38,381 nucleotides of DNA from Rhodospirillales bacterium (lineage in GTDB: Bacteria; Pseudomonadota; Alphaproteobacteria; BOG-932; Roseiterribacteraceae), in NCBI GenBank assembly GCA_003165335.1, contig PLTD01000128.1:1-38381 (forward strand), read 5' to 3'. Positions within the stretch are counted from its first letter, which is position 1, and every line of letters begins with the position of its first letter. Positions 1-38,381 of this stretch are shown here, piece by piece. The position numbers and the translations under genes are program-made. The notes beneath the pieces are model-generated. The model searched no databases. It was not told the DNA's origin and saw only the letters and a program-made list of their open reading frames with translations.

Positions 1-65
1 CACCCCGGCCTTATGCCCCTGTTACCATTATGGGGCGGATGACGCTTAAACGAAATCGGATTCAT
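1..65 (-). CDS. 5' end of an unidentified gene running off the left edge
   Basis: A reading frame of 21 codons starts at an ATG preceded by a good Shine-Dalgarno (AGGGAG, six bases upstream) and runs leftward out of the window. The first residues read MNPISFKRH. That opening resembles the N-terminus of some IS6-family transposases (ISFKRH followed by RFPP), but the residues after it (PPHNGNRGIRPG) do not continue the match. It could be a deleted transposase, or the resemblance could be chance. Too little is visible to assign a function. Confidence 0.3.
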   Translation of the reverse strand, partial: MNPISFKRHPPHNGNRGIRPG

Positions 66-348
66 GGTTTCTCCCTGCCCAGGGCGCTAATCCGTCCGAA
101 ATCAGAGAGAAGTTAGGGTTAGACGCCAGCACCTTTTCTAAAAAATTCTTGGGAACAATTGGATGTTTCATAATCTTCATAAATAATAGGTCATCCAATT
201 ATTATATAAGTAAATTATATATAATTGTCGGTAATATCATTGTCATAATATCTTTAGATAATAATGGCATGCTCTGTTTATAAATCTGTTTCTGTTGGGA
301 ATATTTCCGAAAATCGCGGACGCGACTTCCGGATTTCGGAGAACGTAG
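66..348. other. AT-rich intergenic region
   Basis: About 280 bases without a convincing gene. From about 130 to 270 it is much richer in A and T than the rest of the window (runs such as TTATATAAG and AATTATATATAATT), so it probably carries the promoter of the small exported peptide and L,D-transpeptidase-like gene that follow. I could not pick out one clear -35/-10 pair. Confidence 0.4.
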
Positions 349-516
349 ATGGACATGCTAAAATTAAGCCTAGTTACAATCGGATTATTGGCATCCGACC
401 AAAGCGCTTTTGCTCAACAACCTATTGGCGCAGGTGGCGTCAGATTGCCGCTTCCGCCAGCGCCACCTGTCGTACCGCCGCCGCCGCTGCTTCCGCCCAA
501 GCAAGATCGATACTAG
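349..516 (+). CDS. small exported proline-rich peptide (55 aa)
   Basis: This short reading frame has a convincing start: GGAG lies seven bases before the ATG. The first 22 residues form a plausible signal peptide, with Lys5, a hydrophobic stretch (LSLVTIGLLA) and an AFA-QQ cleavage site. The mature part is only about 33 residues, nearly all Gly, Val, Leu and Pro, with a run of four prolines and the ending PPKQDRY. I recognise no family. It ends 12 bases before the L,D-transpeptidase-like gene on the same strand, so the two are probably co-transcribed and the peptide probably acts in the envelope. Its function is unknown. The signal peptide plus ribosome site makes it more likely real than chance. 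Confidence 0.6.
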   Translation: MDMLKLSLVTIGLLASDQSAFAQQPIGAGGVRLPLPPAPPVVPPPPLLPPKQDRY

Positions 517-528
517 GTCCGTCTGCTC

Positions 529-1308
529 ATGCGTAAAATGACGAGGACTAGGGGGATCGTCCCTGAGGAAGTTCGGCTGATTTTGGTGCTGGTCGCGCTG
601 GCGTGGCCGGCACCAGCATCGGCGCGCGACGTCGCGCGAATAGCCGAGCCGGCCGTACCCGTCACTTCAGCTGCATCCGCAAGTCCCGCGCAATTTGTTT
701 CGCCATCGGCGACCCAGCGGCCAAGGGCGAATTTTCTCAGCGAAATCGCATCCATGGATGCCCGTCGCGTGGCGGACTGGGTAGTGGTTTCGGGGGACAA
801 CAATGGCCTGCCCTTCGTCGTTATCGACAAGATCGGGGCGAGGGTGTTCGTCTTCGACGACGGTGGACGATTGCGCGGCGCCACCTTCGCGCTCTTGGGT
901 AAGGCTCGGGGCGACGACAGCGTTCCCGGGATCGGCAACCGAAAACTATCGGCCATCCGTCCGGACGAGCGGACAACTCCGGCGGGCCGGTTCGTTGCCA
1001 CCCTTGGCCATGACTTCGAACACGATATTCTTTGGATTGATTACGCCGCGTCCATCTCCCTTCATCGTGTGATCACGGGCAACCCCGGCGACCATCGATT
1101 GCAGCGATTGACGACAACATCCTCACTCGACAAGCGAATTACCTATGGCTGCGTCAACGTCCCAGTAAAGTTCTATGAAGATGTCGTACTCAGAACATTC
1201 ACCGGCACGACCGGAGTTGCCTACATCCTGCCGGAAACCAAAAAGATCGAAGATGTTTTTTCTCTATCCGGGGGCGCTGTGAGCAGCGATGCGATCGGAA
1301 GTCACTGA
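529..1308 (+). CDS. L,D-transpeptidase-like (YkuD-fold) exported protein
   Basis: A 259-residue protein with an N-terminal hydrophobic segment (about residues 16-32, ending ASA-RD), so exported or membrane-anchored. The C-terminal half looks like an L,D-transpeptidase domain: a histidine in SLHRV (H179), then about 29 residues later YGCVNVP with the candidate nucleophile Cys208. This matches the family arrangement of a His followed by S/T/Y-x-GC-[IV]-[RN]. Such enzymes form 3-3 peptidoglycan cross-links or attach proteins to peptidoglycan. The usual HG motif is replaced by LHRV, and Asn follows the Cys-Val where Arg is more common, so this is a divergent branch whose activity is uncertain. 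The start at 529 has only a weak ribosome site; an ATG at 538 in the same frame is an alternative. It follows the proline-rich peptide closely. Confidence 0.75.
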   Translation: MRKMTRTRGIVPEEVRLILVLVALAWPAPASARDVARIAEPAVPVTSAASASPAQFVSPSATQRPRANFLSEIASMDARRVADWVVVSGDNNGLPFVVIDKIGARVFVFDDGGRLRGATFALLGKARGDDSVPGIGNRKLSAIRPDERTTPAGRFVATLGHDFEHDILWIDYAASISLHRVITGNPGDHRLQRLTTTSSLDKRITYGCVNVPVKFYEDVVLRTFTGTTGVAYILPETKKIEDVFSLSGGAVSSDAIGSH

Positions 1309-1706
1309 ACGGTTGGAGCAGCTGAAGAGATCGCGGGCGGCAATGTTGCTCAGTTGACCGCCCGAGATGGCTTAACACCTGTCGAAACGAAAAATGCATA
1401 TCTTCGATAAGCTGATCGGTTGCCGATATCTCAATCGCGCTCTTCTCGGCGAAGTGCCGATTGCAACAGCGTTTGGATCCCGCACAGTCTTCGCTGACGC
1501 TAGGCCGCAAGCATCCGCTCCTGACGGGCATTCGAACATGGAGTACCGTGTTTCGGATACGCCTTCGGAAATTCTGCGAACCAGTGACCTAACCTGCTGA
1601 AGCGCGTCAGGCAATTCACATCGCTGGATGCAATTGGCTGCAGGGTGATTTAAACCTGAGACACTAAGTGCTTGATTTTATTGAGAGGTGACTTTCTGGC
1701 TTAAAA
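1309..1706. other. intergenic region, no gene seen
   Basis: Roughly 400 bases between the L,D-transpeptidase-like gene and the tRNA remnant. A frame of 68 codons begins at 1394, but it has no ribosome site and no recognisable composition, so I do not call it. No tRNA or hairpin stands out. Confidence 0.4.
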
Positions 1707-1707
1707 G

Positions 1708-1743
1708 AAAATCCCAGCATCTCATTGAGATTGCTGGGATTTT
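1708..1743 (-). terminator. rho-independent terminator behind the tRNA remnant
   Basis: A perfect 12-bp stem (AAAATCCCAGCA pairing with TGCTGGGATTTT) with a 12-base loop. Read on the minus strand it is followed by TTTTCTTTT. It lies 10 bases past the CCA end of the initiator-tRNA fragment on the same strand, where a tRNA's own terminator is expected. Confidence 0.75.
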
Positions 1744-1753
1744 CGAATTATCG

Positions 1754-1791
1754 GTGGTTGCGGGGCAGGATTTGAACCTGCAACCTTCAGG
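1754..1791 (-). pseudogene. 3' remnant of an initiator tRNA (tRNA-fMet-like)
   Basis: On the minus strand this reads from CCTGAAGGTT through a perfect T-arm (GCAGG-TTCAAAT-CCTGC) to CCCCGCAACCA. That corresponds to the 3' half of an alphaproteobacterial initiator tRNA, including the encoded CCA. Compared with the tRNA I would expect, one C is missing in the acceptor strand. The sequence upstream keeps only a hint of the anticodon arm (GGCTCA with the following TAA missing), and I find no matching 5' acceptor strand or D-arm. It is therefore not a functional tRNA. Such 3' fragments commonly mark the end of an integrated element or a rearrangement at a tRNA gene. Confidence 0.6.
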
Positions 1792-1858
1792 TGAGCCGGA
1801 GGGTTAGGATCCCCTTTGCACGCCAAGTCACCCTTTAAGTCCGGGAACACGTCGCGAA

Positions 1859-1886
1859 CACGCGTGTCAACAACGTGACACGCGTG
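1859..1886. repeat. 11-bp perfect inverted repeat
   Basis: CACGCGTGTCA is followed after six bases (ACAACG) by its exact reverse complement TGACACGCGTG. It has no T-run, so it is not a terminator. It lies about 70 bases from the initiator-tRNA remnant and could be a protein-binding site such as a recombinase core, though that is only inference from position. Confidence 0.55.
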
Positions 1887-2018
1887 GCAGCACAAGCCCG
1901 CATGTTCCTGCGCTGTTCTTCGCAAACCTGCAGGCAGGTCGGCTTGGCGCGGCGATATTGAAAGCTAGGCTAGACTTGAGGATTTCCGCGCTTTATAAGC
2001 TGGCCCCTGCCTTCGGGC

Positions 2019-2093
2019 GGGCGCGTAGCTCAGCGGGAGAGCACACCCTTCACACGGGTGGGGTCGTAGGTTCAATCCCTACCGCGCCCACCA
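2019..2093 (+). tRNA. tRNA-Val(CAC)
   Basis: A complete 75-base cloverleaf including encoded CCA. The acceptor stem GGGCGCG pairs with CGCGCCC. The D-arm reads TAGCTCAGCGGGAGAGC. The anticodon stem CACCC/GGGTG encloses the loop TTCACAC, giving anticodon CAC (valine, GUG codons). The T-arm is GTAGG-TTCAATC-CCTAC and the discriminator base is A. It ends just before the convergent SDR gene. All stems pair perfectly, so I take it as functional. Confidence 0.95.
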
Positions 2094-2120
2094 TTCCCGG
2101 CGACGCCATGCCGGTTGCCG

Positions 2121-2954
2121 TCACGGAAAGACGATTCCGCGGTTTTTGAAGAATGTGGGCGTGCTGATCAGCTTGCCGGCGAATTCCCTTGCCTCGGGTT
2201 GAGTCGCCAGCCAGGCGACAACATCGCCGGTGACTTGGGGCTTGGTCGCTTCGGCCATATGCATGATCGCTGAATCCGGCCCGAACAGCGCCAATGTCGC
2301 CTCGGTCACCGTAAATCCCGGCTCTACATTGAATGCCAGGATGCCGTCTTGGTGATGTTCCAGATGGACGAACTCGCTGAGGCGATGAAATCCGCTTTTC
2401 GGCCCGCCATAAACAAATCCCCAGCCGCCCGCGCGCGCCGGAATCGGCGAGGGCTGCAAGGCAGCGCCTGAGCTCAAACCCACGATCACGCCCTTACCCT
2501 GTTTGACCATAGAGGGCAGCACAAGGCGTGTGATATAGGCCTGGTTGACCAGGTTGCCGAGCGCGGCCTTCTCTAGCTGGTCGATGCTGAATTCGTCGAA
2601 CGGATACATCAGGCCCGGCCCGCCATACAGCGCATTATTGACCAGCACATCGATCCGCCCCCAAGCCTCCAGCGTGTGTTTGACGACGGCATCCATCGAA
2701 GCGCGGTCCAGCACATCCATCGGTAGGCCCAGTGCCTCGCGCCCCAGCGAGCGAACCTCGGCCACAGTCGTTTCCAAGCTGCCCGGCACGCGAACCTGCC
2801 GCTGATTTTCCGCCGCGGGGGTGGTGACGCGCCCCTCACCCTCTTTAACCGTGCGGCCGGTCGCAACGATGTCGAAACCCTGACACGCCAAACTAAGCGC
2901 GCAGGCCTTGCCGATGCCGCGCGTCGCGCCGGTTATCAAAGCGACCTTGCGCAT
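2121..2954 (-). CDS. SDR-family oxidoreductase
   Basis: A 277-residue short-chain dehydrogenase/reductase. The Rossmann nucleotide-binding motif TGATRGIG is at residues 8-15, NNA at 106-108, a serine pair at 161-162, and the catalytic YGGPK gives the YxxxK motif (Tyr182, Lys186). Family knowledge says NAD(P)(H)-dependent oxidation or reduction of an alcohol or ketone; the substrate cannot be read from sequence. An insert around residues 36-60 and a proline-rich stretch before the catalytic tyrosine make it longer than the usual 250 residues. I chose the ATG at 2954 because the domain starts immediately (MRKVALITG) and AAGGA lies nine bases upstream; the same frame extends 22 codons further without domain sense. 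It stands alone, converging on tRNA-Val and divergent from the methyltransferase-like gene. Confidence 0.88.
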   Translation of the reverse strand: MRKVALITGATRGIGKACALSLACQGFDIVATGRTVKEGEGRVTTPAAENQRQVRVPGSLETTVAEVRSLGREALGLPMDVLDRASMDAVVKHTLEAWGRIDVLVNNALYGGPGLMYPFDEFSIDQLEKAALGNLVNQAYITRLVLPSMVKQGKGVIVGLSSGAALQPSPIPARAGGWGFVYGGPKSGFHRLSEFVHLEHHQDGILAFNVEPGFTVTEATLALFGPDSAIMHMAEATKPQVTGDVVAWLATQPEAREFAGKLISTPTFFKNRGIVFP

Positions 2955-3147
2955 TTCCCCAAATCCTTGTTTTCGAATTGCGTGTGCGCCATTCCTGGCC
3001 TGGAGAGTGGCGCAACGCAACCCTAATGAAAGGAGACAATCTTCTATTTTTCGCCACCGATAAAAGGATTAGCCTGCCCTGAGTTTAGTAACAGGCGAAC
3101 AGCCGCCTACGCGTTAGGCGACTGCGCCAAATGGGGAGAAATTTAGC

Positions 3148-3894
3148 ATGCTGAAACACCTGATGCTGGCGTCCGGTATTGTGCTGGCTGCGACGTCCGG
3201 CAGCGCCTTTGCAGCCGACAAAGTCCCGGCCTATATCACTGCCGCCGTCGCCGATGCCGGTCGCCCGGCCGACGACACCGCGCGCGATGCCGACCGCAAG
3301 CCGGCCGAGACCTTGGCCTTCGCCGGGGTGAAACCTGGCCAGAAGATCGTCGATCTCTTTCCGGGAAGCGGCTATTTCACCCGTATATTCAGCAAGATCG
3401 TCGGGCCCAAGGGCCATGTCACCGCGATGTGGCCGCCCGGTGTGCCGGACAAAATGCTGGTCGCAACCAAGGCCATCGCCGCCGACCCGGCCTACGCCAA
3501 TGTGAACGAGGTTGAACAGAAAATCGCCGACCTACCAGCGGGAAAACTCGATCTGTTCTGGACGTCGCAGAATTATCACGACATCCACAACATCCCAAAC
3601 GTCGATATGGCGGTCGTGGACAAATCGATCTTCGCCGCTCTGAAGCCGGGGGGAATCTTCATCGTGCTGGATCATGCAGCGACGCCCGGAAGCGGCTTTC
3701 AAGATACCAACACGCTGCACCGAATCGACCCGCAAGCGGTGAAAAAGGAAGTTGAGGCGGCCGGCTTCATCCTAACCGGCCAAAGCAATATTCTGAAAAA
3801 CCCCGACGATCCGCATACGGCCAAGGTGTTTGACCCGTCGATCCGCGGCAAGACCGATCAGTTCATTTTGAAGTTTCAAAAGCCTAACCAGTAA
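3148..3894 (+). CDS. exported class I SAM-methyltransferase-like protein
   Basis: A 248-residue protein beginning with a clear signal peptide (about residues 1-22, SAFA-AD), then a class I methyltransferase fold. Motif I reads VDLFPGSGYFT (residues 68-78), close to the family pattern of an acidic residue followed by GxGxG. Acidic and hydrophobic strands follow (LDLFWTSQNYHD, GGIFIVLDH). Proteins of this type are usually annotated only as methyltransferases. What is odd is the export signal: SAM is made in the cytoplasm, so a periplasmic enzyme would lack its cofactor, and another ligand or role is possible. GGAG lies nine bases before the ATG. It converges on the ABC importer operon with an eight-base gap and no terminator. 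Confidence 0.8.
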   Translation: MLKHLMLASGIVLAATSGSAFAADKVPAYITAAVADAGRPADDTARDADRKPAETLAFAGVKPGQKIVDLFPGSGYFTRIFSKIVGPKGHVTAMWPPGVPDKMLVATKAIAADPAYANVNEVEQKIADLPAGKLDLFWTSQNYHDIHNIPNVDMAVVDKSIFAALKPGGIFIVLDHAATPGSGFQDTNTLHRIDPQAVKKEVEAAGFILTGQSNILKNPDDPHTAKVFDPSIRGKTDQFILKFQKPNQ

Positions 3895-3902
3895 CCGAAG
3901 CC

Positions 3903-4673
3903 TCAAGCTGCTTCGCCGTGGCCTGAGTGCCAGCGGCGGAGCAGCCGGTGTTCGATCTGCACGATGACGGCATTCAGCGCCAATCCCGTCAACGACAGCA
4001 GCAGCAGGGCCGCGAACATGCGCGGGATCTCAAGCCTATTTGCGCTTTCAACGATGCGCCAGGCCAGACCCGTCGCCTCTCCGGATCCGGCCACGAATTC
4101 GGCCACCACCGTTCCAATCAAAGCCAAACCGGCGCTGATCCTAGCACCTGCCAGCAAGGCCGGAAGCGCACTGGGTAATTGGAGCAGCCACAAGCGCTGC
4201 CAGCCTGTTGCGCGGTAGAGTCGGAACAGGTCCGCGAGACCAGGATCGACAGAGCGCAAGCCAAAACTGGCGTTTGATAGAATGGGAAAGAAAGCAACGA
4301 TCGTCGCCAGGATGAAGACAGCGCGCTCGACATGGTCGACTCCCACCCAGATGACGATCAGCGGCGCAATCGCCACGATCGGCGTCACCTGCAGAACCAC
4401 TGCATAAGGCAGCAGGCTGCGTTCGATCAAACGGCTTTGCACGAACAGGACGGCCAGCGCCAAGCCGCCTAAAAAACTTGCTGCGAAAGCCGCCACAGTC
4501 AGCTTCAGCGTTTCCAGCAGGGCATCCAGCAATTGCGGTCCGTCGGTCATCAGAGCCTCGGCGATCAGCGAGGGCGGCGGCAGAACGAAAACCGGCACCT
4601 GCATCAGACGGACCGACGTCTCCCACAGCGCCAAAACGATAAGCCCGACGAGCAATGGCAATAAACGGCTCAT
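3903..4673 (-). CDS. ABC importer permease (SsuC/TauC type)
   Basis: A 256-residue inner-membrane protein with about six hydrophobic segments, typical of single-domain permeases of the nitrate/sulfonate/taurine/NMT1 importers. The cytoplasmic EAA-like loop that docks on the ATPase is visible as ATGWQRLWLLQLPSALPALL in the second half, followed by GARISAGLALIGTVVAEF. It is the last gene of a three-gene operon. Its ATG overlaps the ATPase stop codon (ATGA), so translation is probably coupled. Substrate specificity is set by the binding protein encoded first in the operon and cannot be fixed from the permease. Confidence 0.9.
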   Translation of the reverse strand: MSRLLPLLVGLIVLALWETSVRLMQVPVFVLPPPSLIAEALMTDGPQLLDALLETLKLTVAAFAASFLGGLALAVLFVQSRLIERSLLPYAVVLQVTPIVAIAPLIVIWVGVDHVERAVFILATIVAFFPILSNASFGLRSVDPGLADLFRLYRATGWQRLWLLQLPSALPALLAGARISAGLALIGTVVAEFVAGSGEATGLAWRIVESANRLEIPRMFAALLLLSLTGLALNAVIVQIEHRLLRRWHSGHGEAA

Positions 4674-5413
4674 ACCGCGACCGCCATGGCACGCTCCAGG
4701 TCGCGCGACACGGCGCGGCAGGCATCCAGATAGGGTTGGGTCGCTCGGAAATCGGCATCGCGTATTGCTGGTCCCGACACGGCATGCCGCGCCATGATCC
4801 GACCGGGCCGCGGACTCATGATGGCTATGTCTGTCGACAGATAAACAGATTCGAAAACACTATGGGTAACGAAAATCGTCGTAATTTCCTGCTCGCGCCA
4901 AAGCCTCAGCAAGTCGTCGTTCAGCTTGTTGCGGGTAATCTCATCCAGTGCCGCAAAGGGTTCATCCATCAGCAACAGGCGCGGTCTGGTTACGATCGCG
5001 CGGGCGATTGCAACGCGCATACGCATCCCGCCCGAGAGTGCGCGGGGATAGGCCTGGGCAAAATCGGACAATCCCACCAGAGCCAAAGCCTCAGCTATCC
5101 GCGGCTTTGCCTCCGCTCGGGATACTCGCGCAAGCCTCAAAGGCAGATAGACATTGTTCTCGACATCGGCCCAAGGCATCAGCGTCGCATCCTGGAACAC
5201 CAGACCGACGGCACCGTCAGGCCGGCCCGTGATAGCGCCGGCGGACGGACTGGCCAGGCCGGCGATGAGCCTCAGCAACGTACTCTTCCCGCAACCCGAA
5301 GGACCGACGATGCTCGTGAACGAGCCGTCTTCGATCCGCAAATCGACCCGGTCTATCGCGGCCAATCCACCCGGATAGCGCATTGCGATCCCGTCTAGAA
5401 CCAGCATATTCAA
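4670..5413 (-). CDS. ABC importer ATP-binding subunit (SsuB/TauB type)
   Basis: A 247-residue ABC ATPase. Walker A is GPSGCGKST (residues 37-45), the Q-loop region is VFQDATLMPW, the signature is LSGGMRMR, Walker B is LLLMDEPFAALD, and the switch histidine is in FVTHSV. It is full length for the family and would energise import with the neighbouring permease. The frame opens with TTG overlapping the stop codon of the binding-protein gene (TTGA); an ATG two codons later (5407) is an equally plausible start, and neither has a strong ribosome site. The overlaps on both sides indicate one transcript with coupled translation. Confidence 0.92.
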   Translation of the reverse strand: MNMLVLDGIAMRYPGGLAAIDRVDLRIEDGSFTSIVGPSGCGKSTLLRLIAGLASPSAGAITGRPDGAVGLVFQDATLMPWADVENNVYLPLRLARVSRAEAKPRIAEALALVGLSDFAQAYPRALSGGMRMRVAIARAIVTRPRLLLMDEPFAALDEITRNKLNDDLLRLWREQEITTIFVTHSVFESVYLSTDIAIMSPRPGRIMARHAVSGPAIRDADFRATQPYLDACRAVSRDLERAMAVAV

Positions 5414-6420
5414 TGCGACGACGGCTGAACGGCGGATCCATAGCCCTTATCGACGAAATCCAGCGTATAGGCCTTTTTGTAATCCAAATCAGTAGGATAC
5501 AGTCCCTGCCCGCTCGCCATCTTGAAGAAATCCGCCCAGCGCGCATCTGTCATGGCGCCGATGCCCAGCGTCTTGGTGTCGCCGGAATCGACGATGCCGT
5601 AATCCTTCATCTTGCCTCGGGCATATTTCAGAATGTCGTCGGTCATGTCGGGATTGCCTTTTTTGATGAGGGCGTCGGCTGCGGCAGGGTCACCGTCGAG
5701 ATAGGCCCGCCAACCCTCGATCGAAGCTTCGACGAAAGCGCGCACAATATCCGGCTTTTTCACTACCCAGTCGCTTTTCGCCAACACCAGCGAGCCATAG
5801 GTCGAATAACCGCTGTCGGCCAACAGGAACAGCTTGGGCTTGAAGCCGCCCTTTTGCTCTATCACCAGCGGTTCGGAGGTGACATAGCCTTGCTGGATGG
5901 CCGTCCTGTCGACCAGAAAGGGCGCAGAATTACCGGAATATTTCCGGATCTGCTTGTCCTCGAAACCGTATTTCCCCTTAAGCCACGCCCACATCGTGTC
6001 GATCGACGCATCGGAGATCATTATCGACCGGCCTTTTAGGTCGGCTATTGCGGCAGCCGTGTCCTCGGGATGCAGAATTAGGACTTCCGGATCCTTTTGG
6101 TAACTGGCCATCACCGCGACCACAGGCGCGCCGGCCTTCACCAGATTGAGGGCGAAAAAGCTGTTTGAGCCGATCGCCATATCCACCGCGCCTGCGGCCA
6201 TCAATTGCTGAGGGTTGGCGCCCGAACCTCCGGAGCGAATTTGCACATCGAGTCCGTGCTTGGCGTAAAGACCAAGCGCTGCGGCTTCATAAAAACCGCC
6301 CTGCTCCGCCTCCGGTTTCCAATCCGTCATGAAAATGACGCGTTCGGCTGCCAATGTCGGTGTTGCCAGGCCTGCCGCCAGGAACATTCCGGTCAAAGCG
6401 GATGTCATTCGATAGAACAT
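5410..6420 (-). CDS. ABC importer periplasmic binding protein (NMT1/THI5/SsuA-like)
   Basis: A 336-residue substrate-binding protein and the first gene of the importer operon. It starts with a signal peptide (MFYRMTSALTGMFLAAGLA, cleavage near TLA-AE), followed by the family's opening strand VIFMTDWKPEAEQGGFYEA and the GGSGANPQQLMAAGAVDMAIG segment typical of NMT1/THI5-like proteins. Relatives bind thiamine-pyrimidine precursors, sulfonates, nitrate or nucleobases. The CCCFC motif of pyrimidine-precursor binders (ThiY) is absent, so the ligand is open. I found no TPP riboswitch in the short upstream region. The frame continues upstream of the chosen ATG, but that part overlaps the region before cysQ and reads as non-protein. 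ATGs at 6435 and 6408 are alternatives. Confidence 0.87.
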   Translation of the reverse strand: MFYRMTSALTGMFLAAGLATPTLAAERVIFMTDWKPEAEQGGFYEAAALGLYAKHGLDVQIRSGGSGANPQQLMAAGAVDMAIGSNSFFALNLVKAGAPVVAVMASYQKDPEVLILHPEDTAAAIADLKGRSIMISDASIDTMWAWLKGKYGFEDKQIRKYSGNSAPFLVDRTAIQQGYVTSEPLVIEQKGGFKPKLFLLADSGYSTYGSLVLAKSDWVVKKPDIVRAFVEASIEGWRAYLDGDPAAADALIKKGNPDMTDDILKYARGKMKDYGIVDSGDTKTLGIGAMTDARWADFFKMASGQGLYPTDLDYKKAYTLDFVDKGYGSAVQPSSH

Positions 6421-6502
6421 CGGGAAGAACCCCATGAATTGGATATCAGGTACCGGACTCACGCATGCCGATATTGCACTAACCCATGCCATAACTCTTC
6501 CC

Positions 6503-7279
6503 ATGCTCACAGAAAAACAACGAGTCGAATTGCTGCCCGCCGTCGAGGCTCTCGCCCGACAGGCAGGCGCGGCCATTCTCAATCTCTACCAGTCCGGCAC
6601 CCCCACAATCGTCAAAAGCGACGGCAGCCCGGTGACTGCGGCCGATCATGCATCCGACGCGATATTGAGCCCCGGTCTAGCCGCGCTGGCACCGGGAATC
6701 CCGGTCGTATCGGAAGAAGGTGTCGAAGCGGGCCATGTGCCTGATATTTCTGGCGGCACATTCTGGTTGGTCGATCCGTTAGACGGGACTAAGGAGTTCA
6801 TCGGTGGAACCGGTGAGTTCACTGTTCTGATAGGGCTGATCCAGGATGGAAAGCCGACGATGGGCGTTATGTATGCGCCGGTCGCCGATGAGATTTATGC
6901 AGCTGCCGTACCCGGATATGCCTGGCGCGAGACGAAGTCAGGTCGTGAGAAAATTCAAGTGCGGACTGCGCCCGCGGACGGGTTGCTGACGGTGACAAGC
7001 AGTTATCGCCGGACCAACGATACGCTTGAGCGCTATCTCGAGGGTCTGCAGATCGGCGAGCGCATACGCCGCCGAAGCGCCTTCAAGTTCGGGGATGTAG
7101 CGCGTGGCGCGGCCGACCTCTATCCCGGGTTCGGCCTCAGCTACGAATGGGACACCGCAGCCGGCCATGCATTGGTGACCGCAGCGGGTGGCACGGTCAC
7201 CATGGTGGACGGGTCGCCCCTGCAATACGGCAAGCCGGAATTCAGGAACCCTGATATATTGGTGATTGGCGGACGCTAG
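6503..7279 (+). CDS. cysQ: 3'(2'),5'-bisphosphate nucleotidase CysQ
   Basis: A 258-residue member of the inositol-monophosphatase-like Mg-dependent phosphatases. The metal-binding residues are all present: Glu71-Glu72, DPLDGT (residues 91-96) in WLVDPLDGTKEFI, and WDTAAG (216-221). The KEFI ending of the DPLDGT motif and the overall length fit CysQ, which hydrolyses PAP (3'-phosphoadenosine 5'-phosphate) from sulfate assimilation, rather than SuhB or HisN. I start at the ATG encoding MLTEKQ; the frame extends 23 codons further but that part has no family resemblance. Divergent from the ABC importer, with only about 80 bases between, and convergent with prfB. Confidence 0.88.
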   Translation: MLTEKQRVELLPAVEALARQAGAAILNLYQSGTPTIVKSDGSPVTAADHASDAILSPGLAALAPGIPVVSEEGVEAGHVPDISGGTFWLVDPLDGTKEFIGGTGEFTVLIGLIQDGKPTMGVMYAPVADEIYAAAVPGYAWRETKSGREKIQVRTAPADGLLTVTSSYRRTNDTLERYLEGLQIGERIRRRSAFKFGDVARGAADLYPGFGLSYEWDTAAGHALVTAAGGTVTMVDGSPLQYGKPEFRNPDILVIGGR

Positions 7280-7290
7280 TTACGGCCGCT

Positions 7291-8407
7291 TCAGGCGTCG
7301 GCGTTGTTGCCTCTCACGCGGGCAGCCAGGGATGCGGCGAGAAAATCATCTAGGTCGCCGTCCAGCACGCCTTGTGCATTTCCCTTTTCCACGCCCGTGC
7401 GCAGATCCTTGACCATCTGATAAGGCTGCATGACATATGACCGGATCTGGTGACCCCAGCCGATCTCACTCTTTTCACCTTGGAAGGCCGCGACCTCTTC
7501 CTCGCGTTTGCGCAGTTCCAACTCATAGAGCCGGGCTTTCAACATCGTCATTACCTTGGCGCGGTTCTGATGCTGAGAACGTTCCTGCTGAGAAGCGACG
7601 ACGATTCCGGTCGGCATATGGGTGATGCGCACCGCGCTGTCGGTCTTGTTGATGTGCTGACCGCCCGCGCCGGAGGCGCGATAGGTGTCGACCCGCAGGT
7701 CCTTATCCAGGATTTCGATCTCGATATTCTCGTCGACCACCGGCCACACGGTCACCGAGGCGAAGCTGGTATGGCGTCGTGCGGCGCTGTCGAAGGGTGA
7801 AATGCGCACCAGCCGGTGTACACCCGATTCGGTCTTCAGCCAGCCATAGGCGTTGGGACCGGAAACCTGAAGGGTGGTAGATTTGATGCCGGCTTCTTCA
7901 CCCGGCGATTCGTCGATCAGCGTCAGTTTATAGCCGTGCTGTTCGGCCCAACGGGTATACATGCGCAGCAATATTTCGGCCCAATCCTGGGCCTCAGTTC
8001 CGCCTGCGCCGGCATTCACTTCGAGAAAACAGTCGTTGGCGTCGGCCTCACCCGATAGAAGGCTTTCGAGTTCCTTCTTCGCAGAGAGCGCCTTGACTGT
8101 CTGCAACGCGGCCTGCGCCTCGTCGACAATGGAAGGTTCGCCTTCGGCTTCGCCCATTTCTATCAGACCGAGATTATCGGCCAGATCACGCTCGATTTCA
8201 CGAACCGCGGCGATGTTTTGTTCCAGCTGGGTGCGCTCGCGCATTAGCGCTTGCGCTTTCCCCGCGTCGTTCCAAAGCGCCGGATCTTCGGCAAGGGCAT
8301 TTAGTTCCGAGAGGCGGCGGAGCGCGTTCTCCCAGTCAAAGATGCCTCCTCAGCAACGCCAACGATCTTTCGATATCGTCGGCGATTGCTTGGATTTCAG
8401 CGCGCAT
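7291..8407 (-). CDS. prfB: peptide chain release factor 2, with programmed +1 frameshift
   Basis: RF2 recognises UGA and UAA and releases the nascent chain. The gene is in two frames. It starts at the ATG at 8407 and reads 23 codons to CTT, where frame 0 meets TGA (8336-8338). A +1 shift skips 8338 and continues as GAC-TGG-GAG into the long frame, giving 371 residues (E. coli RF2 has 365). The codon-recognition tripeptide SPF falls at about 203-205 and the catalytic GGQ at 248-250 in [12 protein letters not shown]. The joined N-terminus ([16 protein letters not shown], then [12 protein letters not shown]) is continuous with the family. An annotation starting at the internal ATG at 8244 would lose 54 residues. 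Confidence 0.95.
8335..8350 (-). promoter_or_regulatory. RF2 programmed frameshift site
   Basis: Minus-strand AGGAGG, three bases (CAT), then CTT-TGA-C. This is the same architecture as the E. coli prfB recoding site: an internal Shine-Dalgarno three bases before the slippery CUU, then UGA followed by C. When RF2 is scarce the ribosome pauses at UGA and shifts +1, so RF2 controls its own synthesis. Confidence 0.95.
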
Positions 8408-8439
8408 TGGAACTGCTCTGCTTTGGTCGAAGATGCGGC

Positions 8440-9012
8440 TTACGCCGCGTCCCTGACCTGCTCCTGGCCGAGGAACAGATTGGTCATCTCGGTGATGAAA
8501 AGCGGCATGTCCGTGCCGCTCGCCATCAGAACATTACCGACGAGCAATGTCGGCTCCTCCGACCAAATGGCCTTTGCGCCTTCAAGTGCGGCTTGGCTTT
8601 CCTGCGCACCGGTGACGGTCATGCCTTCGGCACGATCGGCGATGACGAGGATTTCGACGCCTTCGCCAACGAGGGCGACCGGCTTTTGATCATCGATGAA
8701 TGCGGACACGACGCGCTTGGAGTGGGGCGTCTGCGAAAGCTTAATCAAGCTGCGCGCGCCGCCGGGAACCAGCAGCATATCGTAATCGGCCGACAGCATC
8801 GATGAGAGCTGAGCGTCGACCGGGAAATAATGACCCCAGGAATCGCCGTGCCAGCCGTTGGCAAGGCTTTCCGGCCCGACGAGCTTAACAGTTGCGCCAA
8901 GTGCGAGAAGTGCCTTTTGCGGTTCGGTCATTTGCAATTCTTCAAAGCCGCTGGCGACCAGCACAGCGATATTCTTTCCGGCAAGCGGTTTGTGCATATG
9001 TATAGTTCCCAT
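8440..9012 (-). CDS. DJ-1/PfpI-like protein without the catalytic cysteine
   Basis: A 190-residue protein of the DJ-1/PfpI (class I glutamine amidotransferase-like) fold. The opening KNIAVLVASGFEELQMTEP contains the conserved Glu of the family, and DYDMLLVPGG is the typical strand before the active-site half. At the nucleophile elbow, where active members have AxCHG, this protein reads PVALVGEGVEIL: Gly116 and Glu117 replace Cys and His. It is therefore probably not a protease, glyoxalase or deglycase of the usual kind. It may be a binding protein or may have another chemistry. Either ATG (9012 or 8997) could be the start; neither has a strong ribosome site. It is upstream of prfB on the same strand with a 32-base gap. 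Confidence 0.8.
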   Translation of the reverse strand: MGTIHMHKPLAGKNIAVLVASGFEELQMTEPQKALLALGATVKLVGPESLANGWHGDSWGHYFPVDAQLSSMLSADYDMLLVPGGARSLIKLSQTPHSKRVVSAFIDDQKPVALVGEGVEILVIADRAEGMTVTGAQESQAALEGAKAIWSEEPTLLVGNVLMASGTDMPLFITEMTNLFLGQEQVRDAA

Positions 9013-9674
9013 AGCTGGGCGGTTCGCTGCAAGGCAGCAGAGCCGCGCGAGAAAGTCTTCCTTCGATATGGAACGGGATAAATGCCGCCACGTAGCGGTC
9101 GCTATGTCCGTTGATGTCGAATACGAAGATGGCGCCGCAACAGGTTGGCGGCTTGTGTGGTGAACATACGTACGACGGCGCTCAAGTCAATGAGTCGGAG
9201 CATCCAATTGTTTGGTTTCGACGTCATGCCTCGTATGCACGCACGGAAACCGATCCATTGTGCGTCGTTGAGGTGGGAAATCAGTCACCGAAAGCCCAAA
9301 CTTCATTCACAACCTGCGTGGAGCTCACGAACGACTCGCGCACGCAGTTTTGCCTCATCGGCCAGCTTAGATTATCAATCCCGGCTATGGCCTCTAGCGC
9401 GGGGGCAAACTGCCTTGTATGAAGCGAATGCAAAGACATTTCGCGTCGAGTTCAGCGAGCAGATATTCGGTATTTTCCGATCCAGGCAAACGGGCAAGAT
9501 CGGCTTTTGCTTAATGGCGTTAGATGCGAGCCAACGACCCGGAGCCGACGTTTCGCACTTACCATGCTACATGAGCGGGTTATACCATCGACCATCTGAG
9601 TTGAAATGGGCCAGCATCGGATGTTACCCCGTCGATCTCGCCGAATTATCTTCCCGACACTGCGAGTGGTTTCG
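9013..9674. other. long intergenic region, no convincing gene
   Basis: About 660 bases between the divergent DJ-1-like and imelysin genes. A plus-strand frame of 177 codons (9145-9678) spans it, but the translation is rich in Ser, Arg and His, lacks a ribosome site and resembles no family, so I regard it as chance. I saw no tRNA, riboswitch consensus or strong hairpin. It probably contains the two divergent promoters and perhaps eroded sequence. Confidence 0.4.
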
Positions 9675-10931
9675 TTGAATCTTTACAACGCCCGTCTGAA
9701 ACATTTTATGGTCGCTCTATGCGTCGGACTATCGGCAGCGGGTTCGCTGTCGTGGGCTCCTACTGCCGACGCCGCCGAAGCCAGAACTGCGGTGACCACG
9801 CCGCCCGGTCGGCCGCAATCCTATCGCATTGCGGGAGCCGATCGCCGGTCGTCGAACTATGACGCCAAGGCCGAGATTCTGGGTTATGCCCAGCTTGTCG
9901 CCGATTCTTATGGCCTTGCTCTTACCGACGGGCAGGCTTTGAAATCGGCGATCGCTGCCTTTCTCGCCAATCCCGCGGACGACACGCTGGCGCGTGCCCG
10001 CGATGCTTGGGTGAATGCCCGCAGAAGTTGGGAATTGACCGAGGCGTACCGATTTTACGACGGTCCCATCGATGTTGCGGATACCGAAGCGGGCCCGTTG
10101 ATGCGCCTGGATGGCTGGCCGATCGACCCGGCTGCAATCGATTATGTCGACGATAATCCGACGGCAGGAATCATCAACAACATGAAACTAGCCCTCACCC
10201 GACCGACGCTGATCGGGCAGGGACAAAGTGGTCACGGGTCTGTTACCGGCTGGCACGCAATAGAATTTCTCCTATGGGGTCAGGAGCCCAACATCGCCGG
10301 CGAACCTGGCGATCGGCCGGTTACCGATTTTCTGCCGAATCAGCCGAACAACGACCGCCGCCGAGCCTACCTGAAACTGTCGGCGGACCTGCTTGTCGAA
10401 GACATGCACTATCTCGTTGAATCCTGGGACCCCAAAAGCCACACCAGCTATGCGGCTGCCTTCCGGCTGCTCAACCAACGCGAAGCCCTGGGCCGCATCA
10501 TGAACGGCATAGCGCAATTGACCGGCCAGGAACTAGCGATCAACCGGCTGGCCGCGGCTCTTGACGGCAAGGATCGGCGGCAGTTGACCTCGCGCTTCAG
10601 CGCGACAAGCTATCAGGATTTCGTTTTCGCGCTGCGCGGGGTCCGAAATGTCTGGACCGGTGATCAAGGAGGCGATACTCGGCCTGGCCTCAGTGTCCTT
10701 ATCGGCCGTGTCGATCCCGCTCTGGCACAGCGCATAAGCCACGCGCTCGATCATGCGGAAGAATCCATCGCCCTGCTACAAACCCCGCTAGAGCGCGAAA
10801 CATTACCCGCTCCGTCCAGCTCCGCGGCGCGCCAGGATGCCGAACGCGCGATCGCAGACCTTAAGCGCTTTGCCAGCCTCATCCGAGACGCCGGAACGAA
10901 AATGGGCGTCGCAGTCTATCTACCGAACTAG
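9675..10931 (+). CDS. imelysin-family (peptidase M75-like) exported protein
   Basis: An exported protein of about 418 residues. The family hallmark GxHxxE appears as TGWHAIEFLLWGQ in the first half. The N-terminal YAQLVADSYG helix and the helical repeats also fit imelysins. Members bind iron or haem-related ligands in the periplasm or outer membrane; proteolysis is doubtful. The start is uncertain. A TTG at 9675 gives NLYNARLKHF followed by a hydrophobic core ending ADA-AEA, a complete signal peptide. The ATG at 9708 lacks the basic n-region, and an ATG at 9606 adds residues with no signal-like character. The stop codon shares the palindrome CTAG with that of the convergent GNAT gene. Confidence 0.85.
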   Translation: MNLYNARLKHFMVALCVGLSAAGSLSWAPTADAAEARTAVTTPPGRPQSYRIAGADRRSSNYDAKAEILGYAQLVADSYGLALTDGQALKSAIAAFLANPADDTLARARDAWVNARRSWELTEAYRFYDGPIDVADTEAGPLMRLDGWPIDPAAIDYVDDNPTAGIINNMKLALTRPTLIGQGQSGHGSVTGWHAIEFLLWGQEPNIAGEPGDRPVTDFLPNQPNNDRRRAYLKLSADLLVEDMHYLVESWDPKSHTSYAAAFRLLNQREALGRIMNGIAQLTGQELAINRLAAALDGKDRRQLTSRFSATSYQDFVFALRGVRNVWTGDQGGDTRPGLSVLIGRVDPALAQRISHALDHAEESIALLQTPLERETLPAPSSSAARQDAERAIADLKRFASLIRDAGTKMGVAVYLPN

Positions 10932-11476
10932 GCCCGCAGGTCCGGCCGTCTTTTGCGATAAAGCACATGTCGCTGCAGGACATGGCCCGACGGCAGCCGC
11001 GGATGATCGAAATCGTCACCGGGTGAGCGTGTCATCCCTATCCGCTCCATGACCGCGCGGGACCGAAGATTGGTCGGCACGGTCAGCGACACGACCTCGT
11101 CCTGTGCCAACACCTCGAAAGCATCTTCCAGCACCGTGCGGGCGGCCTCGGTGGCATAACCCTGCCCCCAGACACCCGGCGCCAAGCGCCAACCGATCTC
11201 GATGCATGGCGTAAAATGCGCATCGAAGGCTGGCACCATCAACCCGACAAAGCCCGCAAATTCGGTGACACCCGGAATCTCGACCGCCCAGGGTCCAAAC
11301 CCGAAGGTCGCAAAATGCGCCCGGATACGCATAACCATTGCGTCGCTTTCGGCGCGTTCCAACGTTTCGGGAAAATAACGCATGACGTCCGGGTCGGCAT
11401 TCATAGCCGCGAATGGTGGCAAGTCCTCATCACGCCATTCGCGCAGACGCAAGCGCGCCGTTATGAGCTCGCTCAT
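10928..11476 (-). CDS. GNAT N-acetyltransferase (RimJ/RimL type)
   Basis: A 182-residue GNAT protein. It opens with TARLRLREWRDEDLPPFAAMNADPDVMRYFP, characteristic of the RimJ/RimL-like branch. It has EIGWRLAPGVWGQGYATEAARTVLEDAF, which contains the acetyl-CoA pyrophosphate-binding Q/RxxGxG/A-type loop (GVWGQGYA), and ends with SRAVMERIGM. It would transfer acetyl from acetyl-CoA to an amine; the substrate is unknown. Its start overlaps the stop of nadC by four bases, so it is probably the third gene of the nadA-nadC transcript, although no link to NAD synthesis is established. Confidence 0.87.
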   Translation of the reverse strand: MSELITARLRLREWRDEDLPPFAAMNADPDVMRYFPETLERAESDAMVMRIRAHFATFGFGPWAVEIPGVTEFAGFVGLMVPAFDAHFTPCIEIGWRLAPGVWGQGYATEAARTVLEDAFEVLAQDEVVSLTVPTNLRSRAVMERIGMTRSPGDDFDHPRLPSGHVLQRHVLYRKRRPDLRA

Positions 11477-12309
11477 TCGTCGAAGTCGAGCGCGATATCC
11501 AGTGCCGGGGCGCTATGGGTCAGTTTTCCTACCGAAATTACATCGACGCCTGAGGCGGCGATTGCCGCGACGTTGTCTAGCGAGACCTTACCCGAAGCTT
11601 CGGCGGTCGCTCTCCCAGCTATCAGGCGAACCGCTTCGGCCAGGACATGCGGGGTCATATTATCCAGCAGCAGGACATCTACTCCGGCCGCCAGCGCTTC
11701 CTCGATCTGGTCGATGCGATCGACTTCGCAGCAGATTTTGACCATATGGCCGGTCGCAGCCCGAACTTGGCGTATGGCTTGACCGATACCGCCTGCGGCG
11801 ACAACGTGATTGTCCTTAATCATGGCCGCGTCATCGAGAGCAAAGCGGTGATTCGCGCCTCCGCCCATACGGACCGCGTATTTCTCGAACACACGAAGCC
11901 CCGGCAAGGTTTTGCGGGTGTCGACGATGCGCGCACCGGAACCCGCGATCGCAGCGACATAGCGGCCGGTCAAGGTCGCAATGCCCGACATATGGGTCAT
12001 GAAATTGAGAGCCACACGCTCGGCCGACAGCAACGCCCGCGCACTGCCGGATATCCGGGCGATGACATCGCCCCCAGCGACTCTGTCGCCGTCTGAGATC
12101 AACCGATCGAACACGATGGCCGGGTCGACACCGCGAAACGCAGCTTCGGCCAGATCCATCCCGGCGACGATGCCGGCTTCGCGCGCCATCAGACGGCCGC
12201 AAGTCGCAACGCCGCCGCCGATCAACGCATCGGTTGTGATGTCGCCTCGACCGATATCCTCCGCAAGCGCGCGCTGCACCGCCTCGCGCACCAGATAGGC
12301 AGGAAGCAT
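11473..12309 (-). CDS. nadC: nicotinate-nucleotide pyrophosphorylase (quinolinate phosphoribosyltransferase)
   Basis: A 278-residue cytosolic enzyme converting quinolinate and PRPP to nicotinate mononucleotide, CO2 and pyrophosphate in de novo NAD synthesis. Family segments are intact: DIGRGDITTDALI near the N-terminus, the TRKTLPGLRVFEKYAV stretch that binds quinolinate, GGGANHRFALDDAAMIKDNH, and the acidic EVDRIDQIEEALAAGVDVLLLDN barrel strands. Length is normal. It lies 11 bases after nadA on the same strand, so the two form an operon. The aspartate oxidase gene nadB, often adjacent in other bacteria, is not in the window. Confidence 0.95.
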   Translation of the reverse strand: MLPAYLVREAVQRALAEDIGRGDITTDALIGGGVATCGRLMAREAGIVAGMDLAEAAFRGVDPAIVFDRLISDGDRVAGGDVIARISGSARALLSAERVALNFMTHMSGIATLTGRYVAAIAGSGARIVDTRKTLPGLRVFEKYAVRMGGGANHRFALDDAAMIKDNHVVAAGGIGQAIRQVRAATGHMVKICCEVDRIDQIEEALAAGVDVLLLDNMTPHVLAEAVRLIAGRATAEASGKVSLDNVAAIAASGVDVISVGKLTHSAPALDIALDFDE

Positions 12310-12320
12310 TTTAAGATCGC

Positions 12321-13349
12321 CTAGCGGCGGCCGACTGCCAGCATCCGCTCGACCGATCGGCGCGCCCGCAAAGCGATGTCGGGATCGACGAGGACCTCAG
12401 TGGTCCTGGTCTGCAACGCTGCAAGTATTTTCGGCAGCGTGATCCGCTTCATATGCGGACACAGGTTACAGGGTCGCAGGAACTCGACTTCGGGATACTG
12501 AACGGCAACATTGTCGCTCATGGAGCATTCGGTAATCAGCACTACCCGCTTGGGATGATGAATGCCGACATAGTCAGACATTCCGGCGGTCGAGCCGACA
12601 TAATCCGCCTCGGCCAGAACATCCTGCGGGCATTCGGGGTGGGCGAGCACTATCAGGTTATCCTGTCCTTCGCGCAGGCGACGAATTTCTTCGCCCGTAA
12701 AGCGCTCATGCACTTCGCAATGGCCATGCCAGGTGATGATCTTCACCTTTGTCTTGGTGGCGACATATTGAGCCAGATACTCATCAGGCAGGCAGATCAC
12801 CTCAGGTACGCCTAGCGATTCCACGATCTCGACCGCGTTGGCCGAAGTGCAGCAGATATCGACTTCCGCCTTCACATCCGCCGAGGTGTTGACATAGGCG
12901 ACGATTGGCACTCCAGGATAGCGCTGACGGAGCAGGCGAATATCGGCAGCTGTAATCGATTCAGCCAGCGAGCATCCTGCCCTGGCGTCGGGGATAAGGA
13001 CGGTCTTTTCGGGGCTCAGAATCTTGGCGGTTTCAGCCATGAAATGAACACCGGCCATCACGATCGTGCCGGCGGTGGTCTTCGCCCCCTCCCGCGCCAG
13101 CGTCAGGCTATCGCCCACCACGTCCGCCACGCAGTTAAATATCTCCGGCGTTTGATAGTTATGCGCCAGGATCACCGCGTTCATTTCGCGTTTCAAGCGG
13201 TTGATTTCCGCGATATAGGGGGCGTGAACCGGCCACTCGATTTGCGGGACCACACGCGCTACACGCGCATAGAGAGGGGCGGTTTCCGCTGCAATCGCAG
13301 GTGAATAGGCCAAAGGCGCCGGCCGAGACCGGTCGAGGGTTGTCAGCAT
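12321..13349 (-). CDS. nadA: quinolinate synthase
   Basis: A 342-residue iron-sulfur enzyme condensing iminoaspartate with dihydroxyacetone phosphate to quinolinate. The three cysteine regions expected to hold the [4Fe-4S] cluster are visible: [16 protein letters not shown] and RPCNLCPHM. The [21 protein letters not shown] motif near residue 60-80 and [12 protein letters not shown] are also typical. The start ATG has only a weak ribosome site. First gene of the nadA-nadC-GNAT group. The upstream region contains repeats that could be an operator (entry at 13372). Confidence 0.95.
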
Positions 13350-13371
13350 AAAAGGGGATCCCAGTTCCGAA

Positions 13372-13432
13372 GGATGCTTACGTCAGCCTATGGGCGCCAA
13401 GCTTGTTGGATGCTTATGCTAAGAGTGAGCAT
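13372..13432. promoter_or_regulatory. repeats upstream of nadA, candidate operator
   Basis: GGATGCTTA occurs twice (13372-13380 and 13408-13416) with a 36-base offset. The second copy runs into an imperfect dyad, ATGCT-N7-AGCAT (13416-13432). This lies 25-85 bases upstream of the nadA start, a fitting place for a repressor of NAD synthesis. The NadQ-like regulator at 19076 is a candidate binder, purely by inference. Confidence 0.35.
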
Positions 13433-13477
13433 TACTCCGACGACTGTCAATGCCGCCTGCAAACTTCGCCGAAAACA

Positions 13478-15589
13478 TCAGAAAAGCGCGGCAGTCTGAG
13501 CGGCGTGAACTTCGACTATCCGCTCCAACGGAAGCGGCCGGCCGATTGCATAGCCCTGTGCCTGGTCGATGCCGATCGCGCGCACGATCTCAAGCGTTTG
13601 GGCATCTTCGACGAACTCCGCGATCGTCCTGATGCCCAGTCGATGGGCGATCTGATTAATGGATTCGACGATAACTCGATCGACCGAACTTTTTTTCAAC
13701 TGACTGGTGAAACTCCCGTCGATCTTGAGAGCATCGACGGGAAATTGCTTCAGATAATTGAAGGAGCTCAAACCTGTGCCGAAATCGTCCAGGATCAGGG
13801 CATATCCTGCGGCGCGAACGGCGGACATAAATTTGCGCGCAGAATCGAGATTGTTGATGAGTGCAGTCTCCGTGATCTCGAAATTGACCCTTTCCGGCGG
13901 AAGGCGGGACAGTTGCAACATCTGGCTGAGAAAGGGCCAGAACAGCGGGTCGTTCAGAGAGTTTGCCGAGAGATTGATGGAAATGGCCAGATTGTCGATC
14001 TCCGCCAGACGCTCGCCGTGCCCGATCAAGGCTTTCTCAATGACCCAACGATCCAGATTGCCCATCAGGTCATAGCGTTCAGCCGCCGGAATGAAACTGC
14101 CTGGCCTCAAGATGCGGCCGGATGGGTCGCGCATCCGGAGAAGAATCTCGACATTGCGGATTTCGGACTCCGGGTCGCTCAACGTCAGTATTTCTTGCGC
14201 AAACAAGAGCAGGCGATCGGACTCGATCGCGCGGCGTATACCCGAGGCGACGAGGATCTCGCGATGATGGCGCTCGGCCACGCCATTTCGCCCGCCATAG
14301 AGCATGACTTGGTTTCGTCCCGCCGATTTCGCCGCATAGCAGGCGACATCAACCTGACTCATCAGTTCGACCGGACCCGACGATTTCGCTGAGATCGCGG
14401 TTACTCCGATGCTGGCGCCGATATCGTAGAGCTTTCCATCCCAGGGAAGGCGAATATTGCGGATCGAATCGATCAACGCGCGGGCAATGTGTTCCGCCCT
14501 GGCCAGCGAACAATCGCACAGCAGAAGGGCAAACTCATCGCCGCCTAGTCGGGCAGTCAAATCCTCAGCGCCGCGCCCAGACTGGATCATGTTGCCTACC
14601 AGCCGCAGGAACGCATCCCCTGCAGCATGACCGGCGCTGTCGTTGACGATCTTGAAGCGGTCGAGATCTATAAAACAAAGGGCATGTTCGCGCTGATCCA
14701 GGCGTACCTGATCGCAGGCATTCTGTAATGCGCGCTCGAACGACAAGCGGTTGGGAAGACCGGTCAGTGCGTCATGCGACGCCACATGCTCCAGCTCCTT
14801 CTGCAGCATCCAACGCTGGGTGATGTCGAGATTGATCCCGACGATGCGCTTGGGCGCGCCGTCCGAGCCCCGCATCATGCGTGCCAATCCTCGAACATAG
14901 CGCGGAGCGCCCTGCGGCAACTCGATTTGGAATTCAGCATCGAGCAGCGCGCCCCCCGCGAGCACAACATCCCATTCCCGATCGGATGCAGCGGGATTTT
15001 CAAGCTTCAGCAGCGACCGCCATTCGCCGACGTCACCATTGAACGTGTCGGGTTCAAGGCCATAGAGCGCGTGCATCCGTGCATCCCAGACGCATTTTCC
15101 GGTTTCCAGATCGATATCCCAGACGCCGATGCCGTCCGCCTGCGCCGCCAGCTCGAAACGCTCTTGTCCCTGGCGGATTTTCTCTTCCGCCTGTTTCAAA
15201 GCAGTAATATCTGTGGCAACTCCGCGCCAAACCGTCCATCCGTCCGGTTGAGGCTCAAGGTCGGCGACGATATCGAGCCATCGAACGCCGGAATGGGGAA
15301 GCAACAGGCGAAATTGCTGGCGGTAGTGACCGCCCTCCCCGGCCGGAGGACCGCAGCCTTTCAGATCAGTTCGCTCGCTCGGATGGATCAGTCTTAAGAA
15401 ATCATAGTCCGTAAATGTCTCTGGAGCGAATCTCGCTGGATCGAGGCCAAGCAGATCTCCGGCCCCTCGATTGATATAATCTAAGATAATTTCGCTATTT
15501 TTGCAGTTTATTCGGCTTTTGAAAATGATCGCCGGAACTATCGAAAGCATTTCTTCAGGAATTCTCGAAATATTCTGAGATGCTTTCAT
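13478..15589 (-). CDS. PAS-PAS-GGDEF-EAL cyclic-di-GMP signalling protein
   Basis: A 703-residue cytosolic protein with no membrane segments. An N-terminal PAS-like region (about 15-130) ends WRGVATDIT; a second PAS/PAC (about 140-260) ends RIVGINLDIT. A GGDEF domain (about 265-435) follows with intact motif at 349-353, so diguanylate cyclase activity is possible. The inhibitory RxxD site has GAED in its place. The EAL domain (about 445-695) has EIL (481-483) instead of EAL, but the other metal and catalytic residues are present: N539, E571, D601-D602, K622, E658 and Q678 in QGY. Phosphodiesterase activity is therefore plausible but not certain. PAS domains would sense a small ligand or redox state. 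It is the gene upstream of nadA, with its own AT-rich promoter region. Confidence 0.92.
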   Translation of the reverse strand: MKASQNISRIPEEMLSIVPAIIFKSRINCKNSEIILDYINRGAGDLLGLDPARFAPETFTDYDFLRLIHPSERTDLKGCGPPAGEGGHYRQQFRLLLPHSGVRWLDIVADLEPQPDGWTVWRGVATDITALKQAEEKIRQGQERFELAAQADGIGVWDIDLETGKCVWDARMHALYGLEPDTFNGDVGEWRSLLKLENPAASDREWDVVLAGGALLDAEFQIELPQGAPRYVRGLARMMRGSDGAPKRIVGINLDITQRWMLQKELEHVASHDALTGLPNRLSFERALQNACDQVRLDQREHALCFIDLDRFKIVNDSAGHAAGDAFLRLVGNMIQSGRGAEDLTARLGGDEFALLLCDCSLARAEHIARALIDSIRNIRLPWDGKLYDIGASIGVTAISAKSSGPVELMSQVDVACYAAKSAGRNQVMLYGGRNGVAERHHREILVASGIRRAIESDRLLLFAQEILTLSDPESEIRNVEILLRMRDPSGRILRPGSFIPAAERYDLMGNLDRWVIEKALIGHGERLAEIDNLAISINLSANSLNDPLFWPFLSQMLQLSRLPPERVNFEITETALINNLDSARKFMSAVRAAGYALILDDFGTGLSSFNYLKQFPVDALKIDGSFTSQLKKSSVDRVIVESINQIAHRLGIRTIAEFVEDAQTLEIVRAIGIDQAQGYAIGRPLPLERIVEVHAAQTAALF

Positions 15590-15916
15590 ATTGACTTTGG
15601 CATTTTTAACTGGATTTCTTCTATATTATCATCAACAAGCATTACTATAATATTATTTATATTTTTATGTTGTGGAGTATTTCTGCAGCCGATTCATCAT
15701 AACATGAAAAACGATATTCAAAAAAGACAGACCTCTGTGTGTAAAATCGAGGCTGAGGAAAAATCGCGTGCAGATTATCCGTCAGCTGTAAAAATAGAAT
15801 TAACAAAGACAGCTGCGCACAACTCGCCTACAAAGCGGTCCGACGAACTTTGGAAGCGCATTGAGTGACTTAATTGCTTATGGCTTCAGCACCCCGAGCG
15901 GACGAAGTCGACAAGA
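15590..15916. other. AT-rich intergenic region upstream of the GGDEF-EAL gene
   Basis: About 330 bases between two minus-strand genes. The half next to the GGDEF-EAL start is strikingly AT-rich (for example TATTATCATCAACAAGC and ATATTATTTATATTTTTATG), suggesting a promoter and perhaps binding of a MucR or H-NS-like protein. No gene or hairpin terminator recognised. Confidence 0.4.
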
Positions 15917-17239
15917 TCAGCTTTCCTCAGGCTCTTCCAGGCGGAAAGTCTCCGTGTCGAAATCATAGGCGAAGAGCTCGGCATAACGACACCAATTAAT
16001 AAGCCGCTCAAGCGTATCGTTGGCCCATTCCTCGCTCATATGATCTTCAAGTTCGGTCAGGAAACGCGAAGCCGGCGCGCGATGATTGGGGCGTTCCTGC
16101 AGCACCTTTTGAATATGCGCAGCCAGCGGTACGTTGCGCAGCAGATGATTGCCGAATATTGCCTTGCGCTCGTCCATTTCAGCATTTGAAAAGGCTTTAC
16201 CCGCGGCTGTCAGCTCGACGTCGCCGCCGCCCACGTGAGCAAAACCAAGCAACTGCATCCCGTCCAGAAGCACGAACAGGTCATCCACAGCCAGATTTTG
16301 GTATTCCGCCAAGTCAGGGAGATCGGCCCGGCCCTTGTAGCGATCCTCCATCAGTGTATCGATCAGCGCAGACAATTGCTGTGTCGGTGCGTCGGGAATG
16401 CGGATGCTGAACTCCATCCCCTCAGCCAAGGCGGCTTCGCCCCGCGCCCGCTTGCCCGCCGCCCCACCGGGTGTGGTGGTCAAGATTGTATAGACCTGGT
16501 CGACAATGTGCCGAAACCCCGGGCTGTTCCAATCGCGCGGGCGCGGCAGCGGCACGGGTATTTCTGCACGGATGCGACCCGGATCGGATGAAAAGATCAG
16601 TATCCGGTCGGCCATTTCGACCGATTCTTCGATATTGTGAGAGACCATCAAGATGCTTTGGGTCGGAATCTTGCGGTCGCGCCATAAATCGACCAGATCG
16701 CCACGGAGCGTCTCGGCGGTCAGCACATCGAGGGCCGAGAACGGCTCGTCGAGCAGTAGCACGTCGGGATTGATCACCAACGCGCGGGCGAAGCCTACGC
16801 GCTGGCGCATGCCGCCCGAAAGCTCTTTCGGATAGGCGGATTCGAAACCGTCAAGGCCGATAAGATCTATCGCCGCCTCGGCACGCTTGCGCCGCTCTTC
16901 TTTGGGCACGTTCAATGCCTCTAGCCCAAGCTCAACATTTCCAAGAACCGTCAACCAGGGAAACAGGGCAAAGCTTTGAAAAACCATACCTGCGCCGCGC
17001 ACCGGCCCGTTCACCTGTTTTCCACGATAACGCACGTCGCCCTGAGAGGGCTCAGACAGTCCGGCGACAATCCGCAAGAAAGTCGATTTTCCCGAACCTG
17101 ATTTACCCAGAACCGCGACGATCTCGCCGGGTACGAGGCGAAAGTTCAAATCGTCAAGCACAAGGCGCTCACCGCGATCGGCGACAGGATAGGTCTTGAA
17201 GAGATGGTTGATTTCGACCAGTGGGGCAGCTTCGGACAT
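15917..17239 (-). CDS. ABC importer ATPase with C-terminal AAA-associated extension
   Basis: A 440-residue protein. The first 260 residues are a nitrate/sulfonate-type ABC ATPase with Walker A GKSGSGKST, signature LSGGMRQR, Walker B VLLLDEPFSALD and switch histidine in MVSHNI. The remaining 170 residues match the AAA-associated C-terminal domain seen on some NrtD-like ATPases: an LSALIDTLMEDRYKG start, a winged-helix-like middle (DLFVLLDGMQLLGFAHV, ELTAAGKAF) and an ERLINWCRYAELFAYD end. That extension probably regulates the transporter. I start at the ATG of MSEAAP, with GAGGAGA six bases upstream; a TTG two codons earlier is less likely. It follows the permease gene by 11 bases. Confidence 0.9.
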   Translation of the reverse strand: MSEAAPLVEINHLFKTYPVADRGERLVLDDLNFRLVPGEIVAVLGKSGSGKSTFLRIVAGLSEPSQGDVRYRGKQVNGPVRGAGMVFQSFALFPWLTVLGNVELGLEALNVPKEERRKRAEAAIDLIGLDGFESAYPKELSGGMRQRVGFARALVINPDVLLLDEPFSALDVLTAETLRGDLVDLWRDRKIPTQSILMVSHNIEESVEMADRILIFSSDPGRIRAEIPVPLPRPRDWNSPGFRHIVDQVYTILTTTPGGAAGKRARGEAALAEGMEFSIRIPDAPTQQLSALIDTLMEDRYKGRADLPDLAEYQNLAVDDLFVLLDGMQLLGFAHVGGGDVELTAAGKAFSNAEMDERKAIFGNHLLRNVPLAAHIQKVLQERPNHRAPASRFLTELEDHMSEEWANDTLERLINWCRYAELFAYDFDTETFRLEEPEES

Positions 17240-17250
17240 CGGCAATCTCC

Positions 17251-19026
17251 TCAGACGTCATCCAGGCGCATGCGTTCGGCGGCGTAGTCATAGAGCCGCC
17301 GCCACAAAAGACGGTTTAACAAAAGGACGAATATACTCAGCACGCTGCTGCCGAGAATCACCCGGGCGAAATCACCGTCTTTGCTGGCATTCGCGATATA
17401 GGCGCCAATGCCGGTTGCCGTCAGCGTCGTGTCGCCCCACTGAACGACCTCTGAGACGATCGCAGCGTTCCAAGAGCCGCCCGCAGCCGTCAGTGCCCCG
17501 GTGATATAGGCAGGGAATATCCCCGGAATAATCAGCCTGCGCCACCACACCCAGCGCGATACGCCGAGATTCTGCGCGACATACTGGAAATCGCGCGGAA
17601 GCGAAGAGGCACCAGATATTACGTTGAAAACAATGTACCATTGCGTCCCGAGAATCATCAGCGGCGACAGCCAAATCTCTGTATTGGCGTGGAAGCGCAG
17701 GATGAGAACGACAGCGACCGGAAAGAACAGATTGGCCGGGAAAGCCGCCATGAACTGGACGATCGGTTGAGCCACTGCAGTCAATTTGGGCCTCAGTCCG
17801 ATCCACACACCGATCGGAACCCAGACTACCGTAGCAATGGCGATCAGCACCAGCACACGAATGGCGGTCAGAAAGCCAAGATAAAAAACTCTGCCGACCT
17901 CATTCAGTTTGACATGCTGGATGACGATCGAACCCAACCGATAGGAGATATATACGGCGATTACGACCAGCAGCAGGTCGTAAAGCCGCTCCACCCACTT
18001 GGGCGTGGCCGACCGCTTATCCATCGGGGCAGAGCGCGCCGAACCGATCAAATCGAGTCCGCGCCGCGCCGCAGCGCCGACCGTACGGTTCCAGAACACC
18101 CCCATCGAGGCAAAGGCCAGGCGGAACGCCCGCGCGAGACCCGCCTTTTGCAGCATGGTTAAAAACCATGGCCGATCGGGTTCCAAACCAGGGTCCGTTT
18201 CCGATTTGAACTTGCTGGACCACGACAGCAACGGGCGGAAAAACAGCTGATCGTATGCCAAGATAACGATCAGCATTGCACCGACCGCGTAACCGACGGC
18301 AACCAGATTACGCTGACCGATAGCCGTTGCGATGTAAGAACCGACGCCGGGGAGCGAGACTGTCTGATCCGACACGGTAATTGCTTCGGAGGCCACCACG
18401 AAGAACCAACCGCCTGAGACCGACATCATCATGTTCCAGATCAGGTTCGGCATGGCGTGCGGCAGTTCCAGTTTCCAGAAGCGCCCCCACGGCCCGACAT
18501 GATACATTCGCGACGCCTCCTGCAGGTCGAGCGGCACAGTGCGCAGCGACTGGTAAAGGCTGAAAGTCATGTTCCAGGCCTGACTGGTAAAAATCATGAA
18601 GATTGCAGCACATTCCGGCCCCAGCAGGCTTCCCGGAAACAGCGCGATCCAGCCGGTAACGGTGATTGTCGCAAAGCTCAGGATCGGGATCGATTGGAGG
18701 ATATCGAGGATCGGGATAAGTATCTTCTCGGCCAATCGGCTCTTTGCCGCCGCCGCCGCATAGATCAGTGTGAACAGAAACGACGCGCCCAGTGCAATGA
18801 ACATCCTGAGCACGGTCCGCAGCGCATAATAGGGCAATACAGCCGGGTCGAGCGAAATTACCTGCGGTTCGCCAAGGTCGAACGGCTTGTTCATGCCGCC
18901 GGCGCCGACCACAATCATCGCCAATATCCCGAACAACAAGGGAAAGGCCACCAGATCCCAAAAATTCGGCCGCAGGCGGTCTTGCCACCTGCGGACTGGC
19001 TGTCCCCAGAGCATTGCGCGCATCAT
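17251..19026 (-). CDS. ABC importer permease, two fused transmembrane domains
   Basis: A 591-residue inner-membrane protein made of two binding-protein-dependent permease domains in tandem. The first spans about residues 20-270 with EAA-type loop around ASRMYHVGPWGRFWKLELPHAMPNL; the second spans about 345-585 with AQNLGVSRWVWWRRLIIPGIFPAYITGALTAAGGSWNAAI. They are joined by a hydrophilic linker of about 70 residues. One chain would thus supply both halves of the channel. GGAAGG lies seven bases before the ATG. It precedes the ATPase gene and follows the NadQ-like regulator gene on the same strand. No periplasmic binding protein is encoded next to it, which is unusual for an importer. Confidence 0.9.
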   Translation of the reverse strand: MMRAMLWGQPVRRWQDRLRPNFWDLVAFPLLFGILAMIVVGAGGMNKPFDLGEPQVISLDPAVLPYYALRTVLRMFIALGASFLFTLIYAAAAAKSRLAEKILIPILDILQSIPILSFATITVTGWIALFPGSLLGPECAAIFMIFTSQAWNMTFSLYQSLRTVPLDLQEASRMYHVGPWGRFWKLELPHAMPNLIWNMMMSVSGGWFFVVASEAITVSDQTVSLPGVGSYIATAIGQRNLVAVGYAVGAMLIVILAYDQLFFRPLLSWSSKFKSETDPGLEPDRPWFLTMLQKAGLARAFRLAFASMGVFWNRTVGAAARRGLDLIGSARSAPMDKRSATPKWVERLYDLLLVVIAVYISYRLGSIVIQHVKLNEVGRVFYLGFLTAIRVLVLIAIATVVWVPIGVWIGLRPKLTAVAQPIVQFMAAFPANLFFPVAVVLILRFHANTEIWLSPLMILGTQWYIVFNVISGASSLPRDFQYVAQNLGVSRWVWWRRLIIPGIFPAYITGALTAAGGSWNAAIVSEVVQWGDTTLTATGIGAYIANASKDGDFARVILGSSVLSIFVLLLNRLLWRRLYDYAAERMRLDDV

Positions 19027-19049
19027 AATGCGACCTTCCTAAAAACGGG

Positions 19050-19072
19050 ACGTTCCGCTGAAAACGGAACGT
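19050..19072 (-). terminator. intercistronic hairpin, possible attenuator
   Basis: An 8-bp perfect stem (ACGTTCCG / CGGAACGT) with a 7-base loop lies between the regulator's stop codon and the permease start. On the minus strand it is followed by CCCGTTTTTAGG, a short T-run offset by four bases. That would make a weak terminator that could set the ratio of regulator to transporter; it could instead be a protein-binding dyad. Confidence 0.5.
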
Positions 19073-19075
19073 ATG

Positions 19076-20047
19076 TCAGGTTTTTCGTTCAGGCAGGCCG
19101 ACCCCGGGGGCCGGCCTTTCGGATAGGACTTTTCTACGGAAGCGGTAATGCTCGGCCGGACGACCGCCGGTTCGCGTCTCGCGCGCACCCGTCGGCTCCA
19201 CAAGCCCACCGCGCTCGACCAAACGCCGAAAATTCTGCTTATGCAAGCGAATTCCGGCAAGGGTTTCAACAGTTCTTTGCAATTGCAATAAAGTAAAACT
19301 ATCCGAGATCAATTCAAACACAACAGGTCTGTAGGTCAGCTTCCCGCGCAGGCGGGAAATAGCCGTAGCCAAGACGCGACGATGATCGCGTGCCATCTCC
19401 TGTCCGAAGACCGGACCACCCCCTTGCAGCGGCGCTACGCGACGACTTTCGGAAACGGCATTGGCCTCATACAGCAATTCGTACCGGTCGAGAACCCTGT
19501 CGGGATCCCAGGATAGACGGCCGCCGCCGAAGGCCATCGCCACCCTATCGCGCCGGTGATCGCGCTCCAGGCTGTCTGTAGCTTCGCCAGCCCAGCGATC
19601 AAGCACGGGCAAAATCTCGGCACGTATCATATTTGGCCGCCCGGTTCGCCAATCCTCCCAAGGGAAAAAAGCATACCAATCGCGCCAAGCGGCGTTGCCG
19701 GGGCCAGCGAGGGAAACTGCCGACGACAGAGCGAGATAGCTGATCGACACAAGCCGGCGATCGGGCGTTTCCACTGCCGGGTCCCTTCCCCGGTCGCCGA
19801 AAGTATAAAGCTGCTCGACATAGCCGAGCTTCAACCCGGTCAGTTCCGTGACCCAGCCGCGCAAGCCCCGCTCCAGTGTCGGATGGGCTTCAGGATCGAG
19901 TGCGCCGAGGGGTAAGGCGCGCAAATCCGGATATGGCGTGGATACGGTCAGGACCTGCGGCGCATCGTCGATCACGGCGACGATCACGGCGCTTAGCTCG
20001 ATGCCGATCGCCGGCGCCGTCCCTATGCCATGACGATCTCCACCCAT
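19076..20047 (-). CDS. Nudix/winged-helix regulator of NrtR/NadQ type
   Basis: A 323-residue protein. The N-terminal two thirds resemble a Nudix-like domain (IELSAVIVAVIDDAPQVLTV, then GWVTELTGLKLGYVEQLYTFGDRGRD) without a canonical Nudix box, as in regulators that bind rather than cleave nucleotides. The C-terminal third is a winged helix typical of NrtR-type repressors: FELISDSFTLLQLQRTVETLAGI, then HKQNFRRLVERGGLVEPTG. Family members repress NAD synthesis or salvage genes in response to NAD-related metabolites. In alphaproteobacteria the NadQ group controls nadABC, and nadAC lies about 6 kb downstream here. I start at the ATG with GGAG nine bases upstream; a TTG 17 codons earlier is possible. 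It heads the group regulator-permease-ATPase, so it may also control the transporter. Confidence 0.78.
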   Translation of the reverse strand: MGGDRHGIGTAPAIGIELSAVIVAVIDDAPQVLTVSTPYPDLRALPLGALDPEAHPTLERGLRGWVTELTGLKLGYVEQLYTFGDRGRDPAVETPDRRLVSISYLALSSAVSLAGPGNAAWRDWYAFFPWEDWRTGRPNMIRAEILPVLDRWAGEATDSLERDHRRDRVAMAFGGGRLSWDPDRVLDRYELLYEANAVSESRRVAPLQGGGPVFGQEMARDHRRVLATAISRLRGKLTYRPVVFELISDSFTLLQLQRTVETLAGIRLHKQNFRRLVERGGLVEPTGARETRTGGRPAEHYRFRRKVLSERPAPGVGLPERKT

Positions 20048-20231
20048 GCGCAACGGCTCCGGCAACAAGACGAACGCGGGACCACGAATACCATGCAAGC
20101 GAGAGTACGCTCGAAAGGCTAAAGCTACCTCTCCAACCTGAGCCTTCTCCTGTCAACCTTCCGATCAGCTGAAGACATAATTTGGTGGGCTATCCGGCGA
20201 CCGGCATAAACCGGCAGCCGATTGCGGTAGG

Positions 20232-23222
20232 CTAAAACTTGAAGCGGGCTACAACACGGCCGTCGAAGCTGGTTAAGTCCCCACGGTCCTCACCACCGGC
20301 TTCGAATGCGAAGTCGGAATATTTATCACCGCCGTGCATGCCAACATGGGCGATGGGACCGCCCTTCTGGGATTGAGGGGATAGGGAGAATGAGGAACCG
20401 CCAGCGAATTGAGCGGCAACAGTATCGGCGCCGCCGAATACCTGTTTATAGCCGACCATGAGTTCAGGCCGCCACATGAATAAACGGTCGCCGAATTGCG
20501 TGCCCAATGTAAGACCGCCGACAACGGCACCCTGCTTGCCTGTGCCCGATGCGACATTCAAATCGAAACCGTTCCCACCGTCATGCTCGTTGCGGGAACC
20601 TTCGTAGAGAACAAAATAATCTCCAGCGACCGACGGCTTTATATAGAATTCGCCGATCGGCTGCTCGTAGCTGATGCCCAGATGGGCCTGGGCTATTCCG
20701 CCCGTCCAATTTGCATTGGCCGTGCGGCTGACGGTTGCACCGGTCAGGTCGGTCCCGTCGAAGTTACGCGTGCTGTTCATCTCGGCGACGCCGACATTGA
20801 GGCTGGCATCGGTTCGCAATGCGCCATCAACCTCCCGCCAGTACGCGCCGGTGCTATAAACCGTGCCGACTTCCTGGTTGGCCGGTCCCGTATTGAAGTC
20901 ATCGACGCTGGCCCGCATGTAGGAGAGCGAGACGCCCCATGTGCTTATCGGACTGGCCGGGGCTTCCCAGCCCAGAGCAAAGCCTAAACCACCGCCATGA
21001 TAGCCAGGCGAAGAGCCTCCGCTGTCATCCGCACCGAAGCCGATGGATTGCGCCCATCCGCCGCCGTGATTGCCGTTTTCAACGAGCGGATTTCCCGCCT
21101 GCGCGCGCACGACCGCGTCTGATCCCGCCGCCAGAACTTCGAAAAGCCCACCAGAATAGGACGGCAGCATTTGCTGGTATTGGCGTTTGAAGGCTTGCTG
21201 AGAAGACGCACCGTTAAAGGCGTCGCGAATGCCCGGGTCTAAATAGTTAGCAGCAAAAACAGCGTTATAGGCCGAAGCACTGCCACCGACACCTGCCTGG
21301 ACGAATGCTCTTGGAATGACATCCAACGCGATCGTGCCGGCGGCCGTGTTCGTCACGATCGTGGCGTTGTAGAAATAGGGAACATCTCCCAACAAAACAG
21401 AGGACTGCCCGACCAACGCACCCGCCGAAGGAGTCGTCTGAATCAAGGTGAAGGTCTGAGGCGTCACTAATCTGCTGTCGAGATCCAGACCGACCTTGGC
21501 GCCGCTGGAAATCATCACGGCACCAACGCCAGCGACAGTAACGCTGCCGTTCTGACCAGTTGTCGGGTCGGCTGCAAAATCGATCTGCCCTTTGGGGCCG
21601 ATGGTAAGCGAACTGAGCACCAGGTTCGTTGTACTGGTCGAATCCAAACGGCCATCGGCAACGTCAACGGCAAGCGCTCCCCCAGATGCCTGGGTGAGCG
21701 CACCGCCCAAGATCGCGCCATTGGTGATGTTGAGCTGATTGAGCGTGCTGTTGCCGAACGCCACGGCCCCCGTGAGTGTACCCGCACCGAGATCGAGAAT
21801 GGCTCCGGATGATCCGAACAGCACATTTCCGGTAATCGAGGAGGGAGTTGTCGTGCCCGAAGGGGACTGGATCACCGTCACCAGCGCGGTATCACCCGAG
21901 AGGTCCAAAGCATTGGCAATGCCATTGGCAGTGGTCGCGGAGATCGTCCCGGTATTGGTGATCGAACTGAGCGCACCACCATTCACCAGAATCGCCGTAG
22001 CATTACCCCCGACCGTCGCATTGCCGCCCGCGCCATACTGTACGGTTGCCTCGATTTTGCCGGAATTGACAAGATTGGGGACTGTGCCGCCGGTCGAGAC
22101 GGTGAGGCCTGTCGCATTCGCCGCATAGGCGTTGGAATTAATCTTACCGACGACGTCGATGCCGCCGTAAATCGTCGGCGAGTCGCCGGGATTCCCGCCA
22201 ATTTGGACTGCCGATGCACCTATTCTGTCATAGATCCCGTTCGCATTGACTGCGCCGCTGATCATGATGCCATAGCTACCGTTATTGGAACCGATCTGAG
22301 TTCCCGCGCCTCCGATCACCAAAGCCGGCGCCGAACCGTAAGAAACGACAACACCATCGGTATCTATGTCTATGCCGCCGGTAATTGAGTTCGTGATCGA
22401 GACAGCCGGACCCCCGAGCAGCAGATTATTGGCTGTCAGACCGGTAAAGCTTCCGGGCCGCGACACGGTCACGCTGCCATTGTAGAAGCCATCCGCGCGC
22501 ACGTTACTGTCGATATAGAGTTGGCCCTGAACTCCGCCGGCAAGGGAAAGTCCGCCGGAATTGGTGCCAAGCGCGGTGATGGAATCAGTGATCGATATCC
22601 CGCCGGTGATCGGGGCATTCACCAGCTGCAATATGCCGTAACTGTTGTTGCCGGTAACCCCGATAAAGCCGGCATTCGTAATCGACCCGTTCAGGCCTCC
22701 AACCACGCCGGGCGTGCTCGGAGTCAGATAGATGCCGGCTGAGTTATTGCCGCGCACTGTAATGGACGCGCCGCTTTCGTTCGTGATCGAACCGACAAAG
22801 GGCGAGGCATTGTTGATTTGGATACCGTACCGGTACGAACCCCCGGTCAGAGGTATCGTCGTAGCCAGCGTCGAATCCGTAATGGTGATCGTGCCGGTGT
22901 TAGCGATAGCGCAGGCGGTGGTTCCGCAGTTCGAACCGGCGGTCACCAGAATCCCGGTCATGTTATTGCCGTCGTTTCCGGCTATCGCCCCACCGTTCGT
23001 GACGGAGTTATTGCTGTCGATCGTTACAGCAGCGCCGCCGCCGACATTGATGCTGCCGCCGCTGACGATCGTGACATCGCCGGCGCTGGACGTAGCAAGC
23101 GGGGTGTTTTGCGAAGCCGAAACGCTTGTCTGAGCTTCAGCACCTGGTGCTTGAGCTAAGACGAATAGGACTGATGCCAGCGACGAAAGAGCATAACGAA
23201 TGTCGATTCTGGGTCGGCTCAT
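20232..23222 (-). CDS. autotransporter (type V secretion) outer-membrane protein
   Basis: A 996-residue protein with signal peptide (MSRPRIDIRYALSSLASVLF, cleavage near AEA-QT). The long Gly/Ser/Thr/Asn-rich passenger (about 30-690) is built of repeated strands such as GSITNAGFIGVTGNNSYG and ITNTGTI, as in beta-helix passengers. The C-terminal beta-barrel (about 715-996) ends in the outer-membrane signature VVARFKF with terminal Phe. The barrel would insert in the outer membrane and expose the passenger. Passenger function is unknown; no protease or adhesin motif is evident. ATG 15 bases upstream is an alternative start. It precedes the NadQ-like gene by about 185 bases and probably has its own promoter. 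Confidence 0.92.
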   Translation of the reverse strand: MSRPRIDIRYALSSLASVLFVLAQAPGAEAQTSVSASQNTPLATSSAGDVTIVSGGSINVGGGAAVTIDSNNSVTNGGAIAGNDGNNMTGILVTAGSNCGTTACAIANTGTITITDSTLATTIPLTGGSYRYGIQINNASPFVGSITNESGASITVRGNNSAGIYLTPSTPGVVGGLNGSITNAGFIGVTGNNSYGILQLVNAPITGGISITDSITALGTNSGGLSLAGGVQGQLYIDSNVRADGFYNGSVTVSRPGSFTGLTANNLLLGGPAVSITNSITGGIDIDTDGVVVSYGSAPALVIGGAGTQIGSNNGSYGIMISGAVNANGIYDRIGASAVQIGGNPGDSPTIYGGIDVVGKINSNAYAANATGLTVSTGGTVPNLVNSGKIEATVQYGAGGNATVGGNATAILVNGGALSSITNTGTISATTANGIANALDLSGDTALVTVIQSPSGTTTPSSITGNVLFGSSGAILDLGAGTLTGAVAFGNSTLNQLNITNGAILGGALTQASGGALAVDVADGRLDSTSTTNLVLSSLTIGPKGQIDFAADPTTGQNGSVTVAGVGAVMISSGAKVGLDLDSRLVTPQTFTLIQTTPSAGALVGQSSVLLGDVPYFYNATIVTNTAAGTIALDVIPRAFVQAGVGGSASAYNAVFAANYLDPGIRDAFNGASSQQAFKRQYQQMLPSYSGGLFEVLAAGSDAVVRAQAGNPLVENGNHGGGWAQSIGFGADDSGGSSPGYHGGGLGFALGWEAPASPISTWGVSLSYMRASVDDFNTGPANQEVGTVYSTGAYWREVDGALRTDASLNVGVAEMNSTRNFDGTDLTGATVSRTANANWTGGIAQAHLGISYEQPIGEFYIKPSVAGDYFVLYEGSRNEHDGGNGFDLNVASGTGKQGAVVGGLTLGTQFGDRLFMWRPELMVGYKQVFGGADTVAAQFAGGSSFSLSPQSQKGGPIAHVGMHGGDKYSDFAFEAGGEDRGDLTSFDGRVVARFKF

Positions 23223-23484
23223 GCTCAATAGCCCCATCCGGCGAACCCATTGGGTTTCCCGGAAATATGTATGAAATTATCGCGCATTCAACACCTCACA
23301 CCGGCACCCGCGGGGATTTCCGGTGGACATCATCATATAGCTTACACGCCGATCGTACCATCATCTTGCGCCGAATCCGAAAAATAACGGCCTCGTCCAA
23401 CCCTATCGGAAATTGCTGGCGCCGCGTCAACCCGATTGATCGCGCGTCCGATTCAGAGTCATCCGTCCGGTTGGTCGAAGATTT

Positions 23485-23913
23485 TCACCGGAAGTTCAAT
23501 TCCAGCGTGACGCCGTTCGGGTCGTTTACGAACACCTGCCGCAATTTGATACTGGGCACGTCACTAACCGTGAAGGGCAACTCACGCGCTGTGAGCTTTG
23601 CCACCATCGCATCATAGTCGGAACATTCGAAGGCGATGTGATCGATCGTGCCGGTACCGGTCATCGACTCAATGTCTATCGAGCCACCAAGAGCGCCCAA
23701 CCTGTCGCGAATTCGTCCCAGCGCCGCCTCGGGATTCTTCGGATCGATCGAGATAACATGAACCACCGGTCGGTCGCTGGCGTCATAAAGCCAGGCACCC
23801 ATGCTGCGCGGCCCCGGGAAATCGCCGTCCTTCAGATCCACGACGTCAGTATAAAAACGGACGGTCGCATCCAGGTCGAAGGTGCGGATATTGCAATGAT
23901 CGAGCTTTGTCAT
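23485..23913 (-). CDS. VOC-family (glyoxalase/dioxygenase-like) protein
   Basis: A 142-residue protein of the vicinal-oxygen-chelate superfamily. It begins with LDHCNIRTFDLDATVRFYTDVVDLKDGDFPG and has a second half TIDHIAFECSDYDAMVAKLTARELPF, ending VFVNDPNGVTLELNF. These are the two beta-alpha-beta-beta-beta modules with candidate metal ligands His6, His near 90 and Glu near the end (LELN). Family activities include lyases, dioxygenases and epoxide-opening enzymes; the substrate is not determined. I start at the ATG of MTKLDH, after GGGGACA. It lies 10 bases after the MFS transporter gene on the same strand, so the pair is probably an operon importing and processing one compound. Confidence 0.86.
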   Translation of the reverse strand: MTKLDHCNIRTFDLDATVRFYTDVVDLKDGDFPGPRSMGAWLYDASDRPVVHVISIDPKNPEAALGRIRDRLGALGGSIDIESMTGTGTIDHIAFECSDYDAMVAKLTARELPFTVSDVPSIKLRQVFVNDPNGVTLELNFR

Positions 23914-23923
23914 GGATTGTCCC

Positions 23924-25174
23924 CTAAGTCTGGCCGCTTTTCTGATTTTGATCTGCTTGTCCGGCAAAGGCGACGCCTTTTCGTTCCGGTCCCAGCCAAG
24001 TCACCAGTGCCAGCAGCATCGCCGCCGCTGCTGTCACAACCGTGATCGCCAGTCCGTAATTATTGCCATGGTTGGCGGCAAAACGCGCCTGAAAAAACTG
24101 ATTGCGCGAAGCGAGCAGATTGCCGAACTGGTAAGCCAAGCCCGGGAAGGTACCGCGCGCGCCCTCGGGCGACAATTCATTGAGGTGAACCGGTACCATC
24201 GCCCATGCGCCTTGGACCATCACCTGCACCAGAAAGGCGCCCGCCGCCAACCAGGCCGGTTGACCGACGACGCTGTAAATCCAGACCACCGGCAACACCA
24301 GCAGGGTCGCGATAACGATTGCACGTCTGCGTCCGATCTTCTCGGAATATGCCCCGAAAACAATGCCGCCGGTGATTGCGCCCAGATTGGCGAAAACCGT
24401 GATTGCCCCGACCGCGCGGGGACTGAGGTGATGTTGAACCTTAAGGAACGTCGGAAACATATCCTGGGAGCCGTGGCTCAACGAATTGAAGGCGGTCATT
24501 AAAATGACGACATAGAGGAACAGCGGCCAGCGCCCGCGAACGGACTCCCGCAGAGACCCAAAGAAATTGACCCGCGTCTTTCTCGTTGCCTCCCAAACCG
24601 GCGATTCCCTAACGTTCATGCGCAGATACAGCACCAGCAAAGCGGGCACGACGCCTACAATGAACATTCCACGCCAGCCGAGGCTGTCGTAAAGGGTCCA
24701 ATATAATGCCGCAGCCAGCAGATTGCCGAAGGCATAGCCTTGCTGAAGAATGCCCGACACCAAACCGCGGGCGCCGGCGGGCACGGTCTCTAGCGCCAGC
24801 GACGCGCCCAGTCCCCATTCCCCGCCCATGCCGATCCCAAACAACGCGCGCAAAATCAGGAGCATCTCTATCGAAGTCGAAAAAGCGGTGGCCAATTCCA
24901 TAGCCGAATAGAACAAGATATCGAACATCAGGACGGGCTTGCGTCCGAACCGCTCGGCCAGAATGCCGAAAATAAAGGCGCCCACAGGGCGCATGGCCAA
25001 GGTCAGCGTAATCGCCTCCGCAACCGCAGGAATACCGGTCGAAAAATCTTTGGCAATATCGGCAATGACAAAGGTCAGAAGGAAAAAATCGAATGCATCC
25101 AAAGTCCAACCCAGAAAGCCGGCCAGAAAAGCGGAGCGTTGTTCGCGGTTTAGCGATTTCAGAACTGAGAACAT
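23924..25174 (-). CDS. MFS transporter (sialate/lactate/aromatic-acid-type proton symporter)
   Basis: A 416-residue inner-membrane protein with about 12 hydrophobic segments. The opening LGWTLDAFDFFLLTFVIADIA, the loop FGILAERFGRKPVLMFDI between helices 2 and 3, and GIGMGGEWGLGASLALETVP are typical of the MFS subgroup holding NanT, Jen1/SHS lactate permeases and aromatic-acid transporters. A second A-motif-like loop (GAYSEKIGRRRAIV) marks the C-terminal half. It should import an organic acid with protons; the exact one is unknown. It sits first in an operon with the VOC-family gene. Confidence 0.9.
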   Translation of the reverse strand: MFSVLKSLNREQRSAFLAGFLGWTLDAFDFFLLTFVIADIAKDFSTGIPAVAEAITLTLAMRPVGAFIFGILAERFGRKPVLMFDILFYSAMELATAFSTSIEMLLILRALFGIGMGGEWGLGASLALETVPAGARGLVSGILQQGYAFGNLLAAALYWTLYDSLGWRGMFIVGVVPALLVLYLRMNVRESPVWEATRKTRVNFFGSLRESVRGRWPLFLYVVILMTAFNSLSHGSQDMFPTFLKVQHHLSPRAVGAITVFANLGAITGGIVFGAYSEKIGRRRAIVIATLLVLPVVWIYSVVGQPAWLAAGAFLVQVMVQGAWAMVPVHLNELSPEGARGTFPGLAYQFGNLLASRNQFFQARFAANHGNNYGLAITVVTAAAAMLLALVTWLGPERKGVAFAGQADQNQKSGQT

Positions 25175-25379
25175 TGAGGCCGGCTATTTCTCGAAGATGG
25201 AACGCTGTGCTGACGACCGATTTTGCCCGACAAACTAAGGACATTGGCTAGGCGACACCATCATTTATTGAACGCCGAGCTCAGCTTGCTGGACAAAGCA
25301 GCCTGGCGCCCCACATCTTCAATGTTGTTCGCGGGACGCTAAGCCAGCTGGATCCGCGCTGATTTGGAGTTCGGCGACC

Positions 25380-25727
25380 ATGGAAAAGCCGCGAAGCTTT
25401 AGGGCTTTTTGGCCCTATTACTTGATGGCGCACCGCAATCCGAAGTGTCGTGTCCTGCATTTCATCGGTTCGACCGGCGGACTCATCGGCATTGTCCTGG
25501 CATTGGTGCTGTTGAACCCTTTTTGGCTCCTGGCTGGCCTTATCTTCGGCTATGCAATGGCCTGGCTCGGACATTTCGTGATTGAGCGGAATCGGCCCGC
25601 GACCTTCGGCAACCCGATATGGTCGTTCATCGGCGACATCCGCATGTATTTGCTCTGGCTCACTGGCCGGCTGGAGCCTGCTCTTGCCGCAGCCGAGAAG
25701 CACATTGAGACTGATCTCGCGTCCTAG
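25380..25727 (+). CDS. DUF962/Mpo1-like membrane protein
   Basis: A 115-residue membrane protein with two hydrophobic helices (about residues 29-47 and 49-62). Its conserved histidines match DUF962: YYLMAHRNP, LHFIGS and WLGHFVIERNRPATFGNP. The founding studied member, yeast Mpo1, is an Fe(II)-dependent dioxygenase that alpha-oxidises 2-hydroxy fatty acids; bacterial members are assumed similar. The short length fits the bacterial form. It is a single gene, divergent from the MFS-VOC operon. A small hairpin (AGCCT-GAGCA-AGGCT) follows the stop without a T-run. Confidence 0.87.
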   Translation: MEKPRSFRAFWPYYLMAHRNPKCRVLHFIGSTGGLIGIVLALVLLNPFWLLAGLIFGYAMAWLGHFVIERNRPATFGNPIWSFIGDIRMYLLWLTGRLEPALAAAEKHIETDLAS

Positions 25728-26022
25728 CCTGAGCAAGGCTGGTTATGACCGTAGTCATTCCGAACATTCGGTCTGTGGTTTTTATTTTACAAAAACCCCT
25801 TGAATTTGTTAGGGTTTCACGTCGCGAAATAAAAAGCCTCCATTTTAACGGATCATATTTCATCGATGGGGTATTCCCCTATTGATAACTTCCGGGTAAC
25901 TCCACATGCGTCGTATAGGTTCGGTATCCAGGGACAGGTCCAAAACCCAATTCCCTCTGACGAACAATGCGACGACGAAGAGATTCTGCCCCCGGGATCA
26001 ATCCGTGGCATGAAAAAGCAAT

Positions 26023-26400
26023 ATGAATTCTGAACCCTCCCAAGCACGTATACTCGTAGTAGAAGACGATGAACTCACGCGCGACTTCGTTGTCGATTTG
26101 ATCGAGTCCTTCGGTTTTGCGGTCGCCGCGGCGCCCGATGGATTGGAGGCGATGCGTATGATTGCGGATATCCCTTCGATTGAACTGGTCTTTACGGATA
26201 TCGCGATGCCAGGGTTCGACGGGCTCATGCTTGCCGACATGATGAAACAGCATCGGCCGAAGTTGAAAATACTCTACACGACCGGCGGACATGGAGTACC
26301 AAGGGTTAAAGCCGAAGCCGGAATACTTCACGGCAATATCCTGGCAAAACCCTATCGCACAGACGATCTGCGTCACGAGATCGAACGCCTGCTGGACTGA
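26023..26400 (+). CDS. stand-alone response regulator receiver (CheY-like)
   Basis: A 125-residue single receiver domain with all phosphorylation residues: acidic cluster Glu14-Asp15-Asp16 (VVEDDE), phospho-acceptor Asp59 (FTDIAMPG), Thr87 (LYTTGG) and Lys109 (AKPY). No output domain follows. It would work by phosphorylation-dependent binding to a partner, or as a relay between histidine kinases. No kinase is encoded nearby, so the partner is elsewhere in the genome. The ATG has no strong ribosome site. Confidence 0.92.
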   Translation: MNSEPSQARILVVEDDELTRDFVVDLIESFGFAVAAAPDGLEAMRMIADIPSIELVFTDIAMPGFDGLMLADMMKQHRPKLKILYTTGGHGVPRVKAEAGILHGNILAKPYRTDDLRHEIERLLD

Positions 26401-26488
26401 GCGCCGGTCCCGATCGGGTCGGCTTTGCCGGTAGGGTGGCAATGCTGTAACTTACGAGCGTGTCATAGTCGCCGGAGCACGATCGAAG

Positions 26489-26995
26489 ATGAGCCGCATA
26501 TCAGCCTGTTTGGCTGCATTTATTTGCCTTTTCGTCGTCGGCGCGCGGGCTGTCGCAAGCCCGCCCCCCCTGGTCAACGAGCCTCTGACCGCTGTGCCTG
26601 CTCATCCTTACGATGAAAGCGCCGACGCCCATGCCGATGTCGCACAGGCCATCGCCCGCGCCGCTGCGACCCACAAATATATCATGCTCGATTTTGGCGG
26701 AAACTGGTGCCCTGATTGCCGAGTTACCGCCGGGGTCCTTGCAATGAGCGGCGTTCGGGACTGGGTCGATAAAAATTTCGTCGTTGTCATGATCGACGCA
26801 GGCCGTATGAACAAGAACCTGGATATCGCGCAGACCTACGACGTCAGGATCAAGGCGGTGCCGACGATTGTCATTCTCGATGCGCAGAGCCACATGCTGA
26901 ACGCAGGCAACCCCACCGCCCTCAGCGACGCGCGGACCATGACCCCGCAGGCGATCGTCGATACTTTGAGCGGATGGATCGGCCATCCTGGCTGA
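26489..26995 (+). CDS. exported thioredoxin-family protein
   Basis: A 168-residue protein with signal peptide (MSRISACLAAFICLFVVGARA, cleavage near AVA-SP) and a thioredoxin fold. The redox motif WCPDC is at 73-77 in LDFGGNWCPDCRVT, and the cis-proline segment VPT is at 124-126. A CPDC active site in a periplasmic protein suggests a reductase or disulfide-exchange role with unknown partners; DsbA and DsbC-like proteins use CPHC and CGYC. Its stop codon overlaps the region encoding the signal-like sequence of the following protease, so the two are probably translated together. Confidence 0.88.
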   Translation: MSRISACLAAFICLFVVGARAVASPPPLVNEPLTAVPAHPYDESADAHADVAQAIARAAATHKYIMLDFGGNWCPDCRVTAGVLAMSGVRDWVDKNFVVVMIDAGRMNKNLDIAQTYDVRIKAVPTIVILDAQSHMLNAGNPTALSDARTMTPQAIVDTLSGWIGHPG

Positions 26996-27068
26996 ACTAG
27001 GTATCCATTTCGCTGTCATTGCGCTGGTCCTTGGCATCCTGACGGCTCCACAAGGTGCGATTGCCGCT

Positions 27069-28058
27069 ATGGGCGATGTTCCTGGTGCGTCGCCGAGCGA
27101 GAAGGCAGCAATACAGTCCTATTGCAGCGGCGAGCGCAATTCGCTCGCTCAGAATATGTGCCTCACCAATCAACAGATGCTGGTCATGCGCTTGGGGCGC
27201 AAGCCTGACCTGTCCGTCGCCTCGTCACAACAGCGCGCCGAAATATCCCAAGCCTGTTCCGCCAAGCGCGTCCCGGGCGAACGCTTTGCATGCGAGCGTA
27301 CAGAGCTCGCTTCCGCCGGTCTGCCCGTGCGCAACGAAGCCGGCGGAGGCGCGATGCACACGGATCTGGCTGGCGCGCCAGGCGGTGGAGCGGTACAGGA
27401 CTTGTTCAGGGAGCCAAAACCCGCGGCACTACCCTTCTTCAGTCTCGAAAAATGGCGCCAGGAAAGACCTCCGATGCCATCCGCGCGCAATAGCGAGGTT
27501 CTGTCACCCGAGGCACTCTTCGCCAAGGTTTCGACGTCTATTTATGTGGTTCTTGCGAGCGAACATGCAATCGAACTTGCGGCCCGGACTGAGCATTCGC
27601 AGGGCAGCGCGGTGGCCATCACCGATAAGATCTTGATAACCAACTGCCATGTAGTCGCCGGACGTCCACAGATCAGCATTTCTCAGGACGGCGCCTCCAG
27701 CCGAGCCAGACTCATCTATGCCGACCCGGGCGGCGATCGCTGTTTCCTGCAGGCCGAAACACTGACAGTGCATCCGGTTCAGGGCGTGCGGCGGCTCGAC
27801 GATATCCGCATCGGCGAAACGGTTTACAGCGTAGGCACACCGGCCGGGCTGGAACGTAGCTTCGGCGAGGGGATCGTCTCGGGAATCAGACAATGGGAGG
27901 GCGTGCGGATCGTCCAGAACTCCGCCCCGACCTGGCACGGTTCGTCGGGCGGGGGGTTGTTCGACGCGCGGGGCAATCTTGTCGGCATCACAACCGCCAT
28001 CAGCACCATCGCCGCCAATCTAAACTTCTCGATTGCCGCTGAGGAATTCTGGCCCTAG
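27069..28058 (+). CDS. trypsin-like serine protease (S1C-like), probably exported
   Basis: From the first ATG the protein has 329 residues. The C-terminal half is a chymotrypsin-fold protease with triad His194 (TNCHVV), Asp223 (PGGDRCF) and Ser293 (HGSSGGGLFD). It has no PDZ domain. The N-terminal 100 residues contain four cysteines in two similar spacings (YCSGERNSLAQNMC and ACSAKRVPGERFAC), probably disulfide-bonded and resembling DUF1311-like modules. Oddly, 27 codons upstream of this ATG in the same frame read LAELGIHFAVIALVLGILTAPQ and then GAIAA, a good signal peptide, but no ATG, GTG or TTG occurs before the in-frame stop at 26967. The true start may be CTG at 26988, coupled to the thioredoxin gene. 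The product would be periplasmic. Confidence 0.8.
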   Translation: MGDVPGASPSEKAAIQSYCSGERNSLAQNMCLTNQQMLVMRLGRKPDLSVASSQQRAEISQACSAKRVPGERFACERTELASAGLPVRNEAGGGAMHTDLAGAPGGGAVQDLFREPKPAALPFFSLEKWRQERPPMPSARNSEVLSPEALFAKVSTSIYVVLASEHAIELAARTEHSQGSAVAITDKILITNCHVVAGRPQISISQDGASSRARLIYADPGGDRCFLQAETLTVHPVQGVRRLDDIRIGETVYSVGTPAGLERSFGEGIVSGIRQWEGVRIVQNSAPTWHGSSGGGLFDARGNLVGITTAISTIAANLNFSIAAEEFWP

Positions 28059-28101
28059 GCGTCTTGCATGCTCAAGCCGCGCCATATCTCAACTTAGGCG
28101 C

Positions 28102-28305
28102 CTATGGGCTGGTCGAATTCATCTGCCGTTCGACTGTCGTCGTCTGTTGCTGCGGCATGGCCGGCGCGGTCGTCTCGGTCGTGACACTGCGCGTCGTAGT
28201 CGTCGTAACCGGGGGCGGAGCTTCGCTACAAGCGGCGATAACGCAAATGCATAATGACAGGGCTGAAAAAGCGGCGAAGCGCGCGGAGTTCTTGGGCGTG
28301 ACCAT
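28102..28305 (-). CDS. small threonine-rich lipoprotein
   Basis: A 67-residue protein with a lipoprotein signal: Lys/Arg at the start, hydrophobic FAAFSALSLCICVIAAC with a lipobox (IAAC, lipid on the last Cys), then a short unstructured tail of Thr, Pro, Val and Gln. GAAAGG lies eight bases before the chosen ATG; an ATG eight codons upstream is less likely. The tail includes TTTVER, also present in the secreted protein at 37046. No family recognised. It is convergent with the serine protease and divergent from the HtrA gene; an anchored envelope role is likely. Confidence 0.68.
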   Translation of the reverse strand: MVTPKNSARFAAFSALSLCICVIAACSEAPPPVTTTTTRSVTTETTAPAMPQQQTTTVERQMNSTSP

Positions 28306-28437
28306 TTTAGTACCTTTCAACGGAGTCAATTCCGTGAAATCAAACCTTGCCCGGTGCCCGCTTGTTCCGACCGCGACAATCCGGTCGTGCTTTCCTATAT
28401 TTGTCCCGCAGTGCAGTTGACTAGGAGTAAAGTTACG

Positions 28438-29589
28438 ATGTTGTGCAGCCGCCGCTCGAGGCGTTGGAAATCGACCGGAATTCGGATGGCATCATGCTGC
28501 CTGGCAATCATGATCGGCCTCGGCTCATTTGGCTGGGCCGGAATGGTCCAGGCGGGTATTCCGATCTTGAGCGACGTTCCGACATTGGCGCCTGTCGTCG
28601 ACCGGGTTGTTCAGGGCGTAGTCAATATTGCGGTTAGTGGCAGCGTCGAGGTGCAAAACCCGCTGATTCAGGACCCGTTCTTTCGCCAGTTCTTCCGCCT
28701 ACCCGACCAGCCGATGCGCCGGCAAATTCAAGCCGCAGGCTCGGGCGTCATCGTCGATGCCGCCAAAGGCTACATCCTCACTAATAATCACGTCGTCGCA
28801 GTGGGCCAGGAACAGGTCATCGAAGTAACGCTTAAAGACAAACGCCATTTCAAAGCGACTTTGGTCGGACGAGATCCGGAAACCGATATCGCCGTCTTGA
28901 AAATCGACGCTGACAATTTGACCGCCTTGGAGTTCGGCGACAGCGATAAGATACGTGTAGGTGATTATGCGCTGGCTATCGGCAACCCCTTCGGTCTTGG
29001 CCAGACCGTAACATCGGGCATTATCAGCGCGCTCGGCCGCACGGGGCTAGGAATCGAAGGCTATGAAGATTTCATCCAAACCGATGCCTCAATCAATCCG
29101 GGCAATTCTGGCGGTGCTCTGGTGGATTTGCGCGGCCAGCTGATCGGCATCAACACGGCTATTCTGGGTCCAGCCGGCGGGAATGTCGGGATCGGCTTTG
29201 CGGTGCCTGCGAATATTGCCAAGAGGATTATGGTCGATCTGGTTAAGAACGGCGACGTTAAGCGCGGACAAATCGGTGTCCGCGCACAGGATCTGACACC
29301 GGACATCGCCTCCAGCTTGGGAATTGAACGCAGCGAGGGCGCGCTGATTGCTCAGGTAGCGCAGGATTCCGCCGCGGCAAATGCCGGTGTTCAGCCGGGC
29401 GACCTGATCGTCGGCATCGATGGAGAACCGGTACATAACGTGGCTGACCTGCATAGGAGGCTCGACTTCGCGCATGTCGGCGACATTTTGAATTTGTCGC
29501 TGCTGCGCGACGGAATGCCGGTCGCGGCAAAAGTCAAAATTGAGACAGTCCGGAGCTCGCAGAGACAGCAATCCCGCCAGTGGAACTAA
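28438..29589 (+). CDS. HtrA/Deg-family serine protease with one PDZ domain
   Basis: A 383-residue periplasmic or membrane-anchored protease. It has an N-terminal basic stretch and a hydrophobic segment (about 17-38, ending VQA-GI). The trypsin-like domain has triad His118 (TNNHVV), Asp150 (PETDIAVLKI) and Ser224 (NPGNSGG). A single PDZ domain (about 275-370) follows, with GALIAQVAQDSAAANAGVQPGDLIVGIDG. One PDZ instead of two and the length resemble DegS, although the segment before the protease domain looks cleavable as in DegQ. It would degrade or sense misfolded envelope proteins. AGGAG lies 10 bases before the ATG; the frame extends 28 codons upstream without sense. Confidence 0.93.
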   Translation: MLCSRRSRRWKSTGIRMASCCLAIMIGLGSFGWAGMVQAGIPILSDVPTLAPVVDRVVQGVVNIAVSGSVEVQNPLIQDPFFRQFFRLPDQPMRRQIQAAGSGVIVDAAKGYILTNNHVVAVGQEQVIEVTLKDKRHFKATLVGRDPETDIAVLKIDADNLTALEFGDSDKIRVGDYALAIGNPFGLGQTVTSGIISALGRTGLGIEGYEDFIQTDASINPGNSGGALVDLRGQLIGINTAILGPAGGNVGIGFAVPANIAKRIMVDLVKNGDVKRGQIGVRAQDLTPDIASSLGIERSEGALIAQVAQDSAAANAGVQPGDLIVGIDGEPVHNVADLHRRLDFAHVGDILNLSLLRDGMPVAAKVKIETVRSSQRQQSRQWN

Positions 29590-29610
29590 CCACTAACGGA
29601 ATTGGCAATA

Positions 29611-29958
29611 TTACTTACAGTCGACAGTTGCGTTACGGCCTTCGGCGAACTGAACCTTGTGGGCGACGTCTCCGCATTTCCAGCCGACCATCAACCCTTT
29701 GTCGTTACCGGGCGACGGGTCGATCGGCTGTTTGGTTGGGAAACTCTCGTTTTTTACCATAAAGCTGCAGGACGGTTTGCCATCGCACAGCTTGGCAACG
29801 TCATCCTTCGCATCCTTGCGGTCCGCGCCATAGCCGTAACTGGCGAATACTGTCTGAATTGACGCTTGCTGGGCGTGAAGAGCGCCGCCAGTCGACAGAA
29901 TTACCGCCAAGCCTAAGGTCGAGCCAACGGCGAGTTTCGACAAAATACGTTTCCCCAT
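29611..29958 (-). CDS. small secreted cysteine-containing protein
   Basis: A 115-residue protein with signal peptide (MGKRILSKLAVGSTLGLAVI, cleavage near LHA-QQ) and a mature domain of about 90 residues with four cysteines (LCDGKPSC, WKCG, VDC). The pattern ASYGYG ... LCDGKPSCSFMVKNESF ... GWKCGD recalls lectin-like SUEL domains, but the match is loose and I do not assign it. AGGAG lies seven bases before the ATG. Convergent with the HtrA gene, with 21 bases between. It may be an envelope protein handled by the neighbouring redox protein or protease; that is inference from position only. Confidence 0.75.
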   Translation of the reverse strand: MGKRILSKLAVGSTLGLAVILSTGGALHAQQASIQTVFASYGYGADRKDAKDDVAKLCDGKPSCSFMVKNESFPTKQPIDPSPGNDKGLMVGWKCGDVAHKVQFAEGRNATVDCK

Positions 29959-30509
29959 CTGCAAGCTCCTAATATCGTTTACGAGATTTTGCCTGACATT
30001 AGTGAGAATTTCCATTAGGTCAAACTCCCAATAATGATGAATATTCTGAGCCTTATAGTTCAATGGCAGTGAAGGGAATCAGCAATCGCATGAATCCGCG
30101 TCGAAACGTCAAGAAAGCATAATGCTACGCCATATGATCGACTCGTGATGGACCGATGCCGCTAAAGGCGGCCCAATCTTGTCAAAATGATCGGCCTGTA
30201 ATGATTTGTCGACGATCAAGCGACAATGTACGGCAAGAGCAACGGCACTTAATCCGATCAGCTGGAAGATCATTCAGTGGTTTGAATGCCAATCAATCTC
30301 AATGATCCTTGCCAATCATATAACGATATGATCGACCTGGCTGAGAAATATCGTAACAAGCGAATAAATTTCGATTTCCGATATTTATATGCTTGACAGA
30401 AATTAAGCCCTGAACAATATACAACGCCTAATTATTAGAAAGCGTCTCTTAGAGCGAATTGGTTTCCGCCCGCGACAGGAGACCTTCCCAACATAAACGG
30501 AATGAAAAG
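29959..30509. other. intergenic region upstream of the MucR-like gene
   Basis: About 550 bases without a gene. It is AT-rich, and ATGATCG[AG]C occurs three times on the plus strand (30134, 30187, 30328), with other GATC-containing copies between. MucR proteins bind AT-rich DNA at several sites and usually repress their own gene, so this may be an autoregulatory region. No terminator or small RNA could be identified with confidence. Confidence 0.4.
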
Positions 30510-30986
30510 ATGAGTGAAATTACAGCGCAAAATATCGATTCAGCGACACTTCTCGATTTGACCGCGCGAATTGTCAGTGCGTATGCCGGAAAAGCCACAC
30601 TGTCGCCGACAGAGTTGACCGATGTCATCGGCTCGGTTTCGCGCGCGCTGGCTCAACTGAGCGCGACGACTGTCGAACCGGAACCCAAGGAATTGTCACC
30701 AGCCGTTCCAATCAAGAAGTCGGTCACTGCTGATTTCATCGTTTGCCTTGAAGACGGCAAGAAGCTGAAGATGTTAAAGCGCCATTTGATGAGCACATAC
30801 GGCATGACGCCTGCCGAATATCGCACAAAGTGGGGTTTGGCCCGCGATTATCCGATGGTTGCCCCGAATTATGCAGCCACGCGTTCGCAACTGGCCAAGA
30901 AAATCGGCCTTGGCAAGTCCCCGGCCAAGCCGGCCAGCGCCGCCAAGCCGGCAGCCCGTCGCGGCCGACCGCGCAAGGCCGGCTGA
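30510..30986 (+). CDS. Ros/MucR-family transcriptional regulator, variant zinc site
   Basis: A 158-residue DNA-binding protein. An N-terminal helical part (about 10-50, probable oligomerisation) precedes the Ros/MucR core, recognisable by LKRHL, MTPAEYRTKWGLARDYPMVAPNYAATRSQLAKKIGLG. In typical members the zinc ligands are C-x2-C ... H-x3/4-H. Here the second Cys is Asp (C79-L-E-D82) and the second His is replaced (H92 ... Tyr97), as in family members known to fold with altered or no zinc. The tail is Ala/Lys/Pro-rich and ends RRGRPRKAG, an AT-hook-like minor-groove motif. It is likely a global regulator of surface and exopolysaccharide genes, by family. Start chosen at MSEITAQ; GGAA lies upstream. 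Confidence 0.9.
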   Translation: MSEITAQNIDSATLLDLTARIVSAYAGKATLSPTELTDVIGSVSRALAQLSATTVEPEPKELSPAVPIKKSVTADFIVCLEDGKKLKMLKRHLMSTYGMTPAEYRTKWGLARDYPMVAPNYAATRSQLAKKIGLGKSPAKPASAAKPAARRGRPRKAG

Positions 30987-31007
30987 GCTTAGGCTTAGTA
31001 TTTATTC

Positions 31008-31043
31008 AAAAGGGCAGGCGACCTCGGTCCCTGCCCTTTTTAT
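31008..31043 (+). terminator. rho-independent terminator of the MucR-like gene
   Basis: AAAAGGGCAGG pairs with CCTGCCCTTTT across a short loop and is followed by TATT. It lies 22 bases after the stop codon of the MucR-like gene. Confidence 0.9.
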
Positions 31044-31204
31044 TGTCCGCTATTTGGCGATATGAGAACTATTGAGCCAGCAAGTCCTCCATACTTCGCC
31101 ATCGCGCGCCAAGAGAAGACGCTACGAGTTAGCTTGTGGGTCGTCGATGGAACGACTTCGCACGGCGGCCTCTCCAAAGCTGGCGTCGCCAACTAATTCT
31201 TGCT

Positions 31205-32797
31205 TCAGCGATAATACTCCGCAAACCGTTTGCGTAATTCCACTTTCTGTACTTTGCCGGTAGCCGTCTTAGGGAAATCTTGCACGACGATAACCGCCTT
31301 GGGGCATTTGAAGGGGCTCAACTGTTCCCGCAGCTTGATCAGTGTTTCGGCCTCGTCGATCTCAGTGCCGGGCCTGGGGATAACGAAGGCGGTGATCGCC
31401 TCGCCCCAGCGGTCATGCGGCAGGCCGACTGCGGCCGCTTCCAAGATACCGGGCTCGACGGCATAAAGCGCTGTTTCGACTTCCAATGAAGCGACATTCT
31501 CGCCGCCGGTCTTGATGACATCCTTGAACCGATCCTCGAACCAAAGAATTCCGTCAGCATCGAAATGACCGACATCGCCGGAATGGAACCAGCCGTGCCG
31601 AAAAGCGTCCTCGGTCGCTTCAACATTGCGCAGGTAACCGGTCAGCGCTTGGGGACTGCGATAGACAATCTCACCCGACCCGCCCGCCGGCAGCAGGTTT
31701 CCTGCCTCGTCCATAATAGCGATCTGTGCGTTGATCGAGGGTGTGCCGGCCGCGCCGGTATGGCTCAATTGATGTTCAGGGCGGAAAAAGGCCGAGACGG
31801 GACTCATCTCCGTTTGGCCGAACATCAGCGAGAAATCGCAACCGAAGGCCTCAATCGCTTTGGCCAGTTCATCCCGGGCGATGGTCGCCATAGCATAGAC
31901 CGCAAGCCGCAGGCTCGATACATCGCGCGGTTCGCGCAATTGCAGATCCAGCAACGTGCGGTACATCACCGGCAGACCGAAAATGACGGACAGTTTTTCT
32001 GACTCCACCAATCCCAGAAGCCGAGGCGCATCGAAACCGCGCTGCACATAGATCGTAGCGCCCACCGCAATAGAGGGCGTGCAGAAGGCGTTGAGCTGTG
32101 CCGTATGGAAGAAGGGCAGCATCGCCCCAACCCGATCTGCGCCGGTCATCCGCGTATCGATGGCAACTCCAAGAGATTCCACATAGATCGAAACATGACT
32201 GCTGACCACGCCCTTGGGTGCAGAAGTCGTGCCGCTAGTATAAAGATAGGAGATCGCGTCGCGGTCTCCGGCGATCACCTCAGGTTCGGCAGAAGAAGCG
32301 GCAGCGAGCAGTCCATCGAAGTCGAACATCCGCGCAGCACCGAAACGAGGCATCGCGCCATCGACCGTACCGATGACAATCACCGCATCAATCGCATTCT
32401 GACCACCCAAGCCCGTGCCAAGCTGTTCCAAAACGCTGGCCTCAACAACGACGCCGCGCACTTGCGCATGTTCCAGCACATAAGCCAGTTCGCCGTGCCG
32501 CCAGAACAAATTGATCGGCACGCAGACCAGCCCGAGCTTTGCGCAAGCGAAATATGTCGCCAGGAATTCGGCACTATTACCTGACATGAGGGCCAGAGCG
32601 TCGCCGCGGGTAAAACCTAATCCGGCCATCGCGTGAGCCGTGCGGTTCACATGCTCGTTGAAGGCGCGATAGGTGAAGCGCCGGTCGCAATCGACAATCG
32701 CGATATGATGCGGTGTTCTGGCGGCTGATCTGGTCAAAAGGTCACCGACATTAATTCGATGGATGAGATTGTCGTGAAGTTCGCGTCGGTCGAGCAT
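31205..32797 (-). CDS. acyl-CoA ligase (AMP-forming)
   Basis: A 530-residue member of the ANL superfamily. The ATP/AMP P-loop YTSGTTSAPKG is at 186-196; the hinge WFEDRFKDVIKTGGENV and the C-terminal catalytic Lys515 in KTATGKVQ are intact. It activates a carboxylic acid to an acyl-adenylate and then an acyl-CoA. The branch resembles medium/long-chain or aromatic-acid ligases (CaiC/FadD-like); the substrate is open. CAGGA lies six bases before the ATG. It is divergent from the MDR-SDR operon across 173 bases that contain an 18-bp palindrome, so both transcripts are probably controlled together and serve one catabolic route. Confidence 0.92.
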   Translation of the reverse strand: MLDRRELHDNLIHRINVGDLLTRSAARTPHHIAIVDCDRRFTYRAFNEHVNRTAHAMAGLGFTRGDALALMSGNSAEFLATYFACAKLGLVCVPINLFWRHGELAYVLEHAQVRGVVVEASVLEQLGTGLGGQNAIDAVIVIGTVDGAMPRFGAARMFDFDGLLAAASSAEPEVIAGDRDAISYLYTSGTTSAPKGVVSSHVSIYVESLGVAIDTRMTGADRVGAMLPFFHTAQLNAFCTPSIAVGATIYVQRGFDAPRLLGLVESEKLSVIFGLPVMYRTLLDLQLREPRDVSSLRLAVYAMATIARDELAKAIEAFGCDFSLMFGQTEMSPVSAFFRPEHQLSHTGAAGTPSINAQIAIMDEAGNLLPAGGSGEIVYRSPQALTGYLRNVEATEDAFRHGWFHSGDVGHFDADGILWFEDRFKDVIKTGGENVASLEVETALYAVEPGILEAAAVGLPHDRWGEAITAFVIPRPGTEIDEAETLIKLREQLSPFKCPKAVIVVQDFPKTATGKVQKVELRKRFAEYYR

Positions 32798-32900
32798 CTG
32801 CGTCCTGTTTCCCCTGAGTACCCGTATTTGCCCCGCTTTCAGTATTGCCAGAAGCGGCTCGCCACGACTATGAATTCGTCGAAGCCGTTGCGTTTAGCGT

Positions 32901-32918
32901 ATGGCTAATCGATTAGCC
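32901..32918. promoter_or_regulatory. perfect 18-bp palindrome, candidate operator
   Basis: TGGCTAATCGATTAGCCA is its own reverse complement over 18 bases. It lies between the divergent acyl-CoA ligase and MDR genes, 70 bases upstream of the MDR start. Size and symmetry suit a dimeric repressor such as a TetR- or MarR-family protein. No such regulator gene is in the window. Confidence 0.65.
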
Positions 32919-32970
32919 AATCGGCAAAATCAGTGTCGTTCCGGCTGGGACTGTTGGGAAGGGGTGTCAG

Positions 32971-33951
32971 ATGCGCGCAATGGTAATCGACGGCTTCGGA
33001 GGGCCGGAAGTTTTTCATATGGCGGATATCGAAATCCCGAAACCCGGGCCGGGCGAAGTTCTGATTCGCATCGCCTATGCGAGCGTGAACCCTGCCGACT
33101 GGAAATGCCGCGAAGGCTGGCTATCGCAATTCTTCACCTATAAATTTCCTTTCGTCGTCGGTTTCGATGCCGCAGGTGTCATCGCCGGGCTGGGCGAAGG
33201 CGTCACCGACTACAAAATCGGCGACCGCGTCGTCACCAGCTCGAACCAGGGCATCGGCGAAAACGGTTCCTACGCCGAATATCTGAAAAGCGTAACGGAC
33301 CGCGTCTCGCATATCGCCGACAGCTTGGACTTCAAGACCGCGGCCTCAATCCCGACTGCGGCCGTAACCTCATGGGAAGGGCTCTTTGGTACCGGCGACT
33401 TGAAGGCCGGACAGAGCGTATTGATCAATGGAGGCGCAGGCGGCATGGGCAGCTTTGGCATTCAATTCGCCAAACATGCCGGCGCGCGCGTAGCCGCCAC
33501 CTGCGGGCCCGGCAATATCGACTATGTAAAAAGCCTGGGAGCTGATCTTGCGATCGACTACCGGTCGCAGAACGTGCTCGATGGCGTGTTGGCGTGGGCG
33601 CCGGGCGGTGTCGACGTCATCATGGATACGGTCGGGCAGGGCACGCTGGCAGACGGCATCGCCATGACCAAACCGGGCGGCGTGATTGCGCCCATCGGCA
33701 CGCTGATCCAGAACGAACCGCAATTTGATCCGGTCGCGGCGGCTGCGCGCAATGTTCGCGTTGTACCGACCATGAGCAACAGAATGAAAGCCGGCGATCA
33801 ACTGCGCACTATCGTTGATCTGTATGGCAAAGGAGTCTTCCGCGCTCCGGAAATCAACGTTCTACCTCTGGAGCAGGCTGGTCTGGCGCATACCAAGGTT
33901 AAGGACGGCCATGTGCGCGGCAAGATCGTGCTACAAGTCGCAGATATCTGA
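32971..33951 (+). CDS. zinc-independent MDR oxidoreductase (quinone-reductase-like)
   Basis: A 326-residue medium-chain dehydrogenase/reductase. The nucleotide motif GGAGGMG is at 154-160 in VLINGGAGGMGSFGIQFAK, which favours NADP(H). The catalytic-zinc Cys/His set and structural-zinc cysteines of alcohol dehydrogenases are missing, as in the quinone oxidoreductase/zeta-crystallin branch (EVLIRIAYASVNPADWKCREG start). It would reduce an enone or quinone, or oxidise an alcohol. AAGGGG lies six bases before the ATG. First gene of a four-gene operon with an SDR and two alpha+beta-barrel proteins. Confidence 0.9.
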   Translation: MRAMVIDGFGGPEVFHMADIEIPKPGPGEVLIRIAYASVNPADWKCREGWLSQFFTYKFPFVVGFDAAGVIAGLGEGVTDYKIGDRVVTSSNQGIGENGSYAEYLKSVTDRVSHIADSLDFKTAASIPTAAVTSWEGLFGTGDLKAGQSVLINGGAGGMGSFGIQFAKHAGARVAATCGPGNIDYVKSLGADLAIDYRSQNVLDGVLAWAPGGVDVIMDTVGQGTLADGIAMTKPGGVIAPIGTLIQNEPQFDPVAAAARNVRVVPTMSNRMKAGDQLRTIVDLYGKGVFRAPEINVLPLEQAGLAHTKVKDGHVRGKIVLQVADI

Positions 33952-33995
33952 GCCGATATCATCAGTATATAAACATATTTCTATGCGAGGATTTT

Positions 33996-34844
33996 ATGTC
34001 GGAACTAGCAGGAAAAGTCGCTATCGTGACGGGCGCAAGCCGCGGCATCGGCCGGGGCATCGCTGAGCGCCTCGGGTCCGCCGGGGCTACCGTCATTCTG
34101 GCGGCGCGCAGCTTAGAACATACCACTGACGGTATGGCTGGTACGCTGCGCGATACGGCAGCTGCCATCGAAGCATCGGGCGGGAAGGCGATACTGATTG
34201 CCTGCGATGTCGAGGACGAGCACAGCCGTGTCGCTTTGATTTCGGAGACGATCCGCCGCGCCGGAAGACTGGACATTTTGGTCAATAACGCCGGACGCGC
34301 CCTGCATGAAAGTCTCGAAAGCTTCACTTCTGCCAAGGCACGCAGCCAGATCGAGCAATATCTGACAGCGCCGTTTGATTTGGCGCGCCTCGCCGCCGCC
34401 CACATGCGCAAACAGGGCCAGGGCTGGATAGTCAATCTGGGATCCTCTACCGCTATCGCGCCTTCCGGCCCGCCGTATGACGATTACGCGACCCACGGCG
34501 GCGCAGCTCTATATGCCGCACTGAAGGCGGCGGTTCATCGCCTGACGATCAATCTGGCGGCAGAACTGTTTGCCGATAATATCTCGGTCAATGTCGTAGC
34601 GCCGGTCGGCGCGGTTTTGACGCCGGGCGTCGAAGCCTTGGGCGTGATTACTGAAGAGACCAAGGCCTATGTCGAACCGGTCGAACATATCGCCGAGGCG
34701 ACCCTGGCGCTGGTCTCGGCGCCGCCGCGAACGATGACAGGCAAGATTGCCTTTTCATATATGTTCCTGGACGAGATCGGACGCTCTACCCATGCCTTGG
34801 ACGGCAAGTCCATATTGCAAAAGCGCCCCAACACCGGAGGCTGA
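33996..34844 (+). CDS. SDR-family oxidoreductase
   Basis: A 282-residue classical-type short-chain dehydrogenase. TGASRGIG is at 12-19, NNAG at 97-100, catalytic Ser150 or Ser151, and YAALK gives Tyr173 and Lys177. LAGKVAIVTG starts the first strand at the N-terminus. AARS after the second strand suggests NADP preference. An insert of about 15 residues (SLEHTTDGMAGTLRD) after strand 2 recalls hydroxysteroid- or multifunctional-enzyme-type SDRs. It is the second operon gene, 44 bases after the MDR. GAGG lies upstream of the ATG. Confidence 0.91.
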   Translation: MSELAGKVAIVTGASRGIGRGIAERLGSAGATVILAARSLEHTTDGMAGTLRDTAAAIEASGGKAILIACDVEDEHSRVALISETIRRAGRLDILVNNAGRALHESLESFTSAKARSQIEQYLTAPFDLARLAAAHMRKQGQGWIVNLGSSTAIAPSGPPYDDYATHGGAALYAALKAAVHRLTINLAAELFADNISVNVVAPVGAVLTPGVEALGVITEETKAYVEPVEHIAEATLALVSAPPRTMTGKIAFSYMFLDEIGRSTHALDGKSILQKRPNTGG

Positions 34845-34846
34845 AC

Positions 34847-35206
34847 ATGAGCAAGACCGAGCACAACGAGACCATCTATATTCTGGACCAGGTTACGCCC
34901 AAGCCCGGCCAGGCCCAGGCGTTTCTGGCAGCCTATATGGAACGCTACGCTCCCGCTGCGCGCGAACGCGGCATGACGCTGATCAACCGCCTAGTGTCGC
35001 CGCCGATGTGGCTGAAGGAGCAATCCAATATGCTACAGATCACCTGGAGCGTCCAAGGTGCCGGAGCCTGGTGGGCAATGAGCCATCAAGGACGCCGCAA
35101 CCCCGCCACGAGAGAGTTCTGGGAAAGCGTCGAGCCGATGATCGTAAAACGCCACCGCAGTTTCCTGAGCGACGTCGCCGACGTGGAGAGCATCTGCAAT
35201 GTTTAA
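34847..35206 (+). CDS. small alpha+beta-barrel-like protein (NIPSNAP/Dabb-like)
   Basis: A 119-residue cytosolic protein. The layout IYILDQVTPKPGQAQAFLAAYMERYAPAARERGMTL followed by NMLQITWSVQGAGAWWAMSH, then a C-terminal helix, is that of ferredoxin-like alpha+beta-barrel domains (NIPSNAP, Dabb, EthD). I cannot name the exact family. Such proteins often bind or process hydrophobic intermediates in degradation or polyketide pathways. It begins two bases after the SDR stop codon with GGAGG seven bases upstream, and its end overlaps the next gene by eight bases, so it is tightly coupled in the operon. Confidence 0.75.
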   Translation: MSKTEHNETIYILDQVTPKPGQAQAFLAAYMERYAPAARERGMTLINRLVSPPMWLKEQSNMLQITWSVQGAGAWWAMSHQGRRNPATREFWESVEPMIVKRHRSFLSDVADVESICNV

Positions 35207-35870
35207 GCTGACTAAACTGATCACCCTGGCGCCCCAGGTGGACGACGCCGGCCGTGCGAAACTGGAATCGACTCTGAAAGCCGCGGGCAAGGTCGGCGGT
35301 CCGGTAGTCCGCTCAATGCTCGAACCCACATTGCCAGGCGTCTATAACGGAGGCGACTTTATTTGGCACGTCCAGTTTGCCGACGAAGCGGCCTATGGCA
35401 AGTGGAGGACCGATGCCGGCAAGACCGCCGATACGGTGCTGAAAGACAGGGCGCTGGTGTCCAATATCGACAGCGTCGCCTATGAGGGCGGTCCCAGCGG
35501 ATCGAAGCCGGGTAACCTTAACAAAGGCGCTTATCGCGTAGCCCTGTTCAGCGTATTCAAAGAGCCCTTCCCCGGTGCCGTCGCCCAGTATGATGCTGAA
35601 ACTTATGAGATGGGCACCTACATCAACAGCATCAAAAACTGGCAGGTCAGCCATGTGAAGGAATCCAGCGGCGCGCGCCCCTGGACTCATGTGTGGGAGC
35701 AGGAATATGAGGACATATCAGGCCTGCACGGCGCCTATATGATGCACCCGCACCACTGGGGCTTCATCGACCGCTGGTACGACCCCGAATGCACCGATTG
35801 GATGATCGACAATCACCTCTGCCATACATTCTGCAACTTCGACGGCAGTGTGATTGCGCCCAAGGTGTAG
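35199..35870 (+). CDS. two-domain Dabb-like (stress-responsive alpha/beta-barrel) protein
   Basis: A 223-residue protein of two ferredoxin-like halves. The first (about 1-95) has FIWHVQFADEAAYGKW. The second (about 108-215) is closer to Dabb: RVALFSVFKEPFP, then WTHVWEQEYEDISGLHGAYMMHPHHWGFID, where the HPxHW-type segment matches the domain's HP[AEW]H motif. Dabb proteins include plant olivetolic acid cyclase and bacterial catabolic partners, so a cyclase, isomerase or lyase role is possible. It is the last gene of the MDR-SDR operon. No terminator follows directly. Confidence 0.78.
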   Translation: MFKLTKLITLAPQVDDAGRAKLESTLKAAGKVGGPVVRSMLEPTLPGVYNGGDFIWHVQFADEAAYGKWRTDAGKTADTVLKDRALVSNIDSVAYEGGPSGSKPGNLNKGAYRVALFSVFKEPFPGAVAQYDAETYEMGTYINSIKNWQVSHVKESSGARPWTHVWEQEYEDISGLHGAYMMHPHHWGFIDRWYDPECTDWMIDNHLCHTFCNFDGSVIAPKV

Positions 35871-35996
35871 ACGATTCCTAAACGAACGCGGGGCAATGAG
35901 CCTAGGACTTATATCGGACATTGTTTCTGCCGTGCCGTCGCGTTTTTCACCACGCTCGGGGCCGGACCTAAGTGATGAGCCACCGCGACCGACCTG

Positions 35997-36452
35997 TCAC
36001 GGCCGGCCGCATATCTCGTTCGGGCCTTCAGTTAGGAAGATCGAGTAGAAGCGTTCTTTCACGCGCCAGCCCTGGGCAGTTCGGGCCCAGAAATCGTGAT
36101 ATTCGCCCCACATAGAATAGATCTGTCCCTCAAATGCGTTTAGGCCCTTATGGACCGCATAATAATGAGCGCGGCTTTCGGCTATGTCGCCGGACACAGT
36201 TACACGGAAATTCAGTACATTATGATGCGTAGCACCACAGTTTGACCCGGTGCCAAGATTATTGTGCATCGATTTGATCAGCGGCTCGACGCCGTTCACG
36301 ACATTCTTATAAGCGGTGCTGTAATCACCGACCGCGTCATGGGTGAAAACCCCGGTCATCGCGTCGAACTGCTTTTGATCGACCAGGTCGCAATAAAGGT
36401 TATAGACCTGCTCGATCTCGTGCTTGTCCTTAGCGTATTGCAGGAAATCCAT
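35997..36452 (-). CDS. SnoaL-like / NTF2-fold protein
   Basis: A 151-residue protein of the cystatin-NTF2 fold. The opening YAKDKHEIEQVYNLYCDLVDQKQFDAMTGVFTHDAV is typical of SnoaL-like proteins. It continues with TGSNCGATHHNVLNFRVTVSGDIAESRAHYYAVH and ends WRVKERFYSIF. Members include ketosteroid-isomerase-like enzymes, dehydratases, polyketide cyclases and ring-hydroxylating dioxygenase small subunits. A His-His pair in the core may be catalytic. I start at MDFLQYA, as the 46 codons upstream overlap the EcfG promoter region and are not family-like. It converges on the alpha+beta-barrel operon and probably belongs to the same pathway. Confidence 0.82.
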   Translation of the reverse strand: MDFLQYAKDKHEIEQVYNLYCDLVDQKQFDAMTGVFTHDAVGDYSTAYKNVVNGVEPLIKSMHNNLGTGSNCGATHHNVLNFRVTVSGDIAESRAHYYAVHKGLNAFEGQIYSMWGEYHDFWARTAQGWRVKERFYSIFLTEGPNEICGRP

Positions 36453-36537
36453 TCGTCTTGTCCCCAGGTCAGCATCTTTATCTATAGGCCAGAAATAGCC
36501 CCCGCAGGTGCAACGCGCCATCATCCAGATTAAGGCA

Positions 36538-36562
36538 GGAACATCCGTCGCTGCTGCTCGTT
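36538..36562 (+). promoter_or_regulatory. EcfG-type general stress promoter
   Basis: GGAAC, 16 bases, then CGTT: a perfect match to the alphaproteobacterial EcfG sigma-factor consensus. The -10 box ends 52 bases before the start of the first small secreted paralog. Confidence 0.85.
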
Positions 36563-36614
36563 TAATGAGCGATGTCCGAGCGGCGGACATCGAAATTCGA
36601 TGGAGGCGACGATT

Positions 36615-36941
36615 ATGCGAAGCCTATTTTTGGGCGCGATCACGCTCGCGCTCATTGCTGGTGCGGCCATAGCAGAAGAGGCTTACCAAGGCGTAACAAG
36701 CCAGCCAGCCAAAGCGTCTCCGGCTTACAAACTGCCTCCCAAAGGTACAATGGATTTCGCTCAGCGGACAGTCGATCCTGCCATTTTCGACCCCTCGCGC
36801 CCACTCCCCTATCGCGCGGAAGTCAGCAAATCCGCAGATATTCAATCGATCGGGAAACCCGCGGGAAACGACCGCGCGATCGCACTTAAGCGTGCAGTCA
36901 GTGATTCCCGGGAGGCTGTGAAAGTCAGCCCCGGAAATTAG
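36615..36941 (+). CDS. small secreted protein, stress-regulated paralog 1
   Basis: A 108-residue protein with a signal peptide (MRSLFLGAITLALIAGAAIA, cleavage AIA-EE). The mature part is polar (LPPKGTMDFAQRTVDPAIFD, SRPLPYRAEV) with no recognised domain, and ends VKVSPGN. GGAGG lies eight bases before the ATG; the frame extends five codons upstream to a less suitable ATG. An EcfG promoter lies upstream, so it should be induced by general stress. Its signal peptide and first mature residues (EEAYQG) closely resemble those of the next gene (QQAYDS), indicating duplication followed by divergence of the mature part. Confidence 0.78.
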   Translation: MRSLFLGAITLALIAGAAIAEEAYQGVTSQPAKASPAYKLPPKGTMDFAQRTVDPAIFDPSRPLPYRAEVSKSADIQSIGKPAGNDRAIALKRAVSDSREAVKVSPGN

Positions 36942-36969
36942 CCGCAGAAAGCGACGCATCTCTCAATCG

Positions 36970-36995
36970 GGAACATCCGCGACAGACCCACCGTT
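36970..36995 (+). promoter_or_regulatory. EcfG-type general stress promoter
   Basis: GGAAC, 17 bases, then CGTT, with the -10 box ending 50 bases before the start of the second small secreted paralog. The first five spacer bases (ATCCG) are identical to those in the promoter at 36538. Confidence 0.87.
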
Positions 36996-37045
36996 TATCG
37001 AGACACGTCCCCACACTGGGACATAAAAATTCGACGGAGCAAAAA

Positions 37046-37384
37046 ATGATGAAGAGTATATTCGCCGGTGCAACCGCTATCGCGCTCATCGCGAGCGCAG
37101 CTGTCGCACAACAGGCATACGATAGCACGACCAGCCGTACCACCACGGTTACCGCGCCGACGCAGATAATACCGCCCGTACCGGCCGAAACCAGCACGAC
37201 CACGGTCGAACGATCCTACGCGCCAGTGCCGGTCGCCCCACCCCCGACCTCGACATATCACGAGGAACATGTGACGACGCAGAACGGCCAGACAGTTGAA
37301 AAGACGATGAAAAGCGAGACGGCCACGCCCTATGGCAACCGATCCAGCACATATAGCCAAACCACGACCAACGGCAACCAATAA
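37046..37384 (+). CDS. small secreted Thr/Pro-rich protein, stress-regulated paralog 2
   Basis: A 112-residue protein with signal peptide (MMKSIFAGATAIALIASAAVA, cleavage AVA-QQ). The low-complexity mature part is rich in Thr, Ser, Pro and Val (TTSRTTTVTAP, STTTVERSY, VAPPPTSTYHEEHV) and ends with NRSSTYSQTTTNGNQ. GGAG lies eight bases before the ATG. It has its own EcfG promoter and a strong terminator, so it is a single-gene stress transcript. It is probably an intrinsically disordered periplasmic or surface protein. The TTTVER element also occurs in the lipoprotein at 28102. No family recognised. Confidence 0.8.
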   Translation: MMKSIFAGATAIALIASAAVAQQAYDSTTSRTTTVTAPTQIIPPVPAETSTTTVERSYAPVPVAPPPTSTYHEEHVTTQNGQTVEKTMKSETATPYGNRSSTYSQTTTNGNQ

Positions 37385-37410
37385 GCCGCGGAGCTATCTC
37401 TCATCAAACG

Positions 37411-37441
37411 AATCCCGCCGGGCCATCCCGGCGGGATTTTT
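37411..37441 (+). terminator. rho-independent terminator
   Basis: AATCCCGCCGGG pairs with CCCGGCGGGATT across a four-base loop (CCAT) and is followed by TTT. It is 27 bases after the stop of the second stress paralog. Confidence 0.92.
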
Positions 37442-37524
37442 CGATTGAACTGTGGTGCGAAGCCTGAAATCAGCTAGAACTAACCCAGGACGCGCAAACC
37501 GATATGCGCCCAAAAGAGGTTGGA

Positions 37525-37942
37525 ATGGGTGCTTGGTCGAATCTAATGCAACGCCTGCGCGCCGTCGGGAGATCGATGATACGATCCGAAGGCCACTTGG
37601 AAGCGATCTCCCGCTCTGAAGAACATCTGGTACGTCTCGCCGCCGCAGCCGAAGAAGGTTGACGGCAGCTCGCTCTCATTGCCGGTATGATGGCGCGGCG
37701 CGAAATGCTGCAGGTTCATGTCCGACCCTCGCTTTGACGATCCGCTTCGGCTGGAGCGAAGCGGATTCAAGGTTCACTCGCAATATGATGAAGACGGCAT
37801 TATCGCCGAGATATTCCGCCGGATCGGGACAACGAACCGCATTTGTGTGGAGTTCGGCGCCGGTAACGGCTCGGAGAACTGGACCGGATTTCTGGTCATG
37901 CAGGGATGGCGTGGCCTTTGGATCGACGGCAGCGACTCGTTT
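37525..37942 (+). pseudogene. decayed FkbM-type methyltransferase gene, 5' part
   Basis: The second segment (from 37718) reads RSGFKVHSQYDEDGIIAEIF and then RICVEFGAGNGSEN ... GWRGLWIDGSDSF. This is the start of a FkbM-like SAM-methyltransferase with motif I EFGAGNG. Upstream, after GAGG and an ATG at 37525, 45 codons read MGAWSNLMQRLRAVGRSM ... RLAAAAEEG and stop at TGA (37660). The same frame then continues as RQLALIAGMMARREMLQVHV to about 37715, where the sense shifts by one frame into DPRFDDPLRLERSG. So one nonsense codon and one frameshift appear to split an N-terminal helical region from the catalytic domain. An IS110-family element then interrupts it after SDSF. Alternatively the 45-codon frame is a separate small gene and the methyltransferase starts at 37718. 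Confidence 0.65.
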
Positions 37943-38381
37943 CTCTTTTATATAAATGTGATGGGGTGGACGCCCCCCGACGGCATCGATGTGCCAAAGT
38001 GAGGTTGTCGAGCAACACTTCAAGGAGAGGCGTCCATGGTACAGGCTAGCACAATTGGAATGGATATCGCGAAACAAGTCTTCCAGATTCATGGCGCGGA
38101 TGAGACCGGCGCTGTGGTTTTGCGTAAGAAACTGGGCCGGGCGAAGGTGCTGACGTTTTTCGCATCTCAGCCGCCGTGCGTGGTGGCGATGGAGGCTTGC
38201 GGTGGTTCGCATTACTGGGCGCGGGAGATCGCTAAGCTGGGTCACGAGGTGAAGCTGATCGCACCGAAGTACGTCAAGCCGTTTGTGAAGCGACAGAAGA
38301 ACGACATGGCCGACGCCGAAGCGATTTGCGAGGCGGCGCAGCGGCCGACGATGCGGTTTGTGGCGGTTAAGAGCGAAGCGG
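37943..38381 (+). mobile_element. IS110-family insertion sequence, left part
   Basis: The methyltransferase frame loses its family resemblance near 37942, and an IS110-family transposase starts 93 bases later. The left end therefore lies somewhere around 37943-37965; I cannot fix the exact base because IS110 elements lack clear terminal inverted repeats and target duplications. A short hairpin (GGGG-TGGACG-CCCC) lies in the leader. The element continues beyond the window. The short 5' leader suggests the IS1111-like layout, with the longer noncoding end, where a guide (bridge/seek) RNA would be encoded, on the far side. Confidence 0.75.
38036..38381 (+). CDS. IS110-family transposase (DEDD recombinase), partial
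   Basis: The first 115 codons of the transposase; the gene runs off the right edge. The N-terminal RuvC-like DEDD domain is recognisable: GMDIAKQVFQIHG with the first catalytic Asp at residue 9, VVAMEACGGSHYWARE with the Glu, KLIAPKYVKPFVKRQKNDMADAEAI with the further acidic residues. AAGGAGA lies seven bases before the ATG. Family members insert DNA by a recombinase mechanism guided by a structured RNA from the element's end. GC content and codon use are not obviously different from the surroundings. Confidence 0.93.
   Translation, partial: MVQASTIGMDIAKQVFQIHGADETGAVVLRKKLGRAKVLTFFASQPPCVVAMEACGGSHYWAREIAKLGHEVKLIAPKYVKPFVKRQKNDMADAEAICEAAQRPTMRFVAVKSEA

Follow-up and report, generated by a model that had tools for sequence, protein, structure and literature searches.

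The window, the whole 38,381-nucleotide stretch of Rhodospirillales bacterium DNA analysed here, carries at 36538-37384 two co-directional genes with mature products of about 90 residues each, and it appears rather likely that these are old tandem duplicates, driven by EcfG and encoding Sec-exported, hydrophilic envelope proteins that protect against stress. The promoters and their conservation, the signal peptides, the homology of the copies, the purifying selection on copy 2 and the family-wide link to the promoter are read from the DNA, and from this we infer induction by EcfG, the role of a leader stem-loop, the location of the proteins and their protective function. The locus is laid out as follows:

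35997..36453, - strand: divergent neighbour, SnoaL_4-like, its start placed via the ortholog (MDFLQYAKDKHE...) in G002
36538..36562, + strand: EcfG-type promoter P1, GGAAC (36538-36542), N16, CGTT (36559-36562)
36570..36592, + strand: copy 1 leader stem-loop, 9 bp stem and 5-nt loop just past the expected transcription start, z about -1.6 to -1.9
36615..36941, + strand: copy 1 gene (protein P0001), 108 aa, secreted, continuing EEAYQGVTSQ... after the signal peptide
36970..36995, + strand: EcfG-type promoter P2, GGAAC (36970-36974), N17, CGTT (36992-36995)
37007..37022, + strand: copy 2 leader stem-loop, GTCCC/GGGAC, in the same position as that of copy 1
37046..37384, + strand: copy 2 gene (protein P0002), 112 aa, secreted, Thr/Ser/Pro-rich, continuing QQAYDSTTSR... 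after the signal peptide
37411..37438, + strand: terminator-like palindrome AATCCCGCCGGG-CCAT-CCCGGCGGGATT followed by TTTTCG, 3′ of copy 2

Organization of the Locus

The Shine-Dalgarno (SD) sequence of copy 1 is GGAGG with the ATG 8 bases downstream, and an additional in-frame ATG at 36600 is the less likely start since it overlaps this SD. A search for a forward terminator between copy 1 and copy 2 found none, such that transcription from P1 may extend into copy 2. The counterpart locus in G002, a sister species (MAG Rhodospirillales bacterium RYN_452), holds one gene beside a SnoaL-like gene; the SnoaL_4-like gene is a synteny anchor lying outside the two-gene system. Two genes upstream of the pair, at window 35199-35870 (+), is a gene for a Dabb (stress responsive A/B barrel) domain protein, which was not found beside the G002 counterpart. 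Downstream, a reading frame of 94 aa (FGAGNGSENWTG...) at window 37718-38380 (+) appears truncated, and directly after it comes an IS110-type transposase (PF01548) at the end of the contig.

Promoters and the General Stress Response Core

P1 and P2 both read GGAACATCCG, and the earlier note's description of two perfect promoters was confirmed, with spacings of 16 and 17, 52 bases from P1 to the ATG at 36615, 50 bases from P2 to that at 37046, and a common ATCCG. These two are the only exact matches to GGAAC-N16/17-CGTT in the whole window, where 0.69 would be expected by chance. Genome-wide the exact motif is not enriched, with 59 CGTT matches compared with 121 for a reversed control pattern, and the GGTT version with 78 matches is likewise below the reversed control, so that the motif by itself is not taken as proof. 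The weight of the promoter evidence lies in position and conservation and not in the rarity of the motif: GGAAC-N16/17-[CG]GTT within 120 upstream bases occurs in 0.1% of dinucleotide shuffles for each gene, and at the place of P1 G002 carries GGAAC-N16-GGTT, the -10 being GGTT and not CGTT. A lack of conserved boxes had been named in advance as one result that would count against EcfG; they are kept in G002, in paralogs and in distant homologs.

The genome encodes PhyR (NF006623, 322 bits against a cut-off of 240) and a NepR above cut-off with an EcfG-type ECF sigma factor gene adjacent, with a further NepR-like gene at C109, and EcfG control is therefore to be expected. In the known pathway, stress activates PhyR, and EcfG is then freed from NepR. 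With these core genes, the conserved boxes and the recurrence of the motif in paralogs and distant homologs, the proposal that EcfG drives both genes is well supported as a prediction from sequence.

Among the loci surveyed elsewhere in the genome, GGAAC-N16/17-[CG]GTT precedes a Ku-like gene (a label given to the sequence by eye), a porin-like gene and several genes for lipoproteins or small secreted proteins; Ku belongs to the EcfG targets reported for S. melonis (PMC6599016). Within the window, a 67-aa Thr-rich lipoprotein (CSEAPPPVTTTTTRSVTTETT...) is encoded at 28102-28305 (-) behind a GGAAC-N17-GGTT of its own (28368-28343), with a small hairpin in the leader. A 109-aa secreted protein, giving no Pfam or NCBIfam match, lies behind a perfect GGAAC-N17-CGTT at L022 1501-1894 (G000:C85). 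At L095 (G000:C109), close to the additional NepR-like gene, a secreted protein of 92 aa at 9894-10172 (-) is found behind GGAAC-N16-GGTT, and a GGAAC-N17-CGTT near 9693 (-) stands before a 367-aa porin-like protein, which suggests a second cluster tied to the general stress response.

Homology of the Two Copies

Most of the earlier note's reading stands, with two corrections. The signal peptides of the two copies had been called near-identical, which is overstated as 12 of 20 residues agree; the similarity of the leaders holds, with 47 of 74 aligned bases identical. The claim that the mature parts have diverged completely proved wrong. Over the whole protein copy 1 and copy 2 are 24% identical, the homology runs beyond the cleavage site (AYxxxTS), and the G002 protein P0003 bridges both, having (T)(V/I)xPxxFDPSR...Y..E in common with copy 1 and matching copy 2 in the Thr-rich remainder. 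In keeping with this, the mature part of copy 1 scores 12.9 bits against a profile of copy 2 and P0003, the best of 1000 shuffles reaching 12.3.

Identity to P0003 is 68% for copy 2 and 35% for copy 1. Compared with G002, copy 2 has a dN of 0.23 and a dS of 1.13 (dN/dS 0.20) and is under purifying selection; the dS of the SnoaL neighbour is 1.12, and this agreement indicates that copy 2 and P0003 are orthologs. Copy 1 is faster-evolving, with a dN of 0.68 and a dS of 2.2 that is saturated. G002 retains the gene, its place, GGAACATC, GTTTA, the stem-loop and the SD. A duplication after the split from G002 was considered and is tentatively disfavoured. Third positions differ by 0.61-0.68 between copy 1 and the others compared with 0.48 between the orthologs, so that copy 1 looks more diverged at silent sites; this would favour a duplication before the split, with one copy then lost in G002. 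Within the first 30 codons, however, third-position counts of 16, 18 and 18 do not tell the two orders of events apart, and the leader nearest to that of G002 is the leader of copy 1.

The Leader Stem-Loop

A stem-loop occupies the same place, downstream of the -10 box and ahead of the SD, in copy 1, copy 2 and G002. The stem reads ATGTCCG...CGGACAT in copy 1 and G002 and GTCCC...GGGAC in copy 2, in which the top pair differs on both sides (G-C to C-G). Folding of the three leaders relative to shuffles is moderate (z -1.2 to -3.0). The hairpin was also considered as a family-wide trait, for which there was no support beyond the window pair and G002, the wider family giving a Stouffer value of -1.7 without this trio. 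The stem-loop could serve in protection of the 5′ end or as the target of a regulatory RNA, the latter by analogy with sigma-T-dependent GsrN, which acts on the katG leader in Caulobacter (PMC5869019).

A Wider Family of Secreted Thr-Rich Proteins

The earlier note had overlooked both the leader stem-loop and additional paralogs in the genome that carry this promoter. Profile searches returned exported Thr-rich candidate paralogs at C45, C186 and C191 in this genome; in another order of the class, 20 of the 43 genomes searched, representing 10 of 12 genera, have Thr-rich family members. GGAAC-N16/17-NGTT is present in 22 of 35 sampled upstream regions, compared with 0.17 expected from shuffles; the 35 are a loose sample, since the signal peptide also drew in some DUF1236-like, Gly-rich or otherwise dissimilar secreted proteins, and the enrichment thus describes the whole class to which these small secreted proteins belong. 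Among the 13 upstream regions that do not carry the motif at least four (L136, L141, L154, L159) are preceded immediately by the end of another family gene, a tandem position judged by reading. The region upstream of C191 has no EcfG motif and, by eye, a TATAAT-like box. Tandem neighbours of the family less than 50 bases apart are found in other genera (G399:C392, G400:C421, and G414:C25), with a promoter before the first gene and none before the second in G414. A Thr-rich lipoprotein similar to that at window 28102-28305 lies directly downstream of the G063 family gene (L098 from about 1959).

With signal peptides removed, C45, C186, C191, G063, and G278 each beat all shuffles against a profile of the other members. 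Against the five-member family profile, the score of the mature part was reached by 0 of 1000 shuffles for P0003, 325 of 1000 for copy 2 and 705 of 1000 for copy 1, so that the family link of the window pair rests mainly on P0003; the full-length family matches are strong, but they extend over the signal peptide, and sequences from the query alignment are among the matched proteins. The pair may be placed on the fringe of this group of small, secreted and Thr-rich proteins, a family without a name. Pfam and NCBIfam gave no family over its curated cut-off for the window proteins or the Thr-rich family, and MTB12, GltG and Mito_fiss_reg were rejected as the family with scores far under their cut-offs.

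Properties of the Proteins and a Proposed Mechanism

The mature proteins are hydrophilic (GRAVY -0.64 for copy 1 and -0.95 for copy 2) and have no Cys or Trp, the Thr content of copy 1 having fallen to 3%. An alternating T/S-x pattern and TTT tails are repeated across the Thr-rich family. In the AlphaFold model of copy 2 the C-terminal half contains four strands with turn-like DG/PxG motifs between them, and the copy 1 model contains no strands; the models are poor with mean pLDDT of 54 for copy 2 and 49 for copy 1, and consequently no fold is established for either copy. Solved structures gave no match.

The favoured explanation would begin with a single gene, encoding a small hydrophilic protein exported by Sec, which was duplicated in tandem long ago. 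Under stress PhyR would release EcfG from NepR and each copy would be transcribed from its own EcfG promoter, with the short 5′ stem-loop perhaps stabilising the message or tuning translation. The mature proteins would build up in the periplasm or on the cell surface and protect the envelope, copy 2 as a Thr-rich chain that possibly forms beta-hairpins and copy 1 as a more charged, basic and faster-evolving form. The signal peptides make the envelope-effector reading plausible, and the pair probably acts as non-enzymatic envelope proteins, for which a protective periplasmic filler or a beta-rich coat may be the biochemical role.

Alternative Explanations

Copy 2 might be the functional gene and copy 1 a relic keeping its promoter, leader and signal peptide while the mature part drifts to loss. 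The lower identity of copy 1 to P0003, the single gene at this place in the sister species and the low Thr content are all in keeping with such decay, which nonetheless appears unlikely, as the frame, SD, signal peptide and promoter of copy 1 are all intact, its saturated dS relative to G002 exceeds its dN and the FDPSR and Y..E positions are conserved. It is also conceivable, with a rather low probability, that under stress the mature chains form extracellular beta-rich fibres or an adhesive coat and not soluble periplasmic protectants. The four modelled strands of copy 2 with their turn-like separators, together with the alternating T/S-x and TTT tails across the family, would suit such an assembly, against which are set the low confidence of the copy 2 model, the lack of strands in the model of copy 1, the lack of a match among solved structures and the absence of secretion genes beside the pair.

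A more basic objection is that P1 and P2 are chance or inherited sequence and that another sigma factor reads the genes. The motif is short and not enriched genome-wide, and the paralog at C191 has the TATAAT-like box in place of the motif. Against this, the motif recurs in the family upstream regions far above the shuffle expectation, the boxes are conserved in G002 and no sigma-70-like replacement for P1 or P2 is found upstream of either gene, the one weak match lying within copy 1 (36724-36751), which together make the objection very improbable.

Significance and Comparison With Known Systems

About 40% of the EcfG-dependent genes of S. melonis have no assigned function (PMC6599016), and in the measured EcfG regulon of strain S. 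melonis Fr1 (Table 1, PMC6599016) genes for small exported proteins of unassigned function are among the most strongly EcfG-dependent. The pair resembles the targets of this EcfG (SigT/RpoE2-type) regulon in having GGAAC-N-[CG]GTT less than 100 bases from the start and in being small and exported (PMC6599016); no sequence family was found assigned in Table 1 to proteins of this kind, whereas the predicted target in the window consists of two tandem genes from a Thr-rich family that recurs, known here from sequence. Small secreted unknowns as EcfG targets are thus already known from S. melonis, and what is new is the family context, undescribed in the libraries searched. One class of EcfG targets of unassigned function gains a signature of signal peptide, Thr-rich mature part and EcfG promoter, and as this can be traced across genomes deletion and localisation work in a culturable relative is directly possible. 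More tentatively, this unnamed, fast-diverging and repeatedly tandem-duplicated exported family might be one of the outputs that recur in the general stress response of alphaproteobacteria, and might form a stress-induced envelope coat or filler.

Hydrophilins are defined by a Gly content over 6% together with high hydrophilicity. The window proteins are like them in being small, hydrophilic, stress-linked and free of Cys and Trp, but do not fit the definition, as Gly makes up 3% of copy 2 and about 6% of copy 1. P0003 and P0005 weakly match the MTB12 family secreted protein (NF053528) over the signal peptide and the Thr/Pro stretch, at 24-28 bits against a cut-off of 125, and are thus not members. 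The DUF1236 (PF06823)/PRC-barrel secreted proteins of alphaproteobacteria resemble the window proteins in their signal peptides and Thr-rich N-termini, but no DUF1236 or PRC domain is present in the window proteins. In other alphaproteobacteria, the DUF1236-like or PRC-barrel-like secreted genes L124, L161, L153, L111, and L123 carry GGAAC-N16/17-NGTT 56-99 bases upstream.
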